From Bacillota bacterium (GTDB lineage Bacteria > Bacillota > Clostridia > Lachnospirales > Lachnospiraceae), in assembly GCA_902363515.1 (NCBI GenBank), contig CABJAN010000010.1:66160-130159 (forward strand): a DNA stretch of 64,000 bases. Direction: 5' to 3'. A model generated the notes under the pieces. It had not been told where the DNA came from. It was given only the letters and a program-made list of their open reading frames with translations, and made no database searches. Made by a program: the position numbers and the translations under genes. Below, one piece after another: positions 1 through 64,000 of the stretch (position 1 is its first letter; every line of letters begins with the position of its first letter).

Positions 1-335
1 TTACTTTATATGCATTTCATCTGGGCGGGCAGACTTATGCGTTTACTGTTCTTGGGGTTTCCCAGCTTTTTCATGCCATAGGTATGCGGGACAGAGACTG
101 TTCTGTGTTTCGGATGAATCACCTGGAAAATCCATTGATGATTCTGGCCTTCTGCCTGGGGCTTGGGCTTCAGATTATGGTAACGGAAATCCCTTATTTT
201 GTGTCACTTTTCCATACAGCAAGACTTACCTTTGGGGAATGGAAGCTGTTACTCTGCATTTCAGCAGTACCTCTTCTCATGCATGAACTTTTATTGATAC
301 CGCGAAGGATTTTCGGAACAAGAAAAAACCAGTAA
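1..335 (+). CDS. P-type cation-translocating ATPase, C-terminal fragment (5' end outside window)
   Basis: This is the last ~110 codons of a gene entering from the left, read in the frame beginning at base 3 and stopping with TAA at 333-335. The peptide has the 'TVLGVSQLFHAIGMR' signature followed by two hydrophobic helices, which is the C-terminal membrane domain (Cation_ATPase_C) of calcium-type P-type ATPases. Only the final transmembrane segments are present, so the phosphorylation motif and ion specificity cannot be seen. An internal ATG at 84 is not a plausible start because the homologous reading continues upstream of it. Confidence 0.85.
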   Translation, partial: TLYAFHLGGQTYAFTVLGVSQLFHAIGMRDRDCSVFRMNHLENPLMILAFCLGLGLQIMVTEIPYFVSLFHTARLTFGEWKLLLCISAVPLLMHELLLIPRRIFGTRKNQ

Positions 336-419
336 GAGAGTAAAATGCAAGAAGAGTGTGAAAAAGTTGCATATCAAAATAGGAAAAGGATATTTAAAAG
401 AAGAAAATGCAGGAAATGC

Positions 420-449
420 TTGACATAAAATCATATCTTGGAATACAAT
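420..449 (+). promoter_or_regulatory. Sigma-A type promoter of the aminotransferase gene
   Basis: TTGACA at 420-425 and TACAAT at 444-449 are separated by 18 bases and lie 35 bases before the aminotransferase start codon. Confidence 0.75.
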
Positions 450-483
450 AGATTGCAACGAATAAAAAACCAGGAGGAAAGCC

Positions 484-1770
484 ATGACACCGTACAGAGA
501 ACTCAGCAAAGAACAGTTACAGGCCATGAAAGCCGATTTAGAACAACAGTTTGAAGAAGTAAAAGCAAAAGGATTAAATCTGGATATGTCCAGAGGAAAA
601 CCATCTAAACAGCAGTTAGAGCTGGCTATGGATATGCTGGAAGAATTGAAAAGTACAGATAAATTAAAAAGTGAAGCAGGAGTTGACTGCCGTAATTATG
701 GCCTTCTGGATGGTATTCCGGAAGCAAGACGCCTGTTAGGAGAGATGACAGAAGTAACTCCGGATAATATTGTGATTTTTGGAAATTCCAGTTTAAATGT
801 CATGTTTGATACAATATCCCGTTCTATGACTCATGGTGTATGTGGAAGCACTCCATGGTGCAAGCTGGATAAGGTAAAATTTCTGTGTCCTGTTCCGGGA
901 TATGACAGACATTTTAGAATTACAGAGTATTTTGGAATTGAAATGATTAATGTTCCCATGACTGCAGAGGGACCGGATATGGATATGGTGGAAGAACTGG
1001 TAAGTTCTGACCCTGCCATTAAGGGAATCTGGTGTGTGCCGAAATACTCTAATCCACAGGGCATTACCTATTCTGCAGAAACAGTAAAACGATTTGCAAG
1101 ATTGAAACCAGCGGCAGAGGATTTCCGCATTTATTGGGATAACGCTTATTGTATTCATCATCTCTATGATGATAAACAGGACTTTCTCCTTGAAATTCTG
1201 GATGAATGTGAAAAGGCAGGAAACCCTGATTTAGCCTACAAATTTGTGTCTACTTCTAAAGTAAGCTTTCCGGGTTCTGGTATTGCGGCGGTTGCAGCAT
1301 CCACCAGAAACCTGGATGATGTGAGAAAACACATGGCAGTACAGACCATTGGCCATGACAAAATTAATCAGCTTCGTCATGTGCGCTTCTTTGGCGGTAT
1401 TGTGGGCATGCATAAGCATATGAAGAAACATGCAGACATCCTCCGTCCGAAATTTGAAATGGTAGAGCATACTCTGGAAAAAGAGCTGGGCGGCGCAGAA
1501 ATCGGCACATGGACAAAACCAAATGGAGGTTACTTTATTTCTTTTGATGCACTGGACGGATGTGCAAAGAAAATCGTGGCAAAGGCGGCCCAGGCAGGGG
1601 TAAAAATGACAGAAGCCGGCGCTACTTACCCATATGGTATTGACCCCCATGACAGCAATATCCGTATTGCCCCAAGTTTCCCAACCGTAGAGGAATTAAA
1701 GACAGCAACAGAAATTTTTGTGCTGAGTGTGAAGCTGGTAAGCATTGAAAAGCTGTTACAGGAAAACTAA
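484..1770 (+). CDS. Class Ic aspartate aminotransferase (PLP enzyme)
   Basis: A 428-residue pyridoxal-phosphate enzyme of the 'Aminotran_MocR'/aspartate aminotransferase Ic family, the group containing Corynebacterium AspT. It is expected to interconvert aspartate and oxaloacetate with glutamate/2-oxoglutarate in the cytoplasm. The N-terminal 'LDMSRGKPS' motif is typical of this subclass, 'WDNAYCIHHL' carries the cofactor-contacting Asp and Tyr, and 'STSKVSFPGSG' supplies the Schiff-base lysine (about K259). The ATG follows AGGAGG with good spacing. It appears to be monocistronic, with its own promoter and a downstream stem-loop. The exact amino-donor preference is inferred. Confidence 0.9.
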   Translation: MTPYRELSKEQLQAMKADLEQQFEEVKAKGLNLDMSRGKPSKQQLELAMDMLEELKSTDKLKSEAGVDCRNYGLLDGIPEARRLLGEMTEVTPDNIVIFGNSSLNVMFDTISRSMTHGVCGSTPWCKLDKVKFLCPVPGYDRHFRITEYFGIEMINVPMTAEGPDMDMVEELVSSDPAIKGIWCVPKYSNPQGITYSAETVKRFARLKPAAEDFRIYWDNAYCIHHLYDDKQDFLLEILDECEKAGNPDLAYKFVSTSKVSFPGSGIAAVAASTRNLDDVRKHMAVQTIGHDKINQLRHVRFFGGIVGMHKHMKKHADILRPKFEMVEHTLEKELGGAEIGTWTKPNGGYFISFDALDGCAKKIVAKAAQAGVKMTEAGATYPYGIDPHDSNIRIAPSFPTVEELKTATEIFVLSVKLVSIEKLLQEN

Positions 1771-1797
1771 AGAAGAAAAGCAGCGATTTATACTGAG

Positions 1798-1832
1798 AGA
1801 GGGACTGTGGTACGAAGTGCAGCAGTCTCTTT
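1798..1832 (+). terminator. Probable terminator after the aminotransferase
   Basis: A 10-bp stem (1798-1807 with 1823-1832, two G-U pairs) lies about 30 bases after the stop codon and is followed by a short T-rich run. Confidence 0.55.
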
Positions 1833-1943
1833 CTTTATGGAAAAAAGTGTGGTACAATAATCACACGTTGTGGGATAAATAAGAAATCAGGAAATCTCAC
1901 AGCCAGGTAACATATTAACACAAAGCAATAAGGGGAAATGTAT

Positions 1944-3350
1944 ATGGCAAAAAAGAAATCTAAGAAGGGAAAAAACAAGAAAGCGAAGAAAATTGTTCTG
2001 GGAGTGTTAGTTGCATACGTGCTGATTCTGGCGCTGGTATATGCCGGAGGCGTGTTTTACTATTCTAAACACTTTTATTCCGGCTCTAAGATTAATGGAT
2101 TTGACTGCGCTGGCAAGACGGTGAAGGAAGTGGAAAAGGACATTAAGAGTCAGATTGCTTCCTATGAACTGGTGATTCAGGAGCGGGAGGACAAGACAGA
2201 GACCATCAGTGCGGCAAAGATTGGTATGGAGTATGTGGATGATGGGAAGATTAAGGAATTAAAGAAACAGCAGAATCCGTTTACCTGGTTTCTTTCTTTT
2301 GCTCATGCCAAAGATTATACCATGTCTGCAACGACAACCTATGATGAAGCAGCGGTAAATGCGGCAGTGGACCAGTTAACAGCAGTTCAGGAAGAAAATA
2401 TGGTGAAACCTGCCAATGCCCATTTGGAAGTAACAGAAAATGGATACGAAATTATCCCGGAAACCGTGGGAACGGAACTGGACAAGGAAAAAGTAAAAGC
2501 AACCGTAAAGGATGCTATAGCAAAAGGAGCATCCAAGGTGAATCTGGAGGAAGCAGGATGCTATACCAGTCCGGAGGTTGTAAGTACAGATGAAAATCTG
2601 ATGAAGCAGCGCGACCAGGGAAATGCATTTTTAAACGTAACGGTTACCATTGATTTTGCGGACAGGCAGGAAATCGTGGATAAAGAAGTTATGAAAGACT
2701 GGCTTGTTGTCAATGAAGAAGGGAATATTGACCTGAGCCATGAGAAAGCGAAAGCTTATGTACAGGAATTAAAGTATGAATATGATACCTTTGGGACATC
2801 CAGACCATTTACTACAGCAGATGGACAAAATATTACCGTTTCTGGCGGTGATTATGGATGGGTCATTGCGCCAAATGATACCACCACCAAGATTCTGGAT
2901 GCAATTAAAAGCGGACAGTCTCAAACCATTACACCGGAATATACATACACTGCATACCGCAGGGAAAAAGATGAGATTGGAGATACTTATGTGGAAATCA
3001 GCCTTTCCAAACAGCATATGTGGTTCTTCAAGGACGGACAGCTTCTGGTATCTACAGATGTTGTAACAGGAAATCACAATAAAGGCTGGGATACTCACAC
3101 AGGTGTTTATGCCATTATGTATAAAGAAAGAGACGCTACTCTGGTTGGTGAGGGATATAACTCTCATGTAAATTATTGGATGCCGTTTTATGCTAACACA
3201 GGTATTCATGACGCCACCTGGAGAAATAGTTTTGGCGGTTCCATTTATATGAATGATGGTTCTCATGGCTGCGTGAATACACCGTATGAGAATGCAGAGA
3301 AAATTTATAACAACATAGAAAAAGGTGTGCCGGTTGTGGTATACAATTAG
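1944..3350 (+). CDS. L,D-transpeptidase (YkuD) with peptidoglycan-binding domain
   Basis: A 468-residue secreted, membrane-anchored enzyme expected to form 3-3 crosslinks or attach proteins to peptidoglycan. A lysine-rich cytoplasmic start is followed by one transmembrane helix (about residues 15-38), a long extracellular PG_binding_4-type region, and a C-terminal YkuD domain ending in 'DGSHGCVNTP', with catalytic Cys near residue 443 and its preceding His. I start at the second ATG (1944) because AGGGG at 1931-1935 gives 8-base spacing; the ATG at 1938 is too close. It lies 33 bases before ddl, so it is probably part of a cell-wall operon with ddl and murF. Confidence 0.9.
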   Translation: MAKKKSKKGKNKKAKKIVLGVLVAYVLILALVYAGGVFYYSKHFYSGSKINGFDCAGKTVKEVEKDIKSQIASYELVIQEREDKTETISAAKIGMEYVDDGKIKELKKQQNPFTWFLSFAHAKDYTMSATTTYDEAAVNAAVDQLTAVQEENMVKPANAHLEVTENGYEIIPETVGTELDKEKVKATVKDAIAKGASKVNLEEAGCYTSPEVVSTDENLMKQRDQGNAFLNVTVTIDFADRQEIVDKEVMKDWLVVNEEGNIDLSHEKAKAYVQELKYEYDTFGTSRPFTTADGQNITVSGGDYGWVIAPNDTTTKILDAIKSGQSQTITPEYTYTAYRREKDEIGDTYVEISLSKQHMWFFKDGQLLVSTDVVTGNHNKGWDTHTGVYAIMYKERDATLVGEGYNSHVNYWMPFYANTGIHDATWRNSFGGSIYMNDGSHGCVNTPYENAEKIYNNIEKGVPVVVYN

Positions 3351-3383
3351 AAGAAAACCTTTGAAAAGGAGAACAATATCAAT

Positions 3384-4415
3384 ATGAATATAGTAGTTTT
3401 GGCAGGAGGAAACAGCACAGAAAGGGAGGTTTCCATTTCATCAGGTCAGGGAGTTTGTCAGGCATTAAGAGAAAGAAATCACAAGGCAATTTTAGTAGAT
3501 GCTTATTTTGGAAAAGAATCCATGGAAGGAGAACTTTTTTCAGACAAATATGATACAGAGCAGGCAGCAGCCTGGATGAGAAAACAGAGCAGCAACCTTG
3601 AAGAAGTTATGAAAACCAGAAAAGAGTTTTTCGGTCCTCATGTATTAGAAATCTGTCAGAAAGCAGATATTGTCTTTCTGGCTCTCCATGGGGCTAATGG
3701 AGAAGATGGAAAGGTACAGTCTGTGCTGGATTTAATGGGAATTAAATATACAGGCTGCGGACCTTTAAGCAGCGGAATGGCTATGGACAAAGGGATTACC
3801 AAAATGGTATTTGAAGCTAAAGGTGTTCCAACACCAAAGGGAATGACCCTGGAAAAAGGAGAGTGTAGCAGCTATTTATCCGATTATGGCATGGACTTTC
3901 CCGTTATTGTAAAACCTTGCTGCGGCGGTTCCAGTGTTGGGGTATGCATTGCCCACAACCAGCAGGAATACGGGGCAGCTCTTATGGAGGCGTTTTCTTA
4001 CGAAAATCAGGTGGTGGTAGAGCAGTTTATTAGAGGAAGAGAGTTTTCCGTAGCAGTTGTGGATGGAAAAGCATATCCGGTGATTGAGATTGCTCCATTG
4101 GAAGGCTTTTATGATTACAAAAATAAATACTCAGCAGGCTCCTGCGTGGAAACCTGTCCGGCAGATTTGTCTGCTTCTCTTACCAAAGAAATGCAGATGT
4201 ATGCAGAAAAAGGTTACGAGGCTTTAAATCTCCAGGCATATGCAAGACTGGATTTCCTTATGGAAGAAGACGGAAGCATGTACTGTCTGGAAGCCAACAC
4301 ACTGCCTGGCATGACACCTACCAGCCTTATTCCACAGGAAGCCAGTGTGATTGGAATGAATTATCCACAGCTTTGTGAAAAACTTATTGAAGTTTCTCTG
4401 AAAAAATATCAGTAG
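3384..4415 (+). CDS. ddl: D-alanine--D-alanine ligase
   Basis: A 343-residue ATP-grasp ligase that joins two D-alanines for the peptidoglycan stem peptide. The N-terminal 'VLAGGNSTEREVS' loop, 'ALHGANGEDG' and the ATP-grasp stretch 'PVIVKPCCGGSSVGV' are Ddl family hallmarks, and 'LEANTLPGMTPTSL' is the metal/substrate-binding end. Length matches the family. AAGGAG at 3366-3371 precedes the ATG by 12 bases. It is followed after 31 bases by murF, whose substrate is the D-Ala-D-Ala made here. The ligase could tolerate D-lactate or D-serine; nothing seen points to that. Confidence 0.93.
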   Translation: MNIVVLAGGNSTEREVSISSGQGVCQALRERNHKAILVDAYFGKESMEGELFSDKYDTEQAAAWMRKQSSNLEEVMKTRKEFFGPHVLEICQKADIVFLALHGANGEDGKVQSVLDLMGIKYTGCGPLSSGMAMDKGITKMVFEAKGVPTPKGMTLEKGECSSYLSDYGMDFPVIVKPCCGGSSVGVCIAHNQQEYGAALMEAFSYENQVVVEQFIRGREFSVAVVDGKAYPVIEIAPLEGFYDYKNKYSAGSCVETCPADLSASLTKEMQMYAEKGYEALNLQAYARLDFLMEEDGSMYCLEANTLPGMTPTSLIPQEASVIGMNYPQLCEKLIEVSLKKYQ

Positions 4416-4446
4416 GAGATCAAAAAGGGATTCAGGAGGAAAAGCA

Positions 4447-5823
4447 ATGAAGAATCTGACACTTGAACATATTGCCAAAGCCTGTGAAGGGATTTATGTT
4501 GGACCAGAGGAGAAGAAACATCTGGAGGTCCAGAGTATTTTCACAGACAGCAGAAAAGCAGAAGAAGGCGGCTTATTTGTGCCTATTAAAGGTGCAAGGG
4601 CGGATGCCCATGATTTTATTGAGGATGTTATGGAAAAAGGCGCTCTGGCAACCTTATCGGAAAGAGACCTGGGCGAAAAACCTTATCCCTACATTTTAGT
4701 AAAATCTTCTCTTCAGGCAGTGAAGGATATTGCAGAATATTATCTGGAACAGCTTAATATTCCAGTGGTTGGAATTACAGGAAGCGTGGGAAAGACAAGC
4801 ACAAAGGAAATGATTGCAGCAGTTCTTTCCCAGAAGTACAACACCTTAAAAACCCAGGGGAATTTTAACAATGAACTGGGACTGCCCCTGACGGTTTTCA
4901 GACTGAGACAGGAACATGAAATTGCAGTGCTGGAAATGGGAATCAGCGACTTTGGAGAAATGCACCGTCTGGCAAAAATAGCAAAACCGGACACCTGCGT
5001 AATTACCAATATCGGTCTGTGCCATTTGGAATTTTTGAAATCAAGAGACGGGATTTTAAAGGCAAAAACAGAGATTTTTGACTTCCTGAAGCCAACAGGA
5101 CATGTTATCTTAAATGGTGATGATGATAAATTGGTCACAGTAGAAGAGGTAAAAGGCATAAAACCAATGTTCTTTGGAATTGAAAATAAAGGTGGAATTT
5201 GGGCAGATGAAATCAAACCAGAAGGGTTGAAAGGCATTTCCTGCTGTATTCACACAGAGAAGGGCAGCTTTTCTGTGTTGATTCCTATTCCGGGACATCA
5301 TATGGTCTATAATGCTTTGGCAGGAACTGCTGTGGGACTGACCTATGGTCTGAATCTGGAGGAAATTAAGGCAGGAATTGAGAGTCTGCAGCCGGTAAGC
5401 GGAAGATTCCATATTATTGACACAGGGAAATATACTGTAGTGGATGACTGCTACAATGCTAACCCGGTTTCCATGAAAGCTTCGTTGGATGTACTCACAG
5501 ACGCCCTGGGAAGAAAAGTGGCAATCCTGGGCGATATGGGAGAACTGGGAAAAGAAGAAGTGGAAATGCACCGGGAAGTAGGTGTGTATGCTGCTTCCAA
5601 AAATCTGGATTTGCTTATTTGCGTGGGAGAATTGTCCCAGTATATGGCAGAGGCGGCCAGACATGCAGCGCCTACAAAAAATATACTGCATTTTAAGACA
5701 AAAGAGGAATTGCTGCAGGAGCTTGGGGGAGTGCTGCAGGAAGGTGATACGGTTCTGGTAAAGGCATCCCATTTCATGGGATTTGAAGATGTGGTGAAGG
5801 GGCTGGAGGAGAAGTATATATAA
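4447..5823 (+). CDS. murF: UDP-N-acetylmuramoyl-tripeptide--D-alanyl-D-alanine ligase
   Basis: A 458-residue Mur ligase that adds D-Ala-D-Ala to the UDP-MurNAc tripeptide. The P-loop 'GITGSVGKTSTKEM', the 'NFNNELGLPLT' substrate loop and 'DDCYNANPVSM' are characteristic of MurF. Domains run N-terminal UDP-binding (1-85), central ATPase (90-310) and C-terminal Rossmann-like (320-458). The ATG follows AGGAGG. It is the third gene of the ldt-ddl-murF block. A degenerate second copy of about the last 15 codons of this gene lies 1.7 kb downstream (see 7438-7481). Confidence 0.95.
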   Translation: MKNLTLEHIAKACEGIYVGPEEKKHLEVQSIFTDSRKAEEGGLFVPIKGARADAHDFIEDVMEKGALATLSERDLGEKPYPYILVKSSLQAVKDIAEYYLEQLNIPVVGITGSVGKTSTKEMIAAVLSQKYNTLKTQGNFNNELGLPLTVFRLRQEHEIAVLEMGISDFGEMHRLAKIAKPDTCVITNIGLCHLEFLKSRDGILKAKTEIFDFLKPTGHVILNGDDDKLVTVEEVKGIKPMFFGIENKGGIWADEIKPEGLKGISCCIHTEKGSFSVLIPIPGHHMVYNALAGTAVGLTYGLNLEEIKAGIESLQPVSGRFHIIDTGKYTVVDDCYNANPVSMKASLDVLTDALGRKVAILGDMGELGKEEVEMHREVGVYAASKNLDLLICVGELSQYMAEAARHAAPTKNILHFKTKEELLQELGGVLQEGDTVLVKASHFMGFEDVVKGLEEKYI

Positions 5824-5912
5824 AAGGATGGCTGTTATTTCAATGTAAGCAGGTAAATACAAATGAAATTACAATAAATGGTTTTTGTCAATGCAAAATT
5901 GGAGGAGATAAG

Positions 5913-7298
5913 ATGACAAGTGAATTTATGAGGGATTTGCTTACAAAAGATGAAAAAATAACAGTAGAATACAAAACCTGTCAGCATGGTATTCAGGAAG
6001 ATGTGTATGAAACGGTGTGTTCATTTTCTAATAGATATGGCGGATATATTATTATGGGGGTAGAGGATGATGGTACCCCAATAGGCATTAATATGAATAT
6101 GGTCAAGGATATGAAAAAGAATTTTGTGAACCAACTTAATAATTCAGATAAAATGTCACCAACGTTATATCTTTCGATAGAGGATATGGAATATGAAGGG
6201 ATGACGTTATTATGGGTATATGTTCCGCCAACATCCACGGTAGAAAGGTGCGCAAACAGGATATATGACAGAAATGAAGATGGTGATATGGATATTACAG
6301 ATTCACCTCTTCAATTACAAAATATGTATAACAGAAAGAGTAATACATATGCGGAACATAAGATATTTCCGTATGTTACAACAGATGATTTGCGCATGGA
6401 TTTAATGGATGAAGTAAGAAATCTTGCAAGGAGTAAAAATCCGGATCATCTTTGGTTGAAGATGGCTGATGAAGAAATTTTGAAAAGTGCAGGTCTGTGG
6501 GAAAAAGATTTTTCATCAGGCATTCAAGGGTATAATCTGGCAGGTGTTTTGTTATTTGGGAAGGACGAAGTAATACGTTCTTGTTGTCCTGGATATATTA
6601 CAGATGCAATATATAGAGTGGAAAATCTTGATAGATATGATGACAGATTGCTAGTGACAACAAATCTGATAGAAGCATATGATCTTCTGATGGAGTTTGT
6701 GGCAAAGCATACTTCTGATAAGTTTTTTCTAATTGATAATGTAAATACAAGTATTAGAGGTATTATTGCCAGAGAGGTCATTGCCAATATTCTTGTGCAT
6801 AGAGATTATTCCAGTGCGTTCCCGGCAAAGGTAATCATTGAAAAAGATTGGTTGAGAACAGAAAACTGGTGTATTCCAAGACGTCATGGAAACATTATGA
6901 GTGATGAATTTACACCATATCCTAAGAATCCGTTAATTCAACAATTTTTTGCAAATATTGGTAGAACAGACACCATTGGTTCAGGTGTTAGAAATCTTTA
7001 TAAATATACGCCGATGTATTCAGATGGTGGCAAGCCGGAATTGATTGAAAGTGATGTGTTTAGAATCATTATTCCGTTGGACAAGGTGGCAGCAGAAGAG
7101 GTGAAAGAGAAGAAAAATTTATCAGAAAGAGAGCAAAAAATTTATAATATGATTTGTGAAAATCTACATCTGTCTGTTGAACAAGTAATGGCAGAACTTG
7201 ATATATCAAGAGCAACGGTGTTTAGAGATTATGCGAAAATTAAAAGGGTGACAGGTGCTGTGTACGATAAAAAGACATCAACTTGGATTTTGCAGTAA
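5913..7298 (+). CDS. AlbA_2 / HATPase_c_4 ATP-binding regulator with C-terminal HTH
   Basis: A 461-residue protein of the 'putative DNA/RNA-binding AlbA_2 plus GHKL-like ATPase' family, often annotated as a transcriptional regulator with a Schlafen-like AlbA_2 domain. The AlbA_2 domain is at about 10-140 ('SFSNRYGGYIIMGVEDDG'), the HATPase_c_4 region at about 280-400 ('AREVIANILVHRDYS', then 'TIGSGVRNL'), and a winged-helix-like segment at the end ('MAELDISRATVFRDYAKI'). Codon and AT content are more A/T-rich than murF. It sits alone between murF and a duplicated murF scrap, and is followed by an exceptionally long hairpin, so it looks acquired. Biological role is not known; some family members accompany defence islands. 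Confidence 0.8.
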   Translation: MTSEFMRDLLTKDEKITVEYKTCQHGIQEDVYETVCSFSNRYGGYIIMGVEDDGTPIGINMNMVKDMKKNFVNQLNNSDKMSPTLYLSIEDMEYEGMTLLWVYVPPTSTVERCANRIYDRNEDGDMDITDSPLQLQNMYNRKSNTYAEHKIFPYVTTDDLRMDLMDEVRNLARSKNPDHLWLKMADEEILKSAGLWEKDFSSGIQGYNLAGVLLFGKDEVIRSCCPGYITDAIYRVENLDRYDDRLLVTTNLIEAYDLLMEFVAKHTSDKFFLIDNVNTSIRGIIAREVIANILVHRDYSSAFPAKVIIEKDWLRTENWCIPRRHGNIMSDEFTPYPKNPLIQQFFANIGRTDTIGSGVRNLYKYTPMYSDGGKPELIESDVFRIIIPLDKVAAEEVKEKKNLSEREQKIYNMICENLHLSVEQVMAELDISRATVFRDYAKIKRVTGAVYDKKTSTWILQ

Positions 7299-7304
7299 AA
7301 ATTT

Positions 7305-7387
7305 TGTCTTAGTCTCATTCAGTCTCAGATTGGTCTCACGTAGTATCATTCGTGAGACCAATCTGAGACTGATTTGAGACTGAGACA
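7305..7387. repeat. Very long inverted repeat (hairpin) built of GTCTCA units
   Basis: The inner arms 7319-7340 and 7351-7372 are perfectly complementary over 22 bp around a 10-base loop. After a 1/2-base bulge, an outer stem of 13 bp (7305-7317 with 7375-7387, one G-T mismatch) continues. Each arm contains GTCTCA three times. There is no U-tract after the stem, so it is not an ordinary terminator. Confidence 0.9.
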
Positions 7388-7437
7388 GGAACAAGAAATG
7401 CAATACTGCAAATTATAAGAAGAAAGTAGCAAGCCTG

Positions 7438-7481
7438 GGAGATACGGTTCTGGTGAGGGAATCTCATTTCATGAGATTTAA
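7438..7481 (+). pseudogene. Degenerate copy of the murF 3' end
   Basis: Bases 7441-7479 match 5746-5784 inside murF at 34 of 39 positions, and in the matching frame both read 'GDTVLV..SHFM.F'. The reading frame then leaves murF sequence. This makes the AlbA_2 gene and its hairpin lie between a true murF end and a partial second copy. Confidence 0.75.
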
Positions 7482-7497
7482 GCCAGTGAATATTACA

Positions 7498-8288
7498 TTA
7501 AATTTTCAACTGATATCCAAGGTAGTCCAGAAATAGCTCACAATACATGGCATTAGCCCAGGGAAGCCATTCTCTGGTATAGAGGGAGGCATCTTGACAG
7601 AAAAAACTTTCATGCATAAAACCTTTTTCGGCTGTGGTAGCAGCCATTTTTTGAAGCATTTCTAATTTGTAGTCAGAATCGGAGGAAGTTAATCCTTCCA
7701 TAGCAATGTGCCAAATATAACCTACCTTAGTATGAGGACTTCCAATTTTGCTGGTTTGTTTTCCTTCATAGTAGAAAGGATTTCCCTGACTTAAGATAAA
7801 ACGCCTGGTGTTTTGAGTTACCTGAGTATCACCAGGGTATCCAAGATAAGGGATAGATAACAGGCTTGGCACATTCGCATCGTCTATCAAATTATACATT
7901 CCATATCCATCTACTTCATAAGCATAAATCCAGTCGAATTCTTTGATTTTTGCTTTTCCATAAGTTCCAATTCCGCATTGGATCTGCTTTTTTAACAGGC
8001 ATCATCACTTGGACGAAAACCAGACCAAATCAATCCAATGCTTGGCTTGGTAAGGGTTTGGTAAGGGAGCCATTGCCATTTCTGGAAAGGGTTTCCGTAG
8101 GGTAGGTGTTTTGCCTGGTAAAGCGGTAAGGAGAATATTCCTCATGGTCTTGTTCCCTCTGAAATAAATCCAGAATGATTTGGACACCACTCTGAAAAAT
8201 TTCATCGAATTGGTTGATACAACCTGTATTTTTCCACAGGAGATATGCCAGTTGTATTGGATAGCATAAAGAGTCCAATTCGAATTTT
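7498..8288 (-). pseudogene. GH125 exo-alpha-1,6-mannosidase, broken remnant
   Basis: Two minus-strand pieces belong to one glycoside hydrolase family 125 gene. The upstream piece (8288 to about 8040) reads 'ELDSLCYPIQLAYLLWKNTG' and 'SPYRF.R.N...TETLSR.G.GSL', and the downstream piece (about 8040 to 7498) reads 'WSGFRPSDDAC', then 'YEVDGYGMYNLIDDANVP', 'NTRRFILS', 'GSPHTKVGYIWHIA' and 'MHESF'. A frameshift lies near 8040, roughly 50 codons are missing after 'SDDAC' (near 7985), and the whole 5' part is gone at the junction with the MATE fragment. Family members are extracellular or cytoplasmic enzymes trimming alpha-1,6-mannose. This copy cannot be functional. Confidence 0.85.
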
Positions 8289-8967
8289 ACATCCGATTTC
8301 TTTGAAAACAGATTGGGGATTGTTAAAAAAGATTTTATACATAGGGATTCCAAATGGATTAGAAAATAGTATGTTTCAGTTGGGGAAAATTTTGGTGCTT
8401 AGCGTAGTATCTGGATTTGGAACTGCATCCATTGCAGCAAATGCAGTTGCTAATAACATTGCAACTTTTTCAATTCTTCCTGGAACAGCTATGGGTTATG
8501 CAATGCTGGCAGTAGCAGCTCAGTGTATAGGAGCAGGAGATTATCAACAGGCAGGCTATTATACCAGGAAATTGACAAGACTGGTATATGTTTGTTTATG
8601 GATATCGAATGGCATTGTGGTGTTATTGTTACCCGCTATTATTCAGATTTATGGATTATCCCAGGAGGCAAGTGGATATACATATAAAATTTTGATTTAT
8701 TATTGTATTTGTGTAGTAACTGTATGGCCATTATCTTTTTTTATTCCAAACACACTGCGCGCAGCAGCAGATGTACAATTTCCTATGATTTTATCTATTA
8801 TTTCCATGTGGATTTTCAGAATTGGCTGTAGTGTGGTGTTTGCCGTATATTGTCGTATGGGAGTGTTCGGAATATGGGTTGCCATGTCTGTGGATTGGCT
8901 GTTTCGAGGAATTTGTTTTACAATACGGTATAAAAAGGGAAAATGGAAACGAATTTCTATGGTATGA
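8287..8967 (+). pseudogene. MATE-family exporter, 5'-truncated remnant
   Basis: The C-terminal ~225 residues of a MATE drug/sodium antiporter. From 'HPISLKTDWGLLKKIL' onward it aligns without gaps to the second half of the intact MATE protein encoded at 61132-62475, including 'GIPNGLENSMFQLGKILVLS' and the 'NTLRAAADV' segment. The first six helices are missing. An open frame could be read from an ATG at 8245, but the first 14 codons belong to the antisense of the GH125 remnant, so that start is an artefact of the fusion. No ribosome binding site was seen. Confidence 0.88.
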
Positions 8968-9060
8968 AAATAAAAGGATATGGGCTGGGCAAGAAGTACA
9001 CATAGTATCATTTGCGAGATATGGTTTTGGTAAAAGTGCTAGAGGAAAATATTATGTCAT

Positions 9061-9094
9061 TTATCCCCACTCAGATGATTCTGAGTGGGGATAA
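9061..9094. terminator. Bidirectional terminator between MATE remnant and hicB
   Basis: A perfect 14-bp stem (9061-9074 with 9081-9094) closes a 6-base loop. It lies between the + strand MATE remnant and the 3' end of the minus-strand hicB gene, 5 bases beyond the hicB stop. Confidence 0.8.
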
Positions 9095-9098
9095 ATGT

Positions 9099-9437
9099 TT
9101 AAAGGGCAGCCGGAGAATTTTCCAAAGTTTCTTCAATATATCTGTTTAATGACATCTGATGTGTTGTTGTATAGATGACAAGTCTTTTATGGAGGTCTGG
9201 AGAAATTCGGATGTTAAAACTTCCTTTGTAAGCAACTTCCGGTTCCTTTCCTTCTGATTTACAGGTTTCAAGATAATCATCAATAGCTCCATGAAAATCA
9301 TCCAGAAGATCTTTCGCATTTTCTCCTTCGTAAGAAATAAGGGAACGAATCCCCATGACTTTACCATAGAAAATGCCATCTTCTTCTGAAAATTCAACAC
9401 TGCCAAGATAGCCTTTATATTGGATCGTATTATTCAT
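9099..9437 (-). CDS. hicB: HicB family antitoxin
   Basis: A 112-residue antitoxin. The N-terminal half has the HicB fold pattern ('YKGYLGSVEFSEEDGIFYGKV...LISYEGE'), and the C-terminal half ('FNIRISPDLHKRL...SLNRYIEETL') is a ribbon-helix-helix DNA-binding domain, so this is the RHH class that should bind the hicAB operator. It overlaps the upstream hicA by 4 bases (9434-9437), indicating translational coupling. It neutralises HicA by direct binding, and probably represses the promoter at 9711-9739. Confidence 0.9.
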   Translation of the reverse strand: MNNTIQYKGYLGSVEFSEEDGIFYGKVMGIRSLISYEGENAKDLLDDFHGAIDDYLETCKSEGKEPEVAYKGSFNIRISPDLHKRLVIYTTTHQMSLNRYIEETLENSPAAL

Positions 9438-9688
9438 ATGAGACCCTCCTGTTCTAGAATTTCTAACAACTGTTTAATCTGGTAAGCTTTTAATTCTTTT
9501 TGTGGGTGCGGTTTGTGAAGTAAAATGCTGCCATGTTCATCATTTGTGAATATGATACGGGAACCACTTGTTTTGCCCTTGTTTGAGCGAATATAGTCTA
9601 AATAATTAAGTAATGTTTCAGCATCATCAAAAGTGAAATCTTTCGGTTTTGATTTTAATCGTTGAATTAGTTTTTCCTTTTGTCCCAT
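9434..9688 (-). CDS. hicA: HicA family toxin (mRNA interferase)
   Basis: An 84-residue toxin with the compact alpha-beta HicA pattern and the C-terminal 'LHKPHPQKELKAYQIKQLLEIL' helix region (18-residue core of the family end). HicA toxins use a histidine to cleave mRNA and halt translation. The expected GS(H) position in the central strand reads 'SGSRIIF', while His residues occur in 'HKPHP', so which histidine is catalytic should be treated cautiously. Order is toxin first, then antitoxin, as usual for hicAB. A perfect promoter with an overlapping palindrome lies just upstream. Confidence 0.85.
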   Translation of the reverse strand: MGQKEKLIQRLKSKPKDFTFDDAETLLNYLDYIRSNKGKTSGSRIIFTNDEHGSILLHKPHPQKELKAYQIKQLLEILEQEGLI

Positions 9689-9710
9689 AGTCTATTCCTC
9701 CGTTATTTAT

Positions 9711-9739
9711 AGTATACATCATAGTACGTAAAAGTGCAA
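9711..9739 (-). promoter_or_regulatory. Promoter of hicAB
   Basis: On the minus strand TTGCAC (9734-9739) and TATACT (9711-9716) are 17 bases apart, 23 bases upstream of the hicA start codon. Confidence 0.8.
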
Positions 9740-9754
9740 CTGAAAATAGTTGCA
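9735..9754. promoter_or_regulatory. Putative HicB operator
   Basis: A perfect inverted repeat TGCAACT-N6-AGTTGCA overlaps the -35 box of the hicAB promoter. A ribbon-helix-helix antitoxin binding here would autorepress the operon. Confidence 0.65.
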
Positions 9755-10105
9755 AATGGATATGAGAAACAACAGACTCTTTTTATTGTACGAAAGATGT
9801 AAAAAAAATTATATGTGCAAAGTGTATAGAGTAAAAGAATTTATACGGGTAAAACTATACAAGTTATATAATTTTTTTATCAAAAGAAAACAGTAGGAGG
9901 ACTAAAAACTGAAAATGAAAAGTAGAGGTTATCTATTACCATAATCGCATTGCAATAAAGCCATCTTACGGTGGCTGTTTTGAAAATTGAATATGTAGAC
10001 AAAGTTATAGGTTATTCCGTTGCTGACTTGATGCGGTAACCTTGAAACTGAGCCATTAAAATAGCCTGCTCAACCGTGATTTCACGGGTTGTCGGAAGAA
10101 TATCA
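9755..10105. other. Gene-poor AT-rich stretch, possible mobile-element scrap
   Basis: No complete gene is visible. A small stem-loop AGCCA/TGGCT at about 9959-9980 is followed by GTTTT. On the minus strand an open reading ending with TAA at 10012 encodes about 35 protein-like residues, including 'TTREITVEQAILMAQF', which I do not recognise. It could be the tail of a gene from a lost mobile element. Confidence 0.4.
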
Positions 10106-10699
10106 GATTTTTGTGGTAAACCACAGACATTTTTTAAAGATGAGATTTCGAAAGAAGAACTGATGAAACGAATTAAAGCCAGATTTGGAGATAGGGGAGA
10201 AGAATTAGCAGAGGTATTTCAAGAGACTTATCCAGAGAAAAATTTAGCTGATTTACTTACATTGGATACAGTATTTCGTTGTCCTACTAAAAAGTTTATA
10301 AAAGAGTTTGCAAAATCAGGAGGCAAAATCTATTCGTATCTTTTTACTTTGGAGTTTCCTTATCAGCATGGAAAGACAGCATGGCATTGTTCGGATATAC
10401 CATTTGTATTTCATAATACAGAGCTAGTTCCTGTAACGAATATACCAGAGATTTCAGATAAACTGGAAAAGCAGATGTTTGATGCGGTTATTCATTTTGC
10501 AGAGACAGGAAATCCTAATCATTCAGGAATCCCACAATGGCCTGTATCTACAGAAGAAAGAGAAGCAACCATGATTTTTGACAGAGTTTGTACAGTGCGC
10601 TTTAATTTTGATGATTATTTATTAGAATTACATAAAAAAGCTCTTCCGAACTTGACACTGGCAAATATAGAACAAGAAGATGATCAAATACAACATTAA
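10106..10699 (+). pseudogene. Carboxylesterase (type B), C-terminal remnant
   Basis: The last ~195 residues of a COesterase-family alpha/beta hydrolase. 'DTVFRCPTKKF' and 'KTAWHCSDIPFVFHN', the latter containing the catalytic-His region, and the C-terminal 'FAETGNPNH.....WP' are family marks. The two-thirds containing the oxyanion hole and the nucleophilic serine are absent. An ATG at 10076 opens the frame but has no ribosome binding site and lies in unrelated sequence, so I regard this as a dead fragment. Confidence 0.78.
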
Positions 10700-10711
10700 T
10701 GTTAATTAAAG

Positions 10712-10751
10712 GATGGTCAATGAATCGATAGAGTTTGATTCATTGACCATC
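10712..10751. terminator. Bidirectional terminator
   Basis: A perfect 15-bp stem (10712-10726 with 10737-10751) around a 10-base loop, between the esterase remnant and the 3' end of plsC on the opposite strand. Confidence 0.8.
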
Positions 10752-10755
10752 TCTT

Positions 10756-11499
10756 CTATTCCACCATTTCCCTATTCTTCTTCAACATCTCCAAAATAAT
10801 CCCCTGTGTATACGTTCCCAAGCGTTTCTTGTCCTCTCTTGAAAGTTCTTCCGGATAAATGGGCTTTCCGTATTCCACAACCACCTTACATGGTTTGATT
10901 TTCGGGAAATGATTCTCAAAAATCTCCGCGGAGTTGCTGATAGCCATGGGAATAATGGGGCAGCCTGATTTAGTGGCAATTTTAAAACTTCCGTCATGGA
11001 AAGGAAGGAGTTCCAGCTCGTCTGTACCCTTATTTCTGGTTCCTTCCGGGAAAATGCAGATAGAAATTCCGCTTTTTACTTTTTCAATGGCGGTGAGAAT
11101 GGTTTTCATGCCCTCTTTGATGTCTTTTCTGTCCAGGAAAAGACAGTGAAGATAACGCATCCAGGTGGAGAGCAGAGGGATGGGTTCCATTTCTTTTTTG
11201 GCAATATACCCTGTCAGGTCAGGACACAAAACATAGGTGAGAAGAATATCAAAAAAACTTCTGTGATTTCCTATGTAAAGTACAGCCTGGTCTTTTGGCA
11301 CGTTTTCGTGACCGATAATGGTGATATCTGCGCCTGTAACTTTTAGGATAAATTTAAAAACAGTCTGGATAATCCGAAGAGAGCTGATATCTTTTGCTCT
11401 GCGGTTAAATTTTCCAACAACCCATTCTGCCAGAAGAATAGGAATGGATAAAATCAGATATCCAATGACGCAGATGCAGACAATAATAAAACGTATCAT
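10756..11499 (-). CDS. plsC: 1-acyl-sn-glycerol-3-phosphate acyltransferase
   Basis: A 247-residue membrane-associated acyltransferase that converts lysophosphatidate to phosphatidate in phospholipid synthesis. An N-terminal hydrophobic helix (about 1-28) is followed by the HX4D catalytic motif 'NHRSFFD' near residue 78 and the glycerol-phosphate-binding 'FPEGTR' near residue 150. It is transcribed alone on the minus strand from a strong promoter at 11538-11566. Confidence 0.9.
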   Translation of the reverse strand: MIRFIIVCICVIGYLILSIPILLAEWVVGKFNRRAKDISSLRIIQTVFKFILKVTGADITIIGHENVPKDQAVLYIGNHRSFFDILLTYVLCPDLTGYIAKKEMEPIPLLSTWMRYLHCLFLDRKDIKEGMKTILTAIEKVKSGISICIFPEGTRNKGTDELELLPFHDGSFKIATKSGCPIIPMAISNSAEIFENHFPKIKPCKVVVEYGKPIYPEELSREDKKRLGTYTQGIILEMLKKNREMVE

Positions 11500-11537
11500 A
11501 ATTTCTACATCCTTTCCTTACATATGCATGTTCCTTC

Positions 11538-11566
11538 ATTATAATGAATCCATAAGGAAGATGCAA
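11538..11566 (-). promoter_or_regulatory. Promoter of plsC
   Basis: On the minus strand TTGCAT (11561-11566) and TATAAT (11538-11543) are separated by 17 bases, about 40 bases before the plsC start. Confidence 0.8.
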
Positions 11567-11645
11567 GCAAAATCAGGGGCATAATCAGGTAAAATCCTGC
11601 ATACATTTAGGATAAGACTGGCAAAGTGAAGGCGGCAGTAAGATA

Positions 11646-12053
11646 GTGAAAAAATGGACGGCAGGGATTCTGCTGATAGTGATGTGCTGCAGTTTGTGGG
11701 GGTGCAGCATTGAAAAGGTAAGGGCAAAAGATGGGGTAAAGCCGGAGTATACGGTTATGAAGGAAGAGGATTTCCCAGATAAAGTCAGGGAACTGGTGGA
11801 GCAGAACCGGGAAAAGGAGTTTCAGATGACCTATCAGGATAATGGATTTCTATATTTAATGAAAGGGTACGGAAAGCAGGAGACAGGGGGCTATAGTATT
11901 CAGGTTCAGGATTTGTCACTTTGGGACAATGCCATACATCTGGAAACCATGCTTCTTGGGCCGGAAGAAGGGGAAGAACTAACTGGCGAGCCTTCTTTTC
12001 CCTGTCTGGTGATTAAGATGAAATATCGGGAAGAACCGGTAATATTTGAATAA
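11646..12053 (+). CDS. Small lipoprotein, PrcB_C-like domain
   Basis: A 135-residue protein with a GTG start, a typical lipoprotein signal peptide and lipobox 'LWGC' (Cys about 20). The mature part contains 'YLMKGYGKQETGGYSIQV', which resembles the PrcB C-terminal domain (a protease-complex subunit family). It should be tethered to the outer face of the membrane. The downstream SPOCS/LysM gene begins 17 bases after its stop, suggesting co-transcription. The domain call is from pattern memory only. Confidence 0.65.
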   Translation: MKKWTAGILLIVMCCSLWGCSIEKVRAKDGVKPEYTVMKEEDFPDKVRELVEQNREKEFQMTYQDNGFLYLMKGYGKQETGGYSIQVQDLSLWDNAIHLETMLLGPEEGEELTGEPSFPCLVIKMKYREEPVIFE

Positions 12054-12069
12054 GAAAAGGAGTCTTAGT

Positions 12070-13629
12070 GTGGAACTGATTACAAAGAAAATGCAAATGC
12101 TGGAAAGAAAATGTGAAGCAGTGAATCAGATTACCTTTGATGAGGATTTTAATGTGCCGGATGTAAAGCCTGATATTGGACGGATGATACAGAAAAAGGG
12201 CGAAATACAAATTGAAGATATTCAGATTTCTCAGGGAAAAGCATTTCTTTCCGGAGCGCTTATGGTGTCTCTGCTTTATGTCAGTGACAGTGAAGAGAGA
12301 AAGATTTACAGCCTCAGGGGAAACCTGCCACTAGGGGAAACCATGAATCTGGAGGGGCTGGAAAACGGAGATAAGGTGCAGTTAAAATGGGATATTGAAG
12401 ATTTAAGTGTGCAGTTGATTCATTCAAGAAAAATAAATATCAAAGCCCTGGTGACCTTTACTGCTTATGTGGAAGAAGTGCGCCAGTTGGAGCTTCCCAT
12501 AGGAGTGGAGGATGGGGAAATTTCCCAAAAGAAACAGGATTGTTCTGTAATGTGTACCGCTGTACATAAAAAGGATATTATGCGGGTAAAAGAGGACATA
12601 GATTTAAGCTCTAACAAGCCGGATATTTATGAGCTTTTATGGAATACCGTAGAAATCCGCGGTCTGGATATCAGAGCAGAAACAGATAAAATCGGGGTAA
12701 AGGGTGAATTATTCCTTTTTGCACTGTACCGTGGTAATGATGACACCAATTCTCTTCAATGGCTGGAACATTCCGTACCCTTTTATCAGGAAATGGAGTG
12801 CCAGGGATGCTCAGCGGATATGATTCCAAATGTGGAAATTGCCATGCCACAAAGTGATTTGAAGGTAAAGCAGGATGACGATGGGGAAGAGCGGATACTT
12901 GGAGTAGATGCGGTTCTGGAACTGGAAATGAAGCTGTATGAGGAAGAAGAACTTTCTCTTTTAACAGATGTGTATACGCCGGTGAGAGACTGCAGGGCAG
13001 TCCGGGAAAATTACAAATTAGAAAGTCTGTTGGTAAAGAACTTTTCAAAATGTAAGGTAAATGACCGGGTGAAGGTGGAAAACAGCCAGGGGAAAATTCT
13101 TCAGATTTGCCACAGTGACGGAACGGTAAAGGTTGACAGCACTCAGATTGTGGAGAATGGTATTTTAGTGGAAGGGATTGTGCAGGTGCGGATTCTCTAT
13201 ATTATTGGAGATGATGAAATGCCTTTTTATTCCATGGAAACCATGATTCCATTCAGCCATGTGATAGAGGCAGAGAGTATTACAGAGAATTGTGTGTATC
13301 ATTTGAGGGCAGATCTGGAGCAGTTGTCTACCACCATGATTGATAGTGATGAAATAGAAGTGAAAATTGTTATGAACTTAAATGCTGTGGTATTCAGGCA
13401 GACAGATACAGGCATTATTCAGCGAATTGAAGAGCAGGAGCTGGACAGAGAGAAGCTCCGCAGTATGCCTGGAATTGTAGGATATCAGGTACAGCCGGGG
13501 GATTCTCTTTGGGATATTGCCAAGAAGTTTTATACTACTATAGATACCATTGTTCAGTTGAACGGGTTGGAAAGTGAGCGGGTGAAGCCTTATGATACAT
13601 TGATTTTGATGAAAAAAGTGGAGAGGTAA
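12070..13629 (+). CDS. SPOCS (DUF3794) / LysM domain protein, probable spore-envelope protein
   Basis: A 519-residue protein with repeated SPOCS/DUF3794-type beta domains ('DVKPDIGRMI' near the start, a second copy around 'SSNKPDIYELLW') and a C-terminal LysM ('VQPGDSLWDIAKKFYTTIDT') that binds peptidoglycan or cortex. Related proteins are sporulation or spore-coat associated. I choose GTG at 12070 because AAAGGAG at 12055-12061 is correctly spaced; the longer frame from TTG 12046 lies upstream of that site. A strong terminator follows. Confidence 0.8.
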   Translation: MELITKKMQMLERKCEAVNQITFDEDFNVPDVKPDIGRMIQKKGEIQIEDIQISQGKAFLSGALMVSLLYVSDSEERKIYSLRGNLPLGETMNLEGLENGDKVQLKWDIEDLSVQLIHSRKINIKALVTFTAYVEEVRQLELPIGVEDGEISQKKQDCSVMCTAVHKKDIMRVKEDIDLSSNKPDIYELLWNTVEIRGLDIRAETDKIGVKGELFLFALYRGNDDTNSLQWLEHSVPFYQEMECQGCSADMIPNVEIAMPQSDLKVKQDDDGEERILGVDAVLELEMKLYEEEELSLLTDVYTPVRDCRAVRENYKLESLLVKNFSKCKVNDRVKVENSQGKILQICHSDGTVKVDSTQIVENGILVEGIVQVRILYIIGDDEMPFYSMETMIPFSHVIEAESITENCVYHLRADLEQLSTTMIDSDEIEVKIVMNLNAVVFRQTDTGIIQRIEEQELDREKLRSMPGIVGYQVQPGDSLWDIAKKFYTTIDTIVQLNGLESERVKPYDTLILMKKVER

Positions 13630-13657
13630 AGGGAAAGTGCGGTTGCACTGAACAAAG

Positions 13658-13714
13658 TGCCGGACGGTTCCAGTAATCTTTTAGATTTAAGACTGGAATC
13701 GTCTGGCATTTTTT
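13658..13714 (+). terminator. Rho-independent terminator after the SPOCS/LysM gene
   Basis: A 17-bp stem (13658-13674 with 13692-13708, two G-U pairs) is followed directly by six T residues. Confidence 0.9.
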
Positions 13715-13810
13715 GTTTTTCAGGAAAAAGTTCGGGAAATTTCTTTCCTTTATTAGATAGATAAAGTATAATGTGATTACAAAAAATAGCAGTAGGTAAG
13801 GATATCAATT

Positions 13811-14362
13811 ATGGAAAATACGAAAAAAAGAGAAAAAACCATCTATGATGATTCTTTGTCTGGAATCTTTTTTCACTCAGGGCTTATGCTGTTTGTTATG
13901 CTGATGATTGCCTGTGCAGCGATAGGAGCGGTTGTGTTTTTTACAAGGCGCTCTGATTACAAGGAAGGGATAAAACTGATATTTTTCTGTCTGCTTATGG
14001 TAATACCCTGTTCTTATCTACTTCCGTTGGCTAGTTTGATAAAAGTTTGGAAACAGGAGCGTAGTCTGGGGATATATTGGAAAAACCGGACAGACCAGGA
14101 ACTTCCGGAATGGGAAAGAGATTGGTATCTGACCTGTGACAGAGCCGGCTTTATACTTGTTCACAGAGCCTATATCAGGCATATGAAAGGTTCAAAGGCA
14201 GAGATAGAGGATACAGGAAGCTACAACAGGGGAAAAGCTTACTGCGCAGTGTTTGAGGACATGAATGGGAAGATTCGTTCCTTGAAATTTTCTTCAGAAT
14301 CAGTAGAAAAGGAATTTCAGCAGTGGTACAAAAAAGAGCCATATGACAGGGGGAATAAGTAG
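13811..14362 (+). CDS. Unknown membrane protein with two helices
   Basis: 183 residues; I do not recognise the family. Two transmembrane helices are clear (about residues 22-46 and 58-82), followed by a mixed soluble region of about 100 residues with 'YLTCDRAGFILV' and 'YCAVFEDMNGKIRSLKFS', which looks like a small beta-rich domain. A TATAAT-like box at 13767-13772 lies upstream. It is the first of three consecutive small membrane-protein genes with similar layout (short helices plus a soluble domain). Confidence 0.7.
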   Translation: MENTKKREKTIYDDSLSGIFFHSGLMLFVMLMIACAAIGAVVFFTRRSDYKEGIKLIFFCLLMVIPCSYLLPLASLIKVWKQERSLGIYWKNRTDQELPEWERDWYLTCDRAGFILVHRAYIRHMKGSKAEIEDTGSYNRGKAYCAVFEDMNGKIRSLKFSSESVEKEFQQWYKKEPYDRGNK

Positions 14363-14420
14363 CATGAAGGAAAAAGTTTAACACAAGCAACATAGAAAAT
14401 CTTATGAGAAAGGGCTGGAT

Positions 14421-14918
14421 ATGCAGGAATATTATAAAATATATGTTCCCTGTTCCAAAGAAGAATTGCTGAATCGGATTAAGCAAACCACAAAACCGTT
14501 AAGTTTTTCCAATCAGGCTTATAAAAATATGATACTTGCAACGTACAGGGAAGAAAATGAGACATTGTGTATCGGATATGCAGCAGGTGGTATGACAGGG
14601 GGAGGTTGGGAAATGCTTCAGACGCATGTAAAGAGCTATGGACAAGATGTAATGTTGGAAGGCAGGTTTGTCATTTTGCCATACATAAAAAGAGGCGCAC
14701 AATTTTTTCTGCTTATAATGATTTTCCTTGCATTCGTTTTTTCTAAAGGAGATATTTTAATTTTGGCAGAAGTGCTTATTTTCTTTATTTTCCCATTGTT
14801 TATGTTGTATAGAAATATTTCAGCTATAGGAAAATGTGAAGAAGGGCGCCAATTAGTTTTGACATATCTTGAAAATATACTGCATGCAAAGATAGAAGTA
14901 GAAGAAGCAAATGAATGA
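14421..14918 (+). CDS. Unknown membrane protein
   Basis: 165 residues, family not recognised. A soluble N-terminal ~95 residues ('YYKIYVPCSKEELLNRIKQ') precedes two hydrophobic segments ('GAQFFLLIMIFLAFVFS' and 'LILAEVLIFFIFPLFML'). It is separated from the previous gene by 58 bases and ends 25 bases before the preferred start of the next, so the three genes probably form one unit. No enzymatic motif was found. Confidence 0.65.
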   Translation: MQEYYKIYVPCSKEELLNRIKQTTKPLSFSNQAYKNMILATYREENETLCIGYAAGGMTGGGWEMLQTHVKSYGQDVMLEGRFVILPYIKRGAQFFLLIMIFLAFVFSKGDILILAEVLIFFIFPLFMLYRNISAIGKCEEGRQLVLTYLENILHAKIEVEEANE

Positions 14919-14943
14919 TTCGTATTATAAACAGGAGGTCAAG

Positions 14944-15699
14944 ATGGAAAAACAAGATGAAGTTTTAGAAAAAAATGAGGAAATAAGTGAAGCAGAGGTT
15001 GCCAAAGGAAAAAAGCGTTTTTGGATAGGATTTGCGGCTATAGGAATAGCATTTGTATTTTTGTTGATTGGTGTAGCGCTTCAAAACAGAGATTACCCAT
15101 GGTTAGATCCAGTCATAGCAATAGGCGCAGGAGGCTTTGGCATACTTGCGCTCATATTAATTTTCAAAAATTACTCTTATGCAATGTATGATGAGGCTGT
15201 TAAAATGGATAAAAAATATGACAGTCAGGAACTTCATAGGATTCCACTGTCTGACATGAATAGTGTAAAACAAAAATTTTTAAATCATCAATTTGAATTA
15301 CAAGAGGACGGATGGCTTTTTAAAAAAGAATTTTCCGCATTAAAGGATTCGGTTTCTTATTGTGTTCGTGTTACAGAAGGAAATGATATGGAAGAAACTT
15401 TGAATTGGCAGCTTGACCATATTGATATGAACACAAAAAAAGGAAGTAATTTTTGCCTGATTATTTTTGCGTATATGGACGAGGTTTCGGAGGAGACAAA
15501 AGCATTTGTAAAGAATCATGGAAAGAATATGATTGTTTCTGAGAATGCATTGGATCCCTATAGACAAATGACAGCAATTTTAGTTGCAGTGGACAAGCAA
15601 AATCTGGATGGATGGTATATGGATATTGGTAAAAAACATAAAATATCCTTATATGCGCATGGATGTCGCTTGATTAAGAAATGTTTAAGCATTTCTTAG
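14944..15699 (+). CDS. Unknown membrane protein with soluble C-terminal domain
   Basis: 251 residues from the ATG at 14944, chosen because AGGAGG (14933-14938) sits just before it; an ATG at 14911 would overlap the previous gene. An acidic N-terminus is followed by two helices ('FWIGFAAIGIAFVFLLIG' and 'VIAIGAGGFGILALILIF') and a ~160-residue soluble region with no recognised motif. It closes a three-gene set of membrane proteins and is followed by a terminator. Confidence 0.7.
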   Translation: MEKQDEVLEKNEEISEAEVAKGKKRFWIGFAAIGIAFVFLLIGVALQNRDYPWLDPVIAIGAGGFGILALILIFKNYSYAMYDEAVKMDKKYDSQELHRIPLSDMNSVKQKFLNHQFELQEDGWLFKKEFSALKDSVSYCVRVTEGNDMEETLNWQLDHIDMNTKKGSNFCLIIFAYMDEVSEETKAFVKNHGKNMIVSENALDPYRQMTAILVAVDKQNLDGWYMDIGKKHKISLYAHGCRLIKKCLSIS

Positions 15700-15725
15700 A
15701 AAAAATGTAAACAAAGCTTTAAAGG

Positions 15726-15763
15726 CGCTGCAAAAGAGAGTTTGCAGCGTTTGTTTTGTTTTC
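15726..15763 (+). terminator. Rho-independent terminator
   Basis: A perfect 9-bp stem CGCTGCAAA/TTTGCAGCG (15726-15734 with 15741-15749) is followed by a T-rich run. Confidence 0.85.
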
Positions 15764-15940
15764 GTTGTTGAAATACGGAAACAGCCATGTTACAATAAAG
15801 AAAATTCAGAAAGAAATTCTTCTTTCATTTCTAATGGCTATTCGCCAAATTTTCAGAGATTCAATAAATTTATAGAAGTAGTCTTGTTATTCGTCCTTCT
15901 ATTCTATTATAATATAGATAACATAAAGAGATTCTCATTG

Positions 15941-16715
15941 TCTTAAAGAGGACGGAGCAGACTTTGGAGTTAACTTTGCTCTGATTGGAATTGAAAATCA
16001 GCAGGAGATTCATTATGCTATGCCCCTTAAAGTGTGGAGATATGATTTTTTAGGGTATGAGGAGCAGCTACAAAAGATAAAGAAGATGCATAGAAGGAAA
16101 AAAGATTTATCAGGGGCTGAATATCTTTCTGGTTTTTCAAAAAAGGACAGATTAAAGCCCACACTGACTATGGTTTTATACTATGGAAAAGAACCATGGG
16201 ATGGACCAATGTGTCTGGCAGACATGTTGGATTGGAATGCGATTCCAAAAGAAATACAGAATAAAGTTGTAGATTATCCTATTTACATTCTGGATGTACG
16301 GAGATTTAGCGGAACAGAGGAATTATGTACCGATGCAAGGCTTGTATTTGGGTTTTTACAAAGGCATGAAAGTCAGAATACCCTGGAACAGTATGTAAGA
16401 GACAATCAGGAAGGATTTACAGAATTAGAAGAAGATGCTTATGATATGATTAGCATTCTTACGAATTCCCAGGACCTAATGCCAGATAAACAAGAATACA
16501 TGAATGAAAGAGGTGAAGTGAATATGTGTAAGGCTTTAGAAGATATGAAGGCATCAGCAATGCAAAAAGGAAAACAGGAAGAACGAGAACAGAGTATTAT
16601 TATTTTAGTTGAGTCTCTTAGGGAATTGGACATCCCGGAAGAGGATATTTTGAGGAAAATTGAGGAAAAGTATCAATTGACCCAAGAAGAGGCTGCGGAA
16701 TTTGTAAAAAAATGA
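15941..16715 (+). pseudogene. Rpn-family PD-(D/E)XK nuclease/transposase, 5'-truncated
   Basis: The frame is homologous from about 15945 ('DFGVNFALIGIENQQEIHYAMP') through to the stop at 16715. 'GIENQ.EIHYAMPLKV' and the following 'RF' region match the middle of the recombination-promoting nuclease (Rpn/Transposase_31) proteins common in Lachnospiraceae, and the acidic C-terminal helices also fit. The normal N-terminal ~80 residues, which carry part of the nuclease core, are missing, and an in-frame stop lies just upstream. A 231-residue product could start at ATG 16020 but lacks a ribosome binding site. Confidence 0.78.
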
Positions 16716-16799
16716 CGTTGAAAAATAAAAGGTTTTCATATAGAATAAAATGTACTAAATAGAATACAATATACAATGTACAAAATGCCAGGGTCAAAA

Positions 16800-16941
16800 G
16801 GTCATAAACCACGTTGTGCTTGCACATAAGTGATTTTATGCCTTTATGACCCGCCCTAAAATGAGGATAAAAGTGGAGCGTAAGCTTCACGATATCCGAA
16901 TTTAGGGTAGAATTGTGAGAGCACAAAGTGCGGAACAATTC
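16800..16941 (+). ncRNA. Candidate structured RNA or intergenic palindromic element
   Basis: Three successive stems occupy 140 bases upstream of ispE. Stem A pairs GGTCATAAA (16800-16808) with TTTATGACC (16843-16851) and contains a GTGC/GCAC inner pair. Stem B pairs CCCTAAA (16854-16860) with TTTAGGG (16901-16907) and encloses GTGGAGC/GCTTCAC. Stem C pairs GAATTGT (16910-16916) with ACAATTC (16935-16941) and encloses GCAC/GTGC. I cannot assign it to a known family. Confidence 0.5.
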
Positions 16942-17005
16942 GTCAGGCATGTTACTTTCATATCTGTGTATACAAAGATAAAACAATTTTCAGGGAGGAA
17001 ACCAC

Positions 17006-17878
17006 ATGAGATTAAGAGCGCTGGCGAAGATAAATCTGGGCCTGGATGTTCTTGGAAGGCGGGAGGATGGTTATCATGAACTGCGTATGATTATGCAGAC
17101 CATCAATATGTATGACCAGTTGGATATGGAAATCAGCGAAGAACCTGGTATTCGGATTACTACAAATCTTCCGTATGTTCCGGTGAATCAGAACAATCTG
17201 GTATATCGGGCAGCGAATATGCTGATGGAAGAGTTTCAGATAAAAGAAGGTCTTACCGTAGATTTGCAGAAAATGATTCCTGTGGCAGCAGGTATGGCAG
17301 GAGGCAGTTCTGATGCAGCAGCAGCTATGATTGGTGTCAACAGGCTCTTCCAGTTGGGACTGTCTGTGAAAGACTTAATGGAACGGGGAGTAAAAATCGG
17401 AGCAGATGTTCCCTATTGTCTGTTAAGAGGTACTGCTTTGGCAGAGGGAATCGGAGATAAGCTTCGGGCCTTGCCGGCTTGTCCGGATTGCTATGTGCTG
17501 ATTGGAAAGCCGGGCATTAGCGTATCTACAAAGTTTGTTTATGAAAATCTCCATGCCAATGAGTTGAAATTCCACCCAAGGATTGATGAAATGCTGGATG
17601 CTATTCAGTGGCATAATTTGTATAAAATGGCTGATTTGATGGAAAATGTATTAGAGACCGTTACCATTCCACAGTATCCGATTATTGAGGAAATCAAGAA
17701 CCATATGAAGGAACACGGGGCTTTAAACGCCATGATGAGCGGAAGCGGTCCTACGGTTTTTGGGCTGTTTGATGACAAAACCTTAGCAGAACAGGCCTGT
17801 GAAGCTCTTAGGGAAAGCCGGCTTGCAAGAACGGTATTCCTTACTACGGTGTTTAATAATGGAGGAAGGAGAAAATAA
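17006..17878 (+). CDS. ispE: 4-diphosphocytidyl-2-C-methyl-D-erythritol kinase
   Basis: A 290-residue GHMP kinase of the non-mevalonate isoprenoid pathway, phosphorylating the 2-hydroxyl of CDP-ME. The N-terminal 'AKINLGLDVLGRREDGYHE' region and the ATP-binding 'PVAAGMAGGSSDAAAAM' are diagnostic, and 'MSGSGPTVFGLF' is the C-terminal GHMP motif. GGAGG precedes the ATG. A GntR regulator starts 2 bases after its stop, so the two are probably translated from one message. Confidence 0.95.
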   Translation: MRLRALAKINLGLDVLGRREDGYHELRMIMQTINMYDQLDMEISEEPGIRITTNLPYVPVNQNNLVYRAANMLMEEFQIKEGLTVDLQKMIPVAAGMAGGSSDAAAAMIGVNRLFQLGLSVKDLMERGVKIGADVPYCLLRGTALAEGIGDKLRALPACPDCYVLIGKPGISVSTKFVYENLHANELKFHPRIDEMLDAIQWHNLYKMADLMENVLETVTIPQYPIIEEIKNHMKEHGALNAMMSGSGPTVFGLFDDKTLAEQACEALRESRLARTVFLTTVFNNGGRRK

Positions 17879-17880
17879 TA

Positions 17881-18546
17881 ATGAATCTGGAGATGGAAAT
17901 GGATGAATATCTGCCTTTGCGTGATGTGGTTTTTAATACTTTGCGAAGAGCCATTTTAAAGGGAGAGTTAAAACCAGGGGAGCGTCTTATGGAGATTACC
18001 CTGGCAGATAAGCTGGGTGTGAGCCGGACTCCTATCAGAGAAGCCATTAGAAAGCTGGAACTTGAGGGACTGGTTGTTATGGCGCCCAGAAAAGGGGCAA
18101 AGGTGGCATCCATTACAGAGCGGGATTTAAATGACGTTCTGGAAGTAAGAAAGGGAATGGAAGTTCTGGCAATTTCCCTTGCATGCAAGCGGATAACAGG
18201 AGAGGAACTGGAGAAACTGGAGACCATAGAGCAAAGCTTTCAGAAATTGATTGAATCAGGAAATCTTACGGAACTGGCAGAGATGGATGTGAAGTTCCAT
18301 GATACCATTTATCAGGCTACCAATAACCAGAGACTGGTACAGCTTTTAAATAATCTGCGGGAACAGATGTACCGCTATCGCATGGAATATTTAAAGGATA
18401 TTGCTGTGCGAAGAACACTGGCAGAGGAGCATAAGGCGATTTGTCGGGCCTTGCGGGAGCGGGATGAGCAGCAGGCTGAAGAATATGTGAGTATTCACAT
18501 TGATAACCAGCAAAAAGCTATTATTCGAAGCTTAAGTCAGGAATAA
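17881..18546 (+). CDS. GntR-family transcriptional regulator (FCD subfamily)
   Basis: 221 residues with an N-terminal winged helix ('GELKPGERLMEITLADKLGVSRTPIREA', about 20-75; shown in part) and an all-helical FCD ligand domain ('DVLEVRKGMEVLAISLA', with metal-binding-type residues 'DVKFHDTIY' and C-terminal 'EEHKAICRALRERDE..AEEYVSIHI'). FCD regulators respond to small carboxylates or sugar acids. AAGGAG at 17866-17871 supports the ATG. The ligand cannot be guessed from the neighbours (ispE and germination genes). Confidence 0.88.
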   Translation: MNLEMEMDEYLPLRDVVFNTLRRAILKGELKPGERLMEITLADKLGVSRTPIREAIRKLELEGLVVMAPRKGAKVASITERDLNDVLEVRKGMEVLAISLACKRITGEELEKLETIEQSFQKLIESGNLTELAEMDVKFHDTIYQATNNQRLVQLLNNLREQMYRYRMEYLKDIAVRRTLAEEHKAICRALRERDEQQAEEYVSIHIDNQQKAIIRSLSQE

Positions 18547-18585
18547 AAGAAAAACGAATAGAATAAGCGTTATAAGAAATACTAG

Positions 18586-18616
18586 AAGAGAGGCAAGAGA
18601 CATGCCTCTCTTTTTT
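18586..18616 (+). terminator. Rho-independent terminator after the GntR gene
   Basis: A perfect 10-bp stem (18586-18595 with 18603-18612) followed by T residues. It contains the ATG at 18602 in its loop region, which argues against that codon as the start of the next gene. Confidence 0.85.
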
Positions 18617-18646
18617 CAGTTTATTGGCAAAAAGGAGGGAAATATA

Positions 18647-20164
18647 ATGAAGGGTGATATTTCGCCTCACATAGAGGAGAATGAAGCATATATCAGGAAA
18701 CGTTTGGAGAACTGTGATGATTTTATTATCCGTCCCATGCTTCTGGGGGAAGAGAAGAAAATCCGGTGTCTGGTGGTTTATATAGAGGTGGCAGTGAGCA
18801 ACATGGTTTTGGAGGACTCAGTTATTGGCAAACTGGTAAACCACATGTGGGAAATGCCGGCAGAAGAGATTCTGGAATTTGTACGGGATAATGGCATGGG
18901 AATTTCAGATGTGCAGCCCATGGATTCCATGGATCAGGCTTTTGCTTCCATGCTGGCAGGGAATGCTTTGTTTTTCCTGGATGGTTATGCAAGAGCCATT
19001 AAGGTATCCAGCAAAGGCTATCCCAATTTAAGCGTTTCCGAAGCCACCAGGGAAAAGGTGCTGCGTGGCTCTAAGGAGGGCTTTACGGATGCTGTTAAGA
19101 CGAATTCTGCGCTGGTGAGGAAGCGGATAAGGGATACCAGATTAAAAGTGAAACAGAAAACACTGGGAAACAGAAGCCAGACTCTGGTGCAGCTTCTGTA
19201 TATGGAAGACCTGGTGCGCCCTGAGCTTTTGGAGGATTTGGAGAACAGACTGGATTCTTTTGTGATAGATGGGGTGCTGGATTCGGGGGTGGTGGAACAG
19301 CTTACAGAAAGCAACTGGCTATCCCCTTTTCCCCAGTTTCAGACCACAGAAAGACCGGATAAATGCGCAGCGGAAATTTTAAATGGCAGGATTTTACTTT
19401 TGTGCGACCATTCGCCCATGGGAATTTTGCTGCCGGCAGTGTTTAATGATTTTCTCCAGGTCAGTGAGGATTCGTATAACCGATTTGAGATTGTGTCTTT
19501 GCAGAGAATCATCCGTTACTGCGCAGTTTTGATTACTCTGCTTTTTTCCGGGACCTATCTGGCAGTGACTAACTTTCATACACAGGTTTTACCTACCAAT
19601 CTGATTTTATCTTTTTCAGAGGCAAGACAAGGGGTACCCTTTCCTGGAATATTGGAAATTTTATTTATGGAGATTGCTTTTGAAACCATTCGGGAGGCTG
19701 GTATTCGGATGCCGGGGCCTTTGGGCGGAACCATTGGAATCGTAGGTGGGCTGATTGTAGGGCAGGCGGCAGTAGAGGCGAATCTGGTGAGCCCCATTGT
19801 GGTGGTAGTGGTTGCTGTGACAGCTCTTTGTTCCCTGGCAATTCCCAGTGAAAGTTTTTCAGCGCCTTTCCGGTTGTTAAAATTTGGGTTTATTCTGCTG
19901 GGCGGTACGCTTGGTGTGTTTGGAATTCTTCTTGGGCTTTATCTGACTGCAAGTCATCTGGCAGGACTGAAAAGTTTTGGAATCCCTTATCTTTCTCCTT
20001 TTGCAGCCAAGACCCATGCAGGGTACTGTGGGGAGAGGGACAGTATTATCCGGATTCCTTTTCGTTTTCTAACCAGGAGGCCTATTTACGCAAGAGAGAA
20101 TCAGAAAGTAAAACTTCGTACAAAAGAGAGCCAGAAGAAAAAGCAGAAGGGAGGGAGCTTCTGA
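18647..20164 (+). CDS. Spore germination receptor subunit A (GerA family)
   Basis: 505 residues from the ATG at 18647, which follows AAAGGAGG. The soluble N-terminal domain (about 1-275) contains 'FFLDGYARAI' and 'IRDTRLKVKQKTLGNRSQT', and the membrane domain holds five or so helices with the family motif 'EARQGVPFPGILEILFMEI...REAGIRMPGPLG'. GerA-type proteins form the nutrient-sensing germinant receptor in the inner spore membrane with a B permease and a C lipoprotein. The stop overlaps the start of the next gene by one base (TGATG), and that gene encodes the B and C parts in one chain. Confidence 0.92.
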   Translation: MKGDISPHIEENEAYIRKRLENCDDFIIRPMLLGEEKKIRCLVVYIEVAVSNMVLEDSVIGKLVNHMWEMPAEEILEFVRDNGMGISDVQPMDSMDQAFASMLAGNALFFLDGYARAIKVSSKGYPNLSVSEATREKVLRGSKEGFTDAVKTNSALVRKRIRDTRLKVKQKTLGNRSQTLVQLLYMEDLVRPELLEDLENRLDSFVIDGVLDSGVVEQLTESNWLSPFPQFQTTERPDKCAAEILNGRILLLCDHSPMGILLPAVFNDFLQVSEDSYNRFEIVSLQRIIRYCAVLITLLFSGTYLAVTNFHTQVLPTNLILSFSEARQGVPFPGILEILFMEIAFETIREAGIRMPGPLGGTIGIVGGLIVGQAAVEANLVSPIVVVVVAVTALCSLAIPSESFSAPFRLLKFGFILLGGTLGVFGILLGLYLTASHLAGLKSFGIPYLSPFAAKTHAGYCGERDSIIRIPFRFLTRRPIYARENQKVKLRTKESQKKKQKGGSF

Positions 20165-21828
20165 TGTATGCCGATAATGCACAGATTTCCCACAGACAGT
20201 TATTCAGGCAGATTTTTACAGGACTGGCAGGCGTCTATATTCTGGTGATTCCTGTAATGCCTAAACTGCATGGACGCCAGGGAATTCTTGCCCTTCTTAC
20301 TGGAATGGGGATTTATTTACTTCTTTGTACCTATTTTGTGCGAATAAAAACGGTTTTTCAATATCCGGAAAAATATCTGGGGAAATTTTGGGGCAGATGC
20401 CTGGTCTTTTTCTATGTATCCTGGCTTTGGCTTATGGGAATTTTTCTTCTGCTTGTGATAGTATGTGTAACAAAACGGTTTCTGGTAGAGGGCAGCGCTT
20501 CCTGGATTATCCTTCTTCTGGCTGGCCTGGCAGCTTATCTTGGAAGTCATCAGGGACTGGAGCGCAGAGGGAGAATGGCAGAGGTGTGCCTTCCGTTTCT
20601 GGTTATTCTTCTGGGGATTCTGTTTTTTCTGGGAATTTTGAGAATGAAGCCGGAATATTTACAGGAAATGGGAAGTCTGAGTCTAAAAGGCTGGCTTTTG
20701 GGAACCTGGGAAGTGGTATGTATTTTTCTGCCTTTTGTGTTTCTTCCTGTGACCCTTGGAAATGTGAGAAAACCGGGAGAGACAAGACATATTATGGGGA
20801 GCAGTATTGTAGTGCTTACCAGCACGCTGGTGTTTGCTCTGGTGCTTTTGCAGGGAAGCTTTGGCCTGGGAGGATACGAGCATAAAAATTATCCTGTCAT
20901 TGATTTTATGGCGGGGATTCAGATACCTGGAAATTTTTTGCAGAGAGTGGATGTGTTTTTTGTGGCGGCTGTGGTATTTAGTTTGTTGTTTGGCCTTGGA
21001 AGTGTTTTCTTTTATCAGCATGAGCTTTTGGTGCGGGTTAAAATGGAAAAAACTGCTTTATTTGCAGCGTCAGGGATGATGGCAGCAGCTATTCTATGGG
21101 AAAAAATGAAAATTCCTACGTCCTGGTTTTTTGCTGTTACCATACGTTTTTATGGGCCAGTGTTTGTCCTGCTTCTTATTTTAGCAGGAATGAAGGGGCG
21201 AAAGAAGAGAACCTGTGCAAAAGCAGGAGCCTTGTGCCTGATTTTGTCACTGTGTCTTACCGGATGTGGAGTTTCTTTGGAGGACCGCATTTTTCCGTTG
21301 GCTGTAAGTGCCAATTATGTAGATGGGAAATATCAGTTGATTTATGGGATTCCTCAATTATCCGCCATGACAGGGCAGGGGAAAAGCGAGACAGAGGGAA
21401 GTGAACCCCAGGCCATTGTATATGAAGGCAAAACACCACAGGAGGCAGAAGCACATTTTAATCAGAATCAGAAAAATTATCTGGATATGGGACATCTGAA
21501 AGCCTTGATTCTTGGAAGAGAAATTCTCCACCAGGAGGAAGCCCTGGAAGGATTGCTGGCTTATCTGGAAGAGAAGCCCTCTGTGGCAGGAAATTTGTAT
21601 GTGTTTGTAAGTCATGACCCCCAGGAGCTTATGGGTCTGGACGGACAGGGAGAGGAATCCGTGGGGGATTATCTCATCGGAATTTTGGAAAATAATCTGG
21701 AAGGAAAACCAAAGGATGCAGTCAGCCTCCAGGATTTGTACAATGCATGGCACAGGAAGGAAGAACTGCCAAAACTGCCGGAAGTAACGGTAGTGAATAA
21801 AAAACCTCAGATTGGTTCATACTCCTGA
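20164..21828 (+). CDS. Fused GerB permease - GerC lipoprotein germination receptor subunit
   Basis: 554 residues. Residues about 1-345 form a ten-helix spore permease of the GerAB (amino-acid permease-like) family. A basic segment and hydrophobic stretch then end in a perfect lipobox 'LTGC' with Cys 368, followed by 'EDRIFPLAVSANY', the beginning of a GerAC N-terminal domain; the rest (to 554) fits only that domain, so the GerAC C-terminal domain is missing. Normally B and C are separate proteins. A frameshift is not needed to explain it: the frame is continuous. An internal ATG at 21190 could give a separate lipoprotein but has poor ribosome-binding spacing. Confidence 0.88.
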   Translation: MYADNAQISHRQLFRQIFTGLAGVYILVIPVMPKLHGRQGILALLTGMGIYLLLCTYFVRIKTVFQYPEKYLGKFWGRCLVFFYVSWLWLMGIFLLLVIVCVTKRFLVEGSASWIILLLAGLAAYLGSHQGLERRGRMAEVCLPFLVILLGILFFLGILRMKPEYLQEMGSLSLKGWLLGTWEVVCIFLPFVFLPVTLGNVRKPGETRHIMGSSIVVLTSTLVFALVLLQGSFGLGGYEHKNYPVIDFMAGIQIPGNFLQRVDVFFVAAVVFSLLFGLGSVFFYQHELLVRVKMEKTALFAASGMMAAAILWEKMKIPTSWFFAVTIRFYGPVFVLLLILAGMKGRKKRTCAKAGALCLILSLCLTGCGVSLEDRIFPLAVSANYVDGKYQLIYGIPQLSAMTGQGKSETEGSEPQAIVYEGKTPQEAEAHFNQNQKNYLDMGHLKALILGREILHQEEALEGLLAYLEEKPSVAGNLYVFVSHDPQELMGLDGQGEESVGDYLIGILENNLEGKPKDAVSLQDLYNAWHRKEELPKLPEVTVVNKKPQIGSYS

Positions 21829-21854
21829 TAGAAAGTATCAGGAGGTACATAGTA

Positions 21855-22526
21855 ATGAAAGAAGCATTGGAGAAATTACAGAATAAAAAAATTTTGCTGG
21901 CAGCCCTTTTAATAGGCCTTGCTGGTACACTTTTTTTCACAGGGCTTAATACAGTACGTTTGAAAAGGGAAAACCGGGAAATCAAGGCGCGTCTGGACCG
22001 GGAAATCCAACAGGGGATTGCAGGAGAGGTTTTTCGCCTCCATGTAATTGCAAACAGTGACACAGAGAAAGACCAGGAGCTGAAATTAAAGGTGAAAACC
22101 AGGATTGTGGAATATTTAAAGGAAATTTTGGGAGAGGATGCCGGGTTAGAAGAGACCAAAGAAGCTGTTTTAACACATTTAACAGAAATAGAGCAGGAGG
22201 CAGAAAATATCATAGAGGAACAGGGATTTGATTATCCGGTAGAAGTGGTGGTGGAGAAAACCTATTTTCCGGAGAAAACCTACGGGGACTGCACCTTTCC
22301 GGCTGGGGAGTATGAGGCACTGAAGGTGAAAATCGGAAGTGCAAAGGGACAGAACTGGTGGTGCGTCCTTTATCCAAGCCTTTGTTTTCTGGACGATACT
22401 TATGGCATTGTCACAGAAGTGAAAAAGGAAGACTTAAAAGAAGTCCTCACAGCAGAAGAATTTCAGGAAATTCTGGGGGATTCCAGGGAGAAGAAAAAAT
22501 TAAGATTTGGATTCCGCTGGTTTTGA
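21855..22526 (+). CDS. spoIIR: Stage II sporulation protein R
   Basis: A 223-residue secreted signalling protein made in the forespore that triggers processing of pro-sigma-E in the mother cell through SpoIIGA. An N-terminal signal anchor (about 11-33) is followed by 'FRLHVIANSDTEKDQELKLKVK', shown here in part, the strongest SpoIIR signature, and by 'NWWCVLYPSLCF' near the C-terminus. GGAGG precedes the ATG. It follows the germination receptor genes by 26 bases, so late sporulation genes are clustered here. Confidence 0.93.
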   Translation: MKEALEKLQNKKILLAALLIGLAGTLFFTGLNTVRLKRENREIKARLDREIQQGIAGEVFRLHVIANSDTEKDQELKLKVKTRIVEYLKEILGEDAGLEETKEAVLTHLTEIEQEAENIIEEQGFDYPVEVVVEKTYFPEKTYGDCTFPAGEYEALKVKIGSAKGQNWWCVLYPSLCFLDDTYGIVTEVKKEDLKEVLTAEEFQEILGDSREKKKLRFGFRWF

Positions 22527-22528
22527 CC

Positions 22529-22557
22529 TTGCATTCTGCACAAGATAAGGGTACAAT
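22529..22557 (+). promoter_or_regulatory. Promoter of murI
   Basis: TTGCAT (22529-22534) and TACAAT (22552-22557) are 17 bases apart, starting 2 bases after the spoIIR stop and 31 bases before murI. Confidence 0.72.
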
Positions 22558-22588
22558 GAAACACAAACGATAAATAAGAGGTTAGAAA

Positions 22589-23410
22589 ATGAATCAGAGA
22601 AAAGATGCACCAATCGGTGTTTTTGACTCAGGAGTCGGGGGGCTTACCGTAGCCAGAGAGATTATGCGGAATCTTCCCCATGAAAGAATCGTGTACTTTG
22701 GGGATACTGCAAGGGTGCCCTACGGAAGTAAATCAAAGGAAACGGTTATCCGTTATTCCAGACAGATTGTCCGTTTTTTACAGACTCAGAATGTAAAGGC
22801 CATTGTGGTAGCCTGTAATACAGCCAGCGCCCTGGCGCTGGAAACCATCCGGGAAGAAATTGATATTCCCATAATCGGTGTGGTCAAACCAGGGGCAAAA
22901 GTAGCGGCCCTTACTACCAGAAATAAAAAAATAGGGCTGATTGGAACCAGAGCTACTGTGAAATCCTGTTTATACAAAACCATTATACAGAAAGAAGACC
23001 CGCAGATTCAGGTAATTGGTCAAGCCTGTCCCTTGTTTGTACCTTTGGTGGAGGAAGGATGGCTGAAAGACCCGGTAACCATTGAGATTGCAAAACGATA
23101 TCTGGATCCATTGCTTTGTCAGGATATTGATACCTTGATTTTGGGTTGTACTCATTATCCACTGTTAAGGTCCATGCTGAAAACACTGGTGGGAGAACAG
23201 GTTACCCTGGTAAATCCTGCCTATGAGACAGCAAAAGAACTGGAGCGGCTTTTAAAAAGAGAACATCTGGAACACGAAGGAGAGGAAGAAGAGGAATTTC
23301 CGTATCGTTTTTTTGTCAGTGATGAAGAAGAACATTTTCAGGAATTTGCCAATTCGATTCTGCCTTATGATGTGAAGATGACAAAACAGATTAATATAGA
23401 GGAGTATTAA
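22589..23410 (+). CDS. murI: Glutamate racemase
   Basis: A 273-residue cofactor-independent racemase that supplies D-glutamate for peptidoglycan. 'GVFDSGVGGLTV' at the N-terminus, the first catalytic cysteine in 'VVACNTASA' (about 75) and the second in 'LGCTHYPLL' (about 187) are all present. Length matches the family. It has its own promoter although it sits downstream of spoIIR, as expected for a vegetative gene next to a sporulation gene. The DUF1934 gene begins 1 base after its stop. Confidence 0.95.
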   Translation: MNQRKDAPIGVFDSGVGGLTVAREIMRNLPHERIVYFGDTARVPYGSKSKETVIRYSRQIVRFLQTQNVKAIVVACNTASALALETIREEIDIPIIGVVKPGAKVAALTTRNKKIGLIGTRATVKSCLYKTIIQKEDPQIQVIGQACPLFVPLVEEGWLKDPVTIEIAKRYLDPLLCQDIDTLILGCTHYPLLRSMLKTLVGEQVTLVNPAYETAKELERLLKREHLEHEGEEEEEFPYRFFVSDEEEHFQEFANSILPYDVKMTKQINIEEY

Positions 23411-23411
23411 C

Positions 23412-23864
23412 ATGACAAAAGATGTGTTAGTCACCATTAAAGGTCTGCAGAGCCTGGAAGAAACCAGCGATGCAGAAGAAGTGGAACTGGTGGCAAAGGG
23501 CGACTATTATTTCAAAAACGGCCATCATTATATTTTTTTTGAAGAACGGATTGAGGGCTTTACAGAGCCAACGAAAAACAGTATTAAAATCTCAGGAAAC
23601 AGTGTGGAGGTTAAGAAAAAAGGTCTTACCAATGTACAAATGATTTTTGAAGAAAATAAGAAGAATCTTACATATTATGCAACGCCTTTTGGAAACCTTC
23701 AGATGGGAATTGCGGCTACCAAAATTGATATTAAAGAACAGGAAAACAGCCTGGACCTTCTTATTGATTATGCATTGGAAATTAATGCAGAACATGCAGC
23801 AGACTGTCAGATTTCTGTGAATGTCAAGGAAAAAGGAGCGGGAGAGTTTTCTCTGGGAATGTAA
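23412..23864 (+). CDS. DUF1934 (YwiB-like) beta-barrel protein
   Basis: 150 residues of the DUF1934 family, predicted small calycin-like beta-barrels of unknown function, frequently next to argS or cell-wall genes. The pattern 'VLVTIKGLQ', 'YYFKNGHHYIFFEERIEG', 'NSIKISGNSVEVKKKG' and 'LDLLIDYALEINAEHAADCQ' fits the family along its whole length. No signal peptide. It is effectively co-translated with murI and followed by a terminator. Confidence 0.88.
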   Translation: MTKDVLVTIKGLQSLEETSDAEEVELVAKGDYYFKNGHHYIFFEERIEGFTEPTKNSIKISGNSVEVKKKGLTNVQMIFEENKKNLTYYATPFGNLQMGIAATKIDIKEQENSLDLLIDYALEINAEHAADCQISVNVKEKGAGEFSLGM

Positions 23865-23873
23865 AGGATTAAC

Positions 23874-23916
23874 ACCTCTCATATCAGGTACAGGACGCCT
23901 GGTAGAGAGGTTTTTT
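23874..23916 (+). terminator. Rho-independent terminator after DUF1934 gene
   Basis: Stem ACCTCTC/GAGAGGT (23874-23880 with 23905-23911), continued by an inner ATCAGG/CCTGGT pair, followed by six T residues. Confidence 0.85.
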
Positions 23917-23933
23917 CTTTCCAGGGAAATGAC

Positions 23934-23962
23934 TTGTCAGTAGAGAACCCATGGGGTAAAAT
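23934..23962 (+). promoter_or_regulatory. Promoter of the zinc-ribbon/amidase operon
   Basis: TTGTCA (23934-23939) and TAAAAT (23957-23962) are 17 bases apart, 35 bases before the preferred start codon at 23997. Confidence 0.75.
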
Positions 23963-23996
23963 AAGGGTATTGATACAAAGAGGAGGAGAAAAGAAT

Positions 23997-25271
23997 ATGT
24001 ATTGTAAGTATTGTGGTAAACCGGTGCCTGATGGGGGAACCTGTTCATGCAGACAAAATCAAAATATGGAACCAGTTAAAATGCAGCCCCAGAGCAACCA
24101 AAAGAGAAAGCCTCCGGTTTCAGAAAAACGTCCGCCAAAGAGTAATGGAAAAGGACTGCTGATTGGAGCTTTTGCCTGTAGCGTCTGGATGGTTTTGTTA
24201 TTTTTGCTGTTGAGATTTGTATTTGCGGATGCGGCAACCAGAGCGTTTGGCGCTGATGGAATTTATTCTTACGTCATATATGTATTGCCCTTGACTTTAG
24301 GCGTGATTGGATTGCTGCTTGGAATTTTTGCAGTGTGGGATCGGACAATCCGAACTGCTTCCATAGTGGCAATTCTGGTCAGTGTTCTTGGAATGTCAGG
24401 CATTGTTGGCGCTATGATCTTTCTTCCATATGAGCCTGAAATTTCTTCCAGGGCAGAGGAGGATGAGCCAAAAGAAGATGCATCTGCTCCACAGGATTCC
24501 AAGGAGAAGAAGGGGGAAGAGGTGTCAGAAGAGACAACAGCCCTGAATGAAGTAATGAAACAATACAAGGCAGGAAATTTAGATTATATTCAGGCAAAAG
24601 AAGCCCTGGATGAGATAAATGAAGAAGCTCTGGAAGGGGAAGAGGCAGAGAAACTTCTGAATTTCCAGGATGAACTGGAAATGGATTTAAAAGTGCAGAT
24701 GAGCCATTTAGCTGAGATTTCTGATTACAAAACAATTATGGAGAATCTGCGGAATATGGAGACTGCAGTGCAAGGGTCAGATGAAGTTTTAACGGATTTG
24801 CGGGAAACCTATGAACCGGAATATATTTTATACCTTGATACAGAAAGCAGAAAACTGGCAGAAGCAGGGCAGTCAAAAGAAGCTGTAAGTATGCTGGAAG
24901 AGGCAAAGCCACTGGTAGATGACTCTCAGGCTGTAACAGCTCTTATTCTGGATATTCAAAGCGGGGTTACCGGAGGAGATTATATTCTCCCTGACAGCAA
25001 CAGCCGCTATCTGACAGAGAGTGACATTCAATACCTGTCTATCCGGGAAATTAATTATGCAAAAAATGAAATTTATGCACGACATGGAAGGAGATTTCAG
25101 TCCCAGGAATTACAAAATTATTTTAACAGTAAATCCTGGTATAGAGGAACCATAGAACCTTCTGATTTTCAGCAGTCTGTTTTGAATGATTATGAAAAAA
25201 AGAATGCAGAATTATTAAGTAAACGTGAGTTTTCTATGGAGAGCGGCGGCTATAAACTGGATGTGAATTAG
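23997..25271 (+). CDS. Zinc-ribbon membrane protein with C-terminal YARHG domain
   Basis: 424 residues from the ATG at 23997 (after AGGAGGAG); the open frame extends back to 23934 but that region is the promoter. An N-terminal half zinc ribbon 'MYCKYCGKPV.....CSC' is followed by a proline-rich linker, three or four helices (about 50-145), a long acidic coiled-coil region, and a C-terminal YARHG domain ('INYAKNEIYARHGRRFQS...FNSKSWY'). YARHG domains are extracellular and of unknown function, frequently in Lachnospiraceae surface proteins. First gene of a six-gene operon. Confidence 0.82.
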   Translation: MYCKYCGKPVPDGGTCSCRQNQNMEPVKMQPQSNQKRKPPVSEKRPPKSNGKGLLIGAFACSVWMVLLFLLLRFVFADAATRAFGADGIYSYVIYVLPLTLGVIGLLLGIFAVWDRTIRTASIVAILVSVLGMSGIVGAMIFLPYEPEISSRAEEDEPKEDASAPQDSKEKKGEEVSEETTALNEVMKQYKAGNLDYIQAKEALDEINEEALEGEEAEKLLNFQDELEMDLKVQMSHLAEISDYKTIMENLRNMETAVQGSDEVLTDLRETYEPEYILYLDTESRKLAEAGQSKEAVSMLEEAKPLVDDSQAVTALILDIQSGVTGGDYILPDSNSRYLTESDIQYLSIREINYAKNEIYARHGRRFQSQELQNYFNSKSWYRGTIEPSDFQQSVLNDYEKKNAELLSKREFSMESGGYKLDVN

Positions 25272-25293
25272 AAAGCCTGTGGAGGAGAAAAGG

Positions 25294-27195
25294 ATGAAAT
25301 GTGCAAGTTGTGGATGCGAGCTTCCCAAGGGCTCCGGATTTTGCTTTCAGTGTGGGGCCAAACAGCCGGGGTACAGATTTCCTAAAAAGCTGGCAATAGG
25401 AGCAGCGGCATTTCTTTTAGCAGTTGGCGGAGCCTGCGTAGTGGGGGCGCTTCTTATGGGAAATCATAAGTATGTGGCATATTTAAAGGATGGCGGTGTG
25501 AATCAGGCGGATTTAGAGCACCAAAGGAAAAAAACTGTGAAATACAGCGGAGATTATGGAGAAAAAGATAATAATCCAGATGCATATGTCAAGGTAGAAT
25601 ATTCAGGGGATGGGAAGTATATTTTTTATCCTACGGAAGTAACACGAGAGAGTGATACAGTTTATCCGGAGTATTGTCTGAATATGCAGAAGGTGGGAAA
25701 AGAAGATGATCCTATTAAGCTGGATAATTCTGTTTGGCGGTATTATGTATTGGAACAGGATAAAGTGCTTTACATAAAATCAGGAAACAATACACTGTAT
25801 ATCAATGATAAAAAGGGGAATAAAGAAAAAATAGCCTCTCATGTAGAAGATTATCACATTGACAAAGATGAGAAAAATATTGTATGGATTGAATCAGAGG
25901 ATGGGGTATATGCCATCTATCAGCAGGATTTAGCGCTGAAAAGAGAGAAAAAAGCATTGGCAACGAATGTCAGTTTTTACGATATTAGTGAGAATCTAAA
26001 GCAGATTGCAGTGGTAGAAGAGGATACACTATATGTTATCAAAAACTTTGATGATAAAAAGAAAATTGCTTCTAATGTTTCAGGCATTGTTTCTAATTCA
26101 GAACAGACAGGCAGTATTTGCTATATTAAGGTTCCTGATAGGGTACTTACAGGAGCTGATATTGTGGAGGATGACTGTTTAGAGTCAGATGCAAACATCC
26201 AAGAACCGTACTATGATAGTTATATAGTGCAGAGAGCTGAGAAAAATGAATTTACCGGCAGATATGAAAGAGTAGAATCCTTTGACCAAGACGCATACGA
26301 TCAGGCCTGGGAACAATATGAGGCAAAAGAGAACAGAAATGAGATGCGTGAAGGGCTTAAGGAGTTAGAGTTTGGAGCCTATATGAAGGAATTATATTGC
26401 TTTCGAAATGGCAAGGAAGAACTGGTAGAAGAATTTTATGCAGAGAGAGTGTATGATTATGGAACAGAAGCCAAAAAGGATGGGGTATTTGCATTTAATC
26501 GCTATCGGATGGAAGAAGTACCTCAAATTAAAATGTCGGAGATAGAATCTTTTTCTGATTTAGCAGATTTATATATTCAAAACTTGAATAATGTGAAGGA
26601 AACCTGTATTTATACAGAAGAGGAAGTGATTACATTGGCAGAGAATTTAGAGTATGCAGTGGCTTTAGAACCAGAGAAAAAGATAGGATATGGTTTAAAA
26701 GCAGAAACTTCTGAGAAAGAGGCGACCAGGACATATACTTTAATGTCTTTTCAGATAGGAGAAGGTTCCGATGGATTATGTAAGACTGTTGCGGAAGATA
26801 TGGATTCTATACAGATGTTTATAGATGGAAAGATTTACTATCTGGCGGATGTAAATGAATCAGCAGGTGAGTTATACTGCAATGAAGAACATATAGATTC
26901 TGATGTATTTGTGGGAAGCCTGGAGAACGTAAAAGATGGAGTTGCTTATGCAGTAGATTATGACAGTAATAAAGGCAGGGCTACATTAAAATTCTACAAT
27001 GGAAAAGAAGACAGAACGATTGCAGATGATGTATATGCGTATCATGTCTTTGATGAAAAAAATATTGCAGTATTAGTAGACTATAGCCTGGATAGAAAAG
27101 AAGGCGATTTGAAGTATTATAGTGGTAAGGATAAACTATTGGAAATAGACGAAAATGTAACTGCTATTTTTGGAGGAACCGTATTTTATTATTAA
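25294..27195 (+). CDS. Zinc-ribbon, single-helix membrane protein with large extracellular domain
   Basis: 633 residues from ATG 25294, preceded by GGAGG. A CXXC...CXXC zinc ribbon ('MKCASCGCELPKGSGFCFQC', the first 20 residues) is followed by one transmembrane helix (about 36-58) and about 570 residues that look like repeated beta strands ('YVLEQDKVLYIKSGNNTLYI', 'KDGVAYAVDYD'), consistent with a propeller-like DUF5050-type sensor, though I am not certain. No catalytic motif. The zinc ribbon should be cytoplasmic and the large domain outside. It is co-transcribed with the YARHG protein, amidase and serine hydrolase genes. Confidence 0.75.
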   Translation: MKCASCGCELPKGSGFCFQCGAKQPGYRFPKKLAIGAAAFLLAVGGACVVGALLMGNHKYVAYLKDGGVNQADLEHQRKKTVKYSGDYGEKDNNPDAYVKVEYSGDGKYIFYPTEVTRESDTVYPEYCLNMQKVGKEDDPIKLDNSVWRYYVLEQDKVLYIKSGNNTLYINDKKGNKEKIASHVEDYHIDKDEKNIVWIESEDGVYAIYQQDLALKREKKALATNVSFYDISENLKQIAVVEEDTLYVIKNFDDKKKIASNVSGIVSNSEQTGSICYIKVPDRVLTGADIVEDDCLESDANIQEPYYDSYIVQRAEKNEFTGRYERVESFDQDAYDQAWEQYEAKENRNEMREGLKELEFGAYMKELYCFRNGKEELVEEFYAERVYDYGTEAKKDGVFAFNRYRMEEVPQIKMSEIESFSDLADLYIQNLNNVKETCIYTEEEVITLAENLEYAVALEPEKKIGYGLKAETSEKEATRTYTLMSFQIGEGSDGLCKTVAEDMDSIQMFIDGKIYYLADVNESAGELYCNEEHIDSDVFVGSLENVKDGVAYAVDYDSNKGRATLKFYNGKEDRTIADDVYAYHVFDEKNIAVLVDYSLDRKEGDLKYYSGKDKLLEIDENVTAIFGGTVFYY

Positions 27196-27208
27196 GGAGT
27201 AAATAGAA

Positions 27209-27604
27209 ATGGCTGATATTAATAATTTAAAGAAAAGTATTTCAGAAGAAGAGGAAAAAATTGAGAAATATTATCAGAAGCTGGGCAGAGCCTATTTTGA
27301 ATTAAAGGGAAATGCACCAGAGTCAGAGTTGGAGGAACTGGTGACATTAATCCGTAGCAGCTATGATAAAATTGATGAAATCAATGAGAAAATTGCAGAA
27401 CTTGAAAATGTCCAGAAGTGTCCTGTATGTGGAATGATATTGGAGAGAGATATGATTTTCTGCGTGGGTTGCGGAACAAAGATAGAGTGGCCAGATACCA
27501 CACCTTATGATCCACAGATGCCGGAAACAAAGTTTTGTATTTACTGTGGAACCAGGATTCCAAGGGAAGCGAACTTTTGTACGGAATGTGGAGAAAAACA
27601 GTAA
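27209..27604 (+). CDS. Coiled-coil protein with two zinc ribbons
   Basis: 131 residues, soluble. Residues 1-70 form a long helical coiled coil ('EEEEKIEKYYQKLGRAYFEL', 'SSYDKIDEINEKIAELENV'), followed by two zinc ribbons with CXXC pairs: 'CPVCGMIL...FCVGCG' and 'FCIYCGTR...FCTECG'. It resembles the zinc-ribbon heads of the two genes before it, so the three may interact as a cytoplasmic assembly. Function unknown. It starts 13 bases after the previous stop and ends 9 bases before the amidase gene. Confidence 0.78.
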   Translation: MADINNLKKSISEEEEKIEKYYQKLGRAYFELKGNAPESELEELVTLIRSSYDKIDEINEKIAELENVQKCPVCGMILERDMIFCVGCGTKIEWPDTTPYDPQMPETKFCIYCGTRIPREANFCTECGEKQ

Positions 27605-27613
27605 GGTGGAAGT

Positions 27614-28516
27614 ATGAAGAAAACACATATAGTAATCATCGGAATTCTGGCTGTGCTTTTGTCCTTTGCAGTTGTTCATGCTGTGTTTCAAATAAAGGAA
27701 ATAAAAGAAGTAAAGGAAGAGTCCGGGAAATTACACAAGGAGATTGGGAATTTAAGAGACCAGATAGAAACCTTGCAGAAAGAAAAACAAGAGGCTGAGG
27801 ATAAATTGCAGAAAATAAAAGAAGAAGAACAGAAAGAAGAAAAGCAGGAAGAAAAAAAAGAAGAAGAGAAAAAGGAACAAAAGAAAATAGCCATTGATCC
27901 GGGACATCAAAGCCCAAAGGTGGATATGAGCGATAAAGAGCCTTTAGGACCTGGTTCAACAGAAATGAAAGCAAAGGCAACAGGAGGAACCCAGGGTAAA
28001 TTTACCGGCGTGCCGGAGTATGAATTGAATATGAATATTTCCAGACTGCTGAAAACAGAACTGGAGAAAAGAGGCTACCAGGTTTTGCTTACCAGACAGG
28101 ATAATGAGACTGCCATCAGCAATAAAGAACGGGCAGAGCTGGCAACGAAATGGGGTGCAGATATATATGTCAGAATTCATGGAAACGGAAATGAAGATTC
28201 CAGTGTTCATGGGGCAATGACTATGGTGCCATCCAGAGAGAATCCCTTTGTATCCCATCTTCATGAGAAAAGCTATGCTCTTGGAGAAGCTGTGATTCAG
28301 GCTTATTGTGATTCCTGTGGAATGAAGAACAATGGAGTACAGCTTTTTGATAACATGACAGGAATTAATTGGAGTTCCGTACCGGTTATTATTTTGGAAA
28401 TGGGATTTATGACCAATGAAACAGATGACAAAAATATGCAGAATGCAGAATACCAGGAACGTATGGTACAGGGAATTGCAAATGGCATTGACAATTATTT
28501 TGCAGCCGGAAATTAG
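27614..28516 (+). CDS. N-acetylmuramoyl-L-alanine amidase (Amidase_3)
   Basis: 300 residues. A signal-anchor helix (about 5-27) is followed by a highly charged coiled coil (30-90) and a zinc amidase domain that cleaves the bond between MurNAc and L-Ala. Metal ligands are visible as 'IDPGH', the Glu in 'PEYELNMN' and the His in 'VRIHGN', and the catalytic Glu lies in 'ILEMGFMTN'. The coiled coil could couple activity to a partner, by analogy with EnvC/FtsEX-regulated amidases; that is inference. It lies in an operon with zinc-ribbon membrane proteins and a serine hydrolase. Confidence 0.92.
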   Translation: MKKTHIVIIGILAVLLSFAVVHAVFQIKEIKEVKEESGKLHKEIGNLRDQIETLQKEKQEAEDKLQKIKEEEQKEEKQEEKKEEEKKEQKKIAIDPGHQSPKVDMSDKEPLGPGSTEMKAKATGGTQGKFTGVPEYELNMNISRLLKTELEKRGYQVLLTRQDNETAISNKERAELATKWGADIYVRIHGNGNEDSSVHGAMTMVPSRENPFVSHLHEKSYALGEAVIQAYCDSCGMKNNGVQLFDNMTGINWSSVPVIILEMGFMTNETDDKNMQNAEYQERMVQGIANGIDNYFAAGN

Positions 28517-28528
28517 CAGGTAGAGAAC

Positions 28529-29527
28529 ATGAAAAAAAGAAAAAAGAAAACAAGAATTATCGTAACAGGTGTTTTGGCAGGGTTCGTGCTGTTTTTTCTG
28601 GCAGTCAACATTTATTTCATGCAATGTGCGGAAAAAGAAAATGAGAGGAAAAATGTTCTGGAAGAAGAAAAGGAGAAGCTGGTACTTCAGATACAGGACT
28701 TAGAGGCTGAGAAAAAAGACATGGAAAAACAGCAAGTGCAGGCAGCAGAACAGAAAGAAAATCAGGAAGAGCAAAAAGAAGAACTGCCAGGAGAACAGAA
28801 GAGTTCTCAGGGGCTTGATGGCATTTCGGGAGTGATTTCAAATCAGATTGCATCCGGTATGGAACAGGGAGAACACTGGGCTGTTTATGTACAGGATTTG
28901 AAAAGCGGGACAGAGAAAAGCAGTGGCCAGAGTAAAATGCAGGCGGCCAGTCTGATAAAACTTTATATTATGGGCGCTGTTTATGAAAATTATGAGAAAC
29001 TTACAAGTACTACAGGAAAGGAAAAAGTAGATAACCTTTTGCAGGCGATGATTACGGTCAGCGATAATGAAGCGGCAAATACTCTGACAAAACTATTGGG
29101 AAATCAGGATGCAGCGGCAGGCAGAGAGGTTGTCAATGCCTATTGCAATAGTCAGGGATATGAAGACTCCTCTATGGGAAGGATGCTGTTGGAATCCAAT
29201 GAAAATGGTGACAATTACACTTCTGTAAAAGACTGTGGATTGTTTCTGGAACGTATTTATAAAAACAGTATCCCCCATGCAGAGGAAATGTTAAATCTTT
29301 TAAAACAGCAGGAACGTACAGGTAAGATTCCGGCGGGAGTTCCTTCTGGTATTGAGACAGCCAATAAAACCGGTGAATTATCAAACGTGGAAAATGATGC
29401 AGCCATTGTATTTGCGGGAGAACACCCTTATATTCTCTGTGTGATGTCTGAGAATTTAAAAGATGCAGCAACAGCCAGACAGACTATTGTAAATCTTTCC
29501 GGTGATATTTATGAGAGCATGAAATAA
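28529..29527 (+). CDS. Class A beta-lactamase-like serine hydrolase
   Basis: 332 residues. A membrane anchor (about 8-30) and coiled coil (31-85) are followed by a beta-lactamase2-type domain with 'SLIK' (SxxK), 'SDNEA' (SDN) and 'KTGEL' (KTG) motifs in order. The architecture matches the amidase encoded just upstream: anchor, coiled coil, enzyme. No obvious class A Omega-loop EXXLN motif was recognised, so a true beta-lactamase is less likely than a peptidoglycan or amide hydrolase acting outside the membrane. Confidence 0.82.
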   Translation: MKKRKKKTRIIVTGVLAGFVLFFLAVNIYFMQCAEKENERKNVLEEEKEKLVLQIQDLEAEKKDMEKQQVQAAEQKENQEEQKEELPGEQKSSQGLDGISGVISNQIASGMEQGEHWAVYVQDLKSGTEKSSGQSKMQAASLIKLYIMGAVYENYEKLTSTTGKEKVDNLLQAMITVSDNEAANTLTKLLGNQDAAAGREVVNAYCNSQGYEDSSMGRMLLESNENGDNYTSVKDCGLFLERIYKNSIPHAEEMLNLLKQQERTGKIPAGVPSGIETANKTGELSNVENDAAIVFAGEHPYILCVMSENLKDAATARQTIVNLSGDIYESMK

Positions 29528-29549
29528 TATATTTGAAAAGGAGATTGAT

Positions 29550-30536
29550 ATGCTGATTGATTTGTGCATGGACGCATTGCTAGATACTATAAAACTGGTT
29601 CCCTTTTTATTCATAACTTACCTGGCTATGGAATATTTGGAACATAGAACAAAGGAAACCTCCAAACAAATGGTAAAAAAGGCGGGACGCTTTGGTCCTT
29701 TCATCGGAAGTGTAGTGGGAATGGTTCCTCAATGCGGGTTTTCAGCGGCTGCATCAGGTTTTTATGCAGGGGGTGTGATTTCTGTTGGCACTTTGCTGGC
29801 CATTTTTCTTTCCACTTCGGATGAAATGCTGCCTATCTTTTTGTCAGAATCTGTGGCACCCTCTGTAATTGGGAAAATTTTGCTTTTGAAGGTAGTTATT
29901 GGGGCAATGACTGGTTTGGCTATTGACTTTGCATGGCGAACCCTGAAAAAGAGAAGAAGCATTTCAAAAGAAGGACAGACAGAGAGGGAGCAAATGCACC
30001 ATGAGCATACCCATCATGCGGGACATAGCCACCATGACCATGATGAACACCATGGCCACCAGCACCACCATCACGCAGGGGAGGAGCATGAAAAGACCAT
30101 ACACGATCTTTGTGAAAAGGACCATTGTGGGTGTGAAGAAGGCGGAATTTTTCATTCTGCATTGATTCATACAGCGCAAATTACGATTTTTCTCTTTCTG
30201 ATTTCTTTTGTCATTGGATTTCTGGTGGAAATTATCGGACAGGAGCATATAGCAGACTTTATTGTAAATCAGCCGGTATTGGGTGTACTTCTGGCAGGTC
30301 TTGTGGGAATGATTCCAAACTGCGCGGCATCTGTGATTATTACGCAGATGTATTTAAGCGGTATTTTGGGAGTGGGACAGATGATTGCAGGGCTTCTGGC
30401 AGGCGCAGGAGTTGGACTTTTGGTATTGTTTAGGACCAACAAAGGTGTAAAAGAGAATCTGGCAATAGCAGGAACCCTTTATGGAGTGAGTGTTTTTTGG
30501 GGGATTCTCATAGAATGGGTTGGGATTGTACTGTAA
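29550..30536 (+). CDS. Putative 10-helix heavy-metal exporter (ArsP_2/DUF2899 family)
   Basis: 328 residues with two homologous membrane halves, each carrying a 'G.VPQCG..A' or 'GMIPNCAASVIITQ' motif typical of the ArsP_2 putative metal/arsenical permease family. Between them (about residues 149-200) lies a cytoplasmic or external loop with over twenty histidines and a 'CEKDHCGCE' cluster, well suited to bind Zn, Ni, Co or Mn. AAGGAG precedes the ATG. It is the last gene of the operon and is followed by a terminator. Metal specificity cannot be read from sequence. Confidence 0.82.
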   Translation: MLIDLCMDALLDTIKLVPFLFITYLAMEYLEHRTKETSKQMVKKAGRFGPFIGSVVGMVPQCGFSAAASGFYAGGVISVGTLLAIFLSTSDEMLPIFLSESVAPSVIGKILLLKVVIGAMTGLAIDFAWRTLKKRRSISKEGQTEREQMHHEHTHHAGHSHHDHDEHHGHQHHHHAGEEHEKTIHDLCEKDHCGCEEGGIFHSALIHTAQITIFLFLISFVIGFLVEIIGQEHIADFIVNQPVLGVLLAGLVGMIPNCAASVIITQMYLSGILGVGQMIAGLLAGAGVGLLVLFRTNKGVKENLAIAGTLYGVSVFWGILIEWVGIVL

Positions 30537-30588
30537 ACGGAGAAATGCCAGTGGAAAAAGCATAGGATATTTAGAATTATTAATGCAT

Positions 30589-30627
30589 CAGGCAGTGTTC
30601 GGGAGAATTGGATACTGCCTGTTTTTT
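30589..30627 (+). terminator. Rho-independent terminator of the 24-30.5 kb operon
   Basis: Stem CAGGCAGT/ACTGCCTG (30589-30596 with 30614-30621) followed by six T residues. Confidence 0.85.
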
Positions 30628-30784
30628 AGATGATTCGTAAAGAGAAATATAGAGAAAATGAAGATGCTGCTTGTTGCGATGGAGAGAAATAGGTACAATA
30701 GAGACAATACATATTTTACATTAAGAAAGTAGTGCGAGATACAAAAGTGAAGCAATAAAGAGAATTAGAAAGGTTGTAATTGGT

Positions 30785-31282
30785 TTGTCCATCGAAAAAG
30801 AAGATAATATTGTTTGGATTTCACAGATATTATTTAGAGGAAAGAGAAAAATTCCATGGGAAGAGGTGGAGGAGTATTTAAAGCAATACGTTGGGAAAGT
30901 GTACGAAATTTCAAAAACAAAGGATAAAATACACATTAAGGCAGATTTTCCAGACGAATTTAGCAATTCAATGGACACAGTGCGCTTGAATGGTACTGCA
31001 GCTAAAGCAAAAGCAAATGCAGTACAGAAAGTTCCGGAACTCATCCGGAAGGCCGAAAATAAAAGATTTCAAGAAAATAAGAAAATGAAACATACTGTTG
31101 ACGCACAAAGGGGATGGTATCGTTATACTACTAATTTTGCATTACCTGTTTATAATGAAGATGGGAAGATTTTAAGGTATAATGTGTTTAGAATTGAACT
31201 TTTAGTTCGATGTTCGGGAGATGGCAAATTATACTTGTACGATATGGTCAATATAAAAAAAAGAAACGAGCAACCCGCTTAA
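30785..31282 (+). CDS. Small PBECR-like putative nuclease domain protein
   Basis: 165 residues, TTG start with only a weak AAAGG upstream. 'ADFPDEFSNSMDTVRLNGTA' together with 'AKAKANAVQKVPELI', 'GWYRYTTNFALPVYNEDGKI' and 'KLYLYDMVNIKK' resemble the phage Barnase-EndoU-ColicinE5/D-RelE-like (PBECR) nuclease domains usually found at the C-terminus of phage or ICE polyvalent proteins in Lachnospiraceae. Here the domain stands alone, without phage neighbours. It may be a free toxin-like nuclease or a relic. The family call rests on remembered sequence patterns. Confidence 0.55.
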   Translation: MSIEKEDNIVWISQILFRGKRKIPWEEVEEYLKQYVGKVYEISKTKDKIHIKADFPDEFSNSMDTVRLNGTAAKAKANAVQKVPELIRKAENKRFQENKKMKHTVDAQRGWYRYTTNFALPVYNEDGKILRYNVFRIELLVRCSGDGKLYLYDMVNIKKRNEQPA

Positions 31283-31373
31283 GCTTACACTATACGGTAA
31301 CAAACCCATTTCTTAAGTTCTATTTTAGTGGAATTGAGAAATGTTGTCAAGAAAAAAAGGAGGAATTGATAAC

Positions 31374-31991
31374 ATGAGTTCAAAAATGAAAGAAAGACTG
31401 CATACGGGAGAAATTTATCTGCCGGGAGATGATGAAATTCTGGAGGAACAGTTTCAGTGCCAGGAGAAACTTTATGATTATAATCAGACAAGACCTTCTG
31501 AAGGAGAAAAACGTAGCAAGTTATTAAAAGAGATGTTTGCAGAGATAGGAGATGGATGCTATATTGAGCCACCTCTTCGTGCCAACTGGGGCGGTCACTT
31601 CGTATATTTCGGAAAAAATATTTATGCTAACTTTAATCTAACTCTTGTGGATGATACACACATCTACGTGGGCGATGCTACAATGTTTGGACCTAATGTA
31701 ACCATTGCTACAGCAGGGCATCCGATTCTTCCAGAACTTCGGGAGCAGGCATACCAGTATAATATGCCTGTTCGCATTGGGAAAAATTGCTGGCTGGGGG
31801 CCGGGGTTATTGTTATGCCGGGAGTTACCATTGGAGATAATACGGTTATTGGGGCCGGAAGCATAGTGACTAAAGATATTCCGGCGAATGTGGTGGCAGT
31901 GGGAAATCCATGCAGAGTCATGAGGGAGATTGAAGAACATGACAGGGAGTATTATTTTAAGGAACGCAGAATTGAGTATGAAAATTTGTAG
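31374..31991 (+). CDS. Sugar O-acetyltransferase (maltose/galactoside acetyltransferase family)
   Basis: 205 residues from ATG 31374 (AAAGGAGGA before it). An N-terminal Mac domain ('MKERLHTGEIYLPGDDEI') precedes left-handed beta-helix hexapeptide repeats, with the catalytic His in 'IATAGHP' and 'GKNCWLGAGVIVMPGVTIGD' following. The family transfers acetyl from acetyl-CoA to sugars in the cytoplasm, and is generally regarded as detoxifying non-metabolised sugars. Stands alone between the PBECR-like gene and the Na/Pi transporter. Confidence 0.9.
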   Translation: MSSKMKERLHTGEIYLPGDDEILEEQFQCQEKLYDYNQTRPSEGEKRSKLLKEMFAEIGDGCYIEPPLRANWGGHFVYFGKNIYANFNLTLVDDTHIYVGDATMFGPNVTIATAGHPILPELREQAYQYNMPVRIGKNCWLGAGVIVMPGVTIGDNTVIGAGSIVTKDIPANVVAVGNPCRVMREIEEHDREYYFKERRIEYENL

Positions 31992-32003
31992 AACAACCCA
32001 ATG

Positions 32004-32040
32004 TTAAATCTCTGTAAAGTATGTTAAATTTCTGTATAAA
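32004..32040 (+). promoter_or_regulatory. Putative PHO boxes upstream of the Na/Pi transporter
   Basis: TTAAAT-N5-TAAAGT (32004-32020) and TTAAAT-N5-TATAAA (32024-32040) form hexamers with 11-base period in each pair, and both lie in a near-duplicate of 16 bases. They end 3 bases before the -35 box, as for PhoP-activated promoters in Firmicutes. Confidence 0.6.
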
Positions 32041-32043
32041 ATA

Positions 32044-32072
32044 TTGCAGGAAACTCCCATAAAAGGTATAAA
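32044..32072 (+). promoter_or_regulatory. Promoter of the Na/Pi transporter
   Basis: TTGCAG (32044-32049) and TATAAA (32067-32072) are 17 bases apart, about 60 bases before the start codon. Confidence 0.75.
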
Positions 32073-32130
32073 GGTAAGGAAGAGATAAAAAAATAGTAAA
32101 TTTTTAGTAAACCACATGGGAGGAAAAAAC

Positions 32131-33780
32131 GTGAAGATTACAGATTTTTTTAGTCTTTTAGGAGGATTGGCGTTATTCCTGTACGGTATGCAGATGATGA
32201 GCAATGGCCTGGAAGCTGCTGCCGGAAACAAGATGAAACAGATTTTAGAGAAATTAACTGCCAACCGTTTCCTTGGAGTTTTAGTAGGAGCCGGAATTAC
32301 AGCGGTGATTCAGTCTTCCTCTGCCACAACCGTTATGGTAGTAGGATTTGTAAACTCTGGTATGATGACATTGAAACAGGCAGTATGGATTATTATGGGT
32401 GCTAACATTGGTACTACCATTACAGGACAGTTAATTGCATTAGATGTGGGACAGTTGGCTCCGCTCTTTGCCTTTTGCGGTGTAGCACTGATTGTCTTTG
32501 TAAAGAAACAGAAAGTTCACCACTATGGATTGATTGTAGCCGGACTTGGTATTTTGTTTATTGGAATGGAAATGATGAGCGGCGCTATGATGCCTCTGCG
32601 TGAATCAGAAGCCTTTGTCTCTCTTATGACAAAATTCTCAAACCCAGTACTGGGTATTCTGGCAGGCGCGGTATTTACAGCAGTAATTCAGTCCTCTTCC
32701 GCATCTGTAGGTATTCTTCAGGCGTTAGCAGGAAGCGGTCTCATTGGATTATCCAATGCTGTGTATGTTTTGTTCGGACAGAATATCGGTACTTGTATCA
32801 CTGCTATTTTAGCAGCTATCGGTACCAGCAGAAACGCAAAACGTACTACAGTTATTCATTTGATGTTTAACTTAATTGGTACAACTATTTTCACAATTGC
32901 CTGCATTACCACTCCGCTGACAAGTTTAGTAGAGAGCCTGACACCAGACAATGTGGCATCACAGATTGCAAATATGCACACACTGTTTAACATTGTGACA
33001 ACATTACTGTTACTGCCTTTTGGAAATTATCTGGCAAAAGCAGCGGTGCGGATTCTTCCGGAGAAGCAGGACGAACAGGCAGATGTTATGCATATGGAAT
33101 TTATCCGTCCAATGGAAACAAAAAGAGATACTCAGATTGGTCTGTCTGCCATTGCAGTAACTGGTATTAAAAAAGAGCTTCACCGTATGATTGATATGGC
33201 AAAAGAAAATGTAGAGGCCAGTTTCCAGGCTGTGAAAGCAGGAACTACAGAAAATCTGGAAACAGTGCAGGAAAGAGAAGAATACATTGACTATCTGAAT
33301 AAGGAAATTTCCAAGTATATTTCCAAGGTTTTGGTCAATGAAAGCAATCCAAGGGACTCCCAGTATATCAGCGCATTGTTTAAGGTGTGCGGAAATGTAG
33401 AGCGAATCGGCGACCATGCCATGAACATCTGTGGGTATACAAAACTCATTGAAAAGCAGGGAATCAGTTTTTCACAGGAAGTACGTGTGGAAATTGATGC
33501 AATGAAAGAGGTTTGTATTAAAGCTCTGGAGTTCCTGAATGAAATTCATCATAATCAGCAGGATAATAATCAGGATGTGAAAGCCATTGAAAAGCTGGAG
33601 CAGCAGATTGACGATATGACAGACGATTACCGTCAGAAACAACTGGTACGTATGCAGAAAGGAACCTGCTCAGAAGAGGGATGTATTATTTATTCAGAAA
33701 TGCTTACAGACTTTGAGCGAATTGGTGACCATATCCTGAATATTGGACAGGAGATGGGCCTTGGTAAAGTAGGCGCATAA
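32131..33780 (+). CDS. Na/Pi cotransporter family protein with PhoU-like C-terminal domain
   Basis: 549 residues. I start at GTG 32131, 6 bases after GGGAGGA; the ATG at 32116 lies before that ribosome binding site. The N-terminal ~310 residues contain two inverted NptA/PNaS repeats with the signatures 'AVIQSSSATTVMV' and 'AVIQSSSASVGIL', and the C-terminal part (about 335-545) is PhoU-like, with 'ERIGDHAMNI' and 'ERIGDHILNI'. It should import phosphate with sodium. Upstream direct repeats look like PHO boxes, suggesting induction by phosphate limitation. Confidence 0.92.
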   Translation: MKITDFFSLLGGLALFLYGMQMMSNGLEAAAGNKMKQILEKLTANRFLGVLVGAGITAVIQSSSATTVMVVGFVNSGMMTLKQAVWIIMGANIGTTITGQLIALDVGQLAPLFAFCGVALIVFVKKQKVHHYGLIVAGLGILFIGMEMMSGAMMPLRESEAFVSLMTKFSNPVLGILAGAVFTAVIQSSSASVGILQALAGSGLIGLSNAVYVLFGQNIGTCITAILAAIGTSRNAKRTTVIHLMFNLIGTTIFTIACITTPLTSLVESLTPDNVASQIANMHTLFNIVTTLLLLPFGNYLAKAAVRILPEKQDEQADVMHMEFIRPMETKRDTQIGLSAIAVTGIKKELHRMIDMAKENVEASFQAVKAGTTENLETVQEREEYIDYLNKEISKYISKVLVNESNPRDSQYISALFKVCGNVERIGDHAMNICGYTKLIEKQGISFSQEVRVEIDAMKEVCIKALEFLNEIHHNQQDNNQDVKAIEKLEQQIDDMTDDYRQKQLVRMQKGTCSEEGCIIYSEMLTDFERIGDHILNIGQEMGLGKVGA

Positions 33781-33818
33781 GCAGTCTAAACAAATAGAAG
33801 AATATAGAAAATCTGAAG

Positions 33819-33862
33819 CAGAGCGGTATAGTAAGAGAAAACTCTTCCGCTCTGTTTTTTTC
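33819..33862 (+). terminator. Rho-independent terminator after the Na/Pi transporter
   Basis: CAGAGCGG/CCGCTCTG stem (33819-33826 with 33847-33854), with an inner AGAG/CTCT pair, followed by eight T residues. Confidence 0.88.
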
Positions 33863-33878
33863 TTTAGAAATTCTTTGG

Positions 33879-33907
33879 TTGACACTGTCTCTTTCTTGTA
33901 CTACAAT
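33879..33907 (+). promoter_or_regulatory. Consensus promoter of the CmpB-type gene
   Basis: TTGACA (33879-33884) and TACAAT (33902-33907) are 17 bases apart, 55 bases before the start codon. Confidence 0.82.
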
Positions 33908-33962
33908 ACTTGACACGATTCGAGGTTTTTTAATATAAATTATGAAAGAGTAGGAGTATTGT

Positions 33963-35273
33963 ATGATTTATACCTGGAGGGAACTTTTTTGGATTTTTTA
34001 TATTTATTCCTTTGTGGGATGGTGCGCCGGAGTTGTTGCCAATGCCCTTAGAAGGAAAAGGTTTGTAAACACAGGATTTTTGAATCTTCCTTTGTGTCCC
34101 ATATATGGTGTCATTGGGCTGGCGTATAGCATCTTTCTGCCGGAATTAAAGCATCATATTTTCTTTTTAATCCTGGGAGGAAGCGTCATTGCCTTTGTTC
34201 TGATTCTGATTACCAGCATGATTCTGGAGCATGTATTTGAGCGGAAATGGTGGGACTATAGTAAGTCCAGATTTCAGTTTCAGGGTTATTTGAACTTGCT
34301 TTCTATGGTGCTTTTTGGAATTATGGCAGCTCTTTGCATCTGGTTTTTTAATCCGCTGATTTTTAGTCTGGCAGATTTGATTCCCAAGCAGGTGGAAGAG
34401 ATTATCCTTCTTATTCTCAGTGTGCTTTTGTTTATTGATACGGTATGCTGTGTCCTGACGGTACTGAAAATTCATCATACCATAGAGATGCGGAGATTTA
34501 TGGATTATGTTCAGGATGTCACAGACGGATTCGGAAATGCTCTGACCAGGAGAATTCAGCGGCGTATGGTGAATGCCTTTCCAAACATCCTTCAAACGAA
34601 GCAGGAGGAAACATGTGAGGAGAGAAATAAAGATGTATTTGCCAGTGGATGCTGCTTTTATAAATTGGCTGCCTTGTTTTTCTTAGGCGCTTTTCTGGGT
34701 GATATTACAGAGACCATTTTCTGCAGAATTACTGCAGGAGTATGGATGAGCAGAAGTAGTGTGGTATATGGTCCTTTTAGCATTGTATGGGGACTGGGAT
34801 GTGCTTTTTTAACCGCGTTTCTGTATAAATATAAGGATAAACGAGATAGCACGATTTTTCTGGCAGGAACCATACTGGGAGGCGCTTATGAGTATATCTG
34901 CAGTGTGTTTACTGAATTGGTATTTGGCACTGTATTTTGGGATTACAGCAAGATTCCCTTTAACCTGGGAGGCAGAATTAATTTACTGTTTTGTTTCTTC
35001 TGGGGAATTGCGGCTGTTATATGGCTGAAGTTTTTATATCCATTCTTTTCAAAATGGATTGAAAAAATACCAAAGAAAGTTGGAAAACCAATGATTTGGA
35101 TTGCAGTTGTGTTCATGACTATAAATATTGGGATTTCAGCTTTGGCGTTATACCGTTATAGTGACCGACAGGTAAATCCAAAGGCAGAAAATGCGTTGGA
35201 AGAATTTTTAGACATCCATTTTGATGATGCCAGAATGGATCATATTTATCCAAACGCCAAGATTAGAAAGTAA
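33963..35273 (+). CDS. Putative ABC-transporter type IV (CmpB) membrane protein, duplicated
   Basis: 436 residues composed of two related membrane units. The first (1-215) reads 'FVGWCAGVVANALRRKRFVNTGFL' (first 20 only relevant: Trp-Cys helix then basic turn) and 'ILEHVFERKWWDYS'; the second (about 225-400) reads 'FLGAFLGDITETIFCRI' and 'FGTVFWDYSKIPFNLGGRIN'. Both match the CmpB family (PF06541-type), whose function is uncertain despite the name. A short soluble tail follows. It is transcribed from a consensus promoter and probably with the NUDIX and carboxypeptidase genes (gaps of 17 and 21 bases). Confidence 0.82.
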   Translation: MIYTWRELFWIFYIYSFVGWCAGVVANALRRKRFVNTGFLNLPLCPIYGVIGLAYSIFLPELKHHIFFLILGGSVIAFVLILITSMILEHVFERKWWDYSKSRFQFQGYLNLLSMVLFGIMAALCIWFFNPLIFSLADLIPKQVEEIILLILSVLLFIDTVCCVLTVLKIHHTIEMRRFMDYVQDVTDGFGNALTRRIQRRMVNAFPNILQTKQEETCEERNKDVFASGCCFYKLAALFFLGAFLGDITETIFCRITAGVWMSRSSVVYGPFSIVWGLGCAFLTAFLYKYKDKRDSTIFLAGTILGGAYEYICSVFTELVFGTVFWDYSKIPFNLGGRINLLFCFFWGIAAVIWLKFLYPFFSKWIEKIPKKVGKPMIWIAVVFMTINIGISALALYRYSDRQVNPKAENALEEFLDIHFDDARMDHIYPNAKIRK

Positions 35274-35290
35274 GAGGAGAGATTAGGGTC

Positions 35291-35740
35291 ATGCATGAAT
35301 ATGAAACTACAGAATTAATGAATATTTGTATGATTTATGACAATAATGGGAATGTCCTTATGCAGAACCGGCGTAAGAAAAGCTGGCCCGGAGTGACCTT
35401 TCCCGGAGGACATGTGGAGCCGTGGGAGGCTTTGGTGCCATCTGTAATACGGGAAATTAAAGAAGAAACAGGGCTTGATATTGAAAATGTGAAGCTGTGT
35501 GGTGTAAAAGAATGGTTTGAGGATGGGGTACGCTCTATGGTATTCTTTTATAAAACCAACTGTTTTTCGGGAAACCTGCAGTCATCAGAAGAGGGAGAAG
35601 TCTTCTGGGTGCCAATGGAGCGGATTTCAGAACATAAGCTTGCCAGTGACTTTATGAGAAATCTGGAGTTGTTTTTGTCTGAGGATATCAGTGAACTGAT
35701 TTATGAGCCAGTGGAAAATGGAGTGTTAAAGAGCTATTAA
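35291..35740 (+). CDS. NUDIX hydrolase (MutT/8-oxo-dGTPase-like)
   Basis: 149 residues with the Nudix box running from 'GGHVEPWEA' to 'REIKEETGL' (about 38-60), which fits GX5EX7REUXEEXGU. The short beta-strand start 'CMIYDNNGNVLMQNRRKK.WPG' matches the 8-oxo-dGTP diphosphatase/MutT-like subgroup that cleanses oxidised nucleotides in the cytoplasm. Substrate is inferred; other NUDIX substrates are possible. It is placed between the CmpB and D,D-carboxypeptidase genes on one transcript. Confidence 0.9.
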   Translation: MHEYETTELMNICMIYDNNGNVLMQNRRKKSWPGVTFPGGHVEPWEALVPSVIREIKEETGLDIENVKLCGVKEWFEDGVRSMVFFYKTNCFSGNLQSSEEGEVFWVPMERISEHKLASDFMRNLELFLSEDISELIYEPVENGVLKSY

Positions 35741-35761
35741 ATAGTGGAGGGAGAGAGCAGA

Positions 35762-36748
35762 ATGTCAAAAAACGAAGAACGGATGCGCCAGGTGAGACGC
35801 CAGAAAATGATATTGCTGGCAACCGGAATTGGTATTTTACTATTGGTGGTGATTCTGGGTATGACATTAGCCGGAAACAAGAAAAAGGAAAAAGAAAGCA
35901 AACCACAGGAGAAGAAACAGGAAGTAGAAGAGAAAGAAGAAGCAATACCAAAGCTGCAGGTGGATTTGGGAAGCTTATACAGCGAAAACGCTATTTTAAT
36001 AGACGAAAAGACAGGTAAGACAATAGCGGAGAAAAACAGTACGAAGCAAATTTACCCGGCGTCTCTTACCAAAATTATGACGGTATTGGTTGGTGCAGAA
36101 AATCTGAAAGATTTGCAGAAGGAAGTTACTATTCCTGCTGAAATCCAGGGCGCCTTGATTGAAAACCATGCGTCTGTAGCCGGTTTTGAAATGGGAGAAA
36201 AAGTAAAAGCAGAAGATTTGCTTTATGGAGCTATTCTCTCTTCTGGAGCTGACTGTTGCATGACCATAGCCAGAGAGGTGGCAGGCACCGAAGAAGAATA
36301 TTTAAAACTTATGAATAAAAAAGCAGAAGAACTTGGATTGAAACACACCCATTTTGCAGATGTATCCGGTTTTCATCACGAAGATAATTATTCTACAGTG
36401 GAAGATTTAGCAAAACTCCTAAGGGAAGCATTGCAGAATAAGGAATTCTACAAAGTCTTTACTACAGATACTTATACTACAACTGCCACTAAAGAGCATC
36501 CGGATGGCATTGAATTGAAAAGTACCTTATATAAGAACCTGGATACCATGGAAGTGACAGGTGGAAAAATTCTGGGCGGAAAGACAGGATATACAGACGC
36601 AGCAGGCCTGTGCCTTGCCAGCCTTGCAGAGATAAACGGGAGAAAATATGTGCTGGTTACAGCAAAGGCAGATGGAAATCTGTTCACTGAGGGATTCCAT
36701 GTAACAGATGCAGTGAAGGTGTATGAGCAGATAGGGAAAAGTGAATAA
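35762..36748 (+). CDS. D-alanyl-D-alanine carboxypeptidase (peptidase S11)
   Basis: 328 residues from ATG 35762 (GGAGGGAG upstream). A signal anchor (about 16-37) is followed by a lysine/glutamate-rich linker and an S11 peptidase domain that trims the terminal D-Ala of peptidoglycan. 'PASLTKIM' gives SxxK and 'GGKTGYTDAAG' gives KTG. The middle motif, usually SGN, reads 'LSSGADCC', so the Asn is replaced by Ala. The typical C-terminal beta-rich anchor domain of DacA/DacF is absent. A palindromic stem follows the stop. Confidence 0.87.
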   Translation: MSKNEERMRQVRRQKMILLATGIGILLLVVILGMTLAGNKKKEKESKPQEKKQEVEEKEEAIPKLQVDLGSLYSENAILIDEKTGKTIAEKNSTKQIYPASLTKIMTVLVGAENLKDLQKEVTIPAEIQGALIENHASVAGFEMGEKVKAEDLLYGAILSSGADCCMTIAREVAGTEEEYLKLMNKKAEELGLKHTHFADVSGFHHEDNYSTVEDLAKLLREALQNKEFYKVFTTDTYTTTATKEHPDGIELKSTLYKNLDTMEVTGGKILGGKTGYTDAAGLCLASLAEINGRKYVLVTAKADGNLFTEGFHVTDAVKVYEQIGKSE

Positions 36749-36760
36749 AGGGGATGATGA

Positions 36761-36791
36761 GAAAGGATTCGACACTGTGTCGAATCCTTTC
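36761..36791 (+). terminator. Terminator-like perfect palindrome
   Basis: A 31-base palindrome (36761-36775 with 36777-36791, effectively 14 bp plus a 3-base loop) 12 bases after the carboxypeptidase stop. The tail is weakly T-rich. Confidence 0.7.
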
Positions 36792-36815
36792 TACATTCAT
36801 CGACTAATTGGTTAA

Positions 36816-36844
36816 TTGTGTATAGAAACAAGGTGGTTTATAAT
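36816..36844 (+). promoter_or_regulatory. Promoter of the URO-D/transporter/PucR cluster
   Basis: TTGTGT (36816-36821) and TATAAT (36839-36844) separated by 17 bases, 50 bases before the first start codon. Confidence 0.72.
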
Positions 36845-36894
36845 ATAAATTATAGAAAAAGTGCATAAAACAAAAGCGAAAGGAGAGAACTGCT

Positions 36895-37890
36895 ATGTTG
36901 ACAAAAAAACAGAATTTATTGGAAACAATTCATGGAGGAAATCCAGACAGGTATGTGAACCAGTATGAGGCACTTGCTTTGGTTTATGGAACTCCATATA
37001 CTGTGCGCAATCCAATGCCACAGAAAGGAGGACCTAATGTAAAAAATGCCTGGGGCGTTACCATTTCTTTTCCAGAAGGAATGCCAGGCCCATTCCCTGT
37101 ACATGATACAGAGCATATTGTTTGTAAAGATCTTACTAACTGGCGGGATTATGTAAAAGCTCCTAATGTTATTTTTTCAGAAGAAGAGTGGGAACCTTTT
37201 ATAAAAGAAGTAGAAAAAATAGACCGGAAAGAATATTTTGTAGCTCCATTTATAGCGCCTGGAATTTTTGAACAGTGCCATTATTTACAGGAAATTCAGA
37301 ATTGTATGATGAATTTTTATGAGGAGCCGGAAGCCATGCATGAATTAGTGGATTATATTACGGAATGGGAACTTCAGTACGCAGCAGAGATTTGTAAATA
37401 TTTGAAACCAGATGCTATTTTTCACCATGATGACTGGGGTACACAGCAGAGCTCTTTTATGTCAGCAGAAATGTTTGAAGAATATTTTGAGCCAGCTTAT
37501 AAAAAAGTATATGGTTATTATAAGGAACATGGAGTTAAACTGATTATTCATCATTCGGATTCTTTTGCTGCCAATCTGGTGCCTGCTATGATTCGCATGG
37601 GAATTGATATCTGGCAGGGAACCATGAGTACAAATAATATACCGGAACTGGTTGAAAAATATGGTGGTCAAATTACATTTATGGGCGGTATTGATAGTGG
37701 AAAAGTAGACAGGAAGGATTGGACAAGAGAATCTATTGCAAAAGTAGTAGAAGAGGCATGTCAGAGCAATGGCACCAGATTTTATATTCCTTGTAATACC
37801 ATGGGTGGTCCGGAGTCCATTTATCCAGGAGTTTATGATACTATTTCAGAAGAGATTGCAAGAGTATCGAAACAATACTTTAAGTATTAA
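36895..37890 (+). CDS. Uroporphyrinogen decarboxylase (URO-D) family protein, likely methyltransferase-type
   Basis: 331 residues of the URO-D/MtaA superfamily, a TIM barrel used either for decarboxylation of uroporphyrinogen or, in acetogens, for corrinoid-dependent methyl transfer. Features seen are 'IFHHDDWGTQQSSFMS' and 'LIIHHSDSFAANLVP', which place clustered His/Asp residues at strand ends as in the methyltransferase branch, and 'FMGGIDSGKVD'. No corrinoid protein is encoded nearby. The neighbours (a GPH sugar-type transporter and a PucR-like regulator) suggest catabolism of an imported small molecule, so heme synthesis is unlikely. Confidence 0.75.
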   Translation: MLTKKQNLLETIHGGNPDRYVNQYEALALVYGTPYTVRNPMPQKGGPNVKNAWGVTISFPEGMPGPFPVHDTEHIVCKDLTNWRDYVKAPNVIFSEEEWEPFIKEVEKIDRKEYFVAPFIAPGIFEQCHYLQEIQNCMMNFYEEPEAMHELVDYITEWELQYAAEICKYLKPDAIFHHDDWGTQQSSFMSAEMFEEYFEPAYKKVYGYYKEHGVKLIIHHSDSFAANLVPAMIRMGIDIWQGTMSTNNIPELVEKYGGQITFMGGIDSGKVDRKDWTRESIAKVVEEACQSNGTRFYIPCNTMGGPESIYPGVYDTISEEIARVSKQYFKY

Positions 37891-37925
37891 TTTTTTTAAT
37901 GGGAAAAAAGAGAAGGGGTGATTTT

Positions 37926-39293
37926 GTGGCAGAAATGAAGAACCAAAAAGGTTTAAGCAAGTCATTAAAAAGGTTTTTTGGTGTGGGGGATTTTGGATTT
38001 GGCTTGATGTCTAATATTGATACTTTTTATGCAAGCTATTTCTTTACGAATATTGCAAAATTTTCTTTGAGTGCAGTTACGGTAATGACAACTATTTCTG
38101 CAGTGGTAGATGCAGTTTTATCCTGCCTTTACGGACCACTTTTAAACCGGATAAAGCCCAGAAAATGGGGACGTTACCGCTCTTGGCTTATTCTTACCCC
38201 TTGGCTGGTTCCTTTTTTATACGCAATGCAATTTGTGAAGATATCCAATGGGATAGCAGGGGCAATTTTTATAACCATGGCTATGATTACCAGCCGGATT
38301 GCCTGGAATATTCCTTTTGTTGCAAATATTTCTATGATTAACATTGTGGGAAAGACTCAAAAGGAACGCATGGCACTTTCTTCTACCAGAATGGTGTGGA
38401 CATCTTTGGCAACTGTGGTATACTCCTATGTAGGACCAGCTGCGGTAGCAGCCTTCGCAGGATTTTTAGGAGAGACCAATGCTTATGCTGCAACTGCATT
38501 TTCTTTTGCAGCTTTGATGGCGGCAGGATATTACGCACATTTTAGAATGACAAAGGGTTATGAGGAGACCGGAGAAGAGGAATTAAAAAGAATAGCGGAA
38601 GAAACAGCAAGAACAAAACAGCAAAAACAGAAGAAAGTTAGCGCTCTTGCAGCTATTGGCTGTAATCCACATTTGATTTTTCTTTTCGCCTCAAATATTA
38701 CAAAATACATTGTGTTGTTCCTGGTAAACGGACTTGCTATTTATTATTTTGAATACGTGTCAAAGGATAAAGGATTGTTGACAGGATTTTTGTTTGCTGC
38801 AAACCTTCTTGGCATAGGAGCCTCTTATTGTTCCCGGTTTATTGTGGCAAAATTTAGTGCAAAACGAACTGTGATTTTGGGATATCTTGTTATGGGAGTA
38901 TCCGGAATCAGTGCATTTCTGGTGTACAAGAATACAATGGTGGTTATGGTACTTATGTGTATTTTGCTGTTTTCTATGAATATGACAAATTCTTGCGACC
39001 CGGAATTATATGCCAAATGTGCTGCATATAGTGGTTCTAAACTAGGCTATGATGTGACAGGAATCGTTATGGGTTTGTTGACAGTACCTATTAAAGTAGG
39101 AATTATTATGAGGGGGATTTTAATTAGCGCCTGCTTATCACTTGCCCATTTTGATGTCGGGGTTGATCCCTTAGCATCAACAGAGGAAATGCAGAGGGGA
39201 ATTAGTATTGGATTTATGATATTACCTGCGTTGGTCATTCTTGCGGGAGCGGCAATTCTGGGATTTGGATATCGGTTAAAACAGGAGGATTAG
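37926..39293 (+). CDS. GPH-family (MFS) transporter
   Basis: 455 residues with 12 predicted helices of the glycoside-pentoside-hexuronide cation symporter family. Seen are the N-terminal 'RFFGVGDFGFGLMSNI', 'INRIKPRKWGRYRSWL'-like loop (actual 'LLNRIKPRKWGRYRSWLI') and a central cytoplasmic loop rich in charged residues. I start at GTG 37926, after AAGGGGTG at 37913-37920; the ATG at 37899 has no ribosome binding site. It lies 35 bases after the URO-D-like gene and directly before the regulator, so it probably imports the substrate of the URO-D-family enzyme. Confidence 0.85.
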   Translation: MAEMKNQKGLSKSLKRFFGVGDFGFGLMSNIDTFYASYFFTNIAKFSLSAVTVMTTISAVVDAVLSCLYGPLLNRIKPRKWGRYRSWLILTPWLVPFLYAMQFVKISNGIAGAIFITMAMITSRIAWNIPFVANISMINIVGKTQKERMALSSTRMVWTSLATVVYSYVGPAAVAAFAGFLGETNAYAATAFSFAALMAAGYYAHFRMTKGYEETGEEELKRIAEETARTKQQKQKKVSALAAIGCNPHLIFLFASNITKYIVLFLVNGLAIYYFEYVSKDKGLLTGFLFAANLLGIGASYCSRFIVAKFSAKRTVILGYLVMGVSGISAFLVYKNTMVVMVLMCILLFSMNMTNSCDPELYAKCAAYSGSKLGYDVTGIVMGLLTVPIKVGIIMRGILISACLSLAHFDVGVDPLASTEEMQRGISIGFMILPALVILAGAAILGFGYRLKQED

Positions 39294-39298
39294 TAACG

Positions 39299-40834
39299 TT
39301 GACAGGCTTTTTTCTAAATCTGGAAATATTATATGAACAGATGGTACAGAGAGGCATTTCAGCCTCTCTGTTTCTGCAAAATAATGAATTGTGTTTAAAA
39401 GATATACAGTTTTATACAGGACAGGAGGATTTGCAAGAAGGGCTGATTTATTTAGTTTCGCAGGAGAATTTGAATAGCTATCCCATTGGGGAAAAAGCCA
39501 GTCTTTTGATTTTGTCTCATGAAGAACCGATTCACTTTTCGTTGCCAGATGTATGCTCTTATATCTGGGTATCAGGAGAAGAGAATCTTTTTACTTTGTT
39601 TAATTGCGTGCAGGAGATTTTTTCTTATTATAGAGATTTAGAGCGAAAAGTAAATCAAGCGCTCAATAGTGAAAATAGTTTATACACTATTGTTAAGATT
39701 GCTGCAAAGCATTTTCAGATGCCGCTGTTCTATCATGATGAGTTTTATCATATACTGGCTTGTTCTGATTATAACAGTATTGAAGAGGATATTCGCTATA
39801 ATGAACGAAAAAGTGGTTATGTGCAGAGTGTTGAGGTAATTAATCAGTTTCGTACCAGCCAGTCTTATAAGGAAACTATGAACACAAAAGGAGGAAGCTT
39901 GTGGGAAAGTGATTATGATAATACAAAAGCGGTGTATGCTAATGTGTGGGTAAACCATATTTATAGAGGTAGATTGGTATTGAAGCAGGAAGGCAGGGAA
40001 TATCGGAAAAGTGACCTGTATGAAATTTCTTTTTTTGCCCAGGCAATTAGTGTCTTAGTAAGATATAGAAACAATATCTTGGGAAATGTACAATTTTTAG
40101 AAAACATGATGATTGACGCTATTTATGATAAAGAACCGGAGCGCATGGCAATGTTGAAGGAATTGGAAGTCCTTCAATGGGATTCTTTTGATTCCTACAT
40201 TTGCGGAGTGATTTCTCCTTTGGATTGTGATGTATCTAAATTTTTTCTCTATAGTATTTGTACAGATATAGAAGAAAAAATCCCAGGGAGTTATGCCTGC
40301 TATCACAAAGGTTATATTTATATGCTGGTAAACCTCACAAAGGGTGGTTTAGATGCAGATAATTTGAGAATGAAAATGGCATATTCCATTCGAGAAGGGC
40401 TTATGCATGTAGGAGTGTCTAATGTCTTTCAGGATGTTTATGAATTTCCGGTGTATCTGAGGCAAGCTATGATTACTTTGGAATATAGTGAAAAACATGC
40501 TTCTACTATTTGGTACAATGAATTTAGAACTTATGCACTGGAATATTGGATGACAGAGGGAATAGGAAAGTTGAGCAAAAATTCCCTTTTTCCTCCAGAA
40601 TTGCTTGTTTTGAAGAATTATGATAAAGAAAATGGAACAAAACTTCTGGAAACTTTAGAGGTTTATCTTACTTCTGAAAGAAATAGTACACTCACTTCAC
40701 AGATTTTGAAGATTCACAGAAGCACGCTGCCATATCGGTTAAAGCACATTCAAACACTGACACGTCTGAATCTGGAATTGCATGAAACCAGACTTTATCT
40801 TATGATGGGATTTTATGCAATAAAAAGGCTCTGA
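39299..40834 (+). CDS. PucR/CdaR-type transcriptional regulator
   Basis: 511 residues, TTG start 10 bases after AGGAGG. An N-terminal sensory region and GAF-like middle ('LYTIVKIAAKHFQMPLFYHD') precede the C-terminal PucR-type helix-turn-helix ('ILKIHRSTLPYRLKHIQTLT'). Such regulators activate purine, sugar-acid or related catabolic genes upon binding the substrate. It ends the URO-D/transporter cluster, which it most likely controls. Its stop lies inside a stem-loop shared with the convergent gene downstream. Confidence 0.85.
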   Translation: MTGFFLNLEILYEQMVQRGISASLFLQNNELCLKDIQFYTGQEDLQEGLIYLVSQENLNSYPIGEKASLLILSHEEPIHFSLPDVCSYIWVSGEENLFTLFNCVQEIFSYYRDLERKVNQALNSENSLYTIVKIAAKHFQMPLFYHDEFYHILACSDYNSIEEDIRYNERKSGYVQSVEVINQFRTSQSYKETMNTKGGSLWESDYDNTKAVYANVWVNHIYRGRLVLKQEGREYRKSDLYEISFFAQAISVLVRYRNNILGNVQFLENMMIDAIYDKEPERMAMLKELEVLQWDSFDSYICGVISPLDCDVSKFFLYSICTDIEEKIPGSYACYHKGYIYMLVNLTKGGLDADNLRMKMAYSIREGLMHVGVSNVFQDVYEFPVYLRQAMITLEYSEKHASTIWYNEFRTYALEYWMTEGIGKLSKNSLFPPELLVLKNYDKENGTKLLETLEVYLTSERNSTLTSQILKIHRSTLPYRLKHIQTLTRLNLELHETRLYLMMGFYAIKRL

Positions 40835-40852
40835 ATCACTTCAGAGCCTTTT
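40823..40852. terminator. Bidirectional terminator containing both stop codons
   Basis: A perfect 13-bp stem (40823-40835 with 40840-40852) around the loop TCAC, with A-run on the left and T-run on the right. The regulator's TGA (40832-40834) and the convergent gene's stop (40836-40838) both lie within it. Confidence 0.88.
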
Positions 40853-41279
40853 CCTTCATACGTTTGAACCAGCCTTTTTTCTTTGGCGGTGGTGTAAGAG
40901 CACCACGAAGTCCTCTTACATTCAGGATATAAATACCACTTACTTCAGCTTTGACTTCTTTTTTCACAGGAATCAAATCATAGATAGATTCATCTGCTAC
41001 TAAAGACATAATCTTTGGACCGATTTTTGCCTTTACAATAGGAAGTTTAGAACGTCTCATAAGCTTTGGTGTCTGGTCAATGACCATCTGCGGAAGTCCT
41101 GATTCTTTAATTGGCATACGTTTTTTGTCTATAATCAGCATGGTAATGGTCTGCTTTGCAGCCTCCATCTGTTCCTGCTGTGCTTCCTGCTTTTTCTGAG
41201 CCTTTTTGCCAAGGAAATATAGAACAACAAGCACAATGAGCAAGACGATTAAAACGATTAGAAAGATTTTTCCAGCCAT
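40836..41279 (-). CDS. Small membrane-anchored protein of unknown function
   Basis: 147 residues, not recognised. One N-terminal transmembrane helix ('IFLIVLIVLLIVLVVLYFLG') is followed by a glutamine-rich coiled coil (25-45) and a soluble region with 'MLIIDKKRMPIKESGLPQMV', 'LMRRSKLPIVKAKIGPKIMS' and a basic, proline-rich C-terminus ('LTPPPKKKGWFKRMKEKALK'). The mix of 'KIGPKIMSLVAD' style strands suggests a small beta domain on the cytoplasmic side. AGGAGGG precedes the ATG. It is transcribed alone, converging on the PucR-type gene. Confidence 0.72.
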   Translation of the reverse strand: MAGKIFLIVLIVLLIVLVVLYFLGKKAQKKQEAQQEQMEAAKQTITMLIIDKKRMPIKESGLPQMVIDQTPKLMRRSKLPIVKAKIGPKIMSLVADESIYDLIPVKKEVKAEVSGIYILNVRGLRGALTPPPKKKGWFKRMKEKALK

Positions 41280-41382
41280 TTGTGTTGACCCTCCTAAAAT
41301 TCGATAAATTCATACTTCTACAATTTTAGCATTGTTTCTTGGAAAAGGCAAGAAAAACAGTTCCTTTTTCGGTGGGGTGTGG

Positions 41383-41430
41383 TATAATGATTGCACTACG
41401 TGCAATCCAAGCCAATGAAGCATTGGCTTG
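41383..41430 (+). promoter_or_regulatory. -10 box followed by two tandem hairpins
   Basis: TATAAT (41383-41388) is followed immediately by GATTGCAC-N3-GTGCAATC (41389-41407) and then CAAGCCAAT-N5-ATTGGCTTG (41408-41430). The first covers the expected transcription start, and together they fill the first part of the leader of the exported foldase gene. Confidence 0.65.
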
Positions 41431-41467
41431 CTACTGAATTTTCGATAATAAGAGAGGACATAGAGGT

Positions 41468-42610
41468 ATGAAAAAAAAATTAGCGATTTTGTTTTTGGCA
41501 CTTGGCATTCTTGGCATGGCAGCGGGATGTGGTAAGGATAAAGAGGACAGTAAGAAAACAGAGGATAATAAGCAGGCTGAGGAATCCCTGACGAATGCGG
41601 ATGGGCTTGTGGTTGCTGTGGATGTGGAGAATATTGAGGATTACGTGAAACTGGGTGAATATAAGAATCTGGAAGTGACCGAGCAGCCAAAGCCGGAAGT
41701 TACAGAGGAGGTTCTTGAAAATAATATTCACTATTTACTGGTGAATAATTATAAACCTGTAGAGGTCACAGAGGATCGGGCTGTTCAGCAGGACGATACA
41801 GTAAATATTGATTATACCGGTTATATGGATGGAAAAGAATTTGAGGGAGGCGCTGATACGGGAGCAGATTTGCGTATTGGTTCCGGCAGTTTTATTGATG
41901 GTTTTGAAGACGGACTGATTGGACACAAAAAAGGGGAGGAAGTTACCCTGGATTTGACTTTTCCGGATCCATACAAACCGAATCCGGACTTCAGTGGAAA
42001 AGCAGTACAGTTTAAGGTGAAAATTAACAAGATTTCCGCTCCTCCTGCATTGACAGACGAGTGGGTAGCTGCCAATACAGAATTTAAGACGGTAGAGGAG
42101 TTCAGGAATGCACAGAAAGAAGCTATTCAGGTTTCCCTGGATAGTGATTATGATACACAGGTGAAATCAGATTTGTTTGGGCTGGTAGTAGAGAACTCAG
42201 AAATCACAAAATATCCAGAAGATTTAATGGCGGATGCAAAGGTAAAAGTGCGGGAGCAGCTGGACATGATGTACCAGGCACAGGTAGGCATCACCTTGGA
42301 TGATTATATTGAGCAGCAGGGAATTACAGAAGAAGAAACTGAGAAGGCGCTGGAAGAGTCTGCACAGCAGTATTTAACACAGAATTTAGTGGTGCAGGCA
42401 ATCCTGGATAAAGAAGGCGTGGAGTTTACAGAGAAAGAATACGAAAAGGAAAAAGAAGAATATGCAAAATCTGCCGGTTTCCCGGATGTAGCAACTATGG
42501 AAAGCTATGCAGATGCCAAAACCATTAAGGAAAATGTACTCTGGGAGGCAGCCTGCGACATTATCCAGTCCACAGCAACGATTAAAGAAGAAACAAGCAC
42601 AGAAGAATAG
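41468..42610 (+). CDS. Exported trigger-factor-like FKBP peptidyl-prolyl isomerase (lipoprotein)
   Basis: 380 residues with a lipoprotein signal and lipobox 'MAAGC' (Cys about 21). An FKBP domain (about 95-180) shows 'DDTVNIDYTGYMDGKEFEGG' and 'SFIDGFEDGLIGHKKGEEV', and the C-terminal helices (200-350) correspond to the trigger-factor chaperone arms. The ribosome-binding N-terminal domain of trigger factor is replaced by the lipoprotein leader, so this is an extracellular foldase on the membrane surface, comparable in role to PrsA. It is followed by a terminator and then a penicillin-binding protein gene. Confidence 0.88.
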   Translation: MKKKLAILFLALGILGMAAGCGKDKEDSKKTEDNKQAEESLTNADGLVVAVDVENIEDYVKLGEYKNLEVTEQPKPEVTEEVLENNIHYLLVNNYKPVEVTEDRAVQQDDTVNIDYTGYMDGKEFEGGADTGADLRIGSGSFIDGFEDGLIGHKKGEEVTLDLTFPDPYKPNPDFSGKAVQFKVKINKISAPPALTDEWVAANTEFKTVEEFRNAQKEAIQVSLDSDYDTQVKSDLFGLVVENSEITKYPEDLMADAKVKVREQLDMMYQAQVGITLDDYIEQQGITEEETEKALEESAQQYLTQNLVVQAILDKEGVEFTEKEYEKEKEEYAKSAGFPDVATMESYADAKTIKENVLWEAACDIIQSTATIKEETSTEE

Positions 42611-42626
42611 CAGACATGACAAAAGA

Positions 42627-42672
42627 AAACCCCTGGATTGGATAGAAAAAGTCTATCTTTCCGGGGTTTTTT
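42627..42672 (+). terminator. Rho-independent terminator after the foldase gene
   Basis: AAACCCC/GGGGTTT stem (42627-42633 with 42663-42669), with an inner GATAGA/TCTATC pair, followed by T residues. Confidence 0.88.
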
Positions 42673-42709
42673 GAAAAAAGAACGTCATGCCTAAGTAGGA
42701 GGAAAAGCT

Positions 42710-44815
42710 ATGGCAAAGAAGAAAAGTAAAAAGAAAAGAAAGCAACAGAAAAAGAGAGTGCTCTGTCTTGTAAGCGTTGTACTTGTGGCAGTGGTTGGCG
42801 CAGGTGGAGTATTGCTGTATAAGAAAATGACAGAAAAAACCAGAGAAGATATTATAAAAGAGTACATGGGCTATATTGAAAAAAAAGAGTATGAGAAAAT
42901 GTATGCTCTTTTAGATGAGGTGTCCAAAGACAAGGTGAAACAAGAAGATTTTATTACCAGAAACCAGAACATTTATGAAGGAATCGAAGCAGAGAAAATT
43001 CAGCTGGATATTCCAGAAGAACAGGATAAGGACCAGCCCCTGTCCTACCGGGTGACTATGGATACTCTGGCAGGAGAGATTACCTATGATGCAGATACTT
43101 TTTTTGAAAAAGAGAAAGGACAGTGGCATCTGGTGTGGGATGATTCTGTGATTTTTCCAGGGCTGGAAAGCAAGGATAAGGTCAGCGTTTCCTCTGTGGA
43201 GGCGAAACGGGGCAGTATTTATGACCGAAATGACGTGCTTCTGGCAGGACAGGGGGAAGTGGAGTCAGTGGGACTTGTTCCGGGGAAAATGAATATTCAG
43301 GCAGAGGAAGACATTGAGGATCTGGCAGAAATTCTTGGGACAACTTCAGAATTTATTGAAAAACAGCTAGATGCTTCCTGGGTGCAGCAGGATAGCTTTG
43401 TTCCATTGAAGAAAATGACACAGGAGCAATTAGACGAGGCTTATGTTCCGAAGGAAGGCGCAGAAAGCGCAGGTGGTAGTATTCAGGATAAGTTACTGGA
43501 ATATCCCGGTGTTCTGATTTCAAAAGCCGAGAGCAGGGTCTATCCTTATGGAGAATGTACCGCACATTTACTGGGATATGTGCAGCAGATTAATGCAGAA
43601 GAACTGGAGGAAATGAAAGGCAAGGGCTACAATGAGCAGAGCGTCATTGGAAAAAGCGGTCTTGAGAAACTTTATGAAGATAGGCTGAGAGAGAAAAAGG
43701 GTTATCGGATTTCCATTCTGGACGAGCAGGGTGAAGAAAAACAGGCACTGGCTGTAAAGCCGGCAGAAGATGGGGAGAATATTAAGCTGAATATTGATAT
43801 CCGCTGGCAGCAGAAGCTCTATGAGGCTTATCAGGAGGATAAGAGCTGTTCGGTGGTTATGAATCCAAAGTCCGGGGAGGTGCTGGCCCTTGTTTCCACA
43901 CCCTCCTATAACAGCATGGATTTTGTCCTTGGAATGTCCCAGGAAACCTGGGATGCTTTGAATAATGACCCCAATAAACCTATGTACAACCGGGTAAGAG
44001 AGACCTGGGCGCCTGGTTCTTCTTTTAAACCCATTGTAGGGGCTGTGGGACTTACCACAGGAGCGTTTACAGAAGAGGAAGATTTGGGCGCAAGCGGGCT
44101 GGCATGGCAAAAGGATGAAAGCTGGGGAAATTATAAGGTAACTACGCTTCATGAATATAGTGGCGGCGCAGTGCTTAAAAATGCCCTGATTTATTCTGAT
44201 AATATTTATTTTGCAAAAGCAGCCTTAAAGATAGGGGCAGAGACCTTTACAGGGGAGCTTGACAAAATGGGATTTAATCAGGAGATTCCTTTTGATATTG
44301 GCATGACCTCTTCTCAGTATTCCAACTCAGAGGCTATTGATTCTGAAGTGCAGTTGGCAGACAGTGGGTACGGACAGGGACAGATGTTGGTAAATCCTCT
44401 GCATCTGGCTTGTATGTATTCCGCATTTTTCAATGAGGGAAATATGATTACCCCTTATCTGGAATATGAGGAAGGAAAAACAGCCTCCTACTGGGCCGAA
44501 GGAGTTTTCACACCAGAAGCAGCAAATATCATTTATGAAGATTTAAAAGAAGTAGTAAGCAATCCAAATGGAACCGGGTATGGGGCTTCTAAGGCGGTGG
44601 GAGTTACTCTTGCGGGAAAGACCGGAACAGCAGAAATCAAAGCCACCCAGGAAGATGAAAATGGAACAGAACTTGGCTGGTTTGCGGTTTACAATACAGG
44701 AGTTGCAGACAGTGATACAATCCTTATGCTGAACATGGTAGAAGATGTGAAAGGCAGAGGCGGAAGCGGTTATGTAGTAAACAAAGATGTGGAAATCTGG
44801 AACCAGATGCAATAA
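42710..44815 (+). CDS. Penicillin-binding transpeptidase, PBP2a/MecA-like
   Basis: 701 residues, a class B transpeptidase. A lysine-rich cytoplasmic tail and one helix (about 18-40) precede an NTF2-like MecA_N domain (45-150), a dimerisation domain ('RGSIYDRNDVLLAGQG') and the transpeptidase domain with 'SSFK' (SxxK), 'YSDN' (SxN) and 'AGKTGTAE' (KTG). The NTF2-like head is shared with low-affinity PBPs such as MecA and PBP3 of Clostridia, but resistance cannot be concluded. AGGAGG precedes the ATG. The MBL-fold lipoprotein gene follows after 23 bases. Confidence 0.9.
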   Translation: MAKKKSKKKRKQQKKRVLCLVSVVLVAVVGAGGVLLYKKMTEKTREDIIKEYMGYIEKKEYEKMYALLDEVSKDKVKQEDFITRNQNIYEGIEAEKIQLDIPEEQDKDQPLSYRVTMDTLAGEITYDADTFFEKEKGQWHLVWDDSVIFPGLESKDKVSVSSVEAKRGSIYDRNDVLLAGQGEVESVGLVPGKMNIQAEEDIEDLAEILGTTSEFIEKQLDASWVQQDSFVPLKKMTQEQLDEAYVPKEGAESAGGSIQDKLLEYPGVLISKAESRVYPYGECTAHLLGYVQQINAEELEEMKGKGYNEQSVIGKSGLEKLYEDRLREKKGYRISILDEQGEEKQALAVKPAEDGENIKLNIDIRWQQKLYEAYQEDKSCSVVMNPKSGEVLALVSTPSYNSMDFVLGMSQETWDALNNDPNKPMYNRVRETWAPGSSFKPIVGAVGLTTGAFTEEEDLGASGLAWQKDESWGNYKVTTLHEYSGGAVLKNALIYSDNIYFAKAALKIGAETFTGELDKMGFNQEIPFDIGMTSSQYSNSEAIDSEVQLADSGYGQGQMLVNPLHLACMYSAFFNEGNMITPYLEYEEGKTASYWAEGVFTPEAANIIYEDLKEVVSNPNGTGYGASKAVGVTLAGKTGTAEIKATQEDENGTELGWFAVYNTGVADSDTILMLNMVEDVKGRGGSGYVVNKDVEIWNQMQ

Positions 44816-44838
44816 AGGACAACAAAGGGGAAGACAAA

Positions 44839-45996
44839 ATGAGAGAACTATTTCAAAGAAACAAAAAACGTAGAATAAGCTTGGCAGCAGGTCTGTTGAT
44901 GTTACTTCTGTGTCTTGCAGGATGTAATCCCAAAGATATGAACAGCGTCACAGCTCAGGCGTCCGGGCAGGAAACCCAGGAACAGGAGAATCAGGAGAAG
45001 CCTTCTGGAAGCCTGAACCTTCATTATCTGGATGTGGGACAGGGAAATGCAGTGCTGGCGGAATCTCAGGGGCATTATATGCTCATAGATGGCGGCGCAA
45101 GAAAGGCATCTTCTTTTGTGGTAAGTTATCTGGAAAAACAGGGAGTGAAGGAACTGGATTACTTGCTGATTTCTCATTTTGATGAGGACCATTTGGCGGG
45201 AGCTATTGGTGCTTTGCACAAATTTCCGGTGAAGCAGTTGATTACACCGGATTATGAGACGGATTCCTCTATTTATCAGTCCTATGCAGAGGTGGTACAG
45301 GAGAAGCAGTATCAGGCCATTCATCCAAAAGTGGGAGACGAGTTTGCCTTTGGTACAGCAACCTTTCGTGTGATTTCTCCTGTTGCCTACGGACATGAGG
45401 ATGAGAATCAGGATTCTGTGGGAATTATCCTCCAAAATGGAGAGAACGAGTTTTTCATTGGAGGGGACATTGGGCTGGAAAGCGAAAAGGAAATTCTTAA
45501 TGCGGGAACAGATATCCAGGCGGATGTGATGCTGATGAATCATCATGGTTCCCATGTGAGTGATGAGTTTCTTCATGCAGTGAATCCGGACTATGCAGTT
45601 ATTAGCTGCGGCGCAGGCAATAGTTATGGGCATCCAAGACAGGATACCGCAAAGCTTTTAGAAGAGGAACAGATACCTCTGTTTCGTACTGATAAACAGG
45701 GAACCATAGATATAAGCAGTAATGGACAAGACATTACCTTTGCACAGAAACCATGTAATGACTATACACCGGGCAGCAGAGGCGGCAATTCCCAGCAGGA
45801 GGAAGCTGCCGGAAGCATGGAAAATGCAGGACCGGAGGACTGTGATTATGTGTTAAATGCACATACGAAAAAAATTCATCTGCTGGAGTGTTCCTCTGTG
45901 AAAACCATGGATGAGGATAATAAGGAATATTATAAAGGGGATAAGCAGGCACTCTTGGATAATGGGTATACGGAATGTGGAAATTGTAATCCTTAA
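44839..45996 (+). CDS. MBL-fold (ComEC C-terminal-like) lipoprotein with Cys-rich tail
   Basis: 385 residues. Lipoprotein signal with 'LAGC' (Cys about 29), then a metallo-beta-lactamase fold domain (about 58-300) with 'LDVGQGNAVL', the metal motif 'SHFDEDHLAGA', 'NHHGSH' and 'GNSYGHPR', as in the hydrolase domain of ComEC/Rec2. A C-terminal module ('YVLNAHTKKIHLLECSSVK', ending 'ECGNCNP') with paired cysteines follows, common in secreted nucleases. A role in extracellular nucleic acid breakdown is plausible but inferred. Confidence 0.85.
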   Translation: MRELFQRNKKRRISLAAGLLMLLLCLAGCNPKDMNSVTAQASGQETQEQENQEKPSGSLNLHYLDVGQGNAVLAESQGHYMLIDGGARKASSFVVSYLEKQGVKELDYLLISHFDEDHLAGAIGALHKFPVKQLITPDYETDSSIYQSYAEVVQEKQYQAIHPKVGDEFAFGTATFRVISPVAYGHEDENQDSVGIILQNGENEFFIGGDIGLESEKEILNAGTDIQADVMLMNHHGSHVSDEFLHAVNPDYAVISCGAGNSYGHPRQDTAKLLEEEQIPLFRTDKQGTIDISSNGQDITFAQKPCNDYTPGSRGGNSQQEEAAGSMENAGPEDCDYVLNAHTKKIHLLECSSVKTMDEDNKEYYKGDKQALLDNGYTECGNCNP

Positions 45997-46008
45997 AAGT
46001 TGAGATGG

Positions 46009-46046
46009 CGGTCATACAGTGTTGGGCTGTGTGGCCGTTAAATTTT
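46009..46046 (+). terminator. Probable terminator after the MBL-fold gene
   Basis: An 11-bp stem with two G-U pairs (46009-46019 with 46027-46037), followed by a T-rich run. Confidence 0.7.
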
Positions 46047-46122
46047 TGTGTAAAAATCTTTCCTATTTTCCGCACAGTTTAACATGTAGATTCGTTATAT
46101 TTAGTAGAAGGAGGGCAGAAGC

Positions 46123-46590
46123 ATGGAACTGGAAGAATTGTATGACCGTATTTACCGGTATTGCTATTTTTATATAGGCAGAAAAGAATTGGCAGAAGAT
46201 TTAACACAGGAAACGTTTCTGCGCTTTTTTCACAGGAATCCTTCTCTGCATCCGGAGAAACAGCTTGCTTATCTGTATACCATTGCGAAAAATCTCTGTA
46301 CGGATGCTTATCGGAAAAAAAGAGAGGAATTGCCGGGAGAGGATTTGGAAAGTAGGATAAAAGAGCATGTTTTGCCCCTGGAGCAGGCAGAACTCAGGCT
46401 GGATTTAAAACAGGCTATTCTTCAGATGGACAGGCAGACCCAGGAATTATTGTTGTTAAGATATGTGGATGGACTAAGCCCAGGGGAAGCTGGAAAAGTG
46501 TTGGAACTGTCCAGATTTGCAGTGTATCGGAGAGAAAAGGAAGCATTGAGAAAACTGAGGGATTATTTTTCTCATGGAAATGAGGTGTAA
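46123..46590 (+). CDS. ECF-type RNA polymerase sigma factor (cassette 1)
   Basis: 155 residues containing region 2 ('AEDLTQETFLRFF', preceded by 'YRYCYFYIGRKE') and region 4 ('LLLRYVDGLSPGEAGKVLEL', then a helix with 'REKEALRKL'). Such factors redirect RNA polymerase to stress genes. AAGGAGGG supports the ATG. Two bases separate it from the six-helix membrane protein, then ABC ATPase and permease. The paralogous factor at 50577 has the same neighbours. The octamer GATTCGTT lies upstream of both. Confidence 0.88.
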   Translation: MELEELYDRIYRYCYFYIGRKELAEDLTQETFLRFFHRNPSLHPEKQLAYLYTIAKNLCTDAYRKKREELPGEDLESRIKEHVLPLEQAELRLDLKQAILQMDRQTQELLLLRYVDGLSPGEAGKVLELSRFAVYRREKEALRKLRDYFSHGNEV

Positions 46591-46592
46591 AT

Positions 46593-47327
46593 ATGCGAAA
46601 AAAGAAAGAGATATTAAAAATAAAACTGGAAAAAGTGTATTCTCCACCAACACCGGAGAGAAAGGGAGAGTTTTTGCAGAATCTTTCTTATCCGCAGATT
46701 TCTTTTTGGGAATTTTTGCGTATTCAGGCATTCTATATTGGGAAATTGGTTTGGGCGGGGAATATTTTTTTATTTTGTGCAGGTGTTTTTTTAGGAAAAA
46801 TCCTTATGGAAAAGGGATTTTCGGGAGGAATGCTGGCAGCTTTTTGCGCAGTACTTCCATTTGTGGTGGCGCTTCTGGCAGGAGAAGTTTCAAAATCAAC
46901 ACGTTTCGGAATGCAGGAATTGGAATTAAGCGCAAGGTACCGTATGGAACAGGTTATGCTGGCAAGGCTGTTTCTCTTATCCGGGGCGGCAACCCTCCTG
47001 ATTCTTGGCGGATGTATTTTTATTTCATGGAATTCCATGGTTGGTATGCTTCCCTGCATTTTTTATTTAACGGTTCCCATGCTTTTTAATGCAGTCTCTT
47101 CTCTTTGGATTTGCAGACAAATTCCCTCTCTGGAAATACGTGATGTGAGCCTTGGAATCAGCGCAGTCATGGCAGGGATTCATATTTTGGCTATGGAGAG
47201 AATGGCATGGATGTACGAAAAGGCTTATTTGATTTTCTGGGTGGGCATGTTATTGGTTTTGATAGTGGTTCTTAGCAAACAGGTGAAACAATATAGAACG
47301 AATCTGGAGGGATATGTATGGAATTAA
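46593..47327 (+). CDS. Six-helix membrane protein, possible anti-sigma/sensor (cassette 1)
   Basis: 244 residues, family not recognised. A basic cytoplasmic N-terminus of ~55 residues precedes six predicted helices. The stretch 'MQELELSARYRMEQVMLARL' after helix 2 is conserved in the cassette-2 paralogue ('LEIEATARYSIERLLLARI'), which defines the family by eye. It lies exactly where an anti-sigma factor usually lies (2 bases after the sigma gene) and overlaps the ATPase gene by 10 bases. It might sequester the sigma factor, or be an extra ABC membrane subunit. Confidence 0.75.
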   Translation: MRKKKEILKIKLEKVYSPPTPERKGEFLQNLSYPQISFWEFLRIQAFYIGKLVWAGNIFLFCAGVFLGKILMEKGFSGGMLAAFCAVLPFVVALLAGEVSKSTRFGMQELELSARYRMEQVMLARLFLLSGAATLLILGGCIFISWNSMVGMLPCIFYLTVPMLFNAVSSLWICRQIPSLEIRDVSLGISAVMAGIHILAMERMAWMYEKAYLIFWVGMLLVLIVVLSKQVKQYRTNLEGYVWN

Positions 47328-48184
47328 AAATTTCAAGGGTGACAAAACAGTTTTTGGAGAAAATTGCAGTGGACAGAGTGTCTCTTAACATGAAGCCGGG
47401 AGTTTACGGACTTCTGGGGGCTAACGGCGCAGGGAAAACCACGTTTCTTCGTATGATTTGTGGTGTTTTAACTCCGGACAGCGGTGAAATTTCTCTGGAC
47501 AGGTTTTCAGTAAAGGAAGAAGAATATAGAAATTGTCTGGGGTATCTGCCCCAGAAGTTTGGATACTATCCTAACTTCACAGCCTGGGATTTTCTCATGT
47601 ATATGGCGGCATTAAAGGGGATTTCAAGAAATCGTGCAAAGGTAAGGATTGAGGAATTATTAGAAGCAGTGAATTTAAAAGGTGCAGAAAAGAAAAAGAT
47701 TGCGGCTTTTTCCGGTGGAATGAAACAGAGACTTGGAATTGCACAGGCGCTTTTGAATAATCCCAAACTGCTGGTTTTGGACGAGCCTACTGCCGGTCTT
47801 GACCCAAAAGAAAGGGTAAAGTTCAGAAATATGATATCCCATCTTGGAAAGGATCGTATTGTGCTCTTATCTACCCATATTGTTTCGGATGTGGAATATA
47901 TTGCGGATGAAATTTTGCTCATGAAAGAAGGGAGTATTCTCCATGAGGGAAGCTTGCCGGAAATCTTAAAACCCATTGAGGGAAAGGTATGGGAATGCAG
48001 GGTAAATTTTTCTGAAGAAGCGCAGATTCTGGAACAGTATGCAGTGGTAAATATGAGAGAAGAATCACAGGGCACGTTATTAAGAGTTGTGGGAGAAGAA
48101 AGTCCTTCCGAAAATGCTGTAAGCGTGGAGGCAACTCTGGAAGATTTGTATCTTTATTATTTTGCAGGAAAGGGAGGAGAATAG
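47318..48184 (+). CDS. ABC transporter ATP-binding protein (cassette 1)
   Basis: 288 residues with Walker A 'GANGAGKTT', Q-loop 'YLPQKFGYYPNF', signature 'FSGGMKQR', Walker B 'LLVLDEPTAGLD' and switch 'STHIVSD'. It belongs to the ABC-2 exporter ATPases (as in BcrA or CcmA-type). It begins within the previous gene (10-base overlap) and ends 3 bases before the permease gene, so translation is coupled. It is clearly homologous to the cassette-2 ATPase throughout its length. Confidence 0.93.
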   Translation: MELKISRVTKQFLEKIAVDRVSLNMKPGVYGLLGANGAGKTTFLRMICGVLTPDSGEISLDRFSVKEEEYRNCLGYLPQKFGYYPNFTAWDFLMYMAALKGISRNRAKVRIEELLEAVNLKGAEKKKIAAFSGGMKQRLGIAQALLNNPKLLVLDEPTAGLDPKERVKFRNMISHLGKDRIVLLSTHIVSDVEYIADEILLMKEGSILHEGSLPEILKPIEGKVWECRVNFSEEAQILEQYAVVNMREESQGTLLRVVGEESPSENAVSVEATLEDLYLYYFAGKGGE

Positions 48185-48187
48185 TGT

Positions 48188-49393
48188 ATGAGAGAACTGG
48201 TTTTCTTTGAGTATAAGAAGATGATGAAACGGAAATCGGTATGGATTAGCGTGTGTGCTATGCTGTTTGTGGTGTTGCTTTGCTCTAATCTGTCTCTTTT
48301 GGGTAGTGTTTATGTGGATGATCATAAGGTGTTCAGCCATTTTGAAGAAATCCAAATCAGGCGTGAAGGGGGAGAAAAGCTTGAAGGTGCTGTGCTGGAA
48401 GAGGGCTTTCTGGAAAAGAATGTAGAGGAATATGAGGTTTATTTAGCAGACAGGGACAGTGGGAAAGTTACCTGGGAAAACTATCAAACAGTACAAGAAG
48501 AGGTGGCATCTGCACAGCTTCTTTCCTGGTGGGTGGAAAGGCTTGCGCCTGGATTCCAGGAAGAAATGCAGGCAGATAATTTTTACAGCAGGAGAGAGGA
48601 AAGCATGGAGGAGTCCTGGAAGGCAGCAGGATTTAGCTCTGGTGAAATTCAGGCGCACAGAGAGCAGAATGAGAGAATTGCTACGCCATTTACCTATTCC
48701 TATTGTGAAAGCTATGAAAAATTTGCCCTGTATTGGGTTTCTAATATGATTGTTTTAGCTATGGCAGTGGCAGTATGTGTGGCGCCGATTTTTGCAGAAG
48801 AATACAGTACGGGCATGGATGTGCTGCAGCGCTCTTCCAGAAAGGGAAGAGGGAAACTGGTGGCAGCGAAACTGATAACGGGATTTTCCTTTACCCTGCT
48901 TCTGGGCGCGGTTACTTTTGTTACCAGCCTGGCAATGGAAATTTGTATCTACGGTTCAGGAAGCCTTGATGCGCCAATACAGATGATGGAATCTCTTTTA
49001 CTTAGCAGCTATCCTTTTACGGTAGGTGAAATGTTGTTGCTGCTCTTTTTTGCCAGTGAAATATCATTGCTTGTTCTTGCGGCTGTGGTCATGTTTTGTT
49101 CTGCCAGAATGAACAGCTCTTTTGGACCGGTTCTGGTGGGGGTTTTACTAAGTTTATTGTCAGTGGTAAAAGAAATGATTCCTTCCTGGATGATAACCCT
49201 GCGGAAAATTGCTTCTATGCTGCCGGGACCTTTTGCAAGCTGCGAAAGTTTATTTGATGAGAGATTTTGGAAGCTGGGAGGAATATATCTGAAAAGCTAT
49301 GAGTATGTACCGGTGATTTATGCTATAATGATTTTACTGTTCTGCGGACTTGCTTACAGAAGCTTTGTGCGTGGAAAAAATGTATGCACATAG
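48188..49393 (+). CDS. ABC-2 type permease (cassette 1)
   Basis: 401 residues. One N-terminal helix (about 17-38) is followed by a ~140-residue extracellular loop and then five or more helices, an ABC-2 layout. 'CVAPIFAEEYSTGMDVLQRS' followed by 'SRKGRGKLVAAKL' corresponds to 'VIAAPVFTSDYQTGADDILR' and 'TKHGRRRMAVCKI' in the cassette-2 permease. Export of a peptide, lipid or antibiotic is likely; substrate unknown. It is followed after 19 bases by an alcohol dehydrogenase gene. Confidence 0.85.
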   Translation: MRELVFFEYKKMMKRKSVWISVCAMLFVVLLCSNLSLLGSVYVDDHKVFSHFEEIQIRREGGEKLEGAVLEEGFLEKNVEEYEVYLADRDSGKVTWENYQTVQEEVASAQLLSWWVERLAPGFQEEMQADNFYSRREESMEESWKAAGFSSGEIQAHREQNERIATPFTYSYCESYEKFALYWVSNMIVLAMAVAVCVAPIFAEEYSTGMDVLQRSSRKGRGKLVAAKLITGFSFTLLLGAVTFVTSLAMEICIYGSGSLDAPIQMMESLLLSSYPFTVGEMLLLLFFASEISLLVLAAVVMFCSARMNSSFGPVLVGVLLSLLSVVKEMIPSWMITLRKIASMLPGPFASCESLFDERFWKLGGIYLKSYEYVPVIYAIMILLFCGLAYRSFVRGKNVCT

Positions 49394-49412
49394 ACCAAAG
49401 GGAGGGAAAATA

Positions 49413-50453
49413 ATGCTGGCATATACATATAAGGAAAAGGGAAAATTTGTGTTAGAAGAGAAAGAGAAACCTGAGGTTTTAAAGGAACAGGATGCCATTG
49501 TGCGGGTGACTCTGGCAAGCATTTGCTCCAGTGATATTCATATCAAACATGGTGCAGTGCCAAGAGCAGTTCCTGGAATTACAGTAGGCCATGAGATGGT
49601 TGGTGTTGTGGAAGAAGTAGGAAGGGAAGTTACAAAAGTAAAACCAGGAGACAGAGTCACTGTAAATGTGGAAACTTTTTGTGGAGAATGTTACTTTTGC
49701 AAACAAGGTTTTGTGAATAACTGCACAGATGAAAATGGCGGCTGGGCGCTGGGCTGCAGAATTGATGGAGGACAGGCAGAATATGTCCGCGTTCCCTATG
49801 CCAATCAGGGGTTAAATAAAATAGCAGATTCTATTACAGACGAAGAAGCTTTATTTGTAGGAGACGTACTTGCCACAGGATTTTGGGCTGCCAGAATTTC
49901 AGAAATCAGTGAGCAGGATACGGTAGTGATTCTGGGAGGAGGCCCCACCGGAATTTGCACCCTTTTGTGTGTGATGCTGAAACAGCCGAAAAGAATTATA
50001 TTATGTGAAGTAGATCCGGTGCGGATTGCCTTTGTAAAAGAACATTATCCCCAGGTGCTGGTAGTGGATCCCACAGAGTGTGATGTGAAGGAATTTGTAA
50101 GACAACACAGTGAGCATGGTGGGGCAGACAGGGTTCTTGAGGTTGCGGGAGGAACTCATACCTTTGAGCTGGCCTGGAAAATCGCCCGCCCCAATGCCAT
50201 TGTAACAGTGGTAGCACTTTATGAAGAAAATCAGATACTTCCCCTTCCAAAGATGTATGGAAAGAATCTAACCTTTAAGACAGGGGGTGTGGATGGATGT
50301 GATTGTGATGAAATTCTGAAATTAATTGAGGAGAAGAAAATAGATACTACACCGCTCATTACTCATAGATTTTTGCTGAAGGAAATTGAAAAGGCGTATG
50401 ATATTTTTGAAAACAGGAAAGAACATGTGCTTAAGGTGGCTATTCGGCCATAA
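49413..50453 (+). CDS. Zinc-dependent alcohol dehydrogenase (MDR family)
   Basis: 346 residues from ATG 49413, preceded by GGAGGG; the frame opens earlier but that region lies inside the permease gene. The catalytic-zinc region reads 'SICSSDIHIKHG' and 'GHEMVGVVEEVG', the structural zinc site is 'CGECYFCKQGFVNNC', and the nucleotide-binding motif is 'VVILGGGPTGI'. Most family members oxidise secondary alcohols or sugar alcohols with NAD(P). It separates the two sigma/ABC cassettes and could be read through from cassette 1. A terminator follows. Confidence 0.9.
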   Translation: MLAYTYKEKGKFVLEEKEKPEVLKEQDAIVRVTLASICSSDIHIKHGAVPRAVPGITVGHEMVGVVEEVGREVTKVKPGDRVTVNVETFCGECYFCKQGFVNNCTDENGGWALGCRIDGGQAEYVRVPYANQGLNKIADSITDEEALFVGDVLATGFWAARISEISEQDTVVILGGGPTGICTLLCVMLKQPKRIILCEVDPVRIAFVKEHYPQVLVVDPTECDVKEFVRQHSEHGGADRVLEVAGGTHTFELAWKIARPNAIVTVVALYEENQILPLPKMYGKNLTFKTGGVDGCDCDEILKLIEEKKIDTTPLITHRFLLKEIEKAYDIFENRKEHVLKVAIRP

Positions 50454-50467
50454 AAGGAATTTGATTG

Positions 50468-50517
50468 AAAACTTGCAGGGAATTGCGATTTTGCATTTTT
50501 CTGCAAGTTTTTTTGTT
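50468..50517 (+). terminator. Rho-independent terminator after alcohol dehydrogenase
   Basis: An 11-bp stem AAAACTTGCAG/CTGCAAGTTTT (50468-50478 with 50501-50511), followed by a T-run. Confidence 0.88.
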
Positions 50518-50576
50518 TTTTAAATCATTTTCTATGCTATGATTCGTTGTAATAGATGAGGAGGTTATATTATATT

Positions 50577-51131
50577 TTGACGCGCGAGAAAAAATTAATC
50601 AGACAAATAGAAGATGGAGACAAGGGCGCCCTTGGGGAATTGATTGAGATGTACTATGCTGATATTTTACGGTACTGCAGCTGGCATACATCCGGGGCAG
50701 TGTATGCAGAAGATGCCACACAGGAGACCTTTTTGAAAGCAGTGCGTTATCTGGATACCACTGGCTTCAAGGGGGAATTTCGTCCATTTATCTATAAAAT
50801 TGCCAGAAATACCTGCATTGACCTGGCACGGAAGAGGTACCAGGATGATACCAATTTGGAGCAACTGGAACAGGAGCCGAGATATTCGGAAGCCGGGTTT
50901 GAGAAGACAGAGGATGATGTCTGGTTACAGCAGCTTATCAGCAATCTGGAGCCGGAAAGTCAGGAAATCCTGTTGCTGCGGTTCGGACAAAATCTCACCA
51001 TCAGGGAAACAGCACAGACCATGGGACTTCCTCTTAGGACAGTGCAATCTAAATTAAGAAGCCTGCTAAAGAGACTGAAAACAGAATTTCAGCAGATGGA
51101 TGGAAAGCAGAAGGGAGGCTGGAAAAAATGA
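50577..51131 (+). CDS. ECF-type RNA polymerase sigma factor (cassette 2)
   Basis: 184 residues if started at TTG 50577, 12 bases after AGGAGG (50559-50564). The ATG at 50556 is the only ATG nearby but contains that ribosome binding site inside its own codons. Region 2 ('EDATQETFLKAVRYL') and region 4 ('LLLRFGQNLTIRETAQTMGL') are clear, and the region in between is slightly longer than in the cassette-1 factor. Its stop overlaps the next gene's start (ATGA). Confidence 0.85.
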   Translation: MTREKKLIRQIEDGDKGALGELIEMYYADILRYCSWHTSGAVYAEDATQETFLKAVRYLDTTGFKGEFRPFIYKIARNTCIDLARKRYQDDTNLEQLEQEPRYSEAGFEKTEDDVWLQQLISNLEPESQEILLLRFGQNLTIRETAQTMGLPLRTVQSKLRSLLKRLKTEFQQMDGKQKGGWKK

Positions 51132-51913
51132 ACAGGATAGAGGAGAGACTTCGTGCATACTATGGGAAACCCTCCGGTGAAAGAAAAGTTTCTGCAAAAG
51201 AAAAGGATGCAATGCAAAAAACCATTCTCATGGCAGAATTGGAATTGAATAAAAAACAAAAGAGGGAGCAAAAGGGATTTGGCGCATTTTTATTCGAACA
51301 GATGCGGATGACAGGTATGCGAATCTGGATAGGACAAACAGGTATGGTTCTGGCTGTTTTCCTGCTTGTGTATTTTATGACAGGGGTGGAATTCCGCTTT
51401 TTTACACCAAGACGATTCGCTTTCTTAGCTGGTATTTTTGGGATTTTTCTGTTTTCATCAGCAATCCCGTTTTTATATAGGGCAAAAAGATATGGAATGT
51501 TGGAGATAGAAGCAACTGCCAGATATTCTATTGAGAGGCTGCTTCTTGCCAGAATTTTCATAATCAGTGCAGGGGATTTGCTCATGCTCTTTGGCATTGT
51601 GTGGCAGATTTCAAAAAGCTCAAGCCTTACTGTATGGCAGACGATTTTCTGTCTGTGTCTGCCATTTTTGCTGGCATTCAATGGCGGGATTTACTTGTTG
51701 AGGAAAGTTACTTTTGTGCATTTTCAAAAATGGGCTTATGGCATGTGCATGTTCCTGTGCGGCATTTTCGGAGGCGTTACTTTTGTTTATCCGGAATTTT
51801 ATCAGGTGAAATTTACAGTTTTCACAGGAGGTATTGTAATCATACTGGCTGGAAGTATCATTTACCAGAGTTTTGCGCTGTTTCACGAGGGAAAGCAGTG
51901 TGTATATGAATAA
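51128..51913 (+). CDS. Six-helix membrane protein, paralogue of the cassette-1 protein
   Basis: 261 residues. A charged N-terminal ~55 residues ('KEKDAMQKTILMAELELNKK') is followed by six helices. 'YGMLEIEATARYSIERLLLA' corresponds to 'FGMQELELSARYRMEQVMLA' in the protein at 46593, and the spacing of helices is the same. The start overlaps the sigma gene stop by 4 bases, as for many anti-sigma factors. No zinc-binding HXXXCXXC anti-sigma motif is present. It is an orphan family as far as I can see. Confidence 0.75.
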   Translation: MNRIEERLRAYYGKPSGERKVSAKEKDAMQKTILMAELELNKKQKREQKGFGAFLFEQMRMTGMRIWIGQTGMVLAVFLLVYFMTGVEFRFFTPRRFAFLAGIFGIFLFSSAIPFLYRAKRYGMLEIEATARYSIERLLLARIFIISAGDLLMLFGIVWQISKSSSLTVWQTIFCLCLPFLLAFNGGIYLLRKVTFVHFQKWAYGMCMFLCGIFGGVTFVYPEFYQVKFTVFTGGIVIILAGSIIYQSFALFHEGKQCVYE

Positions 51914-51927
51914 AACAGGAGGTCAAT

Positions 51928-52827
51928 ATGGAATTAGAAATCAGAGAAATTTCCAAACATTATAAAGACAAAAAAGCAGTTGACAATGTGTCCCTTACTC
52001 TGACACCGGGAGTATGGGGGCTTCTTGGGGCAAATGGAGCAGGGAAAACGTCCCTTATGCGGATGATTGCAGGAATTGTGAAGCCAACCTCTGGAGAGAT
52101 TCTCTATGATGGATTGCCCATTTGGACATTAAAGGAGAAATACAGGGAAATTTTCGGATATCTGCCTCAGGAGTTTGGGTTTTATCCGGAATTTACTGTG
52201 AAATCCTATTTGGAATACGTGGCATCTTTGAAAGGATTATCCAGAACCACCACCAGGAAAAAAATCGGAGAATTGCTGGAACGCCTTACATTATCGGATG
52301 TGAAAAATAAAAAAATCAGCAAGCTTTCCGGCGGAATGAAACGACGGGTGGGAATCGCCCAGGCCCTGTTAAATGATCCGAAGGTATTGATTTTGGACGA
52401 ACCTACCAGCGGATTAGACCCGGGAGAACGAATTCGTTTCCGTAATCTGTTGTCCGAATTTGCCCATAATCGTATTGTGCTGATTTCCACTCACATTGTA
52501 TCGGATGTGGAGTATATAGCAACGGAAAATGCAGTGATGAAACAGGGGAAAATTATTGAGACAGGGACTACGGATGAGTTGACCCAGTTAGTCAGTGGAA
52601 AAGTCTGGAGCGCCATGATCCCAACCAGAGAGGCGTTTTCCTATGAACAGAAAATGCGAGTAGTAAACTTGCGAAATGAAGACCATGATATGACCTCTCT
52701 GCGCTATTTGGCGGAGATTCCATTGATACCAGATTCCTGTCCGGCAGAGCCAAAGCTGGAGGATTTGTATTTGTGGTTATTCCCCCAGGAGGGCAGTGTA
52801 GATTCTGAAAAAGAAGAGGTGAAGTAG
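51928..52827 (+). CDS. ABC transporter ATP-binding protein (cassette 2)
   Basis: 299 residues with Walker A 'GANGAGKTS', Q-loop 'YLPQEFGFYPEF', signature 'LSGGMKRR', Walker B 'VLILDEPTSGLD' and switch 'STHIVSD'. It is collinear with the cassette-1 ATPase, including the unusual conserved 'HIVSDVEYIA'. GGAGG precedes the ATG, 14 bases after the membrane protein gene. It powers the permease encoded 1 base downstream. Confidence 0.93.
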   Translation: MELEIREISKHYKDKKAVDNVSLTLTPGVWGLLGANGAGKTSLMRMIAGIVKPTSGEILYDGLPIWTLKEKYREIFGYLPQEFGFYPEFTVKSYLEYVASLKGLSRTTTRKKIGELLERLTLSDVKNKKISKLSGGMKRRVGIAQALLNDPKVLILDEPTSGLDPGERIRFRNLLSEFAHNRIVLISTHIVSDVEYIATENAVMKQGKIIETGTTDELTQLVSGKVWSAMIPTREAFSYEQKMRVVNLRNEDHDMTSLRYLAEIPLIPDSCPAEPKLEDLYLWLFPQEGSVDSEKEEVK

Positions 52828-52828
52828 A

Positions 52829-54073
52829 ATGAGATTTTTAGGATTAGAAATAAAACGTGTACTCACAACAAGATTAACCTGGATTTTACTGTCTGTGGCA
52901 ATTTTATGTTCCATTTTCATGGCATATATTCCGGTTACCTTTGAATCAGTTACCTATACAGGGGAGCGGGGACAGGAAGTTCGGCTAAAAGGTGTGGATG
53001 CTGTGAAATATTTGCAGGAAATTCGCGCAGACCTGGAAGGTGACGTTACGCCGGAAAAGGTAAAGACAGCGCTTGCAGCGTTTCAGGAATGTCTCAACAA
53101 ATATGGGGTGACAGATACTTATGAACTGCCGGAGGAGGCAGACACAAAAGGGCTGCTTCCATACTGGGATTATGTACATGGAATCAGAGAAGCCTTTGCA
53201 GATGAAGAGACTGGTATTGCGCCGGCATTAACAGAAATCAATCCCAAGGACACAGAACAATATTATGAAAAAGTATCCAGACGTACCGAAGCCCTTCTGA
53301 AAATGGAGCAGACGGATTCTGTGTCAGCGCAGAAAAAAGCAACTGCAATGTATGACGAAGTAGAAAAACCATTTCAGTATTATTCGGGAATATACAGTAA
53401 TTCCATGGACTATCAGATTTTATTGATTTATATTATTACCATTCTGTGTGTGGTAATTGCAGCGCCGGTGTTCACCTCTGATTATCAGACAGGAGCAGAT
53501 GACATTCTGCGCTGTACAAAACATGGACGTAGGAGAATGGCAGTCTGCAAAATTTTATCTGCACTGCTGATTTGCGGAGGCGCCTTTTTACTCTGTTCCG
53601 TTGTATGGATTTTGATAACAAATGCGTTGTTTGGCTGGGAAAGCACCAAAACCTCTATCCAATTCATTTTTTCTGTTTCCAGCCTGCCAAATCTTACCAT
53701 AGGGGAAGCTCAGTGGGTAAATTTAGCAGCCAGTTTCGTAATGTTTCTTGCTATTGTCAGCTTTGCGCTGTACCTATCCACCAAAATGCGTAGCACGGTC
53801 TCTGCCCTGGCAGTTGCGTTGCTGTTCTGTATTCTGCCTATGCTGGCAACGAATGTGTTTCCGGGCGAGCTTGGACTGTGGCTGCAAAGCATCCTTCCAG
53901 GAGGGGGAATCGGTATGGGAAATAGCTTTTTATATGCGTTAATTGACTTCAAGTTTTTAAATCTGGGAAACTTAGCTGTATGGACACCCTATGCGTTAGT
54001 GTTCTTTGCAGTGATTCAGATACCGGTGTTTTTAGGGATGGCGGTGTATTCACATTGTAGGATGAGGCAGTAA
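52829..54073 (+). CDS. ABC-2 type permease (cassette 2)
   Basis: 414 residues: one N-terminal helix (about 10-32), a large extracellular loop (~140 residues) and five or more helices from about residue 185. Layout and the 'AAPVFTSDYQTGADDI' segment match the cassette-1 permease. It is last in the operon and is followed by a terminator. Substrate is not deducible. Confidence 0.85.
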   Translation: MRFLGLEIKRVLTTRLTWILLSVAILCSIFMAYIPVTFESVTYTGERGQEVRLKGVDAVKYLQEIRADLEGDVTPEKVKTALAAFQECLNKYGVTDTYELPEEADTKGLLPYWDYVHGIREAFADEETGIAPALTEINPKDTEQYYEKVSRRTEALLKMEQTDSVSAQKKATAMYDEVEKPFQYYSGIYSNSMDYQILLIYIITILCVVIAAPVFTSDYQTGADDILRCTKHGRRRMAVCKILSALLICGGAFLLCSVVWILITNALFGWESTKTSIQFIFSVSSLPNLTIGEAQWVNLAASFVMFLAIVSFALYLSTKMRSTVSALAVALLFCILPMLATNVFPGELGLWLQSILPGGGIGMGNSFLYALIDFKFLNLGNLAVWTPYALVFFAVIQIPVFLGMAVYSHCRMRQ

Positions 54074-54100
54074 AAAGTTGTTGCACAAAAATATGGTAGG

Positions 54101-54126
54101 AAAGCTCTGTGCAGACAGGGCTTTTT
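54101..54126 (+). terminator. Rho-independent terminator after cassette 2
   Basis: Stem AAAGCTCTGT/ACAGGGCTTT (54101-54110 with 54115-54124, one G-U) with tetraloop GCAG, followed by T residues. Confidence 0.85.
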
Positions 54127-54278
54127 CTGCGCGAAAATGCTTTAGTGCGGGTAAACAGAGGATAATAGAATGGCAGAGCAGGAACATAGAAATAAGAAGC
54201 ATATAAAGAGAAATGATATGAGAAGAATAGAGACCTTATGAGGTAAACAATCGTTTGCTAAAGAATAGGAGGTTTTGC

Positions 54279-54512
54279 ATGAGTGAAAAGAAAAAGAAAA
54301 TAGGTTTTACTGTTGCCTGTGTAAACGAATTTGCACAATATCATAATCTCAGCATACAAGAGGCATTTCGTTACCTTTTCCAATTCAAAGGTATCGCATT
54401 TATAAAAGAAAATTATGAAGTGGAGCATACTTTAGATTTTGGAACAATAATAGAAGATTTGGGAATCTTATGCCGAAAAAACGGAGGTGCTTGCAAAGTT
54501 TTCACAAAATGA
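54279..54512 (+). CDS. DUF3791 domain protein
   Basis: 77 residues from ATG 54279 (AGGAGG upstream). 'FTVACVNEFAQYHNLSIQEA', 'FIKENYEVEHTLDFGTIIED' is the DUF3791 pattern; such small proteins frequently accompany DUF3990 genes in Firmicutes accessory loci and may be part of toxin-antitoxin-like pairs. No DUF3990 gene is present here. The last codons run into the NADAR fragment in another frame, so the natural stop has probably been lost at a deletion junction near 54485. Confidence 0.7.
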   Translation: MSEKKKKIGFTVACVNEFAQYHNLSIQEAFRYLFQFKGIAFIKENYEVEHTLDFGTIIEDLGILCRKNGGACKVFTK

Positions 54513-54690
54513 GGCTCTGAAAGGCAAACTTCAATCTACAGGTAATGCGGTATTAGCGGAATGTGCTGTAAGAGATCGAATTTGGGGTATCGGTTTATCA
54601 ATGAAAAACCCAGACCGATTTGACCGAATCAAATGGAACGGTCAAAATCTCCTTGGATATACGCTGATGATGGTGCGTGAACGCTTGTGA
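54487..54690 (+). pseudogene. NADAR (YbiA-like) domain, C-terminal remnant
   Basis: About 67 codons reading 'AKFSQNEALKGKLQSTGN', 'DRIWGIGLSM' and 'KWNGQNLLGYTLMMVRERL', the end of NADAR proteins, which act on ADP-ribose-like N-glycosidic bonds. The N-terminal ~100 residues are missing. The remnant starts exactly where the DUF3791 homology ends, in a different frame. Confidence 0.8.
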
Positions 54691-54747
54691 TTGATTTATA
54701 CGAATGAAAAAGTTGATTGGGCAGCTAGTTTTTATGGAGATTCACAA

Positions 54748-54774
54748 CGGGTATGGGGAATATCTCCATACCCG
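54748..54774. terminator. Stem-loop between convergent units
   Basis: A 12-bp stem (54748-54759 with 54763-54774, one G-T pair) 11 bases beyond the histidine kinase stop. Flanking T-runs are weak on both sides. Confidence 0.6.
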
Positions 54775-54784
54775 AAATATAGTT

Positions 54785-56149
54785 TTACAAAGTATCTGCA
54801 AAAAAAGCAAGCTGAATAGCAAATTCCTGTTTTTGTTCTGAATACAGTATCTGCCCCTTCAGAAGTGACATCATTTTTTCTACATTTCGCAGACCAATGT
54901 GGGTGCTTGGCACAGAAGAGTCTGCTTCCTTGATTTTGTTTCTGATACGGATTTTTAATTCTCTGGATTCGTAAGAAACCTCAATCAAAACAGGGGTAGA
55001 TTTATCTCCGTATTTTAAAATATTGGAAAATAAATTTTGGAAGATTCGTTTCACCATGGTGGTATCACTGGTAAAAGAAGCCTTTTGTTTTTTCACTGTT
55101 ATGGCAGGCGTCATTTCGCAGGAAAAGCCTGCAAGGTGAATATAGTCTATATTTTCCTTTAAACAGTCATAAAAGAAAGAGAGTGGCAAAGACTCCATAT
55201 CCAGTGTTTCATTTTCCTCATAAACTAATGCATATTCAAACATTCGATCCGTCATATCTTTGATGTCTTTCGTTTTTTGCAGGCATCGTTTCAGATATTC
55301 TTCCTCCATTTCAGGAGATTTTTTCAGATGCAATACCTCAAGGTAACCATTTAGAATTGTGAGAGGCGTCCGCAGGTCATGAGACAATGCGGTGATTAAA
55401 TCCTGATTGGCCTGGCGGCTTTCCTGTTCTTGCTGAAGGGTATCAGCCAGTGTGATACGGAGCTGGTTTAATTCTGAGGACAGGATACCGATTTCATCCC
55501 CAGGATACTTTGGCAGGGCTGTTTTTAGATCTCCGGATGCCATTTGCAGAATACCATGTTCAATCTTAGAAATCTGTCTCATTTTGTGAGAGATAAAACA
55601 AAGAATAACGGATAAAAAAAGTAAAAAAGAAATACATAAACAGAATAAAACGTAAGGGTACAGAAACATGGAATTATGATAAAAGTACACCCGGATGATT
55701 CCAGAACCGTTTTTAAATTCTGCCGGGAATTCCCGGGAGTTTTCGCCTTCTCCTCCTGTTATGCGATAACCCATATCAAAAAAAGTCCGAAAAGTACTAT
55801 CTTCCATGGCGCTTGCATATTTCCCGGCACGATAGTAGCCATCAGAACCATAAACATAAATACTGGTATAAGCATCTCCTAAATCAAACCAGGGCTGAAG
55901 CTTCTGAATCGCTTCGGTGTCCGTTTCGGACTCAGGAAGATCATAGTTTGCCGCTTCTTCATAAAGCTGGCCTAAAAAGTTTTCATCACCATGAATGGGC
56001 GAAAAATGAAAGACAGGGTCAAGGGCTTCAAATACAGAGTATTTGTTATACCAGAGAAACTGGAACAGAGAATAACAAAAAATTCCTGTAAGCACAATGA
56101 GGAATGCCAGTTTTGTACGGATTTTCATGGTTGATAATTTCTTAATCAC
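54785..56149 (-). CDS. Sensor histidine kinase (HAMP-HisKA)
   Basis: 454 residues. Two helices (about 12-32 and 172-192) flank an extracellular sensor region of ~135 residues; a HAMP-like segment leads to the H-box 'ALSHDLRTPLTIL' and the N-box 'FQNLFSNILKYGD'. The usual DXGXG motif of the ATP lid is replaced by 'IRNKIKEAD', while 'THIGLRNVEKMM' keeps the G2-like part; this is seen in VncS/CiaH-type Firmicute kinases. It starts within the last 8 bases of the response regulator gene and is co-transcribed with it. Confidence 0.88.
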   Translation of the reverse strand: MIKKLSTMKIRTKLAFLIVLTGIFCYSLFQFLWYNKYSVFEALDPVFHFSPIHGDENFLGQLYEEAANYDLPESETDTEAIQKLQPWFDLGDAYTSIYVYGSDGYYRAGKYASAMEDSTFRTFFDMGYRITGGEGENSREFPAEFKNGSGIIRVYFYHNSMFLYPYVLFCLCISFLLFLSVILCFISHKMRQISKIEHGILQMASGDLKTALPKYPGDEIGILSSELNQLRITLADTLQQEQESRQANQDLITALSHDLRTPLTILNGYLEVLHLKKSPEMEEEYLKRCLQKTKDIKDMTDRMFEYALVYEENETLDMESLPLSFFYDCLKENIDYIHLAGFSCEMTPAITVKKQKASFTSDTTMVKRIFQNLFSNILKYGDKSTPVLIEVSYESRELKIRIRNKIKEADSSVPSTHIGLRNVEKMMSLLKGQILYSEQKQEFAIQLAFFADTL

Positions 56150-56843
56150 AGCGATACCCCTTTCCCCATACGGTTTTTATAATCTCAGGCTGATTTGGAT
56201 TTTCTTCAATTTTTCTCCTCAGATTACGCATATGTACCATCACTGTATTATTTGCCCCGTAATAATAGGGTTCTTCCCATATAGATTCATACAGATGCTC
56301 TGCGGAAAATACCTGTCCGCAATGTTTGATTAAAAGAACAAGCATACGGTACTCCGTATTGGTGAGGTCTATGGTCACTCCATCTTTCGTGACCTGTTCT
56401 GTCTGCTCATCAATGGTAAGTCCATGATAAGAAATTGCTTTTGAAGGCTCAAGGATTTCGGTTTTTCCTTTATATACATGGTAACGGCGCAGGAGAGCTT
56501 TTGTACGGTTGATTAATTCATTATAGGAAAAAGGTTTTGCAAGATAGTCATCTCCGCCACTGGAAAAACCAAGGGTCTTGTCACTGTCTTTGGTGCGTGC
56601 GCTTAGAAAGAGTATGGGGGCATTGCTGTTTTTCCGCATTTCTATACATGTCTGATAACCATTCATTCCAGGCATCATAATATCTAAAATAATCAAGTCA
56701 AAATCCTGTTTTTTTAACTGATTCAGGGCAGTTAAACCATCTTTTGCCTGAACGGTTTCAAAGCCTTCTCCCTTTAACAGAATTTCTATAATTTCCCTAA
56801 TTTCCGGGTTGTCATCCACAATGAGTATCTTTGATGTATCCAT
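56142..56843 (-). CDS. Response regulator, OmpR/PhoB family
   Basis: 233 residues from ATG 56843 (AGGAGG 7 bases before it on the minus strand). Receiver domain with 'ILIVDDN', phosphoacceptor Asp in 'LIILDIMMPGMNG' (about 53), Thr/Lys at 'LSARTKD' and 'YLAKPFSYNE'. The winged-helix effector ('TNTEYRMLVLLIKHCGQVFS', 'VMVHMRNLRRKIE') ends with 'VWGKGYRC'. It is divergent from the GtrA/GT2/YfhO cluster, with TTAAG repeats between them that may be its binding site. Confidence 0.92.
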   Translation of the reverse strand: MDTSKILIVDDNPEIREIIEILLKGEGFETVQAKDGLTALNQLKKQDFDLIILDIMMPGMNGYQTCIEMRKNSNAPILFLSARTKDSDKTLGFSSGGDDYLAKPFSYNELINRTKALLRRYHVYKGKTEILEPSKAISYHGLTIDEQTEQVTKDGVTIDLTNTEYRMLVLLIKHCGQVFSAEHLYESIWEEPYYYGANNTVMVHMRNLRRKIEENPNQPEIIKTVWGKGYRCD

Positions 56844-56903
56844 AGGTTTACCTCCTGATTTCAAGAATACATTATAACAGAAATAAATGTAAATAAAGAA
56901 AAC

Positions 56904-56942
56904 TTAAGGAAATATTAAGAAATAATTTGTCCAAAAGTTAAG
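56904..56942. promoter_or_regulatory. TTAAG direct repeats, putative response regulator site
   Basis: TTAAG occurs at 56904-56908, 56915-56919 and 56938-56942. The first two are 11 bases apart, the pattern expected for OmpR-family dimers and like the CiaR box NTTAAG-N5-NTTAAG. They lie between a TATAAT-like box for the regulator gene (minus strand, 56871-56876) and the glycosyltransferase cluster. Confidence 0.5.
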
Positions 56943-56979
56943 AGAAAGTTGCTAAATTCATTAGCAGGAGGTGCAGAAA

Positions 56980-57366
56980 ATGAACTTAGAACTGCTTCGG
57001 TATATTATGGCTGGTATTTGTACTACATTTGTCAATCTTGGAGTGTTTTCTATTTTAAAATATGGTGTGAATATGGAAACGCAGATTGCCAATGTGGTTT
57101 CGATTTTATTTGCTATTGCTTTTGCATTTGTTATCAATAAGAGCTTTGTGTTTGGACAGAAAAGTACAGAGAATCTCAGGAAAGAATGCTTTCGTTTTGT
57201 CAGTATGCGGATGATTTCTATGGGAGTAGAGGTATTAGGCATGTATGGATTAACAGAATTAAGTTCTGTACCGGACCTGGCTGCAAAGGTTATTTTACAG
57301 GTTGTTGTAATTGGAATGAACTATATAATCAGTAAATTTTACATATTTCAGGAGGATAGAAAATGA
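56980..57366 (+). CDS. GtrA-family membrane protein
   Basis: 128 residues with four helices, from ATG 56980 (AGGAGG 8 bases before). 'LLRYIMAGICTTFVNLGVF', 'FAIAFAFVINKSFVFG' and a last helix ending 'NYIISKFYIFQ' match GtrA, which is thought to flip or present undecaprenyl-phosphate-linked sugars during surface glycosylation. Its stop overlaps the start of the glycosyltransferase by 4 bases, so the two act together. Confidence 0.88.
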   Translation: MNLELLRYIMAGICTTFVNLGVFSILKYGVNMETQIANVVSILFAIAFAFVINKSFVFGQKSTENLRKECFRFVSMRMISMGVEVLGMYGLTELSSVPDLAAKVILQVVVIGMNYIISKFYIFQEDRK

Positions 57367-58307
57367 AGAAATTAACAGTGATTATTCCATGTTTTAATGA
57401 AGAAGAGGCTCTGCCCATTTACTATAGGGAAATGAGTAAGGTTATGGAAGAGATGCCAGAAGTAGACACAGAATTATTATTTATAGACGATGGGTCTACA
57501 GACCGGACTTTGGGGGTAATGAAGGATTTGCATATCTTAGATGCAAGATGTAAATATCTGTCTTTTTCGAGAAATTTTGGGAAGGAAGCGGCAATCTATG
57601 CAGGGCTTAAAAATGCAGCAGGAGACTATGTGGCTGTGATGGATGTGGACTTACAGGACCCTCCTGACATGCTTCCGAAAATGTATAAAATTTTGGAGGA
57701 GGAAGGATATGACAGCGTAGCAACAAAACGTTCTACAAGAACAGGAGAGCCGCGGATACGTTCCTTTTTATCCCGTAGTTTTTATAAATTTATCAATAAA
57801 ATCTCTAAGACAGAAATTGTAAACGGTGCAAGAGATTACCGCCTGATGAAACGAAACATGGTGGATGCTGTTTTAAATATGAGCGAGTATAACCGCTTTT
57901 CAAAGGGGATTTTTGAATGGGTTGGTTTTCGTACAAAATGGCTGGAATTTGAAAACGTAGAGCGTTCAGCAGGGAAAACAAAATGGTCATTAAAAAAATT
58001 ATTTTTCTATTCCATGGAAGGAATTACAGGGTTTTCAGTAGCGCCATTGTCTCTGGCATCCATTATGGGGGTACTGTTTTGTTTCTTATCTTTTATTACT
58101 ATTGGGTTTATTGTGATGCGGACTTTAATCTGGGGAGACCCGGTATCCGGCTGGCCTTCTCTGGTTTGTATCCTGTTTTTTGTGGGAGGAATTCAACTTC
58201 TCTGTACAGGAATTGTGGGACAGTATTTATCAAAAACTTATTTGGAAACAAAGCACAGACCAATCTATATTTTAAAAGAAAGCAGCGAAGGAGAACTTGA
58301 AAAGTGA
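57363..58307 (+). CDS. Family 2 glycosyltransferase (GtrB/DPM1-like)
   Basis: 314 residues. Soluble GT2 domain with 'VIIPCFNEEEALP', 'FIDDGSTDRTL' and 'VMDVDLQDPPDMLPKM' (the DXD-like metal site), followed by two C-terminal helices (about 233-258 and 268-290), the architecture of bactoprenol glucosyltransferases. It should load a sugar onto undecaprenyl phosphate at the inner face of the membrane. The stop overlaps the GTG start of the YfhO-like gene by 4 bases. Confidence 0.92.
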   Translation: MKKLTVIIPCFNEEEALPIYYREMSKVMEEMPEVDTELLFIDDGSTDRTLGVMKDLHILDARCKYLSFSRNFGKEAAIYAGLKNAAGDYVAVMDVDLQDPPDMLPKMYKILEEEGYDSVATKRSTRTGEPRIRSFLSRSFYKFINKISKTEIVNGARDYRLMKRNMVDAVLNMSEYNRFSKGIFEWVGFRTKWLEFENVERSAGKTKWSLKKLFFYSMEGITGFSVAPLSLASIMGVLFCFLSFITIGFIVMRTLIWGDPVSGWPSLVCILFFVGGIQLLCTGIVGQYLSKTYLETKHRPIYILKESSEGELEK

Positions 58308-60709
58308 CAGAAAAGATATTTGGCTCCAATGTAGACTGGCTCAGTCAGCACAGCGTATTTCCGGAATATTTCCGGCAGCAGTTTTATGAAACCGGAACCG
58401 TTTTTCCAGAATTTGCAGCGAATATCGGAGGCGGGCAAAATATCTATAATTTTGCTTATTATGGCTTATATAATCCCCTTTTTCTTCCTGCATATTTCTT
58501 GCCCTTTGTCAAAATGAGCGATTATATTATGCTTGTCAGTATCCTTTGTCTTGTGGCAGATGTGGTCTTGTTTTATAAATGGACGAGAAATCATGGGGTA
58601 TCAAAGGGAAACAGCATCTTAACCTCCATTCTTTTTTTGCTGGCCGGGCCTATGATTTTTCATTCTTATACGCATATTATGTTTGTAAACTATATGCCTT
58701 TTCTGATTTTAAGTCTCATGGGAACAGACCGGTATTTTCAAAAAAAGAAATCAGGTTTACTGACAGGCAGTGTGTTTCTCATGATTATGACAAGCTTTTA
58801 TTTCAGCATAGGCGGAATCCTGGTTTTATTCATTTATGGAGTGTTTCAATACCTGGATATTCAGGAAAAACAGAGAAAAAAAGTAACTGCAAAGAGCTTT
58901 TTTCTGTCCGGTATTTTGTTTTGCATTCCTATTTTAACAGCGGTTATGATAAGTGGATTTTTGTTGATACCTACAGCTATGGCACTTCTGAAGGGTGAGC
59001 ACAGAGCTACTCCATCGGTTTCCCTGGCAGAGCTTTTTATGCCGGATTCGGATTACATGCAGATTCTGTATTCGCCTTATGGTGTTGGCCTTACGACACT
59101 TGCACTGACTGTTCTTATTACGGGATTTACCTATAAAAAGTGGAAAGAAAAGTATCTTCATATTGCCTGCTTTCTTGTTATTCTCCTTCCTGTTTTTCAG
59201 TATGTGTTAAATGGAGGATTGTATATCAGAGGAAAGGTTTTGATACCAATGCTTCCGCTGCTCTGCTATTTGATTGCCATGTATCTGGAAAAACAAAGAA
59301 ACAAAGAGATACCTTTTTGGCAGGGGATTTTACCTTTTATGGTAACGATTATTATGATAACACGGATGGAAAGTTTTCTTCTTATAGATGCCGGAGTAAT
59401 GCTTTTTTGTGGGCTGCTTTTTTATAAAAACCATAAGGAAAAAATATTGATTCTGGTGCCCATAGGATTTCTTTTGTTATATGGAATTGCTATGGGAAAG
59501 GAAAGTAATCAGATGGTAGAAAAGGATGCTTATCTCCAGCTTACAGACAAGGATTACAGCTATACAGTAGATGAAATTCTGGGGAAAGAGGAAGGCCTCT
59601 ACCGCATGGAACAGGCGGGAACAAGGAAAACAGATACAGCAAATTTAAACAGAATCTGGTCCGTAGAGCAGTATAGTTCTTCCATATATTCTTCCACTTA
59701 TAACGAAGCGTATCAGAACTTTAGAAAAGATATTTTTCAAGTAGAACAGCCCTATAGAAATATCTTTATGCAGGCAAGAGCACAAAATCCTATCTTTCAA
59801 AAGCTGATGGGAGTGAAATACATTTTATCAGAAGAAGATATTCCAGGTTATCAGGAAATAGAAGAGAATGTTTATGAAAATCCAGAGGTATATCCCATTG
59901 CATATGCAACAAACCAATATCTGTCTGAACAAGATTACAGTACCTTAGAATTCCCATACAATCAGACCGCATTTCTTGATTTTGCTATTGTGAAAGATGG
60001 AAGTTCCTGTGCCGGCTGGAAGGAAAAACTTCAATCCAAGATTCAGGAAATAAATCTTGGATTGGAGCAAAAAGAAATAAAAAGCAAACATTCCAGCGCA
60101 AAGAACTTGTCCATTCCAAAAGCAAATAAGGGAGATATTTTGCTGCTTCAATTTGATGTGGAAAACCATAATACATCACAAGATATATTTGTAGATGTAG
60201 AAGGTATACGCAACAAATTAACGAAAAAGGAGCATATCTATTATAACGAAAACGAAACATTTACTTATGCTGTGATGTTAGAAGAAGGACAGACAAAAAT
60301 TCAGATAAACTTTGGAAAAGGAACCTATGAAATAAAAAATTTAAAAAGCTATATCTGGAGAAAGGATAAGGAGGATTCAAAAAATCAAACATTGTGCCGG
60401 TCAGATTTTATTCCTGATAAGCAGGCAACAAAAGGAAACAAAATAGCTGGTACAATAGAAACAAAAGAGGCAGGAACGCTCATTACATCCATTCCATTTG
60501 ATGAGAACTTTATTGTTTCTATAGATGGAAAAAAGGCAGAAACGGAAAAAGTAAATGCAGCATTTCTTGGAGTAAAGGTTGAGAAAGGAATACATAATAT
60601 TGAAATTATATACCATTCTCCTGGGCTGAAAACAGGGGAAATAATCAGTGTTATTGGTCTGTTGTTCTGGTTTTTGGGGAGGAAGTTGAAGGTGAGGGAG
60701 AATATATAA
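58304..60709 (+). CDS. YfhO-family membrane glycosyltransferase-like protein
   Basis: 801 residues, GTG start with AAGGAG about 10 bases upstream. The C-terminal ~400 residues are extracellular, and the N-terminal part has about eleven helices. 'SNVDWLSQHSVFPEYFRQQF' is the conserved first extracellular loop of YfhO proteins, which transfer sugars from undecaprenyl carriers to teichoic or surface polymers. The usual first membrane helix before this loop is missing and a TGA stop lies 2 codons upstream in frame, so the protein as encoded starts in the loop. Confidence 0.83.
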   Translation: MTEKIFGSNVDWLSQHSVFPEYFRQQFYETGTVFPEFAANIGGGQNIYNFAYYGLYNPLFLPAYFLPFVKMSDYIMLVSILCLVADVVLFYKWTRNHGVSKGNSILTSILFLLAGPMIFHSYTHIMFVNYMPFLILSLMGTDRYFQKKKSGLLTGSVFLMIMTSFYFSIGGILVLFIYGVFQYLDIQEKQRKKVTAKSFFLSGILFCIPILTAVMISGFLLIPTAMALLKGEHRATPSVSLAELFMPDSDYMQILYSPYGVGLTTLALTVLITGFTYKKWKEKYLHIACFLVILLPVFQYVLNGGLYIRGKVLIPMLPLLCYLIAMYLEKQRNKEIPFWQGILPFMVTIIMITRMESFLLIDAGVMLFCGLLFYKNHKEKILILVPIGFLLLYGIAMGKESNQMVEKDAYLQLTDKDYSYTVDEILGKEEGLYRMEQAGTRKTDTANLNRIWSVEQYSSSIYSSTYNEAYQNFRKDIFQVEQPYRNIFMQARAQNPIFQKLMGVKYILSEEDIPGYQEIEENVYENPEVYPIAYATNQYLSEQDYSTLEFPYNQTAFLDFAIVKDGSSCAGWKEKLQSKIQEINLGLEQKEIKSKHSSAKNLSIPKANKGDILLLQFDVENHNTSQDIFVDVEGIRNKLTKKEHIYYNENETFTYAVMLEEGQTKIQINFGKGTYEIKNLKSYIWRKDKEDSKNQTLCRSDFIPDKQATKGNKIAGTIETKEAGTLITSIPFDENFIVSIDGKKAETEKVNAAFLGVKVEKGIHNIEIIYHSPGLKTGEIISVIGLLFWFLGRKLKVRENI

Positions 60710-60754
60710 GATACAGAGGAATAGAACTACCATTGCCCCACATACCTACTTACA

Positions 60755-60796
60755 CTCCTGCATAGATTGTAACAAAGAAGCTATGCAGGGGTTTTT
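60755..60796 (+). promoter_or_regulatory. Hairpin that covers the spoIIID ribosome binding site
   Basis: CTCCTGCATAG (60755-60765) pairs with CTATGCAGGGG (60781-60791; one G-U). The 3' arm contains the AGGGG that should bind the ribosome for spoIIID, and a run of five T residues (60792-60796) ends one base before the spoIIID start codon. It could act as terminator of the YfhO operon, as a translational switch, or both. Confidence 0.65.
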
Positions 60797-60797
60797 C

Positions 60798-61052
60798 ATG
60801 AAAGATTATATTGAGGAACGGGCGGTTGAGATTGCGGAATATATTATAGAAACAAAGGCTACGGTGCGGCAGACAGCGAAGAAGTTTGGGATTAGTAAGT
60901 CTACGGTTCATAAAGACTGCACAGAACGTCTCCTCCAGATAAACCCTTCTCTGGCCGCGGAAGCCAGAAAGGTTTTGGATGTGAACAAGCAGGAACGTCA
61001 TATACGTGGTGGACTGGCCACCAGGGAAAAATATCTGCACCAACATGGATAA
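60798..61052 (+). CDS. spoIIID: Sporulation transcriptional regulator SpoIIID
   Basis: 84 residues, the normal length. The sequence 'MKDYIEERAVEIAEYII', the helix-turn-helix 'TVRQTAKKFGISKSTVHKD' and the basic C-terminus 'NKQERHIRGGLATREKYL' are characteristic of this mother-cell regulator, which acts after sigma-E to switch on and off coat and cortex genes. I start at ATG 60798; the frame opens earlier at 60783 inside the hairpin. It is not clearly co-transcribed with the YfhO gene. Confidence 0.95.
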   Translation: MKDYIEERAVEIAEYIIETKATVRQTAKKFGISKSTVHKDCTERLLQINPSLAAEARKVLDVNKQERHIRGGLATREKYLHQHG

Positions 61053-61070
61053 AAAATGTGGAAATGGTTC

Positions 61071-61099
61071 TTGTATCTTAAATAAGCCAAGAGTATAAT
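61071..61099 (+). promoter_or_regulatory. Promoter of the MATE exporter
   Basis: TTGTAT (61071-61076) and TATAAT (61094-61099) separated by 17 bases, 32 bases before the start codon. Confidence 0.78.
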
Positions 61100-61131
61100 G
61101 ACTTGAGAAACAAAAAGGAAGGGGGCTTATT

Positions 61132-62475
61132 ATGGATACCAAGAACCGTTTTTTCTCAAATGCAGACTTACGGAGACTGATTATACCGCTGATTATTGAC
61201 CAGTTTCTCCAGGCTTTTGTGGGACTTGCGGATTCCATTATGGTAGCCAGCGTAGGGGAAGCGGCAGTTTCCGGAGTTTCGCTGATTGATACTATTATGG
61301 TTCTGATTCTCAATATTTTTACAGCGCTTGCCACAGGAGGGGCTGTCATTGCAGGGCAGTTTTTAGGGAAAAAGAGAGGAGAAATGGCCTGCAAATCTAC
61401 CAATCAGTTGGTTTCCTTTACGTTGAAAGCATCTTTGGTGGTTATGGTGCTGTGTTATTTTGGAAGGAATTTTATTACGCATGTGGTGTTCGGAAAAATT
61501 GAAGCAGACGTGATGTATAACTGTAATGTATATATGCTCATTGTTTTTGCTTCTATTCCAATGACAGCTTTGTACAATGCAGGGGCTGCCATCTATCGTG
61601 CCATGGGAAATTCTTCTGTTGCCATGAAAATTTCGTTGCTAATGAATGCCATTAACTTAGGCGGAAATGCACTGCTGATTTTTGGCTTTCACATGGGAGT
61701 AGAAGGTGTGGCAATTCCAACCCTGGTTTCCAGGACTGTTGCATGTGTGATTATGATGTTTTTGCTGAATAACCAGAAGCAGACCTTGCACCTTTTCCAT
61801 CCATTTTCTTTTAAAACAGACTGGGGATTGCTGAAAAAGATTTTATATATCGGTATTCCTAATGGGCTGGAAAACAGTATGTTTCAGTTGGGAAAGATTC
61901 TGGTTCTGAGTATTGTTACCAGCTTTGGAACAGCCTCTATTGCAGCCAATGCGGTTTCTAACAATGTAGCTACATTTGCAGTGCTTCCAGGGATGTCCAT
62001 TGGGTTTGCTATCTTGACGGTAGGCGCTCAATGTGTGGGAGCCGGAGATTATGAACAGGTAAGTTATTATACGAAGAAGCTTATAAAAATAGTGTATGTA
62101 TCTTTGGTTGCCGCTAATATTTTAGTGGTATTGGCTGTCCCTTTTATTATTGAGATTTATGGTCTGTCTCCAGAAGCAAGCCAGTATGCACACAAAATTT
62201 TAATCCATCATTCGATTTGTGCAGTGACGATATGGCCATTATCTTTTTCCCTGCCAAATACACTAAGAGCAGCAGCAGATGTAACGTATACTATGATTTT
62301 GTCCATTATTTCCATGTGGGTGTTCCGAATTGGATTTAGCGTGGTGCTGGGCGTATATCTCCATATGGGAGTGTTTGGTGTGTGGGTGGCCATGACCATT
62401 GACTGGCTGTTTCGTGCAATTTGTTTTGTGATACGCTATCTTAGGGGGAAATGGAAACACGCGGCATTAGTGTAA
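61132..62475 (+). CDS. MATE-family efflux transporter
   Basis: 447 residues with twelve predicted helices in two MatE repeats ('LIIDQFLQAFVGLADSIMVA' in the first; 'IPNGLENSMFQLGKILVLSI' in the second). The family exports drugs or metabolites with Na+ or H+. AGGAAGGGGG precedes the ATG. The second half is closely related to the truncated pseudogene at 8287-8967, so two paralogues existed in this region. Substrate unknown. Confidence 0.92.
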   Translation: MDTKNRFFSNADLRRLIIPLIIDQFLQAFVGLADSIMVASVGEAAVSGVSLIDTIMVLILNIFTALATGGAVIAGQFLGKKRGEMACKSTNQLVSFTLKASLVVMVLCYFGRNFITHVVFGKIEADVMYNCNVYMLIVFASIPMTALYNAGAAIYRAMGNSSVAMKISLLMNAINLGGNALLIFGFHMGVEGVAIPTLVSRTVACVIMMFLLNNQKQTLHLFHPFSFKTDWGLLKKILYIGIPNGLENSMFQLGKILVLSIVTSFGTASIAANAVSNNVATFAVLPGMSIGFAILTVGAQCVGAGDYEQVSYYTKKLIKIVYVSLVAANILVVLAVPFIIEIYGLSPEASQYAHKILIHHSICAVTIWPLSFSLPNTLRAAADVTYTMILSIISMWVFRIGFSVVLGVYLHMGVFGVWVAMTIDWLFRAICFVIRYLRGKWKHAALV

Positions 62476-62669
62476 AAGCTGAGCAGGACAATAAGAAACA
62501 TGGTTCTTTAGATATCTTTTTGTTTTGCATACAAGAGAGAGAGGAGATATGTCCGTAACAGGCTTTTGGTGCCAGAGTTTTATGTGAATCTCGTTAATAA
62601 AGAGAGAGGCAGTGCAAAAAAAGAGGAAATACAGCATGGATTTCAGCAAATTTCACGAATAAAAATCCC
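62476..62669. other. Intergenic stretch without recognised features
   Basis: No gene, terminator or RNA motif could be supported between the MATE stop and the guaA promoter. In particular no purine riboswitch core was recognised. Confidence 0.5.
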
Positions 62670-62698
62670 TTGAAAATTCAGAAATCGTATTTTATAAT
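62670..62698 (+). promoter_or_regulatory. Promoter of guaA
   Basis: TTGAAA (62670-62675) and TATAAT (62693-62698) separated by 17 bases, 39 bases before the guaA start codon. Confidence 0.8.
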
Positions 62699-62737
62699 TT
62701 AAGCTATCTTTTGAAAAACAGACAGGAGGATACTTCT

Positions 62738-64000
62738 TTGAAGAGAGAAACCGTTATCGTACTGGACTTTGGCGGTCAGTATAATCAGTTGATTGCAAGA
62801 CGTGTACGTGAATGTAATGTATACTGTGAAATTTATTCTTATAAAACAGACATTGAGAAGATTAAGGAAATTCAGCCAAAAGGAATTATCTTTACCGGAG
62901 GTCCTAACAGCGTTTACCTTCAGGATTCTCCAACCTACACAAAGGAAATTTTTGAGTTAGGTATTCCGGTTCTCGGCATTTGCTATGGTTCTCAGCTTAT
63001 GATGCACCTGTTAGGCGGAAAAGTAGAGAAGGCTCCTGTAAGAGAATACGGAAAAATTGAAGTAACCGTAGACCAGAATTCAAAACTTTTCCAGAATGTA
63101 TCTGAGAAGACCATTTGCTGGATGAGCCACAACGATTATATTTCTCAGATTGCTCCCGGATTCCGAATTTGCGCGAATACACCGGACTGTCCTGTGGCGG
63201 CAGTGGAATACCAGGAAAAGAATCTCTATGCTACCCAGTTCCATCCGGAAGTTCTGCATACCCAGGAAGGCAAAACCATGCTTTCTAATTTTGTATATGA
63301 AATCTGCAAATGCTCCGGCGACTGGAAGATGGACTCTTTTGTGGAAGAATCCATTGCAGCAATTCGGAAAAAAGTAGGAAACGGAAAAGTCCTCTGTGCC
63401 CTTTCCGGTGGAGTAGATTCTTCTGTGGCAGCGGTTATGATGTCAAAGGCAGTGGGCAATCAGCTCACTTGCGTATTTGTAGATCATGGACTTCTTCGTA
63501 AAAATGAGGGAGATGAAGTAGAAGCTGTTTTCGGACCAACAGGTTCCTATGACTTAAATTTCATTCGTGTAGATGCCCAGGAGCGGTTTTATGAAAAGCT
63601 AAAAGGCGTGGAAGAGCCAGAACAGAAGCGTAAAATCATTGGAGAAGAATTTATTCGTGTATTTGAAGAAGAAGCCAAGAAAATCGGTGCAGTAGACTTC
63701 CTGGTGCAGGGAACCATCTACCCGGACGTAGTAGAGAGCGGTGTAGGAGGAGAGTCCACAGTAATTAAATCTCACCACAACGTAGGTGGGCTGCCGGATT
63801 ATGTTGATTTTAAAGAAATCATCGAACCATTGCGCAGTTTATTTAAAGATGAAGTAAGAAAAGCCGGTCTGGAGCTTGGAATCCCGGAATACCTGGTGTT
63901 TAGACAGCCATTTCCAGGGCCAGGGCTTGGCGTTCGTATCGTTGGAGAAGTAACAGCAGAAAAAGTGCGTATGGTTCAGGATGCAGATGCAATCTGGAGA
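62738..64000 (+). CDS. guaA: GMP synthase (glutamine-hydrolysing), 3' end outside window
   Basis: The first 421 codons of an enzyme of normally about 515 residues that converts XMP to GMP. TTG start preceded by AGGAGG. The class I glutamine amidotransferase domain has '[15 protein letters not shown]', the nucleophile Cys in 'GICYGSQLM' and 'QFHPEV'; the ATP-pyrophosphatase domain has '[14 protein letters not shown]', then '[13 protein letters not shown]' and '[13 protein letters not shown]'. The frame stays open to the last base of the window. Confidence 0.95.

Follow-up and report, generated by a model that had tools for sequence, protein, structure and literature searches.

How are two ECF sigma factors controlled when the gene that follows each of them encodes a predicted six-helix membrane protein without the classical zinc anti-sigma motif, set directly ahead of the genes of an ABC transporter? 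A class I anti-sigma gene can be recognised next to about one-third of ECF sigma factors (PMC7406223). In the window (the whole 64-kb stretch of DNA analysed here, probably from a Lachnospiraceae genome), two four-gene units on the + strand share one order, namely sigma factor, membrane protein, ABC ATPase and permease, with the following features:

46071..46099, + strand: predicted ECF-type promoter of cassette 1; -35 CGCACAGTTT, -10 CGTTATA (46093-46099)
46123..46590, + strand: sigma factor 1; ECF, 155 aa; Sigma70_r2 1.2e-15, Sigma70_r4 2.6e-8 (Pfam)
46593..47327, + strand: membrane protein 1; predicted six-helix ABC-2-fold exporter half with an N-terminal extension of approx. 37 aa; predicted anti-sigma factor 1
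47318..48184, + strand: ABC ATPase 1; ABC_tran 1.1e-32 (Pfam)
48188..49393, + strand: ABC-2 permease 1; ABC2_membrane_4 weak, 0.0013 (Pfam); homologous to permease 2
49416..50453, + strand: alcohol dehydrogenase, zinc-type; ADH_N 1.6e-26 (Pfam)
50467..50512, + strand: intrinsic terminator; stem-loop of -23.7 kcal/mol, z -6.0; 3' arm and tail T-rich
50522..50551, + strand: predicted ECF-type promoter of cassette 2; -35 AAATCATTTT, -10 CGTTGTA (50545-50551)
50577..51131, + strand: sigma factor 2; ECF, 184 aa; Sigma70_r2 2.3e-12, Sigma70_r4_2 1.1e-10 (Pfam)
51128..51913, + strand: membrane protein 2; predicted six-helix ABC-2-fold exporter half with an N-terminal extension of approx. 48 aa; predicted anti-sigma factor 2
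51928..52827, + strand: ABC ATPase 2; ABC_tran 1.8e-33 (Pfam)
52829..54073, + strand: ABC-2 permease 2; ABC2_membrane_2 3.6e-6, 26.9 bits, slightly below the 27.2 cut-off (Pfam)

Two paralogous cassettes

The open reading frames bear out the twin cassettes of identical order described in a sequence-only reading of this DNA, and the homology that it saw between every pair of matching genes is equally clear: 29% identity for the sigma factors (E 1e-16), 25% over 140 aa for the membrane proteins (E 2e-13), 50% for the ATPases (E 2e-102) and 23% for the permeases (E 2e-13). The cassettes are old paralogues rather than a fresh duplication, and the terminator separates them. In the second unit, the sigma and membrane protein genes share a 4-nt ATGA overlap. 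Sigma 2 most likely starts with the TTG at 50577, behind AGGAGG (50559-50564); the ATG at 50556 was discarded as a start, as reading from there would run into this ribosome-binding site.

Both sigma factors retain the acidic sigma2.2 motif (AEDLTQETF in sigma 1, AEDATQETF in sigma 2) and are therefore not of the ECF43 kind, whose sigma factors need phosphorylation according to the available part of PMC8999054. The dehydrogenase gene, which begins 22 nt after permease 1, is probably, though not certainly, an incidental neighbour. Indeed, its membership of the system is unsupported, no homologue being detected at E 1e-20 among the reading frames of 314 relatives' loci, most of which stop before or within the permease gene and are too short to show one (only 114 strong ones extend past the permease).

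Linkage to ECF sigma genes

Counting sigma neighbours, as the sequence-only reading had suggested, revealed a near-obligatory association. With the membrane protein alone as query and room upstream required, an ECF sigma gene lies directly upstream in 226 of 229 distinct strong relatives (E 1e-20 or better), 224 of them identified by script and a further two, L243 and L145, by inspection. Of the remaining three, L183 and L188 are broken or truncated copies of the gene, and L159/L334 is an intact cassette that lacks the sigma gene. That reading had also considered that these proteins might have no conserved link to sigma genes, which the counts contradict. The order sigma, membrane protein, ATPase and permease is kept in 107 of 114 long loci, and the junction between the sigma and membrane protein genes, measured with the in-frame start codon closest to the end of the sigma gene, does not exceed 20 nt in 196 of 221 loci.

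Matches occur in at least 98 of the 397 genomes sampled from the family of Bacterium C-53 at a cut-off of E 1e-20 and in at least 103 at 1e-3; both counts are lower bounds, because scoring was limited to a few top candidates in each genome. Of the matched places, 72 were initially without a locus, and 40 of these were added to the locus set. Left out were places that lay close to the end of a contig, were interrupted by stop codons or were fragmentary (G454, G131, G257, G327:C10, G053:C1:3122358, G1371, G1125, G1402), and likewise G1270:C29. The protein alignment used below keeps 217 sequences, both window cassettes included; loci were required to have a sigma match at 1e-30 or better, an ATPase match at 1e-60 or better and a membrane protein of at least 200 aa.

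A predicted exporter half with an additional tail

The membrane protein had been called unrecognised, and for sequence profiles this holds. The proposed profile search (Pfam and NCBIfam) found no relevant family for 54 members, the two window copies included, with only chance-like matches and no ABC-2 model matched at E 0.1 by any of them; PHROGs searched with the two window copies gave a single match (E 0.15), and sequence searches of solved structures gave nothing below E 0.06. The Hx3Cx2C zinc motif of the class I zinc-type anti-sigma domain (ZAS), whose absence the sequence-only reading had reported, was found by reading in neither window copy and occurs in 2 of the 217 aligned proteins. 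The core E..ARY..E..LLAR that it regarded as shared is exact in copy 2, copy 1 having E..ARY..E..MLAR.

At the level of fold, the predicted structures are not unfamiliar. Both models show the six membrane helices claimed earlier, and among the 50 matches listed for each, all 50 for copy 1 and 48 for copy 2 are membrane domains of ABC exporters, which we take to be of type V, and the remaining two matches of copy 2 are MlaE. Both proteins are thus predicted to share the type V (ABC-2) exporter membrane fold and to carry a cytoplasmic extension at the N-terminus. Accordingly, the idea of a sensor linked to an exporter has to be recast: the link to ECF genes stands, but according to the models the protein resembles one half of an exporter rather than an unknown sensor beside one. 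Residues E126 and E128 are near-invariant and lie between membrane helices 2 and 3, a stretch where ABC-2 halves presumably contact the ATPase.

The extension sets the short half apart from its partner. The first membrane window begins at residue 60 in the membrane protein (median, n = 217) and at residue 18 in the partner permease (median, n = 105), most permeases lacking the extension; the YxlC-like proteins encoded in SigY operons have it at residue 55 (n = 39). Neither window permease has an extension (first membrane windows from residue 14 in permease 1 and residue 10 in permease 2), and permease 1 shows, on reading of its sequence, a long hydrophilic stretch behind helix 1. In the alignments, residue 1-2 of the solved halves NosY, CcmB and Wzm falls on model residue 36-53, from which it follows that the tail is additional to the exporter half. 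It is modelled with low confidence (pLDDT 51-74 over both copies' extensions) as short helices, namely 2-15 and 21-30 in copy 1 and 2-13 and 23-48 in copy 2.

A promoter motif shared by the cassettes

A conserved motif lies upstream of the sigma gene. It exceeds the threshold in 178 of 222 operons (7.8 expected), with the exact -10 CGTTATA in 70 of 222 (1.0 expected); the standard AAC...CGT ECF promoter is not enriched (15 of 222, versus a mean of 8.7 and up to 15 in shuffles). The -10 is kept across sigma subgroups, and the -35 type follows the subgroup in 174 of 178 cases (three labels). In cassette 1, CGTT stands 30 nt ahead of the start codon, and the site scores 22.1, the best in the window on both strands, being itself part of the matrix training set; its element is common to most of the nearest relatives of sigma 1. 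The site of cassette 2 scores 11.3 (rank 6 in the window) with the general matrix and 19.8 (rank 1) when scored with its class-specific matrix, from which the site itself was withheld. Cross-talk between the two copies, once thought possible, looks unlikely at the promoter level, because their -35 elements differ and each is common to most of the nearest sigma factors of its own cassette.

We rejected a broader regulon, the strict pattern (CGCACATTT, 13 nt, CGTTA) being scarce beyond the cassettes' own promoters. In 150 genomes it has eight matches and its reversed control none; six of the eight are cassettes' own promoters, and the other two (L335 and L336) have no cassette nearby. Since cassettes of this kind supplied the pattern, the only informative part of this result is how rarely it occurs elsewhere.

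Proposed mechanism and alternative explanations

We lean towards the reading that each cassette is a self-activating operon in which the sigma-proximal exporter half serves as the anti-sigma factor. The sigma factor would drive transcription of its own cassette genes, and the six-helix half would tether it at the membrane by its extra, predicted two-helix N-terminal tail. Short half and long permease would pair up in a single exporter, a predicted heterodimer powered by the ABC ATPase. Contact with the substrate, or its transport, may make the tail release the sigma factor, leading to more transcription of the cassette, until surplus short half recaptures it and the response ends. A more far-reaching version, to which we give somewhat less than even credence, is that of a one-piece signalling exporter, in which transport cycles of an ABC-2 half with its own anti-sigma tail directly release a dedicated sigma factor. 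It would need no kinase, protease or separate sensor, and would apply to more than 200 Lachnospiraceae- or Paenibacillus-type operons with a private promoter code for each subgroup.

Several other explanations have to be weighed against this self-activating operon. The six-helix protein could be an ordinary exporter half, the sigma factor being a dedicated activator held by the permease, the ATPase, an unlinked anti-sigma factor or nothing at all. Coevolution is compatible with this, as neither coupling nor tree correlation singled out the six-helix protein: mean-field coupling gave no partner signal (maximal z of 6.3 for sigma and membrane protein, 7.4 for sigma and ATPase, 7.6 for membrane protein and ATPase), and although tree correlation with the sigma factor is 0.79 for the membrane protein versus 0.60 for the ATPase, the permease control came out level, so that the membrane protein was not retained as sole sigma partner on this ground. 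In sliding segments, correlations reach 0.25-0.32 for membrane protein residues 1-90 and 109-150 and 0.15-0.23 for its other segments, those of the ATPase ranging from -0.13 to 0.21. ECF257 sigma factors moreover neighbour ABC transporters with no known anti-sigma factor, according to a review (PMC8999054). However, the sigma-proximal gene is the fixed element, the extension is a feature that most partner permeases lack, and a self-activating promoter without a brake would presumably be always on; we thus consider an ordinary half rather unlikely. Slightly less probable still is an anti-sigma factor and sensor with a borrowed ABC-2 fold, next to an exporter made of a long permease homodimer whose substrate is sensed secondarily. 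Indeed, SigY operons hold, in the equivalent position, a small membrane protein apart from the exporter genes, the short protein escapes the ABC-2 models of Pfam, and YxlF2G2 is listed as a homodimer exporter (PMC11466899). Against this, the partial tree correlation between the short half and the long permease (0.58) is the strongest tested in the operon, and the short protein keeps E126 and E128 near-invariant at the presumed ATPase contact.

The upstream motif, finally, could be a housekeeping promoter or an operator bound by a different regulator, and not the target of the cassette sigma. Promoters are inherited with the operon, so the agreement between -35 type and sigma subgroup partly reflects shared ancestry; sigma columns far from region 4 also separate the types. 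Nevertheless, the -10 carries G at its second place in 98% of cases and is not TATAAT-like, it persists while the -35 varies with the sigma subgroup, sigma 1 positions 131, 132 and 135, which we take to belong to the recognition helix of region 4, fully separate the GCACA and TATC types, and the single intact cassette without a sigma gene (L159/L334) also lacks the motif beside it, which together make this explanation improbable.

If the self-activating operon is the right reading, ECF sigma factors that stand beside ABC transporters without a known anti-sigma factor gain a concrete candidate, the exporter half itself. The anti-sigma question could be addressed by deletion of the tail combined with a CGTTATA promoter reporter, and the cassettes, with their differing -35 elements, would offer ready-made sigma-promoter pairs predicted to be orthogonal.

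Comparison with known systems

The closest known system is the Bacillus SigY operon (sigY-yxlC-yxlD-yxlE-yxlF-yxlG), of which we take YxlG to be the permease and YxlC the anti-sigma factor. SigY loci of Paenibacillus resemble the cassettes in having, directly behind the ECF sigma gene, a gene for a membrane protein with approx. 55 cytoplasmic N-terminal residues and, later, an ABC ATPase gene. However, both window sigma factors miss the cut-off (194) of the curated NCBI SigY model NF007216 (78.4 bits for sigma 2, 43.7 bits for sigma 1). The second gene of a SigY operon codes for a small protein (YxlC) with a single membrane hairpin, and two more small membrane genes (yxlD and yxlE) precede the ATPase, whereas the cassettes have a single protein of predicted six-helix ABC-2 fold followed directly by the ATPase. 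Homology of the membrane protein to YxlC was not accepted: hhalign with 39 YxlC sequences gave 60% (50% in the reverse direction) over approx. 40 columns, confined to two membrane helices, and 16% over the first half with 5-6 sequences, the cytoplasmic parts showing no detectable homology (probability 2.7%).

Group ECF257, likened here by its description, also places an ECF sigma factor beside an ABC transporter without a recognised anti-sigma factor. In the available part of PMC8999054, ABC transporters are its conserved neighbours, its mechanism is called yet to be characterised and its model member comes from Kurthia.

Among the best-matching open-licence PMC papers, none described an ABC permease with an anti-sigma tail. 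Bacterial half-size exporters such as NosY, CcmB and Wzm have nothing ahead of the aligned part equivalent to the 35-50-residue extension, even though the six-helix fold predicted for both window proteins is that of type V (ABC-2) exporters at large (NosY, CcmB, PmtD, KpsM, Wzm, ABCG). The tail itself may resemble the anti-sigma domain of CnrY, a protein not known to be part of an exporter, in its short two-helix build (approx. 50 residues or less in class II domains; modelled at pLDDT 51-74 in the cassettes), although no sequence relationship is expected. In this class II domain, the first of the two short cytoplasmic helices binds sigma4 and the second sigma2, according to the available part of PMC7406223. 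As for the logic of the circuit, the sensor of Bce modules is the ABC complex itself, and the output feeds back positively on the expression of that complex (PMC10314905). There, the transporter controls a histidine kinase (BceAB-BceS, flux sensing), whereas in the cassettes it would control the sigma factor directly, with no kinase in between.

Two paralogous cassettes and their surroundings

Two four-gene units lie close together in the window, with an alcohol dehydrogenase gene and a strong terminator between them:

46123-49393, forward strand: cassette 1 (ECF sigma factor, six-helix membrane protein, ABC ATPase, ABC-2 permease)
49416-50453: alcohol dehydrogenase
50467-50512: strong terminator (-23.7 kcal/mol, z -6.0)
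50577-54073, forward strand: cassette 2 (ECF sigma factor, six-helix membrane protein, ABC ATPase, ABC-2 permease)

The sequence-only reading of these as homologous units with identical gene order is confirmed, the matching genes being homologous but distant (identity: sigma 29%, membrane protein 25%, ATPase 50%, permease 23%). Each sigma has closer kin in another genome (sigma 2 is 68% identical to the sigma of a fetched locus, L019, and sigma 1 56% identical to one of those at L156), and the pair thus did not arise by recent local duplication; judged from these identities, the cassettes are old paralogues. Locus L156, in a genome other than the window's, itself carries two complete cassettes in direct tandem.

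Two envelope-related genes lie directly upstream of cassette 1, encoding a penicillin-binding protein that has MecA_N as its N-terminal domain (42710-44815) and a metallo-beta-lactamase-fold protein (44839-45996); a hairpin with a T-rich tail (46006-46040) divides them from the cassette. Shortly past cassette 2 lies the gene for a small DUF3791 protein (54255-54512; 1.9e-23), and a histidine kinase and OmpR-type response regulator pair (54785-56864, reverse strand) is convergent with cassette 2. The window also contains a Clostridiales-1 RNA (RF01699, 125 bits) at 16783-16952.

Linkage of the membrane protein to ECF sigma genes

The gene for the membrane protein almost always occurs together with an ECF sigma gene. 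Outside the window, the fetched loci supplied 274 distinct membrane proteins, 231 of them strong (E 1e-20 or better), of which two at contig ends were set aside. A sigma gene stands immediately upstream in 226 of the remaining 229 (224 by script, plus L243 and L145 on reading), which bears out the conserved link proposed earlier. The three exceptions are L183 and L188, where the membrane gene itself is broken or cut, and L159, where it is intact; the wider stretch of this last locus (L334) shows neither a sigma gene nor a promoter motif beside the gene, despite which its membrane protein, ATPase and permease are all intact. Among 43 weaker hits, 39 have the sigma gene (37 by script, two on reading), the other four being one at a contig end and three, seemingly unrelated, with no nearby cassette gene.

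The order sigma, membrane protein, ATPase, permease is found in 107 of 114 loci of sufficient length. The remaining seven yielded no separate permease gene; at L195 the reason is its fusion to the ATPase in one open frame, and the sigma gene of that locus is split across two frames. The membrane-protein start, taken as the in-frame start codon closest to the sigma stop, lies no more than 20 nt from that stop in 196 of 221 cases.

A membrane-protein family of its own

The description of the membrane protein as unrecognised stands: a search of 54 members, including both window copies, against Pfam and NCBIfam found no relevant model at E 0.1, PHROGs returned for the window copies a single match that looks like chance, and source annotations, where legible, read hypothetical protein. 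By these profile comparisons, it is a family of its own. A profile built from the membrane protein alone matched 103 of 397 genomes in the family of Bacterium C-53, taken as Lachnospiraceae, at E 1e-3 (98 at 1e-20 or better), with two or more listed matches, a few of them weak, in 30 of the 103. At E 1e-3, it also matched 84 of 296 genomes in the order of Paenibacillus sinensis, many weakly, and a phylum-wide draw gave 18 of 398 at E 1e-8. Looser similar operons occur in Bacillales (L275-L314: sigma, membrane protein of roughly 235-350 residues, ATPase), many with no permease detected by the profile used; given this set, the counts above may understate the extent of the family. In one relative, P0026, the N-terminus resembles a remnant of sigma region 4 merged into the membrane protein, perhaps through an internal deletion.

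A predicted shared promoter upstream of the sigma genes

Spaced word pairs were enumerated upstream of 222 sigma genes, the window's two among them. TTTT-N13-GTTA precedes 94 of the 222, against 22 for the best shuffled pair shown, and a matrix derived from it finds sites in 178, against 7.8 expected in shuffles, having been trained on the same sequences; in these sites, CGTT lies at a median of 37 nt ahead of the inferred sigma start. The bare word CGTTATA, picked after the enumeration, occurs in 70 of 222 (1.0 expected), and the usual ECF pair AAC...CGT shows no enrichment upstream of these genes.

The -10 is constant and the -35 varies by type (GCACA 52, TATC 23, other 103, no site 44). When each sigma is paired with its nearest counterpart below 60% identity, the -35 labels agree in 174 of 178 cases against 78 by chance, an agreement inflated by common ancestry and by the heterogeneous third label. 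Residues 131, 132 and 135 of sigma 1, which lie in the recognition helix of region 4, fully separate GCACA from TATC types, as do some columns elsewhere in sigma, as two clades would.

The cassette 1 site is the best general-matrix match on both strands of the window (22.1). That of cassette 2 is top (19.8) by a matrix of its own class built without it, and sixth (11.3) by the general matrix. The second-best general match (15.5; 55610, reverse strand), T-rich and within the kinase gene, is probably chance. Cross-talk between the copies, suggested previously, is unlikely at promoters, since the -35 elements of the two cassettes differ. Across 150 genomes, an exact pattern of the first -35 type occurs eight times, six of them as a cassette's own promoter, and its reversed form never, which suggests a very small regulon for this strict pattern. 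Judged from promoter sequence, the operon likely feeds itself, and sigma would act on its own promoter.

A proposed brake on sigma

A sigma factor turning on its own gene would need a brake. ECF43-kind sigmas wait for phosphorylation, according to PMC8999054; AED.TQETF, the acidic sigma2.2 motif, is intact in both sigmas of the window (136 of 217 match the doubly acidic pattern), and they are thus not of this kind. Among the conserved partners (membrane protein, ATPase and permease, within loci as annotated here), only the membrane protein, a predicted exporter half, has a cytoplasmic tail sized like a class II anti-sigma domain, and it nearly always adjoins sigma; for these two reasons, it is predicted to hold sigma. 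PMC7406223 describes how CnrY, of class II, uses two helices to block sigma4 and sigma2, and states that the classes of anti-sigma domain have hardly any sequence in common. Most likely, then, the exporter half would act as the brake, with sigma freed by substrate binding or by transport.

Coevolution does not single out this pairing. The coupling signal between sigma and membrane protein, computed on 217 operons (effective 184), did not exceed the sigma-ATPase control. Tree correlation with sigma is 0.79 for the membrane protein versus 0.60 for the ATPase; the partial correlations in 105 full operons (membrane protein 0.28, permease 0.34; bootstrap ranges overlapping) do not favour the membrane protein over the permease. 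The strongest partial link in these operons joins membrane protein and permease (0.58), which fits a heterodimer.

Comparison with known systems

The Bacillus SigY operon (sigY-yxlC-yxlD-yxlE-yxlF-yxlG) has the same plan as the cassettes. In 39 of the 40 SigY loci of Paenibacillus type (by script; six read), the gene after sigY encodes a membrane protein of 101-141 residues, about 55 of which form its cytoplasmic part; this protein acts as an anti-sigma factor. However, the SigY model misses both window sigmas, no homology was detected between the cytoplasmic parts of the SigY-operon and cassette membrane proteins, and YxlD and YxlE are absent from the window cassettes. For sensing by transport, the Bce modules (BceAB-BceS flux sensing) offer a precedent (PMC10314905), although their output is a kinase, whereas that of the proposed model would be sigma. 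A 2022 review (PMC8999054) lists a group, ECF257, that neighbours ABC transporters and has no known anti-sigma factor. As the SigY plan is alike and the details differ, we class the cassettes as a variation on the known plan of ECF sigma, anti-sigma and ABC exporter, the predicted novelty being an anti-sigma role within the exporter half.
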